Positions 1 through 47,559 of a stretch of DNA of 47,559 bases are shown piece by piece. The stretch lies in assembly GCA_022822085.1 (NCBI GenBank), contig JAJECK010000093.1, forward strand, positions 1 to 47,559, written 5' to 3'. The notes under the pieces were generated by a model. It was not told where the DNA came from. It ran no database searches and saw only the letters and a program-made list of their open reading frames with translations. The stretch is from Candidatus Poribacteria bacterium (GTDB lineage Bacteria > Poribacteria > WGA-4E > WGA-3G). How positions within the stretch are numbered: the first letter of the stretch is position 1; the number at the start of each line of letters is the position of its first letter. A program made the translations under genes and the position numbers.

Positions 1-2
1 TG

Positions 3-122
3 TTTACTTCATTACAAGAGATGCAGGATAAACTCACTGAGATCTTACAAAGTTACACTAAAATCACTATTGAGAGTATAACAAAGTACGATTATATAAC
101 TAAAATCGAAAATGTGATATAA
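3..122 (+). CDS. 3' end of an unknown gene (partial)
   Basis: An open frame enters from the left edge and ends with TAA at 120-122, giving 39 residues that end in SITKYDYITKIENVI. The residue mix looks like a real protein C-terminus, and the other two forward frames are closed early. The ending loosely recalls the C-terminal tail of some IS630-type transposases, but that is memory of style only and not a match I can verify. A repeat follows directly at 128. The missing 5' part would decide the identity. Confidence 0.35.
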   Translation, partial: FTSLQEMQDKLTEILQSYTKITIESITKYDYITKIENVI

Positions 123-127
123 TTTAT

Positions 128-157
128 TAGAAATGGTATAATAACATTAGCGAGGTT
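128..157 (+). repeat. Dispersed repeat end (tagaaatggtataat type)
   Basis: The 14-base string tagaaatggtataa recurs as the right arm of the palindromic element at 5333-5637 and, with changes, at 29650. It is followed here by acattagcgaggtt, which also occurs at 26521. It carries TATAAT at 137-142, so it can act as a -10 box pointing into the gene at 192. It lies where the 5' end of that gene has been lost. Confidence 0.55.
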
Positions 158-191
158 ACTTATAAATCCAATAACTAAGGAGATAATCGAT

Positions 192-1982
192 TTGGTATTA
201 CCAGGTGTTCCTGCAAATAAAAAACTTGTACATGATCCAGATTATATCCAAGGTTTAGGTTATGCAATTGTCGCAAGGAATAAGACTCCAATTGCAACCA
301 ATGTTTACCCAACGTTGTCACAACTCCAGTACCCTTACGGCATCATCAAATCTGATTGGCCGGAAATGCCGGATCTCCATGAACTTTTCTTAGGCGGTGG
401 CACACTTAATCTGCGAGTGAATGAACCCGGCACCACTTACAGGCTCGGAAGTCTAACGGATGCAAGTGACCCAACTACAGCTGACGATAATCACAAGCGT
501 AACGGACGACAGGTCATTATCAACGAAGTGATGTGGGCACATGATGATAGTCAAAGCAGAACTTCAGATGCTTTGCTCCGTGAACAGTGGATTGAACTTT
601 ACAATACAACGACTAGACCGATTAAGCTTAGTGATATTGAATTCATTACAAGTAAAGAGTTCCCTGGTCCTGATCCTGAAACTGACATGCTAAGTAATAT
701 TCCGTCTTATGATAATACGTGGGAGCTTGGAGACAAAGGGCAACACGGTAGGAGCACAGAACCGATACGAGAGTTCAAATCTATGGAGCGTGTTAATTAC
801 GATAATGGCTGGGAGGCTAAACAATGGCGTATTGCTACCGTTCCATATTTTCGTAACTACCGGGGCACACCTGGTCAGGAGAATCGTGAGGCCCAAGAGG
901 CAATGGGACCAGTAGACACAACACCAACGCCGCCTGATGAGGGAAGAACACCAATAGAAACGCCGCCTGATGAGGGAAGAACACCAATAGAAACAACGAA
1001 CAAAGCTGTCTTTAGCGAGGTTATGCTTGAGTCTGAAGGTGGAGATGACGGTTTACCGCAATGGCTTGAAGTCTATAACAACAGTACCGCATCAATAAAC
1101 CTTCGGGGTTGGAAACTCCAATGGAGACAGCTGAAGCCTGACTTTTTAAATGTAACAGCAACATTCCAAGATGACTTCATCATTCCGAGCAAACAGTGCC
1201 GTCTCATTGTTAGTGCTTTCGGCAGACATTCAAAAAGGGGTAAACTCTCAAATGAAGATGTTTATCTCCTGAGCCGTATACTTGCAGGAGAATTTGCGTT
1301 GGATGCTAATCAACCAGGGATACCTGAGGTCCCCCACCATTTCATTTCCCAGGTGTTCTCTCTCAAACTGTTGGATCCGAACGATGACATCGTTGACCAG
1401 ATCGGGACACTGAATGGAAACGAGGAGACGTGGAAACTGCCTGAGGGCTTGATTGAAGGTGTACGCAGTTCGTTGATACGTCGTTTTGACAAGGATGTGC
1501 CGCGTTCAGGGATAGAAAAACGCGGGTGGATTCGCGCTTTTGACGCAAAAAAGCTCATCCCAGGTTCTTACTACGGACGTTCTACCGATTTCGGCACACC
1601 GGGGTTTCGGGGTGGCAAACCTTTACCTGTGGAACTTTCACAATTCTCAGCACGGTTCGTTAACGATGCGGTGGTTATCAACTGGACGACTGAATCTGAG
1701 CTGAATAATGCTGGGTTCAATATCCTACGCAGCACATCACGAATAAAGAACTTCCATCCGATCAACACAAAGTTGATCCGAGGTGCTGGAACTACTGCTG
1801 AACGCAATACATATCAATTCATTGACAGAACCGCTAAGCCTAACGTTGCTTATTACTATCGCCTTGAGGACGTAGACCTATCAGGCACGCGCGGTATCTC
1901 TACAACGTCACGGTTACGGGGCATTATCACACCGACCGGCAAACACATAACAGCATGGGGAAAACTTAAATACAATAACTAA
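192..1982 (+). CDS. Lamin-tail-domain surface protein, 5'-truncated paralogue
   Basis: This 596-residue protein aligns with the full-length gene at 2096-5122 from about residue 6 (PGLGYAIVA-type segment) onward, but it lacks that gene's signal peptide and roughly the first 140 residues. It has a lamin-tail-like segment near residues 105-150 (INEVMW then QWIELYN), a second near 275-320 (FSEVML then QWLEVYN), a proline/threonine linker with a directly repeated PPDEGRTPIET, and an FN3-like C-terminal domain (ESELNNAGFNILRS) ending in TAWGKLK. The TTG start at 192 has AGGAG at 178-182, so it may still be translated, but there is no export signal. The lamin tail domain family is often found on exported bacterial proteins. 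I infer a duplicated gene whose 5' end was replaced at the repeat at 128-157. Confidence 0.75.
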   Translation: MVLPGVPANKKLVHDPDYIQGLGYAIVARNKTPIATNVYPTLSQLQYPYGIIKSDWPEMPDLHELFLGGGTLNLRVNEPGTTYRLGSLTDASDPTTADDNHKRNGRQVIINEVMWAHDDSQSRTSDALLREQWIELYNTTTRPIKLSDIEFITSKEFPGPDPETDMLSNIPSYDNTWELGDKGQHGRSTEPIREFKSMERVNYDNGWEAKQWRIATVPYFRNYRGTPGQENREAQEAMGPVDTTPTPPDEGRTPIETPPDEGRTPIETTNKAVFSEVMLESEGGDDGLPQWLEVYNNSTASINLRGWKLQWRQLKPDFLNVTATFQDDFIIPSKQCRLIVSAFGRHSKRGKLSNEDVYLLSRILAGEFALDANQPGIPEVPHHFISQVFSLKLLDPNDDIVDQIGTLNGNEETWKLPEGLIEGVRSSLIRRFDKDVPRSGIEKRGWIRAFDAKKLIPGSYYGRSTDFGTPGFRGGKPLPVELSQFSARFVNDAVVINWTTESELNNAGFNILRSTSRIKNFHPINTKLIRGAGTTAERNTYQFIDRTAKPNVAYYYRLEDVDLSGTRGISTTSRLRGIITPTGKHITAWGKLKYNN

Positions 1983-2002
1983 CATAATTAGAATATGTGA
2001 TT

Positions 2003-2059
2003 GTAAGAGTGATCTCCTGAGAGTACCTATTTTTAATAGAAATCGGAGTTCTCTCTTAC
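2003..2059. promoter_or_regulatory. Imperfect hairpin in the leader of the lamin-tail gene
   Basis: A 15-base arm at 2003-2017 (gtaagagtgatctcc) pairs with 2045-2059 (ggagttctctcttac) at 13 of 15 positions around a 27-base loop. It sits between the two lamin-tail genes, 37 bases before the second start codon. There is no T-tract, so it is more likely a leader structure or a repeat relic than a terminator. Confidence 0.4.
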
Positions 2060-2095
2060 CCTCACGCAAATTTAACTCTTTTGGAGGAGTTTAAA

Positions 2096-5000
2096 ATGAA
2101 AAAATTAGTCTTTAATTTCCATTTTTGTTTACTTATTACGATGTTCGTCTTTGTGGCAACGCAGGCAATGGCGATTGTTGGAATTGAAGTGTCTGGTCAG
2201 CATACCGTGGACGATTCAGAGACTACACAGAATGATGAACGGATCGATATAACTCTGACATATAGTGTTATACCCAAGCCCGCACCAACTGCAGATGATT
2301 TTACATTTATTGACACCCAAACTCCTGTTTTCAGTGATGGTGGGGATAGCGATCTCAAGACTTATGTGATCAGTCAGGCTGGGTCAACAGTTACATTCAC
2401 TTTGACAGGTTATGCGCAGGTAGTAGCGACGGGTGCAGCTGCTGTTGTCACTTTCACATCTGGTGTTTCTACAGACAATAAAATTGAATACGCGGACGGC
2501 TATATCCCAGGTTTAGGTTATGCCATTGTCGCAAAGAATAATACGGCTATTGCAGCCGGTGTTTACCCATCATTGCCAACGATTACTCCCCCTAACGACA
2601 TCGTCAAATTACCGTGGCCTATAGTTGATCCTACCCTAATGCCGGATCTCCATGCCGTTTTGCTAGGCGGTGGTACAATAAATCTGCGAGTGAATGAACC
2701 CGGAACTGGCCGAACTGGCAACAGATTAGGAAGCAAAACGGATTTTGACACTTACGAAGAGGACCACAATCGTAACCAACGGCAGGTCGTTATCAACGAA
2801 GTGATGTGGGCGTATGATGATAGTTTTCCCCCAAATTCAGATAATTCGGTCCGTGAACAGTGGATTGAACTTTACAATAGAACGACTACACCGATTAAAT
2901 GGACTGATGTTGAAATCACTGTAAGTAACGCGTTCCCTGGTCCTGATCCTGAAACTGATATGCTAAGTAATGTTCCAACTCGTGATAATACGTGGGAGAT
3001 TGGAAACAAAGGGCAACACGGTAGGAGCACAGAACCGACGCGAGAGTTCAAATCTATGCAGCGCGTTAATTACGATAATGGCTGGGAGGCTGAACACTGG
3101 AGTATTGCTACCGTTCCATATCTTCGTAACTACCGGGGCACACCTGGTCAGGAGAATCGTAATAGCACAGTGCCAATCGCCCGTAGAAGACCGGGACAGG
3201 ATAACCCAGCGATTAATAGAATTATTATCAATGAAATTGGGAACTTCGACGATGACACATTAGATTGGATAGAACTCCGGAATGTGACAGGGGACACTCA
3301 ATCGCTTAGAGATTGGGCACTTACCAAAACAACGGGATTCGGCAATGAAAGTGACCTCGTTCGTTTCCCGGACATATCCATTCCAGCCCGTAGTGTCTTG
3401 TTATTAGTCAATAAAAATCCACAGGATACACGTTTAGCCATGGGATTTAATGTTGAGGTAGATGCTGCTAATCAAGAGTTTGGTGCCAGTCCGCACCAAT
3501 TTCTTACGGTTGCTGATAACAACATAGAAATTCCGAATGATGATCGGTGGTTGCTGATTCTGCGCAGCGGTAAACCTTGGGATGTCGGAAATAATAAAAA
3601 TGTCTATGAAACTGGGCATCGGGTTGAGGATGTGGTCGGTCCCGGTGCACTTCACGCTGAATTCATTGTGCTGGATATCAATGTGCCTTCACCCCGCTGG
3701 GAAAAGAAACCGGATGGTACTCCCGATGGCGAGATTTGGCACACAAAAGTTTTTCCACTGAACGGAAATCTCCAAGCTGATGCTGATTTCCTCCAAAGTG
3801 ATCGCTTGAATGAGGCCGGTAAAGTGTGGGTACGTGATGGTGCTAAACAGGGGTTCTTGAAAGATGCGTGGAGTCAAGCTCCATTCACAGGGATCGGTTA
3901 TGACCGTAGTGTTGAAAAAATTGATCAATACGGCGGAACGCCAGGGTACGACAGCAGTATCGCCAAAGGCAGACTATCGCAGCTTGCTGGGGATAGACTA
4001 ATTATCAGTGAGCTGATGCTAACTACAGGCAACAGAAATTCACCGCAATGGATTGAGCTCTACAATACCTCTAAAACACGAGGGATTGACCTTGCAGCTG
4101 ATAGTAGCGGTCAGAATACTGGATGGCAACTCATTGTTGAAAATCATGAATCTGGTTCATGGAAAGAATCTCGTCGCCACCTGAATATTAAGATAGACTT
4201 AAAAAACCTATTTGACTACATTCCACCTAATCAAACAGTGCTCATTGTTTCTACAAAAGGGAAAAATTCAGAAAGAGATTATTTTCCGGATACACGGGTC
4301 GCTGGTATCTTTGAGCAGGAAAAAGCTAAATTTAGCATGGCAAACAAGAAAGACCCCATTCTAAATGCGGAAGGCGGTTTCTACATCAGAATCGTTGATG
4401 GTGATGGTACTATATCTGATGAGGCCGGTAATCTTGATGGTCAAGCACCTAATCTGCGTCAAGGTATTGGACTTGATGATCCGTTCAGTTGGAACTGGCC
4501 GACAGACCTGACTGAAGATGGTCACCGCACGTCTTTGATTCGCCTTAAAGACGCGAATGGACGTCCGCGTATCGGGGTGCCGAATCGTGATATTGAAGGT
4601 GATTTGACTGGTGCTGTGCTGCCGATGGGAAAGAAAGGCCGCCAAGCCAGGTATGCGTGGATACACGCTGTGGATACTAAATTCAAGAGGGTCCCGAGAG
4701 AGGAAATTTGGTATGGAGACAGTAGGGACATCGGAACACCCGGATTTGTCAAAGGTACACCGCTCCCTGTCAACCTATCTTTTTTCCGTCCGACACTTGA
4801 AAACGGTGCAGTCGTTATCCGATGGACAACTGAGTCTGAGTTGGACAACGCTGGCTTTAATATCTATCGTAGCCGGACGCGCAACGGAGAATTCAAACAA
4901 GTCAACACTCAGTTGATCCAAGGTGCCGGCACCACCGGTGAACGCCAAACCTATAAATGGATTGATACGACTGCGAAACAGGGTGTCATCTACTATTACC

Positions 5001-5122
5001 AGATTGAAGATGTATCTTTCGCAGGTGAAAGACAAGTGCTTACCACCACACGTCTAAAAGGTTTAATTTCTGCGCGAAGTAAACTGACAACGACGTGGAG
5101 TCAATTGAAAAGCTCACGATGA
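2096..5122 (+). CDS. Secreted lamin-tail-domain surface protein, full length
   Basis: This is a 1008-residue exported protein. ATG at 2096 is chosen because GGAGGAG lies at 2083-2089; an in-frame TTG at 2081 overlaps that Shine-Dalgarno. Residues 1-27 form a signal peptide ending in TQAMA. A beta-rich N-terminal segment follows (about 28-135). Three lamin-tail-like domains then start near the strings VVINEVMW, IIINEIGNF and LIISELMLT, each followed by W(I/L)EL. A C-terminal FN3-like domain (ESELDNAGFNIYRS) ends in TTTWSQLK. Lamin tail domains (LTD) are known in exported bacterial proteins, often beside nuclease or adhesion domains; no catalytic domain is visible here. It is the parent-like paralogue of the gene at 192. 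The likely location is the cell surface or extracellular space, and the function is unknown. Confidence 0.85.
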   Translation: MKKLVFNFHFCLLITMFVFVATQAMAIVGIEVSGQHTVDDSETTQNDERIDITLTYSVIPKPAPTADDFTFIDTQTPVFSDGGDSDLKTYVISQAGSTVTFTLTGYAQVVATGAAAVVTFTSGVSTDNKIEYADGYIPGLGYAIVAKNNTAIAAGVYPSLPTITPPNDIVKLPWPIVDPTLMPDLHAVLLGGGTINLRVNEPGTGRTGNRLGSKTDFDTYEEDHNRNQRQVVINEVMWAYDDSFPPNSDNSVREQWIELYNRTTTPIKWTDVEITVSNAFPGPDPETDMLSNVPTRDNTWEIGNKGQHGRSTEPTREFKSMQRVNYDNGWEAEHWSIATVPYLRNYRGTPGQENRNSTVPIARRRPGQDNPAINRIIINEIGNFDDDTLDWIELRNVTGDTQSLRDWALTKTTGFGNESDLVRFPDISIPARSVLLLVNKNPQDTRLAMGFNVEVDAANQEFGASPHQFLTVADNNIEIPNDDRWLLILRSGKPWDVGNNKNVYETGHRVEDVVGPGALHAEFIVLDINVPSPRWEKKPDGTPDGEIWHTKVFPLNGNLQADADFLQSDRLNEAGKVWVRDGAKQGFLKDAWSQAPFTGIGYDRSVEKIDQYGGTPGYDSSIAKGRLSQLAGDRLIISELMLTTGNRNSPQWIELYNTSKTRGIDLAADSSGQNTGWQLIVENHESGSWKESRRHLNIKIDLKNLFDYIPPNQTVLIVSTKGKNSERDYFPDTRVAGIFEQEKAKFSMANKKDPILNAEGGFYIRIVDGDGTISDEAGNLDGQAPNLRQGIGLDDPFSWNWPTDLTEDGHRTSLIRLKDANGRPRIGVPNRDIEGDLTGAVLPMGKKGRQARYAWIHAVDTKFKRVPREEIWYGDSRDIGTPGFVKGTPLPVNLSFFRPTLENGAVVIRWTTESELDNAGFNIYRSRTRNGEFKQVNTQLIQGAGTTGERQTYKWIDTTAKQGVIYYYQIEDVSFAGERQVLTTTRLKGLISARSKLTTTWSQLKSSR

Positions 5123-5164
5123 GGTTACACTTTCAGGGATAAGTTTACTAACCTAATCCAGTAG

Positions 5165-5200
5165 ATAGGGACAATGTTGTTCTATGTTGTCCCTATTTAT
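5165..5200 (+). terminator. Stem-loop terminator after the lamin-tail gene
   Basis: A perfect 10-bp stem, ATAGGGACAA (5165-5174) with TTGTCCCTAT (5187-5196), closes a 12-base loop and is followed by TTAT. It lies 43 bases after the stop codon. The T-tract is short, so efficiency is uncertain. Confidence 0.6.
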
Positions 5201-5231
5201 AGTGCATGGAGATTGGGACTGCCCATATTTC

Positions 5232-5312
5232 AGTCCCGTTAGGGACGCAATGTTTATAGATCATGGTTGAAGATACAGATGTTTAGTCCCGTAGGCACGA
5301 TATGTTTATAGA
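5232..5312 (+). repeat. Pair of direct repeats, agtcccg...tgtttataga type
   Basis: Two copies of a 28-29 base unit, agtcccgttagggacg then caatgtttataga (5232-5260) and agtcccgtaggcacg then atatgtttataga (5285-5312), differ at a few positions. Each has a short internal palindrome (agtccc/gggac, imperfect in the second). They lie just before the nested palindrome at 5333 and look like members of a dispersed repeat family. Confidence 0.6.
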
Positions 5313-5332
5313 AAACATCCATAACACCCTCT

Positions 5333-5637
5333 TTATACCATTTCTAAATGATGATGTAGCATTATTTCGTAGGTCGGGTAGAGCGAAGCGAAACCCTTAG
5401 GCGTCAATTTAAGAATATGTCCGCAAAGTAGTAGGCACACTCCGTGTGCCGTTCACGATAATAGTTTTCAGAAAGTAGTCCGGATACGCCGTGTGCCGTG
5501 ATCTTTTCGCTTGCGGACGGCACACGGAGTGTGCCTGCTACCTTTAAATCTCCGTTAAATTGACGCTTATGGGTTTCGCTTCGCTCTACCCGACCTACAG
5601 TTTATTTATGACAATTTGTCATTTAGAAATGGTATAA
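5333..5637. repeat. Three-tier nested palindromic miniature element
   Basis: Three sets of inverted arms are nested. The outer arms, 5333-5351 and 5619-5637, are a perfect 19 bp. The middle arms, 5369-5396 and 5571-5598, are a perfect 28 bp (the gggtagagcgaagcgaaaccc type), extended by imperfect gcgtcaattta arms. The inner arms, 5431-5451 and 5519-5540, carry ggcacactccgtgtgcc. No ORF of its own is present. The layout resembles a MITE or repeats inserted into repeats. The middle arm shares its core with the palindrome at 46079-46176, and the outer arm recurs at 128-141 and 29650. The right outer arm overlaps TATAAT (5633-5638) pointing at the next gene. Confidence 0.85.
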
Positions 5638-5638
5638 T
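5633..5638 (+). promoter_or_regulatory. Outward -10 box at the end of the palindromic element
   Basis: TATAAT at 5633-5638 lies at the right tip of the palindrome, 23 bases before the GTG start of the following gene. A weak -35 candidate (TGACAA, 5609-5614) lies 18 bases upstream inside the element. The same repeat end precedes the genes at 192 and 29681, so the repeat may supply promoters. This is inference from position and sequence only. Confidence 0.4.
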
Positions 5639-6413
5639 CTACTAAAAATGTGAGGTCTATTGTGAAATTCAAGTCCTTGTTTGTTACGATAATTGTCATC
5701 TTGACTTTTTTGCTTCCTTGCTTTGCACAGGAAAATACACCGGAAGAATATATAGTAAAAGTTGTCTATTTTGTCCCAAAAGACCGTGAGCATCAGAAGA
5801 ACATAGACACTAAGATTAGGGAATTACTAAAGGGTACGCAGAAGTTTTACGCAAATCAAATGGAAAACTATGGGTACGATAGAAAAACTTTTAGATTGGA
5901 GACCGATGCCAATGGAGATATCAACACGATGCTCGTCGATATAGGGATGACAGAAAACACCGACCTTGACGATGTTACGTCTTATGCACTCATTACACTT
6001 GTGTCCAAAACGGATCAACCCAATGTAATGATGAAAGTTGGAAGTGACGATTCTATCAAAGTGTGGCTTAACAGTGAAGTTGTTTTCAATAATGCAACAA
6101 ACAGAAATTATAGGGAAAACGATGATGCTTTTTCAGTTAACCTGAAAAAAGGTGATAACCGCTTGCTTGTGAAAGTTAGTGAACGAGAGGGCGCATGGGG
6201 CATGCATGTTGGAGTGGGGGCTTTGGAGATTTCTGATTTTGGTTCGGGTTGCCTTACATTTTGTGAATACGGATTATTGCGAATCACAGGTATGCATCAT
6301 GGCGCATGCTGCTTTAGGCATTCCCCCGATTTTACCGATTGCGCGGATTATATGTCTGGAGATGCCAAGTTGTTTTGCATCTGGACGATAGCCCCTCTTT
6401 GTACCGTAATCCT

Positions 6414-6514
6414 CCAGATTGCGTCTTTGTACCGTCCGCTTCCAGATTGCGTCTTTGTACCGTCCGCTTCCAGATTGCGATCTTTTGTACCGTCCGCTTC
6501 CAGATTGCGTCTTG
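6414..6514 (+). repeat. 28-bp minisatellite, about 3.5 units
   Basis: Units at 6414-6441 and 6442-6469 are identical 28-mers of the form ccagattgcgtctttgtacc followed by gtccgctt. A third at 6470-6499 carries a 2-base insertion, and a partial fourth runs 6500-6514. A degenerate unit may precede at 6386-6413. The unit is not a multiple of three, so its translation changes frame between copies. Units are directly abutting, with no spacers, so this is not a CRISPR array. Confidence 0.85.
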
Positions 6515-6624
6515 GGGATAGCACAAACTGGAAGTTTATGTTCCAAAACGCTTGCGAGTTTGGTGTCCTCCGCGATTCTGATAACACATGCCAAAAACTT
6601 TACACACCCCATATCGATCCAAAT

Positions 6625-6653
6625 TTGCAATACCCCTTCAGATATGTTAAAAT
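6625..6653 (+). promoter_or_regulatory. Sigma-70-type promoter of the LeuB-like gene
   Basis: TTGCAA (6625-6630), a 17-base spacer and TAAAAT (6648-6653). The start codon is at 6697 with GGAGGG at 6686-6691. The spacing fits a primary sigma promoter with a leader of about 37 bases. Confidence 0.6.
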
Positions 6654-6696
6654 ATAGGTAGTCAATAAGTCTGGCACAATCTTATGGAGGGAATAT

Positions 6697-7749
6697 ATGT
6701 ATAAAATAGGGCTCATCCCAGGAGACGGAATCGGCCCCGAAGTAACACGCGAAGCAATGAAAGTCTTCGGGGCAGCTGCACAACAAGAAGGGGTCCAATA
6801 CGAAACAGTTGAATACGATGTCGGTGGAGACCGTTATTTGGAAACTGGTGAAGTACTACCTGATTCTGTACTTGAAGAACTACGAGAACTTGATGCGATA
6901 TATCTTGGAGCGATTGGACACCCCGATGTCAAACCAGGAATTTTAGAGGAAGGTATATTACTAAAAGTCCGATTTGAACTTGATCTCTATATTAATTTAC
7001 GACCTGTTAAACTCTATCCCGGCGTTCCAACGCCTCTAAAAGACAAAGGCCCAGAAGATATAGATTTCATCATCGTTCGCGAAAATACGGAAGGCCTCTA
7101 CGCAGGAATCGGTGGGTTCTTGAAACGCGGTACTAAAGATGAAGTCGTTATGCAAGAGATGATAAACACCTATAAAGGTGTTGAACGATGTGTACGTTAT
7201 GCGTATGAACTCACACAAAAAAGGAACAAGACAAGGACATTAACCCTCTGTGATAAAGCAAACGTCCTAACTTATGCCCATGACCTTTGGAGACGTGTGT
7301 TTGACGAAGTAGGCGAAGATTATCTGGATATTAAAAAGGAATTTGCTTTTGTTGATGCAACAACGATGTGGATGGTCAAAAACCCTGAATGGTTTGATGT
7401 CATTGTAACATGCAATATGTTCGGGGATATCATCACAGACCTTGGTGCAATGATACAAGGCGGTATGGGGGTCGCAGCTTCCGGCAATCTAAATCCTGAG
7501 AGCGTGGCAATGTTTGAACCCATCCACGGTTCCGCTCCACGTTACACTGGCAAAAACCAGATTAACCCTATTGCAGCCATCGGTGCAGCTGGCATGATGC
7601 TTGACCATCTTGGGCACGCTGATGCAGCAATTAAAGTCGAAAAATCTATCAGTGATCTGCTTGCAAGTGGAAAAATAAAAGACCTCGGGGCAGGAAGAAT
7701 GGGGTATACCACAGAAGAAGTCGGGGACCTTGTTGCTGAAGGACTATAA
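6697..7749 (+). CDS. leuB: 3-isopropylmalate dehydrogenase-like (isocitrate/isopropylmalate dehydrogenase family)
   Basis: An NAD(P)-dependent oxidative decarboxylase of the beta-hydroxyacid dehydrogenase family, 350 residues, which is the usual length for LeuB. Visible signatures are GDGIGPEV near residue 9, the substrate loop NLRPVKLYPG, RENTEGLYAG, the metal-binding DIITDLGAMIQGG region, and EPIHGSAPRYTGK near 270. The ENTEGLYAG type is shared by LeuB-like enzymes of several phyla and by isocitrate, homoisocitrate and tartrate dehydrogenases, so the family is firm but the substrate is not. In leucine synthesis it would convert 3-isopropylmalate to 2-oxoisocaproate. No leuA, leuC or leuD lies nearby. 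It is monocistronic, with its own promoter and an end that converges on the next gene 12 bases away. Confidence 0.8.
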   Translation: MYKIGLIPGDGIGPEVTREAMKVFGAAAQQEGVQYETVEYDVGGDRYLETGEVLPDSVLEELRELDAIYLGAIGHPDVKPGILEEGILLKVRFELDLYINLRPVKLYPGVPTPLKDKGPEDIDFIIVRENTEGLYAGIGGFLKRGTKDEVVMQEMINTYKGVERCVRYAYELTQKRNKTRTLTLCDKANVLTYAHDLWRRVFDEVGEDYLDIKKEFAFVDATTMWMVKNPEWFDVIVTCNMFGDIITDLGAMIQGGMGVAASGNLNPESVAMFEPIHGSAPRYTGKNQINPIAAIGAAGMMLDHLGHADAAIKVEKSISDLLASGKIKDLGAGRMGYTTEEVGDLVAEGL

Positions 7750-7761
7750 TAGATTGTCCAT

Positions 7762-8517
7762 CTATTCCATCATTTGTGCGGTAAAGTTAATACGGTCTGA
7801 AGTACGGGTCCACCGATTGAAGGTATACATATCAAAAGCACTTAGGGTTTTGTAACCAGCTGCTTTCAATAGGTTATTTACCGTATCTACTTCGTATATC
7901 CGTTGATGGTGTACCTCTTCATACCGCCGAAACAACTCACCTTCACGAATAAAAAATGTCAAGAATGTCCGACACATCTTCGTGTGGTGTATATAGTTAT
8001 TTTTCCATATATATGAATAGTCTTGATGGTTTTCAGAAAATGTCTTATTGTGAAAATGTTCAACAATATTCCGCTCAGTTGTTATATCAAAGATAAACAA
8101 TCCATTTGGGGCGAGATGTGTAGATACACGTTTGAACGTGTCACGCATCTCTTTCTCGTTTGCGGCATAATTAATACTGTCATAGGTACATAAAATCGCA
8201 TCAAATTGTTGATCTAACTGAAAATTGAGCATATCTCCCTGATGAAATGCAATTTGCATATCCAGATTTTCTGCTTTTTCCCGTGCAACTTTCAGCATCC
8301 CTATTGCCCTATCAATGCCAGTCATCGAATATCCTCTTGAAGCTAATAGGACGGTTAATGCTCCGGTTCCGCAAGCAACATCAAGTATTTTTTTAGGCTC
8401 ACAACCGTATTTACCGAACAGTGATTCAATATAATCTGTCCATCTCAGGTAATTGACATTTTTCATCATGCGATCGTATGCATAAGCAAACTTTTCATAA
8501 GGTGGTGTTAGTAACAT
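7762..8517 (-). CDS. SAM-dependent methyltransferase, class I
   Basis: A 251-residue Rossmann-type methyltransferase. Motif I is DVACGTGALT (near residue 45), motif II is GIDRAIGML, the acidic motif is HQGDML, and motif IV is ILCTYDSINY. The second half resembles the beta-rich substrate domain of the YcgJ/UbiE-like small-molecule methyltransferases. The substrate cannot be told. ATG at 8517 is preferred; an in-frame TTG at 8526 directly abuts the stop of the upstream gene, so the two genes are translationally close and surely co-transcribed. Neither start has a strong Shine-Dalgarno. Confidence 0.85.
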   Translation of the reverse strand: MLLTPPYEKFAYAYDRMMKNVNYLRWTDYIESLFGKYGCEPKKILDVACGTGALTVLLASRGYSMTGIDRAIGMLKVAREKAENLDMQIAFHQGDMLNFQLDQQFDAILCTYDSINYAANEKEMRDTFKRVSTHLAPNGLFIFDITTERNIVEHFHNKTFSENHQDYSYIWKNNYIHHTKMCRTFLTFFIREGELFRRYEEVHHQRIYEVDTVNNLLKAAGYKTLSAFDMYTFNRWTRTSDRINFTAQMME

Positions 8518-8526
8518 CGTTTTCAA

Positions 8527-8916
8527 TTACTCAGTATCTCTTTTGTATCCTATAGAGGCATTCATAAACCTCAGTAATGTTTTTATTTCTTCTGCATCCC
8601 AACTCCCATCTTCAACAGAAGCGATAGCATATTCAACTGCTGCTTTAACTTTACGGATGTTGATTTTTCCTGTGATGAAACTGAATGGGAGTTGTTGTGC
8701 CCTTTTTTTAACTCTTTCAAATGTCTTTATTACATCGTCACGGTCCACTTCATCCGGTGCCTGACTTATCACAGCTTCTTTTAACATTTCTGTTGCGATA
8801 CTAATTAAATATACTATCACAAACCACTGCAATATGGATAAGCAAACAAAAAATATTAATCCAATAATTAACACCTTAGTCAGATGTAGTTTCCACTTTT
8901 GTAAATCCAATTTCAT
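8527..8916 (-). CDS. Small membrane-anchored protein of unknown function
   Basis: 129 residues with one long hydrophobic segment (about 13-42, ILIGLIFF to VYLISIA type) and a charged C-terminal part predicted to be helical. It starts with ATG at 8916 and ends one base before the methyltransferase TTG, forming a two-gene operon. I recognise no family. The soluble half (about 43-129) has KTFERVKKRAQ and a helix rich in Glu and Ala, and could bind a partner at the inner face of the membrane. Confidence 0.65.
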   Translation of the reverse strand: MKLDLQKWKLHLTKVLIIGLIFFVCLSILQWFVIVYLISIATEMLKEAVISQAPDEVDRDDVIKTFERVKKRAQQLPFSFITGKINIRKVKAAVEYAIASVEDGSWDAEEIKTLLRFMNASIGYKRDTE

Positions 8917-8971
8917 ATTATTCCTACAAATATTTATTTTTAAATACGCAGCAATATGTTATGTTACATAT

Positions 8972-8999
8972 TTGCTTGAAATTCATTTTCGATTATATT
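8972..8999 (+). promoter_or_regulatory. Candidate promoter of ychF-like gene
   Basis: TTGCTT (8972-8977), 16 bases, TATATT (8994-8999). It lies in the 157-base divergent region between the membrane protein gene and the GTPase gene, and would give a leader of about 68 bases before ATG 9074. Confidence 0.4.
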
Positions 9000-9073
9000 A
9001 GCATTTTGTAGAGATGTTGTCAAACTTTAACCTATACCTATATTACATTCAATATACAGAACTTAACAATATT

Positions 9074-10186
9074 ATGAAAATTGGTATCATTGGAAGACCG
9101 CATGTCGGGAAAACCACAGTATTCAATGCATTGGCGCAATCCGATGCTGAAATAGGAGTCTATACCAGCAAGAAACAAATAAACCTAAACACTGTTACTG
9201 TTCCAGATGACAGGTTAGAGAAGTTATTACCGTTATATCAAGCAAAAACTATTGTTCCTACTACTATTGACTACATGGATGGAGGTGGTACATCTCGATC
9301 GGCAAGAAATCCTGATGTTGATATATCTGACAATATTGAGATAGAGGCAAGCATACTCGCTGAACTCCGCACTGTAGATGCACTTGCACATGTTGTAAGG
9401 CTATTTGAAGATGAGACAGTCCCACACATTGACGGAAATATTGATGGTAAGAGAGATATTGAAGCAGTAAATTTAGAATTGGCTTTTGCGGATCTACAGA
9501 TAATAGAAGGACGGCTCTCAAGACTCACAAAACTTCTAAAGAACCAGAAAACACCTGAATATATAAATGAAAATCGCATATTGGAAACATTTAAAGAAAC
9601 ACTTGAGGACGGTAAACCTGTCCGTTCATTGGCAATTTCAGATAACGATGAGAAATTAATCCGTGGTTATGGATTCTTAACACAAAAACCTCTCCTCATT
9701 ATTTGTAACATCAGTGAAATGCAGCTACAAAATTCAGATCAGATTGCTGATGGTTTTGCAGAATATGCTGAACAACCGCAAACCACAGTAATAGTTTTCG
9801 CTGCAAAGCTTGAAATGGAAATTGCTCAACTTGATGATACTGACGCTGAAATATTCATGATTGAAATGGGTTTGCATCAATCCGCTTTAGATAGGTTTAT
9901 CCAGACATCTTATAATCTCATGGGACTAATCACATTTTTCACAGGCGGTCCCAAAGAAGTTCGCGCTTGGACACTTCGTAAGGGACAAACTGCTGTAGAA
10001 GCAGCAGGTTTGATACATACGGATTTTGAACGCGGATTTGTTCGCGCAGAGTGTATCAACTGGGAGAATTTGGTCACTTGTGGTAGTTTTACACAAGCAA
10101 GAAGCAAGGGTTTGCTGAAAGCGGAAGGGAAAACATATCAGGTTCAAGAAGGGGATGTTCTCAATATATTGGCGAATCCTACATAA
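9074..10186 (+). CDS. ychF: Divergent YchF/Obg-like P-loop ATPase
   Basis: The start is set at ATG 9074 (MKIGIIGRP), where YchF homology begins; the upstream in-frame TTG at 9014 would add 20 unrelated residues. The length is 370, near the family's ~363. The P-loop GRPHVGKTT (7-15) is intact though atypical (usually LPNVGKST). The switch II motif DIAGLVKGAS is replaced by MDGGGTSRSA after Asp69, the helix after it matches (TVDALAHVVRLFED), the base-specificity motif is NISE rather than NVNE, and the TGS domain is canonical (TFFTGGPKEVRAWTL, HTDFERGF). YchF/OLA1 proteins bind ATP and ribosomes and act in stress and redox control. With G3 changed, hydrolysis may be altered. A canonical second copy could exist elsewhere in the genome. 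Confidence 0.8.
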   Translation: MKIGIIGRPHVGKTTVFNALAQSDAEIGVYTSKKQINLNTVTVPDDRLEKLLPLYQAKTIVPTTIDYMDGGGTSRSARNPDVDISDNIEIEASILAELRTVDALAHVVRLFEDETVPHIDGNIDGKRDIEAVNLELAFADLQIIEGRLSRLTKLLKNQKTPEYINENRILETFKETLEDGKPVRSLAISDNDEKLIRGYGFLTQKPLLIICNISEMQLQNSDQIADGFAEYAEQPQTTVIVFAAKLEMEIAQLDDTDAEIFMIEMGLHQSALDRFIQTSYNLMGLITFFTGGPKEVRAWTLRKGQTAVEAAGLIHTDFERGFVRAECINWENLVTCGSFTQARSKGLLKAEGKTYQVQEGDVLNILANPT

Positions 10187-10189
10187 CGA

Positions 10190-10220
10190 CTTTGATATTT
10201 CATATCTTTCAATATCAAAG
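10190..10220. terminator. Hairpin between convergent ychF and plsC
   Basis: CTTTGATATT (10190-10199) pairs perfectly with AATATCAAAG (10211-10220) around an 11-base loop, in the 58-base gap between converging genes. T-rich on the minus strand and A-rich on the plus strand, so it may stop transcription from either side, weakly. Confidence 0.5.
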
Positions 10221-10244
10221 AAATAAACTTCCTAATTATTCATC

Positions 10245-10898
10245 TTATGTGTTCATCTGATCCCTTAATTTTACAATGGCATCTATCATACGCACTCCCA
10301 TCTGTTGATACATTTCACGTTTGACATCTGTCTCAACAATTCCGGAGAAGTCAATTGGTTCGCCAAATGCTATATTTAGTTTTGCACGTCTGAGACGCAT
10401 ACTGCCACGCGGTAACAACTCCGCAGCACCTGTGTGATAAACAGGAATAGTTGGAACATTCGCGTGGTGTGCAATAAAACACGAACCATCGTGCGCTTTG
10501 CCTAACTCACCATCCCAACTCCGTGTCCCCTCCGGAAATATAAGAACCGCATTACCTGCCTTCAAAAGAGAGATTGTTTTTCGTAATGCCCCTAAATCTG
10601 GTTTACCTCGATTTACAGGAAAAGCATTATAAGTTTTAATTAACTTACTTAATCCTGGCACACCAAATAAATCACTCCGTGCCATGTAATGTATTTCTCG
10701 ATTTGCAACAGACCCAATAAACAAAGGGTCTAACAGACTAACATGATTAGCAACTATCAATGCCCCACCTTCTCTCGGAATATTTTGGACTCCACTGGCT
10801 TCAATGTCTCCCATCACCTTACAAAAGAGATATGTTAGTCTTTGTGACCACCGATATAATTTGTTAGTTGACCAGAATTGGTTGTTTGTATACCACAT
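10245..10898 (-). CDS. plsC: 1-acyl-sn-glycerol-3-phosphate acyltransferase
   Basis: 217 residues with the acyltransferase motifs NHVSLLD (catalytic His-x4-Asp, near residue 51) and FPEGTRS (near 120), plus the IPVYHTGA motif. PlsC transfers an acyl chain to lysophosphatidic acid to give phosphatidic acid at the inner membrane. The N-terminus has a short amphipathic, aromatic-rich stretch rather than a clear transmembrane helix. It is the last gene of the tyrA-cmk-plsC operon, 58 bases after cmk. The cmk-plsC pairing is common in many bacteria. AGGGGC precedes ATG 10898. Confidence 0.88.
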   Translation of the reverse strand: MWYTNNQFWSTNKLYRWSQRLTYLFCKVMGDIEASGVQNIPREGGALIVANHVSLLDPLFIGSVANREIHYMARSDLFGVPGLSKLIKTYNAFPVNRGKPDLGALRKTISLLKAGNAVLIFPEGTRSWDGELGKAHDGSCFIAHHANVPTIPVYHTGAAELLPRGSMRLRRAKLNIAFGEPIDFSGIVETDVKREMYQQMGVRMIDAIVKLRDQMNT

Positions 10899-10956
10899 AA
10901 GCCCCTATTTGTGTTTTCTCACTTCTCCTTAGTTTAGAATATAATGGCACGCAATC

Positions 10957-11622
10957 CTATGTATTGATGTGACCAACAATTATATCTATGACTTCATCTA
11001 TGGTTTTTCCAGTTGTATCCACACGAATTGCATCATCAGCGATCTGTAGAGGACTGTGTTCGCGTGAGGTATCCTTTTCATCACGAGCAGCTATTTCTGC
11101 TTCAACCGCATCTATGGTAGTTTTAACATTTTGCTCCTGAAGATCAGCATATCTTCGTTTTGCACGTTCCCGGATTGAGGCATCAAGATAAAATTTATAG
11201 TCGGCATCAGGAAAGACTATAGTCGTTAAATCCCTACCTTCAGCGATTATATTTCCCTTAGCTCCAATTCTCTGTTGATGTTTTACAATCTCATGCCGTA
11301 TTTCTGGTATCTTGGCTATATCCGCAACTAATTTGTTAACTTCGGGTGTGCGTATCTCTTCTGACACGTCTACTGAATCGAGAAATATCTTTTTCCCATT
11401 ATCATCAAATTCTATTATGCACTGTTTTACAAGATCAATCAATTTTGTAATATCTTCTTCAACTCCATTCTCAAGTGCCAGCAATGTAACCGCTCTATAC
11501 ATCGCACCTGAGTCGAGGTAGAGCATACCCAGTTTTTCAGCAATGCGACGTGCAACAGTGCTTTTCCCAGAACCCGCAGGTCCATCCATTGCAATCGTTA
11601 TATGAGATGCAATTTTGCTCAT
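10957..11622 (-). CDS. cmk: Cytidylate kinase
   Basis: 221 residues, the normal length. The P-loop GPAGSGKST (about 15-23) is followed by LGMLYLDSGAMYRAVT, the (d)CMP-binding region, and GRDLTTIVFPDADYKFYLDA with the lid arginines (RAKRR). It phosphorylates CMP and dCMP with ATP in pyrimidine nucleotide synthesis. It begins eight bases after tyrA ends, so the two are co-transcribed and probably translationally coupled. Confidence 0.95.
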   Translation of the reverse strand: MSKIASHITIAMDGPAGSGKSTVARRIAEKLGMLYLDSGAMYRAVTLLALENGVEEDITKLIDLVKQCIIEFDDNGKKIFLDSVDVSEEIRTPEVNKLVADIAKIPEIRHEIVKHQQRIGAKGNIIAEGRDLTTIVFPDADYKFYLDASIRERAKRRYADLQEQNVKTTIDAVEAEIAARDEKDTSREHSPLQIADDAIRVDTTGKTIDEVIDIIVGHINT

Positions 11623-11629
11623 TTCAAAC

Positions 11630-12556
11630 CTATTCTTCTCTCTGCTTCATAACTATTTTCTGTGCAGCTTCCAAAACCCCTTCAATCTTTTGCTCATCAT
11701 TTTTCAGAAGCATATCCTTAAATTCATGTAAATTATCAACAATACCATCTATCAAGCCAACAATTACATCTTGATTCTGCAAAAAGATACCAGTCCACAA
11801 TTCAGGTGAACCGGCAGCAATCCGTGTAGAATCACGAAATCCTGTTGCAGTAAAATCTAAAGCCTGCTTATCTTGTGTGGTTATATCAGTAACAGTATTT
11901 GTAAGAATACTCGCCATTAAATGCGGCAAATGACTTGCAGCACCGATGATTAAATCGTGGACTTCAGGTGTACAGATATATGGAACTGCCCCTACAAATT
12001 TCCATAAGTCCTTAACTAATTGAAGTGCATCCTTATCTGTGTCTTCCGTAGGCGTTAGGAGACATTTAGCATCTTTGAAGAGCTCGGCACGGGCAGCATC
12101 AACGCCAGTTTCATGTGATCCTGCCATCGGATGCCCACCAACAAAAGCAACCGCTCGAGAATTAGACGATTTTACCTGTTCCTCTACCGAATTGACAATA
12201 ACTGACTTCGTGCTACCAACATCCGTTACCACAACACGTTTCTGTTGTGGTTCAATAGATTCAATGATGGCCTTTGTGAATGTTGGGACAAGTGTTACTG
12301 GTATGCATAGCACTATAAGATTAGAAATATTAACGACCTCTGCAATATCAGTGGTGATGTAATCAACAGCATCGTGCTGCAGTGCGTTCTCAAGTCTACT
12401 TACATTCCGTCCTAAACCGATACGTTTTCCCTGAAATCCGTTCTTCTTCAGTGCCAACCCGAGTGAACCCCCAATCAAGCCGACACCCCATATTGTTATC
12501 TGCTGTAATTCTTGGATTTGATGTGGGATTATGGTAGGTTCCTGATTGGTAAACAT
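11630..12556 (-). CDS. tyrA: Prephenate dehydrogenase
   Basis: 308 residues of the TyrA family. The NAD(P)-binding GVGLIGGSLGLAL lies at about 25-37, followed by the second-strand arginine region (RIGLGRN). HPMAGSHETGVDAA (near 140) is the conserved substrate-side segment, and the helical dimerisation half contains AASHLPHL. It converts prephenate to 4-hydroxyphenylpyruvate for tyrosine synthesis. No ACT domain is present, so feedback control by tyrosine may act through the core. It is the first gene of tyrA-cmk-plsC, with a good promoter just upstream. Confidence 0.92.
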   Translation of the reverse strand: MFTNQEPTIIPHQIQELQQITIWGVGLIGGSLGLALKKNGFQGKRIGLGRNVSRLENALQHDAVDYITTDIAEVVNISNLIVLCIPVTLVPTFTKAIIESIEPQQKRVVVTDVGSTKSVIVNSVEEQVKSSNSRAVAFVGGHPMAGSHETGVDAARAELFKDAKCLLTPTEDTDKDALQLVKDLWKFVGAVPYICTPEVHDLIIGAASHLPHLMASILTNTVTDITTQDKQALDFTATGFRDSTRIAAGSPELWTGIFLQNQDVIVGLIDGIVDNLHEFKDMLLKNDEQKIEGVLEAAQKIVMKQREE

Positions 12557-12587
12557 CGGGCAAATTCCAATAGATAATATTCATCAT

Positions 12588-12616
12588 ATTTTAGGAGATT
12601 TTGTTGCATAAGTCAA
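12588..12616 (-). promoter_or_regulatory. Sigma-70 promoter of tyrA-cmk-plsC
   Basis: On the minus strand TTGACT (12611-12616), exactly 17 bases, then TAAAAT (12588-12593). The leader to ATG 12556 would be about 25 bases. Confidence 0.65.
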
Positions 12617-12627
12617 GTAAAAACGTG

Positions 12628-12657
12628 AAAAAAGGCGAGGTGTAAATACCTCGCCTT
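12628..12657 (-). terminator. Rho-independent terminator of the reductase gene
   Basis: On the minus strand a perfect 10-bp GC-rich stem (12648-12657 with 12632-12641, AAGGCGAGGT/ACCTCGCCTT) with a 6-base loop runs into a T-tract at 12628-12633. It lies 57 bases after the reductase stop codon and just before the tyrA promoter. Confidence 0.85.
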
Positions 12658-12713
12658 ACATTACCTATGGTCAATTGACTAAAATATAAAATGACATTAT
12701 AATCAAATATACC

Positions 12714-13484
12714 CTACTCCTTAATCACAAAAAACTTCTCCTCTTTAATCCGTTCTTCAGGAAAACGCGCACGCGCCCAGATCGCCTTAGCATTCTCAAT
12801 CATCTGTGGATGTCCGCACGCATACACAACCGAATTCGTATGGTCAAACCCCATCTGATCACCGTATTTCCGAATTACATCCTCAGCGCGACCACTTTCA
12901 CCTTCCCATTCCGTATCTTCCCACGGACGACTCACCGTCGGGATAAAGGTGAACCATTCCTCCTGTGCAGCCAATTCATTCAATTCATCCATATAATAAC
13001 CAAGTTCCCAAGACCGACTCGCACCGACAATAGCAATAATCTCATGTGGACTTGCTTTTCCCTGTTCCTGTTCTATCTTCTGTGTGCGAGCAATGCTGAT
13101 ATACGGTGCAGCTCCTGTGACGGTCCCTGCCATGACATGTCGAGTCATCCCACTCTCAGTATCCATCACAAATTTCCCTACCAGACGGTCTCTGATGAAA
13201 ACAGTATCACCCAGTTTCAACTCCCAGAAAAGTGGGGTTGTAGCACCCTCAGGCACTAACTCAACAAAAACTTCCATAAATGGTTCATGCGGGGAAGAAA
13301 CAATAGAATAAGGACGTTGGACAATCTTCTCATCCACTTCAAAGCCGATAGTCGCATATTGACCAGGAATAAAAGGGAGTTGTTGATCGGTTTTGAATTT
13401 AAACGCCGCTAAATCTTCAGAAAAATCTTCACGTTCTATGAGTTCACCAATACAGTATTTCGATCTGGAACTTTTTCTTTGCAT
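12714..13484 (-). CDS. fpr: Ferredoxin/flavodoxin-NADP+ reductase-like FAD protein
   Basis: 256 residues from ATG 13484, which has AAGGA seven bases upstream; the longer frame from TTG 13499 overlaps that signal. The FAD motif RPYSI(V)S lies near residue 57, the pyrophosphate-binding region AGTVTGAAPYISIAR near 115, the NAD(P) ribose region GASRSWELGYYMDEL near 152, and ACGHPQMIENAK near 220. This matches bacterial subclass Fpr-type reductases, which move electrons between NADP(H) and ferredoxin or flavodoxin. The usual TGTGxAP motif reads TVTGAAP. It is monocistronic, with a near-consensus promoter and a strong terminator. Confidence 0.85.
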   Translation of the reverse strand: MQRKSSRSKYCIGELIEREDFSEDLAAFKFKTDQQLPFIPGQYATIGFEVDEKIVQRPYSIVSSPHEPFMEVFVELVPEGATTPLFWELKLGDTVFIRDRLVGKFVMDTESGMTRHVMAGTVTGAAPYISIARTQKIEQEQGKASPHEIIAIVGASRSWELGYYMDELNELAAQEEWFTFIPTVSRPWEDTEWEGESGRAEDVIRKYGDQMGFDHTNSVVYACGHPQMIENAKAIWARARFPEERIKEEKFFVIKE

Positions 13485-13533
13485 ATTCTTATCCTTCAAA
13501 GTAGAATTTACGGGTTCTGATTACCATTCATAT

Positions 13534-13562
13534 ATTATACTTAAAACACTATTCTATATCAA
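13534..13562 (-). promoter_or_regulatory. Near-consensus promoter of the reductase gene
   Basis: Minus strand: TTGATA (13557-13562), exactly 17 bases, TATAAT (13534-13539). The leader to ATG 13484 is about 43 bases. Confidence 0.7.
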
Positions 13563-13848
13563 ATATTTTTTATTTTAACCAGAATTTTTTAGTTTTAAGG
13601 ATTCACTATAAATGGTGTTTACTTTCGGTTTATATCTTGAACATAAAGTTTGTTCTTACAAAGTGGTGTAGTTGAAGGTTTTCACCCAGAATTCGGTACG
13701 GTTAGGAAACCGCACCTACCGGGTTAGGGTATTTTAGTTTGCGTTAAGATTTTACAAGAAAAATTGAAAACTAAATAACCCTATATTTTGGCAGAACAGC
13801 TTATAGAGAATTATAGAAAACTTTACACACTCGTGATTGAGTTAATAC
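13563..13848. other. Intergenic region with an imperfect palindrome
   Basis: No gene is seen in this divergent region. At 13695-13720 there is an imperfect palindrome, ggtacggttaggaaaccgca then cctacc, related in style to the gcgaggttaggaaacctcgc element at 29506. The rest is AT-rich without recognisable signals. Confidence 0.5.
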
Positions 13849-13877
13849 TTGTCAAGTAAGAAACCCTATGATATACT
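13849..13877 (+). promoter_or_regulatory. Sigma-70 promoter of the WD40 operon
   Basis: TTGTCA (13849-13854), exactly 17 bases, TATACT (13872-13877). Transcription would start near 13884, giving a leader of about 50 bases to the proposed start at 13933. It supports a 5' end for the first WD40 gene that is well upstream of its first ATG, GTG or TTG. Confidence 0.7.
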
Positions 13878-13932
13878 GTCGCTCAAATGGGATAAATAAA
13901 ACAATCGCAACCATCAACAGAGGAAACACAAG

Positions 13933-15909
13933 ATAAAAAAGAACATAATTACAGCTATTGTTTTCTTTCTGCTAATCCTCCTTCTCAACACACTGACTTT
14001 TGCACAAGACTACACACAATGGCATCTACCACAAGGTGCAACATTACGTGTAGGCAAAGGGCAAATCAACGACATAGCATTTACCCCAGATGGTAATAAA
14101 TTAGCAATTGCATCGGACATTGGTGTATGGATATACAATGCTCACACAGGAACTGAAATATCACTATTAAAAGTTAGAAATCGCGGTATTCAGTCCGCTA
14201 ATTGTATAGTTTTTTCGCCAGATAACAAAACACTTGCAATAGGAAATTGGGTGTTGGGTGGTGCAGTCGAATTATGGGATACCGAAAAAAGTGAACTTAT
14301 CTCTGTTTTAAATGAAGATGTAGGCAGTGTAAAGGAATTGGTGTTTTCACCTGATGGCAAAATGCTTGCTTGTGCAAGTTGGTACCGCAATGTTGTATAT
14401 CACATGTGGGAAGTGGAATCTGGGCGCGAAATGTTTCATTTTGTTGGACAACAAGAAGCCTTATATAACGGTTTAGCACTTTCACCTGATGCATCTTCTG
14501 TGGCAAGTGGTGGTAGAGAGAGTGTATATCTATGGGATGCATCCACAGGACAACTCAAACATACATTAGCTCCCGGAAAAACATGGTCGTTAGGTTTCTC
14601 AACAGATAGTAAAACGCTTGTTGGTGGGAGTACAACTCTCTACTCTTGGGATGTTGAATCAGGTGAAGAATTAACTGAATATAAAGAACATTCTCGGAAT
14701 GTTGAAGATATCGTCTTTTCTCCTGATGGTAAAACATTCGCCAGTGGTGATACCGGTGGAAATATCATCTTATGGAAGTTTGATCAACCTAATAAAAAGA
14801 TAGATAACAATGCTAAGAAACTTACGCGCCCCAAAGTCCTACGATCAATTACAGGGGACAAAAAGAAAAAAAACAATAATAAACTAATTGAACATAAGTT
14901 GACCGGTCATACGTTACCAATCAGTGGATTAGATTTTACAGCAGATAGCAACAAACTTGCAAGTGGTTGTGATGATGGAACAGCAAAGATCTGGGATGTT
15001 TCAACAGGAAATGAAATCCTAACAATTCAAGGTCATACAGGTGCAGTGAAAATGTTAGAGATTTCTGCTGATGGAAAAACACTCTTTTCTACTTCATCAG
15101 ATGGGGTCATTAGGTTGTGGAATTTAGAAGCTAACACCGAACAACTCGTTCATACAAAACAACCTTGGCATGTCTGGGATGCCGCAGTCTCCAACAATGA
15201 GAAGTTAGTAGCAACCGGATGTTGGGGTGAAGTGCGAATTTGGGATATAGAAAAACAGGAATTCTACGAACCTATGAAAAAAGATGGCAATTTTGTTACC
15301 GCAATTGCATTCTCTTCCGATGACAAAATGATTGCAAGCGGACATTGGAAGGGAAAAGTTAGATTATGGGATGTTGCTAACCTTCGTTTATTCACTGAAC
15401 TTGATGAACACTCTGAAGACATTAACGATGTGGCATTTTCACCTGATGGGAAGAATTTTGCAAGTGTGAGTGGAGATGGAACAGCACATTTATGGAATCT
15501 GGACACTATGCAGAAAACCATACTACCAATTGAAGGCAGTCGTGGCGTTGAAAAATTGGCATTTTCTCCCGATAGCAGCATCCTTATAACTGCAAGATGG
15601 AACGGAAATATGCAAATATGGGATTCCAAGACACATCAATACATTGCTGATTTCATAAATGCAAGAGGAACTGTTGAGGGTTTGGTGTTCTTTCCTGATG
15701 GAAAAACTGTGGTAACGGGTTACCATGGTGGATTAGTTAGACTCTGGGATGTAGATACAAGATCACTACGACATGAATTCCTAACCGGGTATGCAGATGC
15801 AACAACGCATTTTGCACTTTCATCAGATGGTAAAACACTTGTCAGCGGTAGTCGCAACGGCACAATCCTAATCTGGAATTTGGAAGAAATGGGTATTGCA
15901 AATAGATAA
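13933..15909 (+). CDS. Secreted WD40 beta-propeller protein 1, apparent ATA start
   Basis: Coding homology extends far upstream of the first ordinary start codon (GTG 14251). In frame from 13933, after ATA, it reads KKNIITAIVFFLLILLLN then TLTFAQ, a typical signal peptide, followed by DYTQWHLPQGATLRVGKGQI, the same N-terminal module as the three following genes. AGAGGA at 13919-13924 is spaced eight bases from the ATA, and an in-frame stop lies at 13897, so translation must start between 13900 and 14251. The 658-residue product has about 13 WD40 blades (SPDG...LWD units), suggesting two propellers, with a Lys/Asn-rich linker near residue 310. WD40 propellers bind proteins; this one would act outside the inner membrane. 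It is first of four co-oriented paralogues. Confidence 0.85.
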   Translation: MKKNIITAIVFFLLILLLNTLTFAQDYTQWHLPQGATLRVGKGQINDIAFTPDGNKLAIASDIGVWIYNAHTGTEISLLKVRNRGIQSANCIVFSPDNKTLAIGNWVLGGAVELWDTEKSELISVLNEDVGSVKELVFSPDGKMLACASWYRNVVYHMWEVESGREMFHFVGQQEALYNGLALSPDASSVASGGRESVYLWDASTGQLKHTLAPGKTWSLGFSTDSKTLVGGSTTLYSWDVESGEELTEYKEHSRNVEDIVFSPDGKTFASGDTGGNIILWKFDQPNKKIDNNAKKLTRPKVLRSITGDKKKKNNNKLIEHKLTGHTLPISGLDFTADSNKLASGCDDGTAKIWDVSTGNEILTIQGHTGAVKMLEISADGKTLFSTSSDGVIRLWNLEANTEQLVHTKQPWHVWDAAVSNNEKLVATGCWGEVRIWDIEKQEFYEPMKKDGNFVTAIAFSSDDKMIASGHWKGKVRLWDVANLRLFTELDEHSEDINDVAFSPDGKNFASVSGDGTAHLWNLDTMQKTILPIEGSRGVEKLAFSPDSSILITARWNGNMQIWDSKTHQYIADFINARGTVEGLVFFPDGKTVVTGYHGGLVRLWDVDTRSLRHEFLTGYADATTHFALSSDGKTLVSGSRNGTILIWNLEEMGIANR

Positions 15910-15949
15910 CTTGAATAATAGATAATCACAATACAACAGGAATTAAACT

Positions 15950-17779
15950 ATGGTTTTCTTAAGAAACTTTTTAAACATAACAATGCCATCATGCATTCTA
16001 ATATTTCTAACCCTACTCCTTCAATATGTTGGATTACCATCAAAACTTGATGCAGCCGAATCCACATATTCGCAATGGCAGTTGCCAGAAGGTGCAAAAA
16101 TGCGGTTGGGAAAAGGTGAAATAAACGACATTAAGTTCTCACCTGATGGCAGCCATCTTGCAGTCGCAACCAGTATTGGGATATGGATATATGATGTTAA
16201 ATCCCTTAAAGAAATAACCTTTATGAGATCTGATAGATATACAATTAATGCAATTTCCTATATTGATAATGGTGAATTACTTATATCTGCAAGCGAACGT
16301 GGACCGATGTTATCATGGAAGTTAAATATACAAACGCCTCCAACAAAACCTATTATGCCATCAATTCCAAGCCATTCTACAAGATTAGGATTTGCAATGG
16401 GACCAACCATATCACCAAACGGAAAGTTCCTTGCTAACGGATCAATGGGTGGTTCAATTACTTTGTATGATTTACAAGGTGGTCAACGCAAGGCTCCTAT
16501 TAAAGCACATTCAAGGCATGCTTTTGCTACAGCATTTTCTTTTGATGGAAGCACTCTGATCACTGGAGGCGAAGATGGGAAAATCCATTTTTGGGATGTT
16601 AACACGCAAAAGCGACAACAGACACTCACCGAATCTTCTTCATCTCATTCGATTGCTATCAGTCAGGATGGCAAAATGATCGCAAACGGAAATTTTGGTG
16701 GTGGTTTGTTCCTATGGGACATTGAAACAAAACAAAAAATAAGAACATTCAAAGGACATACGGATGCAATACAGGCAGTCACATTTTCTCCTGATGGCAA
16801 AATAATAGCGAGTGGATCGTGGGATACAACAATAAGATTGTGGGATACTGACACAGGCAACCAAATCGGAATAATTAAAGGACATCCTCACTTTGTTGAA
16901 CAAATGGCATTTGCACCTAATGGAAATTTTGCAGCCGGAACATCTCGTGGTGTAATCAGTCTATGGGATATCAAAACTGGTCGAGAGAAACCAACACAAA
17001 ATAGAAATTCCTATGGATTGATCAGAAAATTGGGTTTTTCAGATGATAGTCAGAAACTTTTTAACTTTGCTGGAGATAAACTTACGGTTACTGATGTCGC
17101 AACAAATAAAGAAGTGTCATATCAAACTATTGAGAAACACAAAGCAGGCTATCCAGGCACAACGTTTTCACCGGACAAATCTCTCATGGCTATTAGGACT
17201 ACAGATAGGAAAATTGCGTTATGGAATGTCTCAACAGGAGATGAAGTCCTGAAGTTTCGGTCAGGTTTTAAGGAAGCAATCATTGACTTAACTTTTTCTG
17301 CTGATGCAGAAATGTTGGCTGGTGCAGGAATAGAGGGTGATATTCGATTATGGGATACAAAAAATGGACGCCGCTATTTCACACTCACTGGTCACACAAA
17401 AAGGATTGAATCTTTAGCATTTTCTCCAGATGGTAAATTGCTTGCAAGCGGGAGTTGGGATGGCACATTACGTCTGTGGGATCTCGGTACCAGAAAACAG
17501 ACGGCTATACTTGGAAATTCTTCTGCTATTATCGCTGTCATTTTTTCATTAGACAGCAATACTGTTGTAAGTACTAATAGATCTAACAGAATACAACTAT
17601 GGAATGCAAGATCTGATAGAAATATTCCAATCGCAACGCTATCTGGACACAACGGATGGATAAGAAATCTCGAATTTTCTTCAGATGGCAAAACACTGGC
17701 AAGTGGAAGCGACGATGGAATAATACTCTTATGGGATTGGGAGAAATGTACGCAGTCCATTCGATCTAATTTACAGTAA
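15950..17779 (+). CDS. Secreted WD40 beta-propeller protein 2
   Basis: 609 residues. The N-terminus is a signal peptide (hydrophobic 10-28, cleavage near DAAES), then QWQLPEGAKMRLGKGEINDI, the shared module. About 12-13 WD40 blades follow, most with the FSPDGK...ASG...LWD pattern, and GH dipeptides mark the clearest blades (FKGHTDAI, LTGHTKRI, LSGHNGWI). The last blade ends LLWDWEK, a cap shared with the other family members. It starts 40 bases after gene 1 with AGGAA ahead of ATG, so it is in the same operon. A periplasmic or extracellular scaffold or binding role is inferred; no enzyme domain is visible. Confidence 0.88.
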   Translation: MVFLRNFLNITMPSCILIFLTLLLQYVGLPSKLDAAESTYSQWQLPEGAKMRLGKGEINDIKFSPDGSHLAVATSIGIWIYDVKSLKEITFMRSDRYTINAISYIDNGELLISASERGPMLSWKLNIQTPPTKPIMPSIPSHSTRLGFAMGPTISPNGKFLANGSMGGSITLYDLQGGQRKAPIKAHSRHAFATAFSFDGSTLITGGEDGKIHFWDVNTQKRQQTLTESSSSHSIAISQDGKMIANGNFGGGLFLWDIETKQKIRTFKGHTDAIQAVTFSPDGKIIASGSWDTTIRLWDTDTGNQIGIIKGHPHFVEQMAFAPNGNFAAGTSRGVISLWDIKTGREKPTQNRNSYGLIRKLGFSDDSQKLFNFAGDKLTVTDVATNKEVSYQTIEKHKAGYPGTTFSPDKSLMAIRTTDRKIALWNVSTGDEVLKFRSGFKEAIIDLTFSADAEMLAGAGIEGDIRLWDTKNGRRYFTLTGHTKRIESLAFSPDGKLLASGSWDGTLRLWDLGTRKQTAILGNSSAIIAVIFSLDSNTVVSTNRSNRIQLWNARSDRNIPIATLSGHNGWIRNLEFSSDGKTLASGSDDGIILLWDWEKCTQSIRSNLQ

Positions 17780-17796
17780 ACATCCAGGAGAATTAA

Positions 17797-18705
17797 ATGA
17801 GACAAAGTATATTATTCTACATATTTCTAATTTTCAATATGAACTTGCTTTTGCCATTAGGATATACACAAGAGATCTCTAAGTGGCGTTTGCCTGATGA
17901 CGCTAAAGCACGACTTGGAAAAGGAGCTATTAATGAAATTAAATTTTCACCTGATGACAAGTTGTTAGCAGTTGCAACCTCAATTGGTGTGTGGCTCTAT
18001 AATGCAGAGACTGGCGAGGAAATCACTTTGTTGAAGAAAAAACGGATAGGTCACAGATATGCAAGTACGATCGCTTTTTCACCCGACAGTAAAACCATTG
18101 CAAGCACACTCTGGCGATTTAGTGGTCCCGTTCAGTTATGGGATACAGTTTCAGGAGAGTCCAGTTTTCTCATAGAAGATGACGACATTGGCACTGTTAA
18201 GGCATTGAAGTTTTCAGATGATGGCAATAATCTATTTTGTGCACATTTACAAAGGGATGTCAAACTCATCGCATGGAAGGGCTCAACAGCTAAACAAATA
18301 CTTGATTATTCAGTGAAACAGAGAGCAAGTAGTGGCATTTTCACACCATTAGTAATTTCACAAGATACGAACCTTCTTGCTTCAGCAGATGGCAATACTA
18401 TCAGGATTTGGGATGTTGATAGCAATCGTTTGCTCCATACGTTAGATGAAGATGTTGGTGTTCCTACAAACACATCATTGGCACAGACATTAGCGTTCTC
18501 ACCTAATGGAAAGATACTTGCGGGTGGACGACTGATTGTCCGATTGTGGGATGTAGAAAGTGGTGAAGAATTGGGTAAATTACCGAAAATACCGCGTGTA
18601 GCGGGTGCAATGACATTCTCACCGAATGGAAAAACACTCACAACGGGTAGTTGGGACGGTACAATCCTTCTCTGGGATTGGGATAAAATCGCATCTATTC
18701 GTTAG
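17797..18705 (+). CDS. Secreted WD40 beta-propeller protein 3 (short)
   Basis: 302 residues, about half the length of its neighbours and enough for a single propeller of six to seven blades. A signal peptide ends near GYTQE, then WRLPDDAKARLGKGAINEIK, the shared N-terminal module. It ends ILLWDWDKIASIR, the shared cap. AGGAG lies eight bases before ATG 17797, and the gap to gene 2 is 17 bases. Since the head module and tail cap are both kept, the size difference is best read as loss or absence of one internal propeller rather than truncation. Confidence 0.88.
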   Translation: MRQSILFYIFLIFNMNLLLPLGYTQEISKWRLPDDAKARLGKGAINEIKFSPDDKLLAVATSIGVWLYNAETGEEITLLKKKRIGHRYASTIAFSPDSKTIASTLWRFSGPVQLWDTVSGESSFLIEDDDIGTVKALKFSDDGNNLFCAHLQRDVKLIAWKGSTAKQILDYSVKQRASSGIFTPLVISQDTNLLASADGNTIRIWDVDSNRLLHTLDEDVGVPTNTSLAQTLAFSPNGKILAGGRLIVRLWDVESGEELGKLPKIPRVAGAMTFSPNGKTLTTGSWDGTILLWDWDKIASIR

Positions 18706-18768
18706 ATAAAGGCATATCAATATTGCAAATGATGTATCACTAAATCATACTTCAAAAGGAGTTCTTAC

Positions 18769-20757
18769 ATGAAAAAGACATTATGTCTCTACTTCTTATC
18801 CTTGTTAATTTCAATACAATTCCTTTCAAACGGATTTGCACAGGATTATGCACAATGGCATCTACCGGAAGGTGCAAAAATGCGTATTGGCAAAGGCAGA
18901 GCAAATGCCGTTACATTTTCACCAGATGGAAAACAGTTTGCTACCTCCACAAATATTGGTATATGGATTTATAATGCAGAAACAGGGAAAGAAATCTCTC
19001 TGATTAAACAGGAAGGGAAAGGATTCGGTAAAATTGCATTTTCACCTGATGGAAACACCCTTGCAATTGCCACAGGTAGGTCAGGACGTGGGGAAGTGCA
19101 ACTGTTGAACATCACTGAAAATAAAGTCATTACATCTATGCCCTCGCCTGTTGGAATTTCTTCACTCTTCTATTCAGATGATGGGACTAAGCTTGCTTGT
19201 GCTGGATATTTCGGACGTGTTCATGTGTGGGAGTTAGGAGATGGTAATACACATAAACTCGTTATAGATACAAGATTAGATGAGGAAAGTTGGAACACAA
19301 CAAGGTTGGTTGTATTATCACCAGATAGACGTTTTCTTGCAGTCTCATCCGAAGATTGGCAAAATAGGAATTTCCAAATTGAAGTATACAATGCAAAAAA
19401 TGGAGAAAAAGTACACACCCTAATTGGACATAATCGATGGGTTAAATCTATTGCTTTCTCGCCAGATAGTATGACAATAGTGAGTGGTGATGAATATGAA
19501 TCCATTCGTATGTGGGATACAGAAACTGGGGATCTAAAGTTCACAATGAAATGGAGAAGAGGAGCTTCAACCCACTCTCTGGCAATTTCACCCAAAGGCA
19601 GATTCATTGCAAGTGGACATTATGATGGGATCCGCATGTGGCAAAAAAATCCTGACACCAAAAATTGGAGAAGGGATGCAATCGGAGAATATGCGAATAT
19701 TAGAATGTTAAAAGAACATAAAGATTATGTCTACAAATTCGCTTTTTCTCCTAATGAACAATCAATACTCACTGCAAGTAAGGACGGAACAATTCGTGCA
19801 TGGGATACTGATACAGGAGATCTACTGTACACATGCACAGGTCATCTTGAAGGTATTAGGGATATTGCTCTTTCTGAAGAAGGCGATTCCATCACCACCT
19901 TAAATCAGCCATACAATCCTCCAGGTGTATTCCAACAACGACAATGGGATATCAACACTGGTGTCCAATTGTCTTCATCTTATCAAAAACACATAGATGG
20001 ATCTTCATTGGTTGTATCGCCAGATGGAAAAACGTGTGTAACTCACGGTATTTCTGGAAATTGCGTTTTATGGGAAATCTCAGAAAAATCGTTAAAAAGA
20101 TTGTCAAATTTCTCCTTGCAAGGCTATCCGAGAGCTGGATTGAATGTCAGGTTCGCATACGCTAATGATGGAAGCATGCTGGCAGCTGGCGGCGAAGACC
20201 ACTCTGTTCACGTATGGAATATTATTGATCAGAACGCGCCTCCTGAATATCATTTCACAACAAGAGATCACACTGAAGGTGTATGGTCATTAGCATTTTC
20301 TCCTGACGGGGCACAACTTGCCACAGGAGGCAGAGACAAAGTCTTTAGGATTCAGGATGTTACAGATGGTAGAACGCTTCAGACATTCACAGGACATAAT
20401 TGGCGGGTAAACTGTTTTGCGTTCTCTCCAAATAACCAAGTTCTGGCAAGTGGCAGCTATGAACTCTTTCTCTGGCATGTTCAATCTGGTCAACAACTCA
20501 AACATATTAAGCAACACCAGAATGCAATTATAGAACAATTGACATTTACACCTGATGGCAACATCCTAATTATCGCTGCGCGTGATGGTCTAAAATTGTA
20601 TGACATGCATACGGATAAGCTTGTCACAATAAACCCTGATTTTACAAGCATTCTCAAATTATCGGTAGATAACAACTTGCTTATTAGTGGAAGTCAATCG
20701 GGTGAAATCTTAGTCTGGGATTGGGAGAAACTACAGAAACGGTTGATGGATAATTAG
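18769..20757 (+). CDS. Secreted WD40 beta-propeller protein 4
   Basis: 662 residues. A clear signal peptide (MKKTLCLYFLSLLIS..., cleavage near GFAQD) leads into YAQWHLPEGAKMRIGKGRAN, nearly identical to gene 1. About 13 WD40 blades follow, with the best at LIGHNRWVKSIAFSPDS, LKEHKDYVYKFAFSP, CTGHLEGIRDIALS and FTGHNWRVNCFAFSP. The C-terminus is ILVWDWEKLQKRLMDN. AAGGAG precedes ATG. Last of the operon; it converges on the sulfatase-like gene nine bases away. Function is probably protein binding outside the cytoplasm. Confidence 0.88.
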   Translation: MKKTLCLYFLSLLISIQFLSNGFAQDYAQWHLPEGAKMRIGKGRANAVTFSPDGKQFATSTNIGIWIYNAETGKEISLIKQEGKGFGKIAFSPDGNTLAIATGRSGRGEVQLLNITENKVITSMPSPVGISSLFYSDDGTKLACAGYFGRVHVWELGDGNTHKLVIDTRLDEESWNTTRLVVLSPDRRFLAVSSEDWQNRNFQIEVYNAKNGEKVHTLIGHNRWVKSIAFSPDSMTIVSGDEYESIRMWDTETGDLKFTMKWRRGASTHSLAISPKGRFIASGHYDGIRMWQKNPDTKNWRRDAIGEYANIRMLKEHKDYVYKFAFSPNEQSILTASKDGTIRAWDTDTGDLLYTCTGHLEGIRDIALSEEGDSITTLNQPYNPPGVFQQRQWDINTGVQLSSSYQKHIDGSSLVVSPDGKTCVTHGISGNCVLWEISEKSLKRLSNFSLQGYPRAGLNVRFAYANDGSMLAAGGEDHSVHVWNIIDQNAPPEYHFTTRDHTEGVWSLAFSPDGAQLATGGRDKVFRIQDVTDGRTLQTFTGHNWRVNCFAFSPNNQVLASGSYELFLWHVQSGQQLKHIKQHQNAIIEQLTFTPDGNILIIAARDGLKLYDMHTDKLVTINPDFTSILKLSVDNNLLISGSQSGEILVWDWEKLQKRLMDN

Positions 20758-20766
20758 ATTACCAGA

Positions 20767-22203
20767 TTACATCTCAGCCAATTTTTTCTGCAGCCACACC
20801 CGCATCGGTGCATTCCCAGGATCGCATACTTCAATAAAATGTCCTGGCAACGGTTGTCCTATCAATGCTTCTATATCTCTACGACGTTCAGATACAACAT
20901 CCGGATGATCGCTTGCAACGTTGTTCTTTTCGTCTGGATCATTTCTAATGTCAAAGAGTTGATCACCTTTTTCATCTTTATACCCGACTGATGTGCAGAA
21001 ATTCCAATGGTCATCTCGCACACTCACACGTCCGACTGCATTGCCAGTTGCAAAACCTGCCCATCCGTTGATTATCCGTTCACGCAGATACGCCTTCTTC
21101 TGAGTTACGAGTTGCCACATATTTTCACCATCAGTCCATCCGCACGGGATACCAACAAGGTTGAGAAGTGTCGGCATTAGATCATGGTTCTGCACAAAGG
21201 CGAAAATATCTTTGTCATGCGGTCCATCAGGATGACGGACCATGAGATTCAGTTGTGTATTGAATGGGTGTAGTTTGTTTGCACCTTTACCAAAACTACC
21301 ATGGTCGCGGAGTTGTGTGCCGTGGTCAGACATGACCACAATTATTGTTTCATCACGTATATTCAATGCTTCTATCTTATCCAATAATACACCAACCCAT
21401 TTATCTACAAATGTTACTTCACCGAGATAGAGTGCTTCTATCCGATCGCGTTCCTCCGCTGAAGGTCCACCACCTTCATTCGCACTACCGGGAGTGATAA
21501 AATCCTTTCCAGTATAGTCGGGCATATAAATGTCTGCATAAGACTTTGGCGGATCCCACGGTTCATGCGGATCAAAACTATCTACCCATAAGAAGAAAGG
21601 TCCGACGGTGTGGTTATCTTCTAACCAATCCGCTGCAGCGCGAAAAACTCTGGCACAACTATAATCATCTTCCGATTGACGATGCCGTTGCGACAGCAGA
21701 TAGTTCACAAGTCCTGCATGCCGTTGCCAATTGATAGGTTCACGAACATGTTTCTTGAGCAAGTCTTCAATCAGCCTCGGATCTCCGCTGTGCCAGTTAT
21801 CCGATTCCTGACCGCGAATAAAATCAAAGTGCGCGAATCCACGAGAGAAATTCATCGTCGGTTTGAACATGTGATACGTATCAGCAATCAGAGCAGTTAG
21901 ATACCCGCGTTCCAACAACACCTCTGCAATGGTATCCTGCTCTGGTGGAATTTTATGCCAACCAGGTGCATGATGCCAATGTCCACGACGATCAAAGTTA
22001 TATTTCCACGGAAAACTCCGCATACCAGTGAAGTTACCCCGACGTATCTGTAGTGTCGGTTGTCCCTCACCAAATGCGCGTGTAAATCGGACACTGTCCG
22101 ATGCGAAAGTATCCAGGTTCGGAGTCTGCACATGACTAAATTTCTTACCTTCTCCGATGATGTCTGCTCGAAAAGTGTCTAAACAGATACAAACTATATT
22201 CAT
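20767..22203 (-). CDS. Sulfatase-superfamily hydrolase with Thr at the catalytic site
   Basis: 478 residues of the alkaline phosphatase/sulfatase fold. An N-terminal metal site is visible (CLDTFRAD, Asp9), TPNLDTFASDSV is standard, and VVMSDHGTQLRDHGSFGKG supplies the Asp-His metal ligands. The core motif (C/S)-x-P-x-R-x4-TG reads T50-L-Q-I-R54-RGNF-TG, so the residue that would become formylglycine is Thr. Sulfatases need Cys or Ser there, while phosphatases and phosphodiesterases of the superfamily use Thr. It could be a phosphodiesterase/phosphatase or a non-classical sulfatase. No signal peptide is seen, so it is probably cytoplasmic. It is the third gene of argH-pyrF-this, starting four bases after pyrF. 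Confidence 0.8.
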   Translation of the reverse strand: MNIVCICLDTFRADIIGEGKKFSHVQTPNLDTFASDSVRFTRAFGEGQPTLQIRRGNFTGMRSFPWKYNFDRRGHWHHAPGWHKIPPEQDTIAEVLLERGYLTALIADTYHMFKPTMNFSRGFAHFDFIRGQESDNWHSGDPRLIEDLLKKHVREPINWQRHAGLVNYLLSQRHRQSEDDYSCARVFRAAADWLEDNHTVGPFFLWVDSFDPHEPWDPPKSYADIYMPDYTGKDFITPGSANEGGGPSAEERDRIEALYLGEVTFVDKWVGVLLDKIEALNIRDETIIVVMSDHGTQLRDHGSFGKGANKLHPFNTQLNLMVRHPDGPHDKDIFAFVQNHDLMPTLLNLVGIPCGWTDGENMWQLVTQKKAYLRERIINGWAGFATGNAVGRVSVRDDHWNFCTSVGYKDEKGDQLFDIRNDPDEKNNVASDHPDVVSERRRDIEALIGQPLPGHFIEVCDPGNAPMRVWLQKKLAEM

Positions 22204-22207
22204 AAAA

Positions 22208-22921
22208 TTACATTCCTTTCATTTCATCTAATATTCTTTCGGCTGCCTCTGACGGATCATCATCTTCAATAATCGGTCTTCCGACAACGATGTAATCTGC
22301 CCCACGGTTAATTGCCTCTGCTGGTGTTGTGGTCCGACGTTGATCTCCCATCTCTGCCCATTTCGGTCGTATCCCTGGTGTGACTATCAGAAATTTGTCA
22401 CCACATGCTTTGCGTACCGGTTCTATTTCTAACGGTGATGCGACAACACCATCTAATCCAGCCTCTTTCGCTTGTGTAGCCAGAAAGACGACCTGCTCCG
22501 TAAGCTCCCGTTCTGAACCGAAGTTTGACTGAAATCCTTGTTCATCTATACTTGTCAGAATTGTAACACCGAGAAGTTTAGGTCTTGTTATTCTAGCTTC
22601 CTTTGCAGCCTCCTTAGCACTGATACGCGCAGCTTGCATCATGTCAAACCCACCCGAGGTATGCATGTTGATCATGTTTGCCCCGTGTTTTGTCATTGTG
22701 CCCACATCGCGAGCCACTGTATTCGGTATATCATGAAACTTGAGATCCAGGAACGTCTTAAATTTCCGTTCACGCATCCATGGAAATATATCATCTCCAA
22801 CCGTAGTATATGCCTGAAATCCAATTTTTACCCAAGAGACTTTATTCCAAAGCATGTCAGTTACCCAATCAATTTCTTCTCCATCATCCGTATCCAAAGC
22901 AACGATCAATCTGTTTTTCAA
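22208..22921 (-). CDS. pyrF: Orotidine 5'-phosphate decarboxylase
   Basis: 237 residues. The catalytic signature DLKFHDIPNTV lies near residues 60-70, with the phosphate-binding VTPGIRP loop (near 180) and the GADYIVVGRPI strand near the end. It makes UMP from OMP in pyrimidine synthesis. The gap after argH is 22 bases and the stop is four bases before the sulfatase-like start, so the three form an operon. The length and motifs are those of the group I bacterial enzyme. Confidence 0.95.
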   Translation of the reverse strand: MKNRLIVALDTDDGEEIDWVTDMLWNKVSWVKIGFQAYTTVGDDIFPWMRERKFKTFLDLKFHDIPNTVARDVGTMTKHGANMINMHTSGGFDMMQAARISAKEAAKEARITRPKLLGVTILTSIDEQGFQSNFGSERELTEQVVFLATQAKEAGLDGVVASPLEIEPVRKACGDKFLIVTPGIRPKWAEMGDQRRTTTPAEAINRGADYIVVGRPIIEDDDPSEAAERILDEMKGM

Positions 22922-22943
22922 AATAATTCTCCAAATTAGTAGT

Positions 22944-24434
22944 CTATTTCTCTAACACCTCATCAACTATCCGCTGTGTTTCTTTGTGCGCATCCTCAAT
23001 TTGTGTTTGACAATTATATATATGTTCTGCAATCTTGTTCAATTGTTCTTCAAATCCATCTATCATCCGAGATACCTCTACAGGTGATGTACCTCCAAGA
23101 CTCAGGTTATTCTGAATTGCCAGTTCTGCATCCAATATCTGCTTTAGTTGAGAAATAGGTATATCAATATCTTTTTGTTTTAAAAGTGCCTGGGTTGATT
23201 CCCAATCAGTGAACGTCTTTTCTTGCTGAGCCAACTCTCCAACAAGCCAACCTACAATTTCGTGAGACTCACGGAAACTAATCTGATGCTCCTTTACCAG
23301 ATAATTTGCTAACTCTGTTGCAGTTGCGAAGTTTGCGTGGACTAAATCTGCCATACGGTCAGTTTTGAATTCTGTAGTATTGAGCAGATTTGGTAGAATC
23401 CCTAAGCAGGCTTTCACTATATCAAACGCTTCCCATAAGGGTGGTTTATCCTCTTGGAAATCTCGGTTGTAACCTAAAGGCAAACCTTTCAGGTTGGTCA
23501 GCAGATCCATGAGTGCTCCGTAGACGCGTCCTGTGCGTCCGCGAGTCAGTTCCGTAATGTCCGCATTCTTTTTCTGCGGCATAATTGAACTTCCCGAACT
23601 ATATGCATCATCAAGTTCAGCTATTCCAAATTCATAAGTTGTCCAATAGACGATTTCTTCGCTAATCCGTGATAGATTTGCCATCACAAGCGACAACGCA
23701 AAGAGGGTTTCCGCTATGAAATCTCGACTACTGATGACATCAAGTGCATGTTCATGGACAGCATCAAAACCGAGTAGTTTTGCTGTAAGGTGTCGGTCAA
23801 TAGGGAAGGTTGTGCCAGCAAGAGCACATGCCCCGAGTGGATTAGTATTGGTAAGTTCGTAAGCTGCTTGTAGTCGTTTCTGATCTCTCAGGAACATACT
23901 CACATAAGCAGTTGCCCAGAATCCGAGACTAATCGGTTGAGCATGTTGTGTATGTGTATAACCGGGCATTACCGAATCTTTATGTTCTTTTGCTACACTT
24001 AGAAATGCATCGCACAATGTTGAAATGCCCCGTTTGACATTGAGAATCTCATCCCGAACATAGAGTCGTGCATCTACTAGGACCTGATCGTTACGCGACC
24101 GTGCAGTGTGCAACTTCCCGCCGAATTCAATCCCCGCATTCTCTATCAGATACGACTCCACGTTCATGTGCACATCTTCTTTATTTGGATCAAGCATTAA
24201 GTTGCCATTTTGATAATCATCTTCAGCTTTACGAAGCCAATATAGAATCTCTCTTAGATCGGCATTGGATATAATACCTTGCCGCGCAAGCATAATCGCA
24301 TGCGCTTGACTTCCCCATATATCGTATCCGATGAGACGTGTATCTGCTGCAATGGAGTGTGTGAAGGCTACTGTTTCTGAGGTGAGGCTTGAACTAAATC
24401 GTCCGCCCCAAAGTGTTTTTTGTGGGGTTATCAT
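22944..24434 (-). CDS. argH: Argininosuccinate lyase
   Basis: 496 residues. The family signature GSSIMPQKKN is intact near residue 284, with TARSRNDQV (near 110) and GYTHTQHAQPIS (near 158) supplying the catalytic His and substrate contacts. It splits argininosuccinate into arginine and fumarate. It is slightly longer than the usual ~460 residues because of a C-terminal helical extension. It lies 41 bases after the PIN toxin gene on the same strand, so read-through from the toxin-antitoxin transcript is possible. Confidence 0.95.
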   Translation of the reverse strand: MITPQKTLWGGRFSSSLTSETVAFTHSIAADTRLIGYDIWGSQAHAIMLARQGIISNADLREILYWLRKAEDDYQNGNLMLDPNKEDVHMNVESYLIENAGIEFGGKLHTARSRNDQVLVDARLYVRDEILNVKRGISTLCDAFLSVAKEHKDSVMPGYTHTQHAQPISLGFWATAYVSMFLRDQKRLQAAYELTNTNPLGACALAGTTFPIDRHLTAKLLGFDAVHEHALDVISSRDFIAETLFALSLVMANLSRISEEIVYWTTYEFGIAELDDAYSSGSSIMPQKKNADITELTRGRTGRVYGALMDLLTNLKGLPLGYNRDFQEDKPPLWEAFDIVKACLGILPNLLNTTEFKTDRMADLVHANFATATELANYLVKEHQISFRESHEIVGWLVGELAQQEKTFTDWESTQALLKQKDIDIPISQLKQILDAELAIQNNLSLGGTSPVEVSRMIDGFEEQLNKIAEHIYNCQTQIEDAHKETQRIVDEVLEK

Positions 24435-24475
24435 GTTTCGTTATTTACCAAGTTCAATTCTATTTCAGGTATAGA

Positions 24476-24898
24476 TTATTGGTTTGTCCAAGGATTGATA
24501 AGTTCAACTCCAACCCCTTCAAAATCTGTAATATTTCGCGTCGCGATTGATGCACTTCGGGAACGAGCAATTGCAGCTATCTGACAATCGGCTTGGCTCA
24601 TAGGTCTACCAGCTTCGTGTCGCTGGGTAAAAATTTCGGCGTAAATGTTCGCTGCATCACTATCAAAAACAAGGATGCGTCCGGTGAACAATGTAGCAAA
24701 TACACGGACAGCAGCTTCCAAAAGTCCGCGCCGTCGCCTTCCAGGAGGCAACAGTGCTATACCCGTCAAAATTTCCGCTTCAGTGACAGTTGTCATGAAC
24801 AAGCTGCTGGCAGGCTGGTCACTAAACCAAGCCCGAACTGTCTGGTGTGGACTGTCCCGCATGAGCTCCGAGACAACATTAGTGTCAAGAACAATCAT
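24476..24898 (-). CDS. vapC: PIN-domain toxin, VapC/FitB type
   Basis: 140 residues. The acidic PIN residues are visible: Asp5 in VLDTNVVSEL, Glu42 in TEAEILTG, Asp in QADCQIAAIA and Asp in TRNITDF. This pattern matches FitB-like VapC ribonucleases, which cut specific RNAs. It starts 9 bases after the upstream small antitoxin gene ends. Intact, unlike the second copy at 25283. Confidence 0.9.
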   Translation of the reverse strand: MIVLDTNVVSELMRDSPHQTVRAWFSDQPASSLFMTTVTEAEILTGIALLPPGRRRRGLLEAAVRVFATLFTGRILVFDSDAANIYAEIFTQRHEAGRPMSQADCQIAAIARSRSASIATRNITDFEGVGVELINPWTNQ

Positions 24899-24907
24899 GG
24901 TTGGTGT

Positions 24908-25156
24908 TTAGTCAAAGCGAGGCGGTTCTCGCATTGGCTCCCGTGGAGGTATCTCAAGTTCCACACCGCCAAAAGGTTTAAAAATTTCGTGGATCGCAGT
25001 TCCAAGATCTTGTGATGGAACTTCGTGATCAGAAGAGACATTTCGCGCCTCTGTATCCTGAAGATAAACGAGATAATCAATAGCAGATTTGAGTTTTTCA
25101 GTAGAGAGATGTTTGATTAACCTAACTGCTTGCTGTTGCAAGTCCGTTTTTCGCAT
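24908..25156 (-). CDS. Antitoxin of the first PIN module
   Basis: 82 residues directly upstream of the intact PIN toxin, which is the usual position for a VapB-type antitoxin. AAGGAGAC precedes ATG 25156. The N-terminal half (residues 1-35) is helical and charged (RKTDLQQQAVRLIKHLSTEK), resembling the DUF2281-like antitoxin start, and the C-terminus PPREPMREPPRFD is likely disordered and binds the toxin. It shares this tail almost exactly with the second copy at 25715. Identity rests on context and on duplication with the toxin. Confidence 0.75.
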   Translation of the reverse strand: MRKTDLQQQAVRLIKHLSTEKLKSAIDYLVYLQDTEARNVSSDHEVPSQDLGTAIHEIFKPFGGVELEIPPREPMREPPRFD

Positions 25157-25282
25157 TATAAGTCTCCTTTGCTTTTCTAAATAAAGACATAATTCTCCTG
25201 CTACGCAACCTGCGGCGGACGACGTATCAACATCGGTTGGATAATCTTGGACTGTTCGGCGGCAACGTGTTGAAAGAATAGG

Positions 25283-25713
25283 TTATATGCTTAACCATGG
25301 ATCAATAAGTTCAACTCCAACCCCCTCAAAATCTGGAACATTCCGGGTAGCAATAGTTGCCCCTTGGCAACGAGCAATCGCCGCGATTTGACAATCAGAT
25401 TGACCGATGGGTCTACCCAGTGCTTGCCGCTGGGCAAAGATTTCGGCATAAGCGGAAGCTGCCTCGCTATCAAATACTAAAACGCGTCCAATGAATATGG
25501 ATGTAAAAAAATATTCTGCTAATTGAAAGAGATTATATTTTCGTCTTCCATTAGGTAAGAGCTCAATACCTGTCAAAATCTCTGCTTGCGTAATGGTCGT
25601 TATGGACAGACTGTTTATATGTTGTGCATCAAACCAATCCACAACCATAACATCGGGTTATCGCGCATCAATTCTGATATGACATTTGTATCAAGTACAA
25701 CATTAGACAGCAT
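25283..25713 (-). pseudogene. Second PIN toxin copy, frameshifted
   Basis: The start (MLSNVVLDTNVISELMRDNP, from ATG 25713) and the rest (VVDWFDAQ..., from about 25645) lie in different frames. Compared with the intact copy, where nine bases (HQT) separate the two parts, only eight bases are present, so one base is missing near 25645-25655. The C-terminal part retains the acidic residues (QSDCQIAAIA, TRNVPDF). Unless ribosomes shift frame or the read has an error, the toxin is inactive. An alternative upstream start at ATG 25722 overlaps the antitoxin stop. Confidence 0.8.
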
Positions 25714-25714
25714 A

Positions 25715-25975
25715 TTATTCATCAAAACGAGGGGGTTCTCGCATTGGCTCCCGTGGAGGTATCTCAAGGTCCACCCCTCCAATCTGTTTGAAAAGATTGT
25801 GGATATACGTTCCAAGTCCTTTCTCTGGGATTTCTTCTGCATGAGATGTAGGTAATATGTTGTTTGCGTCTTTCCCCTGAAAATCAGCAATATAATCAAC
25901 AACCTTTTTAAGTTCTTCAGTAGAGAGTTGTTCGATTAACATGGTCGCCTGTTTTTGTAAGTCTACTTTTCGCAT
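25715..25975 (-). CDS. Antitoxin of the second PIN module
   Basis: 86 residues from ATG 25975, which has AAGGAGG upstream; longer frames beginning further upstream add sequence unlike the paralogue. It is intact and closely similar to the antitoxin at 24908 at both ends (MRK.DLQ.QA at the start, EIPPREPMREPPRFD at the end) and diverges in the middle. Its partner toxin is frameshifted, so it may now serve as an anti-addiction protein against the intact neighbouring module or other relatives. Confidence 0.75.
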   Translation of the reverse strand: MRKVDLQKQATMLIEQLSTEELKKVVDYIADFQGKDANNILPTSHAEEIPEKGLGTYIHNLFKQIGGVDLEIPPREPMREPPRFDE

Positions 25976-26039
25976 TATGAGCCTCCTTATCTTTTTACGA
26001 ATAGCGGGACAACTTGTCTCTGCTGGGGTAGTCAACTGC

Positions 26040-26468
26040 CTATGCTTCGGGGTATCCCTCCGGTTTGGGCGGGGGCGGTTCGTTGAAAGGTTCATTATTT
26101 GCAGCCGCCTCATCTCGCCGCTTCTCCCATGCAAAATACTCACGGAATTGTGCTACGGTTTCTGTTCTTCCTTGCACCTTGCCTTCAGCAATCCCTTCAG
26201 CTCTTATTTTTTCCATGAGACTTGTAAATCTAATCATAATTTCACCTATAATCTCAAAGATGCCTACGATACCTAAAATCATAGGCATTATAACGGCAGA
26301 AACATGCCGTATTGTGGCAAGAACTGCCTCCATTGTTTCTTGTGTTTTTCCGCTCTCATATCGCCACACAATAACTGCATAGATAAGCGTTGCGACAAAT
26401 AACGTGAAAATCTCAACACTTATCCAATCCTGTCGCGTTGATAAAAACGGAGACCTCTGTTTCTTCAC
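26040..26468 (-). CDS. Membrane protein of unknown function
   Basis: 142 residues with two hydrophobic helices (about 19-36 and 58-77) and a charged C-terminal tail with EGIAEGKVQGRTE and the acidic, proline-rich end NNEPFNEPPPPKPEGYPEA. GTG 26468 is chosen as start, with AAAGGA nine bases upstream. The gene stands alone, with the antitoxin 64 bases downstream on the same strand. I recognise no family. The EG(x)EG(x)xG repeat suggests a helical tail. Confidence 0.6.
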   Translation of the reverse strand: MKKQRSPFLSTRQDWISVEIFTLFVATLIYAVIVWRYESGKTQETMEAVLATIRHVSAVIMPMILGIVGIFEIIGEIMIRFTSLMEKIRAEGIAEGKVQGRTETVAQFREYFAWEKRRDEAAANNEPFNEPPPPKPEGYPEA

Positions 26469-26520
26469 TCAAAAAAATCCTTTAACGATCTTTATAGTTA
26501 AATCCATAATTACCTTTACA

Positions 26521-26593
26521 TTAGCGAGGTTAGGAAGAAATCAACGGTATGAATGCCATTTAGGCATTCCCCGCCTCGCCAGCGGGCGATAGT
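26521..26593. repeat. Dispersed repeat, gcgaggttagg type
   Basis: It begins acattagcgaggttagg, as at 145-157, and ends cctcgccagcgggcgat, as in the element at 29506-29540 (cctcgccagcgg). A short palindrome, aatgccatttaggcatt, lies inside. It falls in the leader of the membrane protein gene, upstream of its Shine-Dalgarno. Confidence 0.55.
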
Positions 26594-26643
26594 GTGGGGA
26601 TTGTTGTTAATTGAAATGTGAACATATTTTCGGATTTTACTAT

Positions 26644-26671
26644 ATTATAAACTATTTCTACAAAAAATCAA
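26644..26671 (-). promoter_or_regulatory. Candidate promoter of the membrane protein gene
   Basis: Minus strand: TTGATT (26666-26671), 16 bases, TATAAT (26644-26649). It would give a long leader of about 170 bases that contains the repeat at 26521-26593. Confidence 0.45.
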
Positions 26672-26701
26672 GACAACCAACAGCTTTTCTCAATCCGTAG
26701 A

Positions 26702-27556
26702 TTATACAACATTCGGAGGTCGTCGTGGAGCATTCGGTTGAATAATTTTGCGTTGGTCAGGTGTCAATCGTCCTAATAACTCATTTGAATGCGGATAATC
26801 AAATCGTTCACGGACATACTTTGGTGAATAACGATAGACAATTGACCGACGATAACCGGGATTAGTCCGTTCTGCTGAACCGTGTGTAATGGCATCCGTG
26901 AACATCACGACATCGCCTGCTTTCAAATGCACTTCTTGTGCAGCAAATGCTGTACCTGCAGGTTTTCCGCTGATGCCATCGTAGACTATGCCTTTCCCAT
27001 CATGTTTCAAACGCGGGTGTATCTCAGCAGATTTATGGCTACCGGGAATTAGGACAGGTGCTCCATCTCCCGGACCAATATCGTTAATTGCCATGAGTAC
27101 ATTGATCTGTCCAACGAGCCATTCACCTGTATTTATTTGACGGAACGTCAGATAACTCAACGGCACATGTCCGCCGCAGTGAATATGGATGAAACCACCC
27201 GGACCCCGCACATTCAGAAAATTCTCGTGGATTGAGAGTCCATTTACTTCATGAACGTATTTCCGGATGTGATTTATCCACGCGGGATGGTCAATTAATT
27301 TTTCGAATGCATCTCCACCTTCGATGATATTCTGAAAATTGACACCGTTTTCAATATTATATGTGTGTGTCTCAATATTTCCAATCCACTTTGGAATACG
27401 TCTGTCGTCAGAGTCCGGCTCCCAAGGTTCTTCAACGAATTCCCAATGTGCATCAATCCATTCATTTATCTTATCAAGGTCCTCTTGGGAAATTGCATTT
27501 TCTAAAATGAGATAACCTTGTAAGTCAAACAGATAGTCAAGTTGTTCTTGATCCAT
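26702..27556 (-). CDS. Phytanoyl-CoA dioxygenase (PhyH) family protein
   Basis: 284 residues of the Fe(II)/2-oxoglutarate oxygenase PhyH family. The start (LDYLFDLQGYLILENAIS) is typical, the core has HIHCGGH (124-130) where the iron-binding His-x-Asp is expected, then NDIGPGDGAPVLIPGSHKS (158-176), LKAGDVVMFTDAITHGSAER with the distal His225, and YRRSIVYRYSP with the 2-oxoglutarate-binding Arg. The Asp of the facial triad is not evident. Members of this family in related bacteria hydroxylate small organic acids or secondary metabolites; the substrate here is unknown. AGGAG precedes ATG 27556. It lies 70 bases after the ThuA-like gene, probably in the same operon. Confidence 0.85.
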   Translation of the reverse strand: MDQEQLDYLFDLQGYLILENAISQEDLDKINEWIDAHWEFVEEPWEPDSDDRRIPKWIGNIETHTYNIENGVNFQNIIEGGDAFEKLIDHPAWINHIRKYVHEVNGLSIHENFLNVRGPGGFIHIHCGGHVPLSYLTFRQINTGEWLVGQINVLMAINDIGPGDGAPVLIPGSHKSAEIHPRLKHDGKGIVYDGISGKPAGTAFAAQEVHLKAGDVVMFTDAITHGSAERTNPGYRRSIVYRYSPKYVRERFDYPHSNELLGRLTPDQRKIIQPNAPRRPPNVV

Positions 27557-27626
27557 GTATCACTCCTGAGTATGTCCTTTGCAAATAGAGGGTGTGATCA
27601 CACATTCGTCAGAATGTATTCTATCT

Positions 27627-28430
27627 CTATAAATACGAATTTAATTCAGTATCTGAAGGTGTTGATGTAGAAATACCGTCGTCTGGAATATCTACTTTAG
27701 CAGTCCAAGCGATTGCGTTGAGGATAAACTTACGGATGCTATCATCTCCCCAATTTTTATGATGATGACCACCCGTAAAACCGAATCCGCGCCCCCCATC
27801 CGGACGTTCTACACACCACCCAAGATGTTGTGGTTCCCCATTTGCTACCGATGCGCGCACATGTGGATTACCGCTATGCGGCCCATCCGGTCTTGTCAGT
27901 GTTGATTCAGGTGCGATTGCACTCAAGACAGGGGTTACACCTTCCATGTTCTCACGGAAACGCATGTGATAATACCATTCATCATCCAATGTAAACGGCT
28001 TCAAACCATTTGTAACAGGGTGTTCTGGAAAAGATGTGAATTCTGCTGTCCAGTGTGGATTTACTGACAGATGTGTTTCAAAATAACCACCGATCCAATC
28101 CAAGAAGCAATTCCCCGGTTCACCCTTTGGTACTTCAACAGCATAGTGGAGCATGGCAAGTCCCATGCCTTGAGCGGTTAATTCAGATATCTGCTCAAGA
28201 TGCGGAATGCATAGATGTCCACCACCACCATCCGAGTAAACAATTATCGCGTCTGCCCTGTCAAAAATCGATGGATCTGAGGGCCATCCTTGATGCACAA
28301 CTGCTTCCATACCTTCAATTGCTTCGTTCATCTTGTCTGCTAAAAATGCGCATCCACCCGGATGTTCATGCGAACCACTTCCATGACTTGCCCCGCCTGC
28401 AACGAACACTATTCTTGTTTTTGTAGACAT
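27627..28430 (-). CDS. ThuA-like (trehalose utilisation) class I glutamine-amidotransferase-fold protein
   Basis: 267 residues with the ThuA-like flavodoxin-type fold: IVFVAGGASHGSGSHEH at the start, DRADAIIVYSDGGGGH (near 60), GLAMLHYAVEVPKG (near 90), the strand DEWYYHMRF and RGFGFTGGHHHKNW near 225. ThuA proteins take part in disaccharide (ketotrehalose) use in rhizobia, and many paralogues in environmental bacteria occur beside sugar oxidoreductases. The paired gene here is a PhyH oxygenase instead. AAGGAGAG precedes ATG 28430, and a consensus promoter lies upstream. Confidence 0.85.
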   Translation of the reverse strand: MSTKTRIVFVAGGASHGSGSHEHPGGCAFLADKMNEAIEGMEAVVHQGWPSDPSIFDRADAIIVYSDGGGGHLCIPHLEQISELTAQGMGLAMLHYAVEVPKGEPGNCFLDWIGGYFETHLSVNPHWTAEFTSFPEHPVTNGLKPFTLDDEWYYHMRFRENMEGVTPVLSAIAPESTLTRPDGPHSGNPHVRASVANGEPQHLGWCVERPDGGRGFGFTGGHHHKNWGDDSIRKFILNAIAWTAKVDIPDDGISTSTPSDTELNSYL

Positions 28431-28486
28431 ATACTCTCCTTGTGTCTGATTGAGTGTAATTCAATTATTGACCTTATGATTTCTTA

Positions 28487-28515
28487 ATTTTACATGTAAT
28501 GAATGTCTTTGTCAA
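28487..28515 (-). promoter_or_regulatory. Consensus promoter of the ThuA-PhyH operon
   Basis: Minus strand: perfect -35 TTGACA (28510-28515), exactly 17 bases, TAAAAT (28487-28492). The leader to ATG 28430 is about 50 bases. Confidence 0.75.
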
Positions 28516-28643
28516 TCAATAATATAATACTTGAACATAGACCTTGAAAATGAATCTGGGTGTGTAAACTTAAAAGAACAAACTACGTTTATATTTCTAT
28601 ATGTTAAGAATCAAAATCAACTATTTTTGTGGGAGAATCTAAG

Positions 28644-29120
28644 ATGAAGTCTTACTATAGGACATTTACTGCGATACTACTGGTTTCATTTGTCTTTGTT
28701 ATGATGGGGTGTGAAGAAACGACATCCGGTGGCAGCGGGGTTATTGATGTTGGGAGAGGTGAACCGAAAATTATAGACTCTGTTATGGCTGTCGCCGTTA
28801 GAAATGATAGACCGCAAGATATCACTGATTCATTTGATTCAGAATTAGATGAAAAGGTGTTCCTATGGATTTTATGGGGTAATATTAATAAAACACACCA
28901 AGTTGAAGTATCATGGATCTCCCCTGATAAGGATTTGGACGATCCATATCATGTAGAAAAAAGGACTTTCTCCTCAACAACAGGAGACAAGATTACATGG
29001 TTTTTTATTGATGCCCCGACAGGTGGGTTGAGTGGTGAAAGGTTTGCTTCTGGTTATTGGATTGTTGAGGTGGCTCTTGATGGTGTTTTTGAACGGAGTC
29101 ATCTTTTTTATATGGAATAG
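28644..29120 (+). CDS. Small lipoprotein of unknown function
   Basis: 158 residues from ATG 28644, chosen over GTG 28629 because GGGAGA at 28631-28636 lies at the right distance. A type II signal peptide with lipobox VMMGC puts the lipid-carrying Cys near residue 23. The mature part has a Gly/Ser linker, then a compact, probably beta-rich domain with the strands VFLWILWGN, HQVEVSWISPD, KITWFFIDAP and GYWIVEVALDG. It looks like a small beta-sandwich at the outer membrane. No family recognised. Confidence 0.7.
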   Translation: MKSYYRTFTAILLVSFVFVMMGCEETTSGGSGVIDVGRGEPKIIDSVMAVAVRNDRPQDITDSFDSELDEKVFLWILWGNINKTHQVEVSWISPDKDLDDPYHVEKRTFSSTTGDKITWFFIDAPTGGLSGERFASGYWIVEVALDGVFERSHLFYME

Positions 29121-29230
29121 GGAAAACAGTGTAATGAAGTTTAGATCGGTTATACGTTTAAACAACGATTTTTTTTGAAAAACTTATTATAATTGATGCC
29201 TACAGTTTTAAAGAAAAAAGTGTACTGCCA

Positions 29231-29475
29231 TTATAGTAAACTCCAAAAATATATGCACACTTTTGGGCCTTGGAACTTAAACTGCCTTATAGGACTGTGC
29301 TGTAGCATAAACTTCCCAGTTTGTGCAGTCCCGTACGCCAACTAAAATTTGCACAATAATTGTGTGCAGGTAATTATGGTTTCCACTATAATACGTTATA
29401 GTAAAATCAAAAAATATATGCACACTTTTAGTACGTTAAACCTAAACCGTCGGACTGTGCTGTAGCACAAACTTC
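29231..29475 (+). repeat. Two ~80-bp direct repeats
   Basis: Copy A (29231-29315) and copy B (29396-29475) share ttatagtaaa, then aaaaatatatgcacactttt at their start and ggactgtgctgtagca then aaacttc at their end, with a more variable middle. An 18-base palindrome, actataatacgttatagt (29385-29402), straddles the start of copy B. No ORF is present. This looks like tandem duplication within a repeat family. Confidence 0.75.
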
Positions 29476-29602
29476 ATGAAGATTAAGAAAATAAATCGGT
29501 AATTTGGCGAGGTTAGGAAACCTCGCCAGCGGAGGAGCGAAACTTGCCTCATACATATAAAAATTTACCGAATTAATAAATTAATCTTCATCCAGTTTGT
29601 GC
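29466..29602. repeat. Nested inverted-repeat element with gcgaggtt core
   Basis: The outer arms (29466-29487 and 29581-29602) match at 20 of 22 positions. Inside them, imperfect arms (aatcggtaattt and aaatttaccgaatt) flank a further palindrome at 29506-29527, ggcgaggttaggaaacctcg then cc. It is built like the element at 5333-5637: different palindromes nested inside one another. A 24-base piece of the right arm recurs inverted at 47377-47400. Confidence 0.8.
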
Positions 29603-29680
29603 GATATTTCAAGACCTGCTTTAATAACTCTTCATGGGATAAACATTTATAGAAATGGTATAACATTAAGGATGTATAAC

Positions 29681-30439
29681 ATGGTACGCGACATCATAAC
29701 CAACAAATGGTTACTTGGCGGTATACTGCTGTTAATTATCATTGCCTGTGGGTGTTATTTTTGGTACCAACACACCTTGGCACCGTATAGAGAACAAACC
29801 GCAAAAACTGAAGAAGTTGCTCGTAAATGGAAACTCATCCAGAAAGCAAATAACAAAAGTGAATCGGAACAGACAACCGATTTAACCTCTGTGGATAACA
29901 CAGAGTCAACTGGAAAGAAACCGAGTTCAATTGAACATCTACAGATCGGTGACATCGTGGATGGGAAACTATATTTAGGTACGGACCCTTCGCCAGAACT
30001 GCTCGCTTCCTACGGTATTCACCCTCCATCTCAAGATGAGCTCATCTCTCCCTACGGGTTCGGTCCTTATCCAGAATTACCGGAAAACTATGGACCGATT
30101 ACTTGGCCACGTAAGAGTGCTGATTCAGAATTGATGATGCGTGTTAAGATCAAACTTGTAAAACAAGGGGTACCTGTCAGAGGTGCTATTATGGAAAACG
30201 GTTTGGTATACCCTATCATCAAAGGTGTCCGCTATGTAATCTGGGGTGAGTCCGATGGTAGACGATATTTGCGAAGGTCACTGGGACATCCCGAAGATGG
30301 TGCTTACATGAGAGCGATAAAAAAAGAAAAAAAAGCGCGCCGTGAAAGTATAACTGCAGCCGATTTTCCCGGTATTAAACTGGTTCCTTTTGAGGAGGCA
30401 GGTATAGATCCCTATACCTTTCTTGATTTACCTAAATAA
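29681..30439 (+). CDS. Membrane-anchored protein of unknown function
   Basis: 252 residues from ATG 29681, with AAGGA at 29668-29672; the ATG nine bases earlier is too close to that signal and the frame open further upstream is not coding-like. One N-terminal helix (about 11-32, LLGGILLLIIIACGCYFWY) anchors the protein, which then has a Ser/Thr/Glu-rich linker and a Pro/Tyr-rich region (SPYGFGPYPELPENYGPITW). A compact C-terminal part has LVKQGVPVRGAIMENGLVYP. The rest is probably periplasmic. Similar single-anchor proteins recur at 31387. Function unknown. Confidence 0.65.
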   Translation: MVRDIITNKWLLGGILLLIIIACGCYFWYQHTLAPYREQTAKTEEVARKWKLIQKANNKSESEQTTDLTSVDNTESTGKKPSSIEHLQIGDIVDGKLYLGTDPSPELLASYGIHPPSQDELISPYGFGPYPELPENYGPITWPRKSADSELMMRVKIKLVKQGVPVRGAIMENGLVYPIIKGVRYVIWGESDGRRYLRRSLGHPEDGAYMRAIKKEKKARRESITAADFPGIKLVPFEEAGIDPYTFLDLPK

Positions 30440-30453
30440 CCCAAGTTGCTACC

Positions 30454-30611
30454 TATAACGTGAGTTTGATAATAAAATCCAATAACCACTGTCCGTTGGA
30501 TTGAGGGACGAAATCCAACATGTAACCTTCTATAAGTCTCCGTCCGTTGGGTTTCGTGCCTCAACCCAACGGACGGAGACTTATGTGTTGATTTATCAAA
30601 CTCACGTTATA
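30454..30611. repeat. Miniature inverted-repeat element, 158 bp
   Basis: The terminal arms, tataacgtgagtttgataa (30454-30472) and its complement (30593-30611), are a near-perfect 19 bp. Internally, a hairpin of agtctccgtccgttgggtt and its complement lies at about 30533-30584, with another ccgttggatt motif between. No ORF. It sits just after a stop codon and could act as a terminator as RNA. Confidence 0.8.
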
Positions 30612-31025
30612 AATAAACATTTATAAATAAACATTTAAATTACCCTTAAATTGACGCTATTAGGCATCCAAATGAGCTGAACATACTGTAACTTTATTTG
30701 CAATATCACGTAATGTAACATATCATTTTAAGATATAAATACTTATTTGATTTTATATTTATTATTAATTTAAATGACATTTGTGTGTTTATTATTAATA
30801 TTTCGGAAGTGTACTCTCTACTACATGAGAATTTATGAATGAATTACCGATATATAAGTCCCACCATACAAAATAATTCTGTGCAGTTATTTGCTACTTT
30901 ATTGAAAGCAGAGGATTCCCAATACTCTGCATATATATATATCAACTTCAGTTATTCACTATATTAATAACTTTTCATTTTTACAATATTATATCACAGG
31001 ATTTAGCAACTGTGGTAAATCCGTT
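30612..31025. other. AT-rich intergenic region, possible small-RNA gene
   Basis: No protein gene is visible. It contains the fragment cttaaattgacgctattagg, shared in part with the palindrome at 5333 (ttaaattgacgctta). A promoter-like TTGCAA (30698-30703)-17-TATCAT (30721-30726) and an orphan terminator at 31026 suggest a transcript of about 320 bases. A 6-bp hairpin (ggattt/aaatcc, 30999-31022) precedes the terminator. Speculative. Confidence 0.3.
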
Positions 31026-31050
31026 CCCGCACGTTGTGTAGCGGGTTTTT
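31026..31050 (+). terminator. Orphan rho-independent terminator
   Basis: CCCGC (31026-31030) pairs with GCGGG (31041-31045), followed by TTTTT (31046-31050). The nearest upstream coding gene ends 587 bases earlier and has other repeats after it, so this terminator may serve a small RNA. Confidence 0.55.
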
Positions 31051-31146
31051 GCTGTTGCATTGGAACCTGTTTCAATGCTTGTCATCTTTGTTGTGCTCGG
31101 ACAGTTTACAACAACACGATATAACAATACAATCCGTTCATTTTAC

Positions 31147-31174
31147 TTGACAGTTATTGAAAGGAGATTATAAT
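31147..31174 (+). promoter_or_regulatory. Consensus promoter overlapping a start codon
   Basis: TTGACA (31147-31152), 16 bases, TATAAT (31169-31174). The Shine-Dalgarno AAAGGAG (31160-31166) and the TTG at 31174 lie inside this promoter. If it is used, its RNA starts near 31181 and would serve the gene at 31387, not the small ORF that begins at 31174. Confidence 0.5.
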
Positions 31175-31362
31175 TGAAGGTAGGTATCATTACCACACTT
31201 ATTGTTTTTATTAGTAGTGGGATACTGTTTGGAACAATCAATTTGATTGATTCAGCACAGATAGCAGTTCCTACCTGTATAGATCGGACAAAACCAGACT
31301 GTATCGAGGGTATGCCGAAGCCGATTTGCTCACTCAGCAACAACGCGTCCCTTGTTCGTTAG
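31174..31362 (+). CDS. Small secreted Cys-containing protein (62 residues)
   Basis: TTG at 31174 with AAAGGAG eight bases upstream. The first 27 residues form a signal peptide (IITTLIVFISSGILFG, cleavage near DSA), leaving a mature peptide of about 34 residues with three Cys (CIDRTKPDC, ICS). It ends 24 bases before the next gene on the same strand. The Shine-Dalgarno and signal peptide argue for a real gene; the overlapping promoter argues against. No homologue recognised. Confidence 0.5.
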   Translation: MKVGIITTLIVFISSGILFGTINLIDSAQIAVPTCIDRTKPDCIEGMPKPICSLSNNASLVR

Positions 31363-31386
31363 ACGCACACATAAGGAGAACCTACA

Positions 31387-32127
31387 ATGAAAAAAAGATT
31401 GTTATGGGGACTCGGTGTCCTCCTAGTATTGCTTATCGGTGTTTCCGTAGTCTTGCTAACGCGGACTACAGATACCGAACCGATTAATATTTACAAAGAC
31501 ATTGATCCATCAAAACCTGGTCATCAATCCGGTAAGAAATTGGCAGAGTCAGATAAATTTATTGAGTGGTGGGAAGATGGTAAAGTTAAACTTGTGCCTG
31601 ATGATAGCCAACAGGTAGAAGGCAACATGTCCAATGGACAGGAAACCGACAAATTCCCTGATTTCAATTCGCTTACACCAGAACAACGGCAGCATATCTA
31701 TAACCAATTTTATATTCAATGCGGGGTGCCACCGCCTCCGCCTGGGTATAAATATCGTTGGAAGGATAGATGGGTACCGCTATTAGATGAAAACGGCAAT
31801 CCCGTTTTACAGAAGATAGGTGATCCGATTGTTGAAGTCCAAATGGGCATTGGGTTTGCACCGACCCTTGATGAATTTGAAAAGTATAACGAACTTGATG
31901 AAGCTTGGGGATTGGCAGAAGCACGCGGCGATGCCGCTGAAGCCAAAAGATTGAAGGCAGAAATGGATGCCCTTGAAGCGTCTGCTCAGCGGATGATGCC
32001 TATTGGTGTAGTGTCGGGTTCAATCGGTGCAGAAGCCAAATCAAAAGCGCGTAGTTTTAGGAAAGAAGCATACAATGCTGCACTTCGTGAACACGGATTA
32101 GGACACTTAATATCCCCTTGGGATTAG
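31387..32127 (+). CDS. Membrane-anchored protein of unknown function
   Basis: 246 residues. An N-terminal helix (about 4-24, LLWGLGVLLVLLIGVSVVLL) anchors the protein. The exported part has GKKLAESDKF-IEWWEDGKVK, a helical segment, a PPPPPGYKYRW motif, strands DRWVPLLDENGNPVLQ, and a C-terminal alanine-rich coiled-coil-like helix (AEAKRLKAEMDALEASAQR). Its shape is like the protein at 29681. AAGGAG precedes the ATG, and it is 10 bases upstream of the FN3 gene, so they are co-transcribed. Confidence 0.68.
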   Translation: MKKRLLWGLGVLLVLLIGVSVVLLTRTTDTEPINIYKDIDPSKPGHQSGKKLAESDKFIEWWEDGKVKLVPDDSQQVEGNMSNGQETDKFPDFNSLTPEQRQHIYNQFYIQCGVPPPPPGYKYRWKDRWVPLLDENGNPVLQKIGDPIVEVQMGIGFAPTLDEFEKYNELDEAWGLAEARGDAAEAKRLKAEMDALEASAQRMMPIGVVSGSIGAEAKSKARSFRKEAYNAALREHGLGHLISPWD

Positions 32128-32137
32128 GAGGTTTATA

Positions 32138-33181
32138 ATGTTAGTTTTGAAACGAATTGGACTCTTGATTCTTGTTTTCGGTCTACTCATTACGATTACT
32201 ACAGGTTTAAGATCACACAATGGTACACATGATGATGATGGTACACATACGGCTGAAGACCCCTATTTAGAATTTACAAGTGGAGCCGATATTTCATGCG
32301 ATATAGATGGTAAACGTTTTACCGATACCAAGACATGGGATGCAAATGGTAATTTAATAGTGAGTTTTTGGCATGAAAAACCACGTGATCCCATAATAAA
32401 AATAGAAGCCGAAGCACACGGTTATGGCTGGGCACATATCACGCTTTATGGCAATATTGATGGGAAACCTTTTGACATTGATGGAAACTCGAATGACTCT
32501 GTTCATAATTCGAAAACACAGAAACTTGGCGACTGGATCGTTTGGTTTCCAGCTGATTTTTCTTCACCTGATCAGGAGATTAGTTGGGAATATGACGGGA
32601 AGTTTAACAAGTCTCCGAAGGAATATAAATGGGACGCGAACGGCACTATCAAGTTAGTCCCTGTATATTGGAAATGGACTTCTGCTCTGATTGCGATACC
32701 GACCGGTTCGTGGGAAGAAGCGTCAGAGAATTTCCATCGACAAACAGATGCGGATGAATCTGGCAGTTGGACGGTAGATCGGAATTGGAAAACACAAGGG
32801 AGTGGTAGCAAGAAAATCCCCGATAATGATGAAGATGATGAAGATAACTCTGAAGAACAAGGGAATGGGTCTCCGACTGTTCCTGATCGTCCTGGCAGTT
32901 TTGAGTTGACTCCATATAAGTATGCGATTAAGTTGAGATGGACAGATTCTGCATCAGATGGGGGGTCACCGATTACAGATTACCAGTATCAGAAGCAATC
33001 CAGCAGATCGAATCGTAGAAACTGGAGTAGTTGGTCAGACTGGACATCTGCGGGGACTGGTAACTCTACGTGGCTCACAGGTTTATCTAAAGGCGTAGAT
33101 TATGCGGTTCGTATGCGTGCTGTGAATGACATAGGTCCCAGCACAGTGACGGGCATTCAGATTGTGAAAACAAAGAAATAA
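32138..33181 (+). CDS. Secreted protein with C-terminal fibronectin type III domain
   Basis: 347 residues. A signal peptide (residues 1-24) precedes an unrecognised beta-rich region (about 40-225) with two related segments marked by DIDGKRFTDTKTWDANG and KEYKWDANGTIK, which may be an internal duplication. An acidic linker (DNDEDDEDNSEE, near 235) joins to a typical FN3 domain (about 248-345: PDRPGSFELTPYKYAIKLRW, ITDYQYQ, YAVRMRAVNDIG). Exported, probably extracellular binding. AGGAGG precedes ATG 32138, 10 bases after the previous stop. Confidence 0.8.
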   Translation: MLVLKRIGLLILVFGLLITITTGLRSHNGTHDDDGTHTAEDPYLEFTSGADISCDIDGKRFTDTKTWDANGNLIVSFWHEKPRDPIIKIEAEAHGYGWAHITLYGNIDGKPFDIDGNSNDSVHNSKTQKLGDWIVWFPADFSSPDQEISWEYDGKFNKSPKEYKWDANGTIKLVPVYWKWTSALIAIPTGSWEEASENFHRQTDADESGSWTVDRNWKTQGSGSKKIPDNDEDDEDNSEEQGNGSPTVPDRPGSFELTPYKYAIKLRWTDSASDGGSPITDYQYQKQSSRSNRRNWSSWSDWTSAGTGNSTWLTGLSKGVDYAVRMRAVNDIGPSTVTGIQIVKTKK

Positions 33182-33204
33182 TCTTAATCTACACAACACT
33201 CTTA

Positions 33205-33247
33205 CAGGCAGATATCTATCTCAGATATCTGCCTGTTTTGTTTTCTT
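33205..33247 (+). terminator. Strong rho-independent terminator
   Basis: A perfect 13-bp stem, CAGGCAGATATCT (33205-33217) with AGATATCTGCCTG (33223-33235), has a 5-base loop and is followed by TTTTGTTTTCTT. It lies 24 bases after the FN3 gene and ends the 31387-33181 unit. Confidence 0.95.
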
Positions 33248-33382
33248 AGGCTCCAATTGTCCAATATCAACATACCAAATTGAAAAAATCTCTCTTATGA
33301 AATCATTTTTTTTGATATTTAACTATCCTTTCCCCAAGTCAAGACTCTATTATATCAAATACCATAATTAAGGAGAATTGAA

Positions 33383-33949
33383 ATGAGTAACGAACGTGAT
33401 ACCAAAAGGGAAATTCGGAGAATTGTACGCATGTTGGAGTCAACATCAAAACATCTGGAACGTGCTTCACTGTTAGACACTGTTTCGGATGGTGACGCAC
33501 GATGCATAAAACAATTCAACAATGCTTTGGCAAGATTATATGATTTAGAAGCACTGCCAGAGGGGTTGTTTGAATCCTTAGACGACAATGCGTCTAGTGG
33601 AGACATCAGCTTTGCATACAATCAAGTTTCTAATTACCTCAAAGAAGGTATAGGTTTTGATTTCGACTACGAATTTAAGCAAGAGAGGGAAACTATCGGC
33701 AACATTATGAAAGATGTCGGTGAGGCAGTTGGCCGCACTATCTTTAGTACTGTGGATGTCGACTCGGAGGATTCCGATGAATCTGGTTCTGCAACGGTAG
33801 AAGTCGTTGAAATTGAAGATGAAGAGAAACCCGATCCGGTAGAGCCACGCCTTGAAAAATTGGAAGAACAGATGGAAACAGTCGTCCAACTCCTACAAGA
33901 ATTAAGTCCAAAAAAGAATAAAAAGGACAAAAAGGATGACAAAGAATAG
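33383..33949 (+). CDS. Cytoplasmic acidic coiled-coil protein of unknown function
   Basis: 188 residues with no signal peptide or membrane helix. The N-terminal half is helical and charged (KREIRRIVRMLESTSKHLER). An acidic, low-complexity stretch (DVDSEDSDESGSATVEVVEI, near 125-145) leads to a coiled coil (LEKLEEQMETVVQLLQEL) and a Lys/Asp tail (KKNKKDKKDDKE). AAGGAG lies eight bases before ATG. It stands alone between a strong terminator and an inverted-repeat element. No family recognised. Confidence 0.65.
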   Translation: MSNERDTKREIRRIVRMLESTSKHLERASLLDTVSDGDARCIKQFNNALARLYDLEALPEGLFESLDDNASSGDISFAYNQVSNYLKEGIGFDFDYEFKQERETIGNIMKDVGEAVGRTIFSTVDVDSEDSDESGSATVEVVEIEDEEKPDPVEPRLEKLEEQMETVVQLLQELSPKKNKKDKKDDKE

Positions 33950-33954
33950 CGTCA

Positions 33955-34074
33955 GATGAAGTATTGATTACGGTTCGGCAGTGATGTTATGTTGTAAGCG
34001 CGCATAAGATGTCATAAACAATGCGTCCCGTGACATTCCTTAATTATTGCTGAACTTTAACTTGATACTTCATC
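33955..34074. repeat. Imperfect inverted-repeat element, 120 bp
   Basis: Terminal arms gatgaagtat (33955-33964) and atacttcatc (34065-34074) are perfect; pairing continues weakly inward (gttcggcag with ttgctgaac). It fills most of the gap between two convergent genes. Same style as the other miniature elements in the window but with no shared core. Confidence 0.6.
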
Positions 34075-34104
34075 AGTATGCGTCCTCACGGTGTTAATTT
34101 TACA

Positions 34105-36012
34105 TTACCAATGCTTGAATGAATACATCCTTTGTCCTGTTGACAGACCTAATATTGCCCACAGGCTACCCATAACGAATTCACCAAGCATTGCGCCCAA
34201 AAATAGTGGAAGTGCTTTGCGATATGCACCGATTCCTCCGTGACGTACCAGAATGGTCTTTATCAGCCAAGCCAGAAATACTGGAAACCAGAGTCTGCCA
34301 AAGTTCCAATTGCCTGCAAGTGGATATGCAAGCGGATGCAGTTGCCACCAGATAAACCGTAACCGCATAAAAAGTGTGCTTAAGGTGAGAATAATACCGA
34401 AACAGAAGAAACCGAGATGTCGCCATTCTGTATCACTCGGCAGTGTCAACCAACGTTGCAGGTCACTGAATGCTTCCTGTCCACGCCATGTGCCTAAACT
34501 ACCGTGTTTATAACCAGCGTGTAGGAACGCAACAAAACCGATCATCAGTCCAACGACGGTGGCTCCCCACATCACCCAGAGCAGCTGCCGACCGTTGATC
34601 GTACCTTTGTCCGCAAGTTTGAAACCCTCCAGTTGATTCGGCATCGGTTGTGAACGGTAATTACGTGTGAACCCGTAAAGAAATGCAAATCCTGTCAATG
34701 TTTGTGCGCCTATCTTTCTTGATCCAAAGAGAGAAGTAAGGAAAAAACTGGGACCCGCACGGTAAAAATCCATTGTCGGTGTGCCAAGTTCGGCTCGCAT
34801 CCGTGTGAACGCTAAGACCAATATAAAATGGATACTGAAAAACCCGAGGATCCCCCACCACGACATACCTGCTTTCAAACAGAATCCAAATACAACGGCA
34901 ATACTAACCAGAAATCCAAAAAACGCGCTACGGTATCCTATCGGTTCTCCTTCTGCGTTTATCTCTGACTGGACACCAATGATATTGCGAAACACCTTCC
35001 ATAGATGTTTATGCGTTATCCAGAGGGCAAAGAAGCATAACGCAAAGTATGCACCAAGTGATTGCATGTCTATATGTGGATAACCCGGTGTCTGATTCAG
35101 TCCTGTCATTGCCCCGAATACCAGTTGTACCTTCCAAAATAGATAAAATAACCAACACGATAAAGACAGGTCAAGTGGCATCAAAAAACCGATACCGATG
35201 GCGTAGGGGTTCAAATGGATTGGCGTTGACCCGATTGCATTCAGCGGTTTCTCAGTGAACATCCGTCCAATGTCATGACGAATAGGAATCGCAGGTATAT
35301 TCGGAAACAGGAAATTCATACCATTCAGCAGGTCAAGTCCAAACCCAATACCAAAACCTATCCACAGCAGATTATTCCGATAAAATGCAGATCCCTTGGT
35401 CATTTCATACGGTAATAGGATTATGGGATAACTCAGTTTTTCGTGTTCAATCCACTGCTTCCTTAATATCGCACTAAGCATCATCATAGAAAATGCAAGT
35501 GCTGAGAAGAAAAGCGTCCAGAACAGCACTGGCATCAACCATGCCCGAATATGAGCTATCACAAATAGATTTGATGTGCCTTCATAATATCCTGTTAAAG
35601 CACGCCGATCCATCACTGCAATCCAATCAGGTATATATCGGAAAAATAGCGATTGCCACTCGTTTTCAGGTGTTGCAAACCAACTTGCATGCCCAAGAAT
35701 ACACATCGTTGCCTGTAACAAATCATGTCCACAGACAACACAAGCCAACGTAACCATGAGGTATACCGTCAACATTTCTGATTGAATCAGCTGCCATTTT
35801 GGTAAGAAACGGGTAAGAAGTAGGTTACAGATTGCAACCAAGAATAGTGTGAAGATGGCATTGAACAGAATCGCCATCGTGGTGGGATATTGTGTTGTCC
35901 ATACCGTTTCTGTTTGAACAACCAAATAGATATTGAGCGGAAGCGAAAGCAGACCTAAAACAATAGCACGCCATGTAATGTTCTCAGTTAACGGATGCGA
36001 TGATTTATCCAT
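34105..36012 (-). CDS. Multi-pass membrane protein, DUF6785/DUF6784-like (OPT-like)
   Basis: 635 residues with about 13-14 hydrophobic helices spread over the whole length. It shows features I associate with the DUF6785/DUF6784 proteins of Planctomycetes and related phyla, and resembles oligopeptide-transporter-like proteins in layout: LSYPIILLPYEMTK (near 195), HIDMQSLGAYFALC (near 315) and RMRAELGTPTMDF (near 405). The substrate is unknown. It follows the BamA-like gene by 21 bases and is last in the minus-strand envelope gene set. Confidence 0.7.
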   Translation of the reverse strand: MDKSSHPLTENITWRAIVLGLLSLPLNIYLVVQTETVWTTQYPTTMAILFNAIFTLFLVAICNLLLTRFLPKWQLIQSEMLTVYLMVTLACVVCGHDLLQATMCILGHASWFATPENEWQSLFFRYIPDWIAVMDRRALTGYYEGTSNLFVIAHIRAWLMPVLFWTLFFSALAFSMMMLSAILRKQWIEHEKLSYPIILLPYEMTKGSAFYRNNLLWIGFGIGFGLDLLNGMNFLFPNIPAIPIRHDIGRMFTEKPLNAIGSTPIHLNPYAIGIGFLMPLDLSLSCWLFYLFWKVQLVFGAMTGLNQTPGYPHIDMQSLGAYFALCFFALWITHKHLWKVFRNIIGVQSEINAEGEPIGYRSAFFGFLVSIAVVFGFCLKAGMSWWGILGFFSIHFILVLAFTRMRAELGTPTMDFYRAGPSFFLTSLFGSRKIGAQTLTGFAFLYGFTRNYRSQPMPNQLEGFKLADKGTINGRQLLWVMWGATVVGLMIGFVAFLHAGYKHGSLGTWRGQEAFSDLQRWLTLPSDTEWRHLGFFCFGIILTLSTLFMRLRFIWWQLHPLAYPLAGNWNFGRLWFPVFLAWLIKTILVRHGGIGAYRKALPLFLGAMLGEFVMGSLWAILGLSTGQRMYSFKHW

Positions 36013-36033
36013 TACTGTATAATTCCAATATGC

Positions 36034-38058
36034 TTAAAACGCTCGCATAAATCCAAAATCAAACTTCGGTTTCAGTGATGGTGTGAAAGGCGGATCCAGT
36101 GGGAATGCAAGTTCAAAACGGAATATACCCGCATTGCTAACTCTGGAGAGAGCACCACGCAGCTCAATTCCTATACTCCGTTTGGGTTGGCGAATATCGA
36201 ATGTATTTGTTCCATTCCAAATGTAGCCTATGTCAGTGAATAGCGTTCCACCCAATACAACGCCAAGACGAATGGGACTCTTAACAAACGGACTGGCAAT
36301 GAACGTGGCAACTGCAGCGACTGCATCGTCTATTTTTTCAAAAATAATACCACCGAAAATAGTCCGTGATTCCAATCTCAACAACATCATCTTCTCACCA
36401 CTAAACTGCCGATAGTCATATCCTCTTAATCCACTGAAAGACCCAAGAATCACTTGGCTTTCTCCGCTCAATCCAAACTGCATCTCTGCCTTGTATTGTA
36501 TCACAAATGAGTGGTAAAAATCTATGAGACCGTTCTTACGATAACCTTTAGCAACGGTATAAATATCATCACCAGATTTTAATATATCTCTTAAAAAGAT
36601 GGTGCTATGTGCTTGAAACACAGACCATTCAAAACGATTTGTGAAAATAGACTTGATGCCGATTAAAGTTTCGCTCAAAAATCTGTTGCCGATTGTCCAT
36701 CCAGACCTAACTGCTGTGCCAACAATTGATTCTCTCCGATCTGAACCGTACCAAGGTGATGCATATCCAAAAGAGACGTTGTATTCTGCCCCGGTATTAA
36801 AATCCTCAATCGGTCCCATCTTTTTAAGAAATCTTATTTTTCTGTGATAAACCCTTTTCCTTCCTACAGTGATACCCAGTCTGTTTATATTTCTGTCTAA
36901 AGGTGAGGCAGTAGAATCATCCTCCCTGTCAACTGCAACATACTTTTTACGTTGTGAACGGATCCAAAGTCCCGTATAGATTTGCTGATGTCTTTCTCCA
37001 AAATATCGCATTATATCACAGGATCCAATTTGTGCATTGCGATTAAAGATAGCTGTCTTTTCACCTGCTTCGTACCAACGCACTTGATCCACACCTTCTG
37101 AAAGGATAAATCTTGTACTCCACCGACTTTTTAGCGTGAATTGTGGGCGTTCTAACTTTACAATCCACGAGTCGCCTTCTCGTTTCTGAATATACTCACC
37201 ATCAAAATTCCAATAAGAGGCAAATAATCGCGGCATCTCGTACTGCCATTTAAAATAACTACGTGCTTGTTCATCTATTTCATGAATTCGCTCATATCGT
37301 AATTGTGTGCCGTGACCAGAACCGTTTAGATTAGTTTCTTGAACATTTAGAAGCAATGTTGAACTTTTTCGTCCTATAGGTACATCAATCGCACCAGTAA
37401 TAGTCCAATCTTCAGTAACACTCACATGAATTTTTACAGATTCCAATTCTTCATCCCAAAAAGAATCAATATTAGCATCACTAAAATATCTTTTTTGTCG
37501 TAAGATTCTTTCACTCTCTTCTTCATCGTCTTTCGTATAGATTTCTCCAGGTTTGAACAAAAGTTCTTGTAGTATCACATCATCATGTGTTTTTCTGTTT
37601 CCTTCAAGAGCAATTTCTCCAATTACGCCTTTATCTATTACAATCCCTATATGTATTTCATTTTCTACAAGCTTAATAGGATCATCTGATTTGTCAATAC
37701 GTGCATAAGTGAACCCTTTATTTTTGAAATATCGGACAATAGTATCAAGGTCCGTTTCTAATACATTTTTGTCAAAATCATTACCGACTTTTGTCCGCAT
37801 CATCCTTAGAATGTCCCTTTCATCTGGTGACGTAAAGGTGTCCTTCTCTCTGATAATAATACTCTTTACCTTACGTGCTTGATTTCCGAAAGTGGAATGT
37901 ACAATAAATAGAAACAAAAGACAGAAAATGAAACTGTAAAGAAATCCATTGACAACAGCACTTTGTGTCAATGGATGTAGCCCACGGATATTGAATGAAA
38001 TGGATTGGAACAAGTATGTGATACTCACGACGGCTAAAGCCGTGTGCTTCTTTTGCAC
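36034..38058 (-). CDS. BamA/TamA-like outer-membrane protein, start displaced by an IS element
   Basis: The first 14 codons of the present frame (from GTG 38058) come from the right end of the inserted IS element; native codons begin at about 38017. A signal-peptide-like helix (FLYSFIFCLLFLFIVH) is followed by POTRA-type domains (about 70-205, e.g. GVIGEIALEGNRKTHDDVIL, and LEESERILRQKRYF-like helices) and a long beta-rich region that ends in FGFMRAF, with the terminal Phe typical of outer-membrane barrels. The family inserts or exports proteins at the outer membrane. In-silico removal of the IS joins ATG-AAG-GGA-ATT-AT to A-TAC-TTG, giving MKGIIYLFQS and a TAATG overlap with the BatA-like gene. 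Whether the disrupted gene is still translated from GTG 38058 or TTG 38013 is open. Confidence 0.75.
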   Translation of the reverse strand: MQKKHTALAVVSITYLFQSISFNIRGLHPLTQSAVVNGFLYSFIFCLLFLFIVHSTFGNQARKVKSIIIREKDTFTSPDERDILRMMRTKVGNDFDKNVLETDLDTIVRYFKNKGFTYARIDKSDDPIKLVENEIHIGIVIDKGVIGEIALEGNRKTHDDVILQELLFKPGEIYTKDDEEESERILRQKRYFSDANIDSFWDEELESVKIHVSVTEDWTITGAIDVPIGRKSSTLLLNVQETNLNGSGHGTQLRYERIHEIDEQARSYFKWQYEMPRLFASYWNFDGEYIQKREGDSWIVKLERPQFTLKSRWSTRFILSEGVDQVRWYEAGEKTAIFNRNAQIGSCDIMRYFGERHQQIYTGLWIRSQRKKYVAVDREDDSTASPLDRNINRLGITVGRKRVYHRKIRFLKKMGPIEDFNTGAEYNVSFGYASPWYGSDRRESIVGTAVRSGWTIGNRFLSETLIGIKSIFTNRFEWSVFQAHSTIFLRDILKSGDDIYTVAKGYRKNGLIDFYHSFVIQYKAEMQFGLSGESQVILGSFSGLRGYDYRQFSGEKMMLLRLESRTIFGGIIFEKIDDAVAAVATFIASPFVKSPIRLGVVLGGTLFTDIGYIWNGTNTFDIRQPKRSIGIELRGALSRVSNAGIFRFELAFPLDPPFTPSLKPKFDFGFMRAF

Positions 38059-38155
38059 ACAACTCCCCTATGTGATTCCTGCTTCCGTCTCTCGTGCCTC
38101 TTTCCTGAACTGCTTGAGGTCTTAGTTGGACTCCACAGGCGTTTAGGCTCTCTGT
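38018..38155 (-). ncRNA. Candidate omega RNA (reRNA) of the IS605-type element
   Basis: TnpB guide RNAs come from the right end of such elements, overlapping the tnpB 3' end and running into flanking DNA that forms the guide. The 138 bases between the tnpB stop and the element end contain the terminal hairpin at 38026-38046. The predicted guide would begin atacttgttccaatcc (38017 downward), that is, the BamA-like gene itself. Inferred from family knowledge, not seen as an RNA. Confidence 0.5.
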
Positions 38156-39232
38156 CTATCCGACAGCGAGGTTTCTCATGTTTATTGCAGCGTTAACATC
38201 TCTGTCTTGTTCGTATTGACACAGGTTGCACTGATACGTTCTCTTTGAAAGTAATAACTCTTTTTTCTTATGTCCGCAGTTGCTGCATGTTTTACTTGAT
38301 GCATAAAATTGATCTGCTTCCGTGATAGGAATACCATGTGTCTCTGCCTTTGCCTTGAGTTTAGAGAGAAACCCACCTAAAGCACTATCAGATAATGCTT
38401 TTGCTAACTTTCTATTCTTTAGCATGTTTGTTACCTTTAGCGTTTCTATACAAATAGCAGAGGCATTATTGACTATATCTGTAGAGGCTTTATGGTGTGC
38501 ATCATTACGGATACAAGCAATTCGGTAATGGATGCGTGCAACTTTCGCTTTCTGCTTGAACCAGTTTTTAGACTTTCGCACTTTTCTACTCAATGAGCGT
38601 TGTGCACGCTTAAGTTTTCTCTCATATCGTTTGAGAGGTCTCGGATTATCGTATTTTATTCCATTACTCAAGGTGGCAAGTGTGTTAATACCGACATCTA
38701 TACCGATAACAGGGTGCGTTGAGGTATCAACTGCTTCGGTGTCCTCTGTCTCAACGGTAATAGATACGAACCAACGATGGGCTGTCCTTGAAATTGTAAC
38801 CTTGATAATCGGACCAACAAAACGTAACGCTTCAAACATCTTAACCCACCCTATTTTAGGTAACTTGATACGTTTATTTTCCACTTTCACAGCTTGCTCG
38901 TCTGTGGTATAAGATTGTTTTGAACCACGCCCTTTGAACTTTGGAAACTTCGCGCGTTTGGATACCCAATTCGCAATACCTTGACCAAGATTTTGAATAG
39001 CATATAACGCAGCACGCTGATCTTGGGATTGCGTCCAATCGTACTGTTTCTTTCTCTTATTGAAATTAACATTGAGAGTTTGCCACGATTGGAAGTTATC
39101 GCTATCTAATCCAGCCTTGAAATCTGATAATGCAGCGTTATATGCGAAACGTGCATAACCACATTGACTGCTAAACCAATGCTGCTGTTTATGTGTCGGA
39201 GCTAATGTTATTTTATGTGTTCTGTATGGCAA
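38156..39232 (-). CDS. tnpB: TnpB RNA-guided nuclease (IS605 OrfB)
   Basis: 358 residues from TTG 39232, which has CAGGAG six bases upstream and starts at the conserved YRTHKITLAPT; ATG 39268 would add 12 unrelated residues and lacks a Shine-Dalgarno. The RuvC triad is present: Asp179 (GIDVGINTLA), Glu263 (CIETLKV), Asp345 (DRDVNAAIN). A zinc ribbon is formed by Cys316, 319, 335 and 338 (CSNC, CNLC). It appears intact and so probably active as an omega-RNA-guided endonuclease that promotes retention of the element at the site after transposon excision. Composition resembles the neighbours. Confidence 0.93.
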   Translation of the reverse strand: MPYRTHKITLAPTHKQQHWFSSQCGYARFAYNAALSDFKAGLDSDNFQSWQTLNVNFNKRKKQYDWTQSQDQRAALYAIQNLGQGIANWVSKRAKFPKFKGRGSKQSYTTDEQAVKVENKRIKLPKIGWVKMFEALRFVGPIIKVTISRTAHRWFVSITVETEDTEAVDTSTHPVIGIDVGINTLATLSNGIKYDNPRPLKRYERKLKRAQRSLSRKVRKSKNWFKQKAKVARIHYRIACIRNDAHHKASTDIVNNASAICIETLKVTNMLKNRKLAKALSDSALGGFLSKLKAKAETHGIPITEADQFYASSKTCSNCGHKKKELLLSKRTYQCNLCQYEQDRDVNAAINMRNLAVG

Positions 39233-39399
39233 ATATGACTCCTGGAAAGAACATGACTCCCATCGCATGTGATATGGTGTGGTAGGACATGCAATCCTAC
39301 CACTGAGCCAGTCTTATGATTATACCACAAAATGTCCTCATAAGCTAAGCATTTTTGACCCACAGCTAAAGCAGTGGGATTGTTAAATAATTCCCTTCA

Positions 39400-41478
39400 T
39401 TACGTTTCACCAACAGTAGATTTACTGGCACGGTTTGATAGAAAACCTTCAAGCAGCAAGAGACAGACGGTGAGAATCAGCAATTCCCCCCATATCTCTC
39501 TGCCATGTCTTCTAATATCTAATTCCTCAGTATCCAACATACCTGTCTCATGTGTAATTTCAGTTTGAGCATCCACCCTATCAGATGCTTGTTGTAGAGA
39601 AATTGATGTCAAATTGGATTCATCAACAGGCACATTCACTGCAAAGAAATCCCGAAAAAGTCTGTCCTTCGTTTGTACATCTACTTGATAGATACCAGGT
39701 TGTTCAGATTGTTCATATCGCATCGTTCCATCTTCATCAATCGCAACAGCAGACATCGTATCTGAATCATCAGATTCAACATTTTTTATCCATGCACGTC
39801 CTCCCGGATTTTGTGGAAAATGTGCAATATAAGCATCACCAACGTTGATGTTTTTCTGTGAATCACTACGCATCACGTATAACACACTGTGTTGGATAAG
39901 TGGCAGGAAATACGGATTGACAAGTAACTCATTGCTATTGGATCGTTGTTGTAGACCGCAGTTGAAGATTAAAATGTTACTTCTCCCTTCACGACGTTCA
40001 ACGAGGAAAGGTGTTTCATCTCCAAACCGGGCAAGGACCGTCGCGTCAGAATTTGGTGTCACCGACATACTTTGGTAAAACTGCGGACCGTATTGACCAG
40101 ATAGAACATTATCAGAGAATATCTCAAATATTGGGTGTTTCTCATCATATTGACTAACTTTTTGCGGTATTTTCCATGTAATTGGTTGGCCAAACTTGAC
40201 GGGTATCCAAGCTTTATTATATGCATCAGAAGTAAATACAATTACATGCTTTCCCTGTCGGATAAACTCAAGCACTTGTGTATTCGATGCTGAAGATATT
40301 GTTGAAAGATCGGAAATAATGATGACATCATAATCTTGAAGCGGATAAGTGTCAAATTCAGCTGGAGTAATGGTAGTAGGTTGTATCATTGTCGCTTTTA
40401 GAGGAGCACTTGTAGACTGTCTATCTGATAATGGATTTAGTGCCAAAGTTAGATAATCTGCTTCATCACCCACACATAGCACACGAATTTCTCCCAGAAC
40501 GCCAAGCGCGAAATTTCTGCGGTTATCTGTCCTCAATCGATCATCTGTCAACGCTAAGTGCCCAATATGTGTCCCTGGAACTGAGAACGTATGTGTTAAC
40601 GTCGTCATAATAGATTCATCAGCGTCAGCAGAATAAGTTAGCGTTTTCTTTTTCTGTTTGTCAACATAAAATGTCAGTGTAGTCTGTGAGATGGGGGCTT
40701 CTGATTGATTACGTATCGCAGTCTTCAATTGAAAAGGTAAATCAACACCGATTAGTTGATGTGAAGGCACTATTTCTTCAATATTTGTATTATGTGCTGC
40801 CCCTTTTCTAATTGGAAGTAAAATGATACGAGATCCAGAACGATTTGGTATGACACCCCAATCTTCCCAACCATTTCGTGCAAAATCTGAAACTATGTAG
40901 AGTTCTTTGTTCTGTTGGTCGGATTCAGAGAGAATCTCGTGTGCAAGTTCAACACTCGGTTGAATGTTTGTAGAACGGTAGGATGCCTCAGCATTTTGGA
41001 TTGACGTTATTACACTGTCTATGTCTGGTGTAAGTTGACGAAAAACAGGGTGTGGAATATCCGACATCAATATGAGCGATGCAGCATCCCCGTGCCGTAG
41101 AGAACGCAATACATCTGTAGCAACCATCTTTGCTTTATCAAACCAGACCCCATCCACATCTTCATACTGCATACTGTATGAGTTGTCCAAAACAATAACC
41201 ACGTCTGTCTTTGTACGGACTGCTGCAAGTGGCAATCCGAGTGTAAGGAATGGGCGCGCCAATGCCAATGCAATGAGGGCAACAATCAACATCCGTAGCA
41301 GAAGAATTAGAAGCTGTTTCAATTGGATCCGACGAACATTTTGACGATGTGCTGCCACCAAGAACATCAAACTGCTAAAATCTACAGTTACCGCTTGCCG
41401 ACGACTCCAAAGATGTATGAGTAATGGAACTGCGGCAGCGAATAAACCGAAGAGAAATAGAGGGTTGAGAAAAGCCAA
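39400..41478 (-). CDS. BatA/VWA-domain membrane protein
   Basis: 692 residues. The N-terminus is the BatA (aerotolerance regulator N-terminal) module: a helix at 6-22, FLFGLFAAAVPLLIHLWSRR, basic residues, and a second helix at 55-75 (LLILLLRMLIVALIALALA). A von Willebrand factor A domain follows with a complete MIDAS start DNSYS (98-102), then an unassigned beta-sandwich and a GATase1-like region (LCVGDEADYLTLALN, near 325) and a C-terminal helix (residues 666-684). It would be an inner-membrane protein with a periplasmic VWA. TTG 41478 has TAGGAG nine bases upstream. It lies 57 bases after the transglutaminase gene, a pairing seen in Bat/MoxR-like loci. Confidence 0.85.
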   Translation of the reverse strand: MAFLNPLFLFGLFAAAVPLLIHLWSRRQAVTVDFSSLMFLVAAHRQNVRRIQLKQLLILLLRMLIVALIALALARPFLTLGLPLAAVRTKTDVVIVLDNSYSMQYEDVDGVWFDKAKMVATDVLRSLRHGDAASLILMSDIPHPVFRQLTPDIDSVITSIQNAEASYRSTNIQPSVELAHEILSESDQQNKELYIVSDFARNGWEDWGVIPNRSGSRIILLPIRKGAAHNTNIEEIVPSHQLIGVDLPFQLKTAIRNQSEAPISQTTLTFYVDKQKKKTLTYSADADESIMTTLTHTFSVPGTHIGHLALTDDRLRTDNRRNFALGVLGEIRVLCVGDEADYLTLALNPLSDRQSTSAPLKATMIQPTTITPAEFDTYPLQDYDVIIISDLSTISSASNTQVLEFIRQGKHVIVFTSDAYNKAWIPVKFGQPITWKIPQKVSQYDEKHPIFEIFSDNVLSGQYGPQFYQSMSVTPNSDATVLARFGDETPFLVERREGRSNILIFNCGLQQRSNSNELLVNPYFLPLIQHSVLYVMRSDSQKNINVGDAYIAHFPQNPGGRAWIKNVESDDSDTMSAVAIDEDGTMRYEQSEQPGIYQVDVQTKDRLFRDFFAVNVPVDESNLTSISLQQASDRVDAQTEITHETGMLDTEELDIRRHGREIWGELLILTVCLLLLEGFLSNRASKSTVGET

Positions 41479-41535
41479 ACGATATAACTCCTACATGGGA
41501 CAGAATCTATTTTAGACATACGCTAAATTAGTATC

Positions 41536-43029
41536 TCATTCCACAATATCAATCTCAAGTTGGTTGAGTGTACTGAAAACCCCTTCGGTATACTCAACCA
41601 TCGTCCCCGATTCAAGCATACCACCTTGGAGTAGTATGTGATTGGCATCAGCAACCACTTGTCCGAAAGTCGGATCCATTTGAACCCATGTGCCCACATA
41701 GACTTCTGGCCAAAAATGGTAATAAAATGCGTCTTTTGCAAAAACAAGACCAGCGCATATTCTTGCGGGTATGCCAACAGAACGCGCCATTGCTATCAAC
41801 AAAACTGTATGCTCCGTACAATCCCCAGAAAGTGTTTTCAACGTTGACAGTGATGTACTGTAGCCACCACTTAAACCCTTTTCATCAATAGATTTATAGA
41901 CCCATTTGCTTAACTTCTTTGCTGCAAGCCAAGAATTATCTTCACCATCAATTACTTCTAAGGCCTGGGCATGAATATCTGGATGTTCTGCCTCTACATA
42001 TACTGTTGATGATAGATATTTCTCCAGTTCAGGACTCTGAATCGGCAATTTGGGGCAATTCTTCTCATCTACTGCTGCCTTCTCAATCGTAAGAGTTCCT
42101 GAGTTTCCGTTTTCTGAATTGAGGGTCTGCTGATTGTTTGTCTTGATTATTTCAGTTAGGTTACCTCCGGAATGCTGGACATTCGCAACAAACCGTTTTG
42201 CTCCCTTTCTCGGCATTTTTCCTGATGGAATAATCCGAGTTCTCAACACGATATCCAGTGCCTCAATCTCACCCAGTGCAGTTTTGCTATCCGTTTTCGT
42301 CGCAACCACAGAAAGTCCGGGCATGTCTGTAATGAATTTGTATGTTGTGCCTTCACTATCAACCCATAAACGGACGGTAATTCCACCCATTATGTCAACT
42401 TGGTTTTCTAAAACATATACCTGTTTTTCTTCAGATTGATATGTTAGTGTCTCTTCCTTTGATACACTCAATTCACACGTGACAATTCTCTGTACGTCTA
42501 TATTGAATGTCTGATATGGGAGTTTTGTACCTACTTTTAACAGATTCTTTGATAGTAGACTATCAACAGCAACAGAATCTGAGATTGTATCTGGTGGAAT
42601 AGGAACCTCTGATTCCGTTGTTTCCCCATTTATTGTTGTCGTGATGTACGCATTACCATCTTTTATTTTCCCCTCAATGCGCTTTTCACCTGATTCATCA
42701 GATGTATAGACAAAGTAACGGGGCATAAACTTTGAATCGGAATATTCAACTCTGTTATTTTCTACTCTTATGTCATTTCCACCACCTGAAAATTGCATTA
42801 CCATAGAAGTCTTAAATCGAATCATCTCCTCACCTTGATACACCGTTTTATCAACAAATTGATGCACATAACCTATTTTTATGCCCATCATTGTCAAGTT
42901 AAACCAATGTTCTATGGGATATTTCGAATCCTTTTCAGTTGTCACCTGTTCATTCTCCACTGCCAGACAGATTGCGGATAAAGACACTAACACGATACCG
43001 ACTAAGGTAATATAAAGCAATAGTTTCAC
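41536..43029 (-). CDS. Exported transglutaminase-like cysteine protease-fold protein
   Basis: 497 residues. GTG 43029 has GGAG eight bases upstream. A signal peptide (about 1-23) ends at SAICLA. The N-terminal two-thirds is a beta-rich domain like that of DUF3857/DUF3858-type or other transglutaminase partner regions. The transglutaminase core has Cys404 (SGDCTEHTVLL), His438 (FYYHFWPEV) and Asp452 (WVQMDPTFGQ), a complete catalytic triad. Such periplasmic transglutaminases act as peptidases or cross-linkers. It is upstream of the BatA/VWA gene by 57 bases and probably functions with it. Confidence 0.85.
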   Translation of the reverse strand: MKLLLYITLVGIVLVSLSAICLAVENEQVTTEKDSKYPIEHWFNLTMMGIKIGYVHQFVDKTVYQGEEMIRFKTSMVMQFSGGGNDIRVENNRVEYSDSKFMPRYFVYTSDESGEKRIEGKIKDGNAYITTTINGETTESEVPIPPDTISDSVAVDSLLSKNLLKVGTKLPYQTFNIDVQRIVTCELSVSKEETLTYQSEEKQVYVLENQVDIMGGITVRLWVDSEGTTYKFITDMPGLSVVATKTDSKTALGEIEALDIVLRTRIIPSGKMPRKGAKRFVANVQHSGGNLTEIIKTNNQQTLNSENGNSGTLTIEKAAVDEKNCPKLPIQSPELEKYLSSTVYVEAEHPDIHAQALEVIDGEDNSWLAAKKLSKWVYKSIDEKGLSGGYSTSLSTLKTLSGDCTEHTVLLIAMARSVGIPARICAGLVFAKDAFYYHFWPEVYVGTWVQMDPTFGQVVADANHILLQGGMLESGTMVEYTEGVFSTLNQLEIDIVE

Positions 43030-43082
43030 GATTTTTCTCCATTTTCTGTTTTTTGTATGATATGGACCGTCCCCGGACGGTT

Positions 43083-43655
43083 CTATATAAATGTTGCCAT
43101 TGCAACTGTATGTGTATTCCTTTGTTTAACTTTACGATAATTTCCGAATATTTCCATAAAATGCCGTTTGATAAATTCCCGAAGTCCGGAAATTGTTACA
43201 ACAAAAATCTTTCCATTCTGTTTTAAATACCGCTTCGCATCACCGAATAATATCTGTAGCAGTTCTTTCCCAACATTTGCAGGTAAATTTGAGACAATTA
43301 CATCAAATTTCATTTCGGGCAGATGACTAAATCCATTGCTTAACATAACCTGACAATTTTGTAGATTATTCAGGACTATGTTTTTCTGTGCATAGTCTAC
43401 CGCTACAAAATCCTTGTCCACCATATAGATATCTGTGTTTTTTGAACACTTTGCCATTGTTATACCGAGTGCACCATAACCGCATCCAAGATCCAAACAA
43501 ATGTCGCCATCATTGATTTCCATCCACTCAATCAGTAGCTGTGTTCCCGCATCTATTGTTCTCGGTGAAAAAAGTCCCCAAGTTGTTGTAAATGTTAAAT
43601 CGTTTCCGCGCAATGTAGCATCAAATGTAATCTCAGTTGGTATGTCAATTTTCAT
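43083..43655 (-). CDS. Small-domain SAM methyltransferase (RsmC/RlmG-like)
   Basis: 190 residues with MTS-type fold. The FTTTWGLFSPRTIDAGTQLL start (about 22-41) and DLGCGYGALGITMAK (55-69) match the 16S/23S guanine-N2 methyltransferase family. The catalytic NPPF motif reads NLPA (SNLPANVGK, 122-130), so base flipping or catalysis may differ. It could be an rRNA guanine methyltransferase or one with another substrate. It starts 15 bases after the MDR gene ends. Confidence 0.75.
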   Translation of the reverse strand: MKIDIPTEITFDATLRGNDLTFTTTWGLFSPRTIDAGTQLLIEWMEINDGDICLDLGCGYGALGITMAKCSKNTDIYMVDKDFVAVDYAQKNIVLNNLQNCQVMLSNGFSHLPEMKFDVIVSNLPANVGKELLQILFGDAKRYLKQNGKIFVVTISGLREFIKRHFMEIFGNYRKVKQRNTHTVAMATFI

Positions 43656-43670
43656 ATTTAGGACCTATCT

Positions 43671-44630
43671 TTACCATTTTATGCACACCCCAAGAGCATC
43701 TCCAGGAGTATTCCATAATAAATCAAATGCTTCTTTTGCCTCTTTATAGTCAAAACGGTGTGTAATCATTTCACCCGTACGGATTTCACCATTCTCTATT
43801 TTTTGCAAGGCACGGGAAGCAATACTGGCGCGTGGTTCATCGGTAAGTATTCCTGCCACCAGACGTTTGCTCATCATTTTTGATGAATGCAACGGAAGTG
43901 GTTTCTGTTGATATAGGGCAATAAGTTGAATAGTCCCAAATTGTCGAACCATATCCTGTGCTTGTTCAAATGATTTGACACCTGCATGTCCACCGACACA
44001 ATCAATTACCAAATCAGCACCTCTACCATCAGTCCGACGACGTACAGTCTGCACAGGATCTTCCTCTTCTGCGTTTATAGAAACATCAGCACCGAGTTGA
44101 GCAGAAAGTCCACAGCGAAAGGCAAGGGCATCAACAGTAAGAACCCGTTCAGGTGAATAACCGCGTATAACTTGCATCATCAAACTACCGACTAATCCCT
44201 GTCCTAAAATCACGACTGTGTCACCCGCCTTCACACCCGAAGAATCTGACCACGCAACAGCACTTGTTGCTAAAGGTAAAAATGTCCCAGCTTCAAAATT
44301 AACTTCAGTCGGTAGCGAGACAACTCTACCATCAGTCTCGTTAGGTTCCATAACTACATATTGTGCATGCGGTGCTACTGCCATCACGCGATCCCCAACA
44401 TTATAACCCACAACCTGATCACCCACTGCATCTACAGTCCCGGTCAGTGAATATCCCATAATTGAGGGAGAGACAGCTTCCTCAAGTATGTAACGTCTAA
44501 AGAGTTCTGATCCACGACTGATTAAGGTCGTATCTGCTTTTACTCGAATCTGATTTGCGTTGACTTCCGGGGTTTCCACCTCTTCAAGTTGTATATTTCC
44601 AAATCCTTCCGGTTTTATTACACGAAACAT
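43671..44630 (-). CDS. MDR-superfamily (zinc-type alcohol dehydrogenase-like) oxidoreductase
   Basis: 319 residues, shorter than typical ADH (~340-350). The catalytic domain begins LEEVETPEVNANQIRVKADT; the catalytic zinc Cys position is replaced by SRGSE (ISRGSELFRR), as in some quinone- or bacteriochlorophyllide-type oxidoreductases. GYNVGDRV is standard. The NAD(P)-binding ILGQGLVGSLMMQVI near residue 147 is the Rossmann motif. Probably a zinc-less dehydrogenase with unknown substrate. GGAGGA precedes ATG 44630. Confidence 0.8.
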   Translation of the reverse strand: MFRVIKPEGFGNIQLEEVETPEVNANQIRVKADTTLISRGSELFRRYILEEAVSPSIMGYSLTGTVDAVGDQVVGYNVGDRVMAVAPHAQYVVMEPNETDGRVVSLPTEVNFEAGTFLPLATSAVAWSDSSGVKAGDTVVILGQGLVGSLMMQVIRGYSPERVLTVDALAFRCGLSAQLGADVSINAEEEDPVQTVRRRTDGRGADLVIDCVGGHAGVKSFEQAQDMVRQFGTIQLIALYQQKPLPLHSSKMMSKRLVAGILTDEPRASIASRALQKIENGEIRTGEMITHRFDYKEAKEAFDLLWNTPGDALGVCIKW

Positions 44631-44682
44631 ATATCATCCTCCGAAATAAATAGGGAGAGAATTTTGGCATGTCCATACTATT

Positions 44683-46038
44683 CTAACGTAAACGTTTCAC
44701 TAAATCTTGTTGTGTAATTGGATTATTCAAATCCATTAAATAGATATGAAATGCGTCGCTTCTATCCGATACAAATGCAATATAACGTCCATCTGGTGAG
44801 AAAGTAGGATGTATTGACCTGCCAATATCATTTGTAATCTGCCGCTCGTTTTTTCCATTTACATCGATTAAGTATATTTCCCAATCACCGTATCTTGCTG
44901 ACATAAATGCAATTGTCTTCCCATCTGGAGAAACTGAAGGGTTATAGCAATCAAAGCGGTTTGGATTAAAATGTCTTTCGTTTTTTCCATCAATGTCAAT
45001 AGTAATTAGTTGGTTCACATCGTTCCGTGAAGATACAAAAATAATTCGCTTACCATCAGGAAAAAAACTTGGACTACCATCATCCGTTTCATTATAGGTA
45101 ATTCGTTTAGGTGTAATGTTTTCTGGAGTGAATTGGGAAAGTTCAAGTTCACTGAATTCGAGAAGAAATAACTCTAAGTTCTCATCAACATTTGATTCGT
45201 AGACAACCATGGTCCCTTCGCGTGAAGCCTGTGGGGCACGAGTGCCGAAACTATTGGGAATAACATTATGTGTAACTTTGCTATGGATATGGGTTAGGTT
45301 TAAACCTGCGAAGATTGGGGTTGACCCGCTACTCTGAATTAGAAGTTTGATTTCACGTGTATCTTTTATGTCACTACTATAAAAGATGTAGTCTGGTGTA
45401 TGAAGGAATGCCGGTGAATTATCGTTGAAATCTGTAGAATACGTCACACGACGTGTAATTCGGCCATTCAGATCCATCAGATAGATTTCACCATTGTCAA
45501 GACGAAACGAGGCAAATGCGATCTGTTTCCCATCAGGTGAAAATATAGGTGAATAATTGTCAGAATCACCGTAGGTCAACCGTTTTATGCTGTAACTATC
45601 TCCAACAAGTTCAATGACTTTTTGTAGAACTTTAGGGTTGTTTGTGCTTTTTTGAACTTTTCTAAGCAAACGTATAGCCGATTCTCTATCGCCAATATGC
45701 AGATATGTACTTGCTAACTCCAGTCTAACTTCGTTAAGTTTCTTTGATTCAGAAGCATATTGTTGCGTTGCTTTTTCAAACTGCATAACCGCATCGTTAT
45801 ATCTTCCCAATTCGTTATACGATTTGCCAAGTAGCATCAGGACCTGAGGATTTTGTTCGTCTGTTTCTAAATACTCCACCAGTTTTTCAACTGCTGCATC
45901 TGCTTTACCATTATCCAGTAGTTCTTCTATCTGTTTCAACTCGTTAATTTGACATCCAAGCAACAAGACAAACAACGAACAAAATAACATTAATAATGTA
46001 TATAGTAGTTTTGTTCTAATCATATTGTGATATATCAT
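44683..46038 (-). CDS. Lipoprotein with TPR and TolB-like PD40 propeller
   Basis: 451 residues from ATG 46038; an in-frame ATG at 46023 gives a more standard signal (MIRTKLLYTLL...). The lipobox is LLLGC. Residues about 35-140 are TPR-like helices (EELLDNGKADAAVEKLVEYL, LLGKSYNELGRYNDAVMQFE, AIRLLRKVQ). Residues 150-445 are six PD40/TolB-type blades (SPIFSPDGKQIAFASFR, PSFFPDGKRIIFVSSR, PSVSPDGKTIAFMSAR, PTFSPDGRYIAFVSDR). TolB-type propellers act in the periplasm with outer-membrane complexes. A TTGACA (46063-46068)-17-TACAAG element lies just upstream. It is the first gene of the MDR-methyltransferase-transglutaminase-BatA-BamA run. Confidence 0.82.
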   Translation of the reverse strand: MIYHNMIRTKLLYTLLMLFCSLFVLLLGCQINELKQIEELLDNGKADAAVEKLVEYLETDEQNPQVLMLLGKSYNELGRYNDAVMQFEKATQQYASESKKLNEVRLELASTYLHIGDRESAIRLLRKVQKSTNNPKVLQKVIELVGDSYSIKRLTYGDSDNYSPIFSPDGKQIAFASFRLDNGEIYLMDLNGRITRRVTYSTDFNDNSPAFLHTPDYIFYSSDIKDTREIKLLIQSSGSTPIFAGLNLTHIHSKVTHNVIPNSFGTRAPQASREGTMVVYESNVDENLELFLLEFSELELSQFTPENITPKRITYNETDDGSPSFFPDGKRIIFVSSRNDVNQLITIDIDGKNERHFNPNRFDCYNPSVSPDGKTIAFMSARYGDWEIYLIDVNGKNERQITNDIGRSIHPTFSPDGRYIAFVSDRSDAFHIYLMDLNNPITQQDLVKRLR

Positions 46039-46078
46039 TCTTGTAGTTTGGAGTTAGTGCTTTGTCAAGTGCAATATT

Positions 46079-46176
46079 GTCCATCGGGTAGAGCGGAGCG
46101 CCAATAAAATATTAACTGGCGACATGTTAGACATAATCAATCCGTGTCGGGTTTCGCTCCGCTCTACCCGACGGAC
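46079..46176. repeat. Palindromic repeat with gggtagagcg core
   Basis: Arms 46079-46100 and 46155-46176 pair with only 1-2 mismatches (gggtagagcggagcg type) and flank 54 bases. The arms share their core with the middle tier of the 5333-5637 element (gggtagagcgaagcg). It sits upstream of the TPR/TolB-like gene. Confidence 0.75.
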
Positions 46177-46294
46177 AGAAGAAAACTGGACCTTCATTTA
46201 GAAGTTGACGAAGCATTAGGACTAAATTCAAAAACGGTAGGTTCACTTTGTCTGCATGCAGAAAATTAGTGATCTAATACAAACTCATAATAAA

Positions 46295-46762
46295 TTATAA
46301 AACTCGGTTGTTATTGCTTCTTTCATACGTCCTAATGTCTATTTCATGTTCAACACGCCAGCCATCATATATTGCATATATCCAACAAAATAATACCTGA
46401 ATTAGTGCAGTAATTTTCAAAATTACTGATGGACGGAACCACAAACTTTTTCCATCGTCAAATGTCCAGAGCTGAACGGCATTTTCAATTTCACCACTAT
46501 CATGCGCAACAAATCCACCGGTATTTGATTGAAACCTGAAAAGATCTCCGAACTCTCTTACTGGATAAGAATTCATATAAAAAAGAACGATTCCTGTTAA
46601 AAAAATGAGAAAGACAATAAAGGCTTTTATCAATCGATGCAAATATAACTGCCCTAAACCTGGTACGATTGCGGACAATATCATAGCAGTATAGGAACGA
46701 GCAGGTGGTGATTGCATCTGTTGATTTGCATCCGATTGCAGTTGAGAAGCAGATTCACGCAT
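46295..46762 (-). CDS. TM2-domain-like membrane protein
   Basis: 155 residues with the characteristic SAIVPGLGQLYLHRLIKAFIVF (about 29-50) of TM2/DUF5683-like proteins, a second helix adjacent (VFLIFLTGIVLFYM) and a third near residue 115 (TALIQVLFCWIYAIYDGWR). N-terminal 20 residues are Gln/Ser-rich. It begins 4 bases after the SMR-like gene ends, so they share a transcript. Family role is unclear. Confidence 0.7.
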   Translation of the reverse strand: MRESASQLQSDANQQMQSPPARSYTAMILSAIVPGLGQLYLHRLIKAFIVFLIFLTGIVLFYMNSYPVREFGDLFRFQSNTGGFVAHDSGEIENAVQLWTFDDGKSLWFRPSVILKITALIQVLFCWIYAIYDGWRVEHEIDIRTYERSNNNRVL

Positions 46763-46765
46763 GGG

Positions 46766-47134
46766 TTAGGCTTCTCCTTGTGCTACGAGATACACACCGA
46801 TACAAATTATGATCGCACCAATAATACGCTCTTTTGGTATGGATTCTTTGAAAAATAACCATGAAAATGGTATCGCAAGGACATAACCTAAACTCAACAT
46901 CGGATAGGCAATACTGAGTTTAACACGGGAAAGAATAACAAGCCATACAAAGGTAGTAAATCCATAAATTGAAATCCCACCTAAAACATAAGGATTAAAA
47001 ATAACTTGTGTCAGTTTGGGTATCAGTTCACGAAAACCACCGATACGTCCAACCGCACTGACTCCCTGTTTAAGCAAAATTTGTCCAAACACTGTCAGCA
47101 ATACATTAAATATTAAGAGTACATAATCTTTCAT
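46766..47134 (-). CDS. SMR/EamA-like small membrane transporter
   Basis: 122 residues, four transmembrane helices and the usual length for a small multidrug-resistance or single-EamA-domain protein. Characteristic FGQILLKQGV (near 15-24) and LGYVLAIPFSWLFFKESIP (near 78-96) are seen. ATG 47134 is chosen because the longer frame (ATG 47152) starts inside the -10 box. The start follows TATAAT by six bases, so the mRNA is probably leaderless. No Shine-Dalgarno is present. Confidence 0.75.
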   Translation of the reverse strand: MKDYVLLIFNVLLTVFGQILLKQGVSAVGRIGGFRELIPKLTQVIFNPYVLGGISIYGFTTFVWLVILSRVKLSIAYPMLSLGYVLAIPFSWLFFKESIPKERIIGAIIICIGVYLVAQGEA

Positions 47135-47140
47135 AAAAGT

Positions 47141-47169
47141 ATTATACCACATCTAAAAGTGTTTTTCAA
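47141..47169 (-). promoter_or_regulatory. Consensus promoter giving a leaderless mRNA
   Basis: Minus strand: TTGAAA (47164-47169), exactly 17 bases, TATAAT (47141-47146). Six bases separate the -10 from ATG 47134, so transcription should start at or next to the start codon. Confidence 0.8.
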
Positions 47170-47407
47170 TTTGGATTAAGTTATGGGGTGTGTCCAGTTT
47201 TTGGCATGGAATTACATTGAAAGGTGTTCTTGCACGAAATGTATTCAAAAGGTATCCTATCCTAATATATCAATATTAACGAGTTGTGCTAAATAACTAT
47301 ACATTAAACATTGTTCAACATCAACGATTTGTTATGTCCATACTTCTCATTGGATTGTCCGTTCTTTAGTCCAGCTATGAAGATTAATTTATTAATTCGG
47401 TCCTTTT
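47170..47407. other. Intergenic region with a shared 24-base repeat piece
   Basis: No gene seen. At 47377-47400 the sequence atgaagattaatttattaat then tcgg is the exact reverse complement of 29568-29591, the right arm of the nested repeat element there. The partner arm of this copy is not visible in the window. Confidence 0.65.
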
Positions 47408-47557
47408 CTATCTGTACGAGCTTACTATTACCCATAAGTATTTGGGAGAGGAATTGTTTTTTTGATGTTGGTTTGGAATGGTTTTGAATGTCCGAAGTAA
47501 ACCTTTGAATGCTGTGTTGATATTTTCTTGCTTGATGGTAGAAGTTGTGCTATGTTC
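47408..47557 (-). CDS. 3' end of an unknown gene (partial)
   Basis: A minus-strand frame enters from the right edge and ends with TAG at 47408-47410, giving 49 residues with mixed, protein-like composition (KQENINTAFKGLLRTFKTIP). The other minus frames are shorter or closed. Length and lack of flanking sequence prevent identification; it may be a chance ORF. Confidence 0.25.
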   Translation of the reverse strand, partial: EHSTTSTIKQENINTAFKGLLRTFKTIPNQHQKNNSSPKYLWVIVSSYR

Positions 47558-47559
47558 AA

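What the first reader, a model, noticed from the sequence alone, without database searches (positions are those of the whole stretch)
38018..39400. IS605-type insertion can be excised in silico to restore a coupled BatA-BamA gene pair
The BamA-like ORF now starts inside the right end of the IS. If the element 38018-39386 is removed, the sequence ATG-AAG-GGA-ATT-AT joins A-TAC-TTG, an open frame MKGIIYLFQS that continues into the BamA-like protein. Its ATG overlaps the TAA stop of the BatA/VWA gene (TAATG), which is a typical translational coupling. Independently, the target side reads TTAT and the right tip TCAC, of the short-sequence type known for this family. Three unrelated signals agree, so the boundary call is strong. 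The insertion broke the coupling, and the right end now supplies a substitute GTG in frame.
Basis: partly seen in the sequence, partly recalled or inferred. Interest (0 to 1): 0.75.

Follow-up and report, generated by a model that had tools for sequence, protein, structure and literature searches.

The report
Jumping gene that replaces start codons
In sponge-symbiont bacteria (Poribacteria) a small TnpB-carrying mobile element inserts right at the start codons of genes and brings its own substitute start signal in the correct reading frame, so it can sit in important genes apparently without destroying them.

Summary
Copies of the element in sister genomes and 20 empty sites show that it runs 38018-39395 (1378 bp) and inserts 3' of TGAA, not TTAT. 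The ancestral junction is TA-ATG-AA|A-TAC-TTG (MKYLFQS..., not MKGIIYLFQS). The BatA stop/BamA start overlap (TAATG) is confirmed: 23 of 29 relatives have it.

In 63 copies of this family ('A'), 35 are followed by an ORF of at least 60 codons in exactly that frame (other frames 5 and 0). In sister family 'C' it is 23 of 27 (0 and 2). Hit genes include tsaD, mnmG, argG, panB, pyrE and pdxH. Right ends of A and C carry a Shine-Dalgarno-like site plus start codons in frame; two control families without that cassette show no frame bias.

I conclude that these are TnpB-only IS200/IS605-type elements that replace start codons. Boundaries, insertion pattern and frame are shown; translation from the right end and TnpB-driven homing are inferred. 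The papers searched do not report this.

The parts
38018..39395 (-). complete TnpB-only IS200/IS605-type element (family A), 1378 bp; left end GGGAATTATTTAACAATCCC, right tip GTGAGTATCAC
   Evidence: copies in sister genomes and empty sites
39396..39399 (-). target TGAA, here the TG-AA of the BamA start ATG-AA; the insertion lies directly 3' of it, with no target duplication
   Evidence: 20 empty sites in sister genomes read (A/G)TGAA|N
39398..39400 (-). original ATG start of the BamA-like gene, overlapping the BatA stop TAA (39402-39400); now opens only MKGII*
38156..39268 (-). tnpB, 370 aa, OrfB_IS605 and zinc-ribbon (TNB) domains, catalytic motifs present
38063..38069 (-). Shine-Dalgarno-like AGGGGAG in the right end, 4 nt before GTG 38058
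   Evidence: conserved in 59 of 63 family-A copies
38056..38058 (-). GTG, most upstream in-frame substitute start; leader MQKKHTALAVVSIT runs into the BamA-like protein
38026..38028 (-). tip GTG (GTG AGT ATC AC|N), present in all 63 family-A copies and in frame with genes cut at XTG-AA|N
36034..38017 (-). BamA/Omp85-like gene (POTRA + Omp85), host part, open throughout
39400..41478 (-). BatA/VWA gene, untouched by the insertion

Best explanation
This is a TnpB-only IS200/IS605-type element that inserts 3' of TGAA, and in this family mostly where that TGAA is the XTG-AA of a gene's start codon. Its right end carries an SD-like site and start codon(s) whose frame, running through the terminal hairpin to the tip (...ATC-AC|N), equals the frame of XTG-AA|N. 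The gene behind it therefore keeps an open frame with a new start and a short element-encoded leader. In the window the BamA-like gene lost MK and gained MQKKHTALAVVSIT (from GTG 38058) or MSIT (from tip GTG 38028). Shown: boundaries, target, recurrence at start codons, frame. Inferred: that ribosomes start in the right end, and that TnpB, guided by the first bases of the hit gene, keeps the element there and copies it into empty alleles.
For: Empty sites: 20 loci for 7 family-A insertions all read (A/G)TGAA|N at the annotated-like start; 15 of 25 comparable family-C sites read ATGAA|. Frame bias: family A 35/63 in frame XTG-AA|N against 5 and 0; family C 23/27 against 0 and 2. Chance: 1.1% of TGAA sites, 5.6% of TGAA outside genes, 18.5% of ATGAA outside genes are starts; P = 6e-11 (A) and 1e-13 (C) under the most generous figure. 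SD-like motif in 59/63 A and 25/27 C, against 2/34 B and 0/32 D; families B and D show no frame bias. Family C has GGAGG-N6-ATG and an open 14-codon leader to the tip. Hit genes include conserved and normally essential ones (tsaD, mnmG, argG, pyrE).
Against: No expression data. About a third of the family-A start insertions have an in-frame TAA between the SD-like site and the tip, leaving only the tip GTG, far from that SD. RNA folds bury both the SD and the tip GTG in a stable hairpin. No transposase with matching ends was found. Homing is not tested. Many copies are at contig ends of draft genomes, so the left flank is not seen for them.
Confidence: 0.84

Rival explanations
1. Survivorship only: the element inserts at any TGAA, insertions inside genes die out, and start codons merely remain as one of the harmless places because the terminal hairpin happens to end in an in-frame GTG.
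For: TGAA resembles XTG-AA starts, and A precedes TGAA in many non-start insertions too. Some copies are intergenic.
Against: Even if all insertions inside genes were lost and the target were ATGAA, 18.5% at starts is expected against 56% and 85%. Family B has the same target and tip GTG without enrichment. Family C has a complete SD-ATG-leader module.
Confidence: 0.1
2. The interrupted genes are rescued by removal of the element from RNA (an IStron-like self-splicing element) or by frequent precise DNA excision, and the right-end start is irrelevant.
For: IStrons are IS605-type elements joined to a group I intron (PMC3984707); IS200/IS605 excision is scarless in known elements (own knowledge).
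Against: No intron in the element by Rfam at a permissive threshold. Copies as short as 299 nt without tnpB sit at starts too. The SD plus open leader and the frame match would be unexplained.
Confidence: 0.04
3. The BamA-like gene and the others are simply disabled or start at internal codons (for example TTG inside the signal-peptide region), and nothing is gained from the element.
For: Internal TTG codons exist in the window gene; right-end SD may be masked by RNA structure.
Against: Genes such as tsaD, mnmG, argG and pyrE cannot easily lose their start, and their orthologues begin exactly at the hit codon. Conservation of SD and frame in families A and C but not in B and D.
Confidence: 0.07

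Closest known systems
IS200/IS605 family, TnpB-only (IS1341-like) elements; ISDra2 TnpB (8bf8, 8h1j)
   Same: TnpB with RuvC motifs and zinc ribbon, hairpin ends, no target duplication, insertion 3' of a short fixed motif
   Different: target TGAA used mainly at gene start codons; right end carries SD, start codon and in-frame leader
IStrons (IS605-type element plus group I intron)
   Same: IS605-type element that can occupy genes without destroying them (PMC3984707)
   Different: no intron here; rescue would be by a substitute start, not by splicing
Inteins, homing introns and homing endonuclease genes
   Same: target conserved sites in essential genes, spread by cutting empty alleles (analogy only, own knowledge)
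   Different: the nuclease would be RNA-guided TnpB, and host function is kept by replacing the start codon
TldR (RNA-guided repressors derived from TnpB)
   Same: TnpB relative aimed near gene starts (PMC13418256 abstract)
   Different: TldRs are reported as transcription factors; this TnpB keeps its catalytic motifs and lies in mobile copies

Membership tests
IS200/IS605 family (TnpB-only group) | TnpB/OrfB protein with OrfB_IS605 and zinc-ribbon domains | tested here: met
   PF01385 102.9 bits, PF07282 71.7 bits, PF12323 28.6 bits, all over cut-off
IS200/IS605 family (TnpB-only group) | RuvC catalytic Asp-Glu-Asp in TnpB | tested here: met
   GIDVG, IETLK and DRDVNA align with the matching motifs of solved TnpB-type nucleases
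IS200/IS605 family (TnpB-only group) | insertion 3' of a fixed short motif without target duplication or terminal inverted repeats | tested here: met
   TGAA| and TATCAC| fixed by empty sites
IS200/IS605 family (TnpB-only group) | subterminal hairpins at both ends | tested here: met
   CCCAC..GTGGG near the left end, ACGGC TTTA GCCGT near the right end, with compensating changes between copies visible; not folded as DNA
IS200/IS605 family (TnpB-only group) | TnpA (Y1 HUH transposase) that moves the element | tested here: not met
   none inside the element; 3 Y1 genes elsewhere in the genome, none with these ends among the loci examined. TnpB-only elements lack TnpA by definition, so this does not exclude membership
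IS200/IS605 family (TnpB-only group) | guide RNA from the right end and RNA-guided cleavage of empty sites | not testable with these tools
   conserved structured right end only
IStron | group I intron in the element | tested here: not met
   Rfam search of 37000-40500 at E <= 1
TldR | loss of RuvC catalytic residues | tested here: not met
   residues present

The most novel reading that the evidence does not exclude
A class of TnpB transposons specialised for start codons: the TGAA target selects XTG-AA starts; the right end serves at once as transposition hairpin, guide-RNA scaffold, ribosome binding site, start codon and in-frame leader; and the guide, being the first bases of a conserved gene, lets TnpB home into the same start codon of essential genes across lineages.
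Probability: 0.55. Interest if true: 0.93.

Novelty: new variant of a known kind. Interest (0 to 1): 0.85.

Why it matters
Mobile elements that occupy essential genes are known to survive by splicing themselves out of RNA or protein. Here the solution would be simpler: separate the start codon and bring another in the same frame. It would explain how TnpB elements occupy the starts of tsaD, mnmG or argG. It gives TnpB natural guides against conserved gene starts, so the homing model can be tested, and it warns that N-termini in these genomes may carry element-made tags.

Tried and rejected
Other copies in the own genome: only one exists. Rfam: no intron or known guide-RNA family. Idea that the tip GTG alone explains start targeting: rejected, since family B has that GTG and no bias. 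Idea that RNA folding frees the SD and the tip GTG: not supported by the predicted folds, which bury both. Search for a tnpA with the same ends: none in the loci examined. Literature searches for start-codon insertion, substitute starts or Poribacteria TnpB found nothing on the subject; the library lacks most subscription journals. One protein alignment call failed on coordinates and was replaced by direct comparison.

Full report
What was checked. The window is contig C33 of a 5.6-Mb genome whose named relatives are Candidatus Poribacteria. Between a BatA/VWA gene (39400-41478, minus strand) and a BamA/Omp85-like gene (36034 onwards, minus strand) lies an element with a 370-aa TnpB. It is the only copy in this genome.

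The ends. Copies in sister genomes stay alike up to ...GTGAGTATCAC and then diverge, so the right end at 38018 is correct. On the left, unrelated sites all continue as TGAAG...ACAATCCC, mostly TGAAGGGAATTA. Empty sites settle it. For seven copies I fetched 20 orthologous loci without the element: each reads ATGAA|N or GTGAA|N, followed by the sequence found behind the right tip. Two of these copies have both ends on the contig (panB L067, amidohydrolase L107), which fixes both junctions to the base. The element is 38018-39395, 1378 bp, target TGAA.

The ancestral gene pair. Joining the flanks gives TA-ATG-AA|A-TAC-TTG: MKYLFQSISFNIRG.... From M to the conserved NQAR this is 46 residues, the same as in the closest relative G010 (82% identity), whose locus has no insertion. 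The BatA TAA overlaps the ATG, and 23 of 29 relatives show TAATG at this place. The frame agreed because 9 is a multiple of 3.

What the other copies showed. Behind the tip of many other copies a gene continues whose first codons were cut at XTG-AA|N. I collected 63 family-A copies with at least 200 nt of 3' flank. 35 are open for at least 60 codons in the frame XTG-AA|N; the two other frames give 5 and 0. Named by me from their N-terminal sequence, the hit genes include tsaD, mnmG, argG, panB, pyrR, a ubiX-like and an NAD-synthetase-like gene, an anti-sigma factor and a sulfatase. In pyrR the flank seems to hold the gene's own ATG a codon later. Two pairs (tsaD and pyrR in G004 and G005) may be one event each; removing them leaves 33 of 61.

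A sister family. Related TnpB elements in another genus ('family C') end in GGAGG-N6-ATG AAG AAG CAA GAA TCC CAC GAC TTT AGG CGT GGG AGT ATC AA|N: a standard ribosome binding site, an ATG and an open frame through the terminal hairpin to the tip. 23 of 27 copies continue in frame into the host gene, against 0 and 2 in the other frames. Examples are pdxH, pyrE, a LeuC-like gene, an epimerase, tsaD and a lipoprotein. Of 25 comparable empty sites 15 read ATGAA| at the same spot; the others have a different start there.

Chance. In 400 kb of the closest complete relative, start codons make up 1.1% of all TGAA sites and 5.6% of those outside genes; for ATGAA outside genes it is 18.5%. Under the last, most generous figure, 35 of 63 has P = 6e-11 and 23 of 27 has P = 1e-13. 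Genes for this estimate were called by open reading frame only, and an open frame is a proxy for a start; the empty sites are the direct test.

Controls. Family B shares the last 36 nt or so of the right end, tip GTG included, but lacks the SD-like motif (2 of 34 copies); its in-frame openings are 4 of 34 against 9 and 3 (5, 3 and 9 in the slightly different count). Family D, other TnpB elements of the same genus, lacks the motif altogether (0 of 32); 2 of 32 against 4 and 3. The SD-like motif is in 59 of 63 copies of A and 25 of 27 of C. The start-directed habit thus goes with the start cassette, not with TnpB elements in general nor with the tip GTG alone.

The window copy. SD-like AGGGGAG (38069-38063), 4 nt, GTG (38058), then CAA AAG AAG CAC ACG GCT TTA GCC GTC GTG AGT ATC AC|A TAC TTG...: the present ORF of 674 aa with leader MQKKHTALAVVSIT. 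The old ATG now opens MKGII* only.

Mechanism, shown and inferred. Shown: target, ends, frame, recurrence at start codons of conserved genes, and the association with SD plus start codons in the right end. Inferred: translation from the right end. In about a third of family-A start insertions an in-frame TAA lies between the SD-like site and the tip, leaving only the tip GTG; reinitiation or a bridged SD would be needed there. Predicted RNA folds hide both SD and tip GTG in a stable hairpin, perhaps part of the guide-RNA scaffold, so unfolding by ribosomes or regulation must be assumed. Also inferred: TnpB, with catalytic motifs intact, uses the first bases of the hit gene as guide and re-enters empty alleles. 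Repeated use of the same starts (tsaD by family A in three genomes and by C in a fourth; one oxidoreductase by A and by C) fits, but does not prove it.

Known and new. By structure this is a TnpB-only IS200/IS605-type element. IStrons solve the same problem by splicing (PMC3984707), but no intron is present here. The papers searched hold nothing on start-codon replacement; that library lacks most subscription journals, so absence there is weak evidence of novelty.

Noticed in passing
L151 (G005), L183 (G004), G007:C35:2427-2604, L244 (G037): The tsaD start codon is occupied in four genomes, by family A in three and by family C in one, while G001, G003, G014, G017 and G000 are empty there: repeated use or repeated loss at one site.
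   Followed up: partly
L117 (G015) and L052 (G018): The same oxidoreductase start carries a family-A element in one genus and a family-C element in another.
   Followed up: partly
L122, L123 (G009): Two family-A copies end directly in front of an ATG (TATCAC|ATG), perhaps insertions at a TGA-ATG stop/start overlap in which the gene keeps its own start.
   Followed up: no
L067, L073, L113, L114, L119, L230: Short derivatives (283-646 nt) without a full tnpB keep both ends; several of them also sit at start codons, so the habit does not need tnpB in cis.
   Followed up: partly
family-A right ends such as L067, L121, L125: In-frame GTG-TGC-TAA mini-ORF directly after the SD-like site, 27 nt before the tip GTG; may be a reinitiation device.
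   Followed up: no
L054 (G050), L236 (G053), L238 (G037): One lipoprotein gene start carries a family-C element in three genomes.
   Followed up: no
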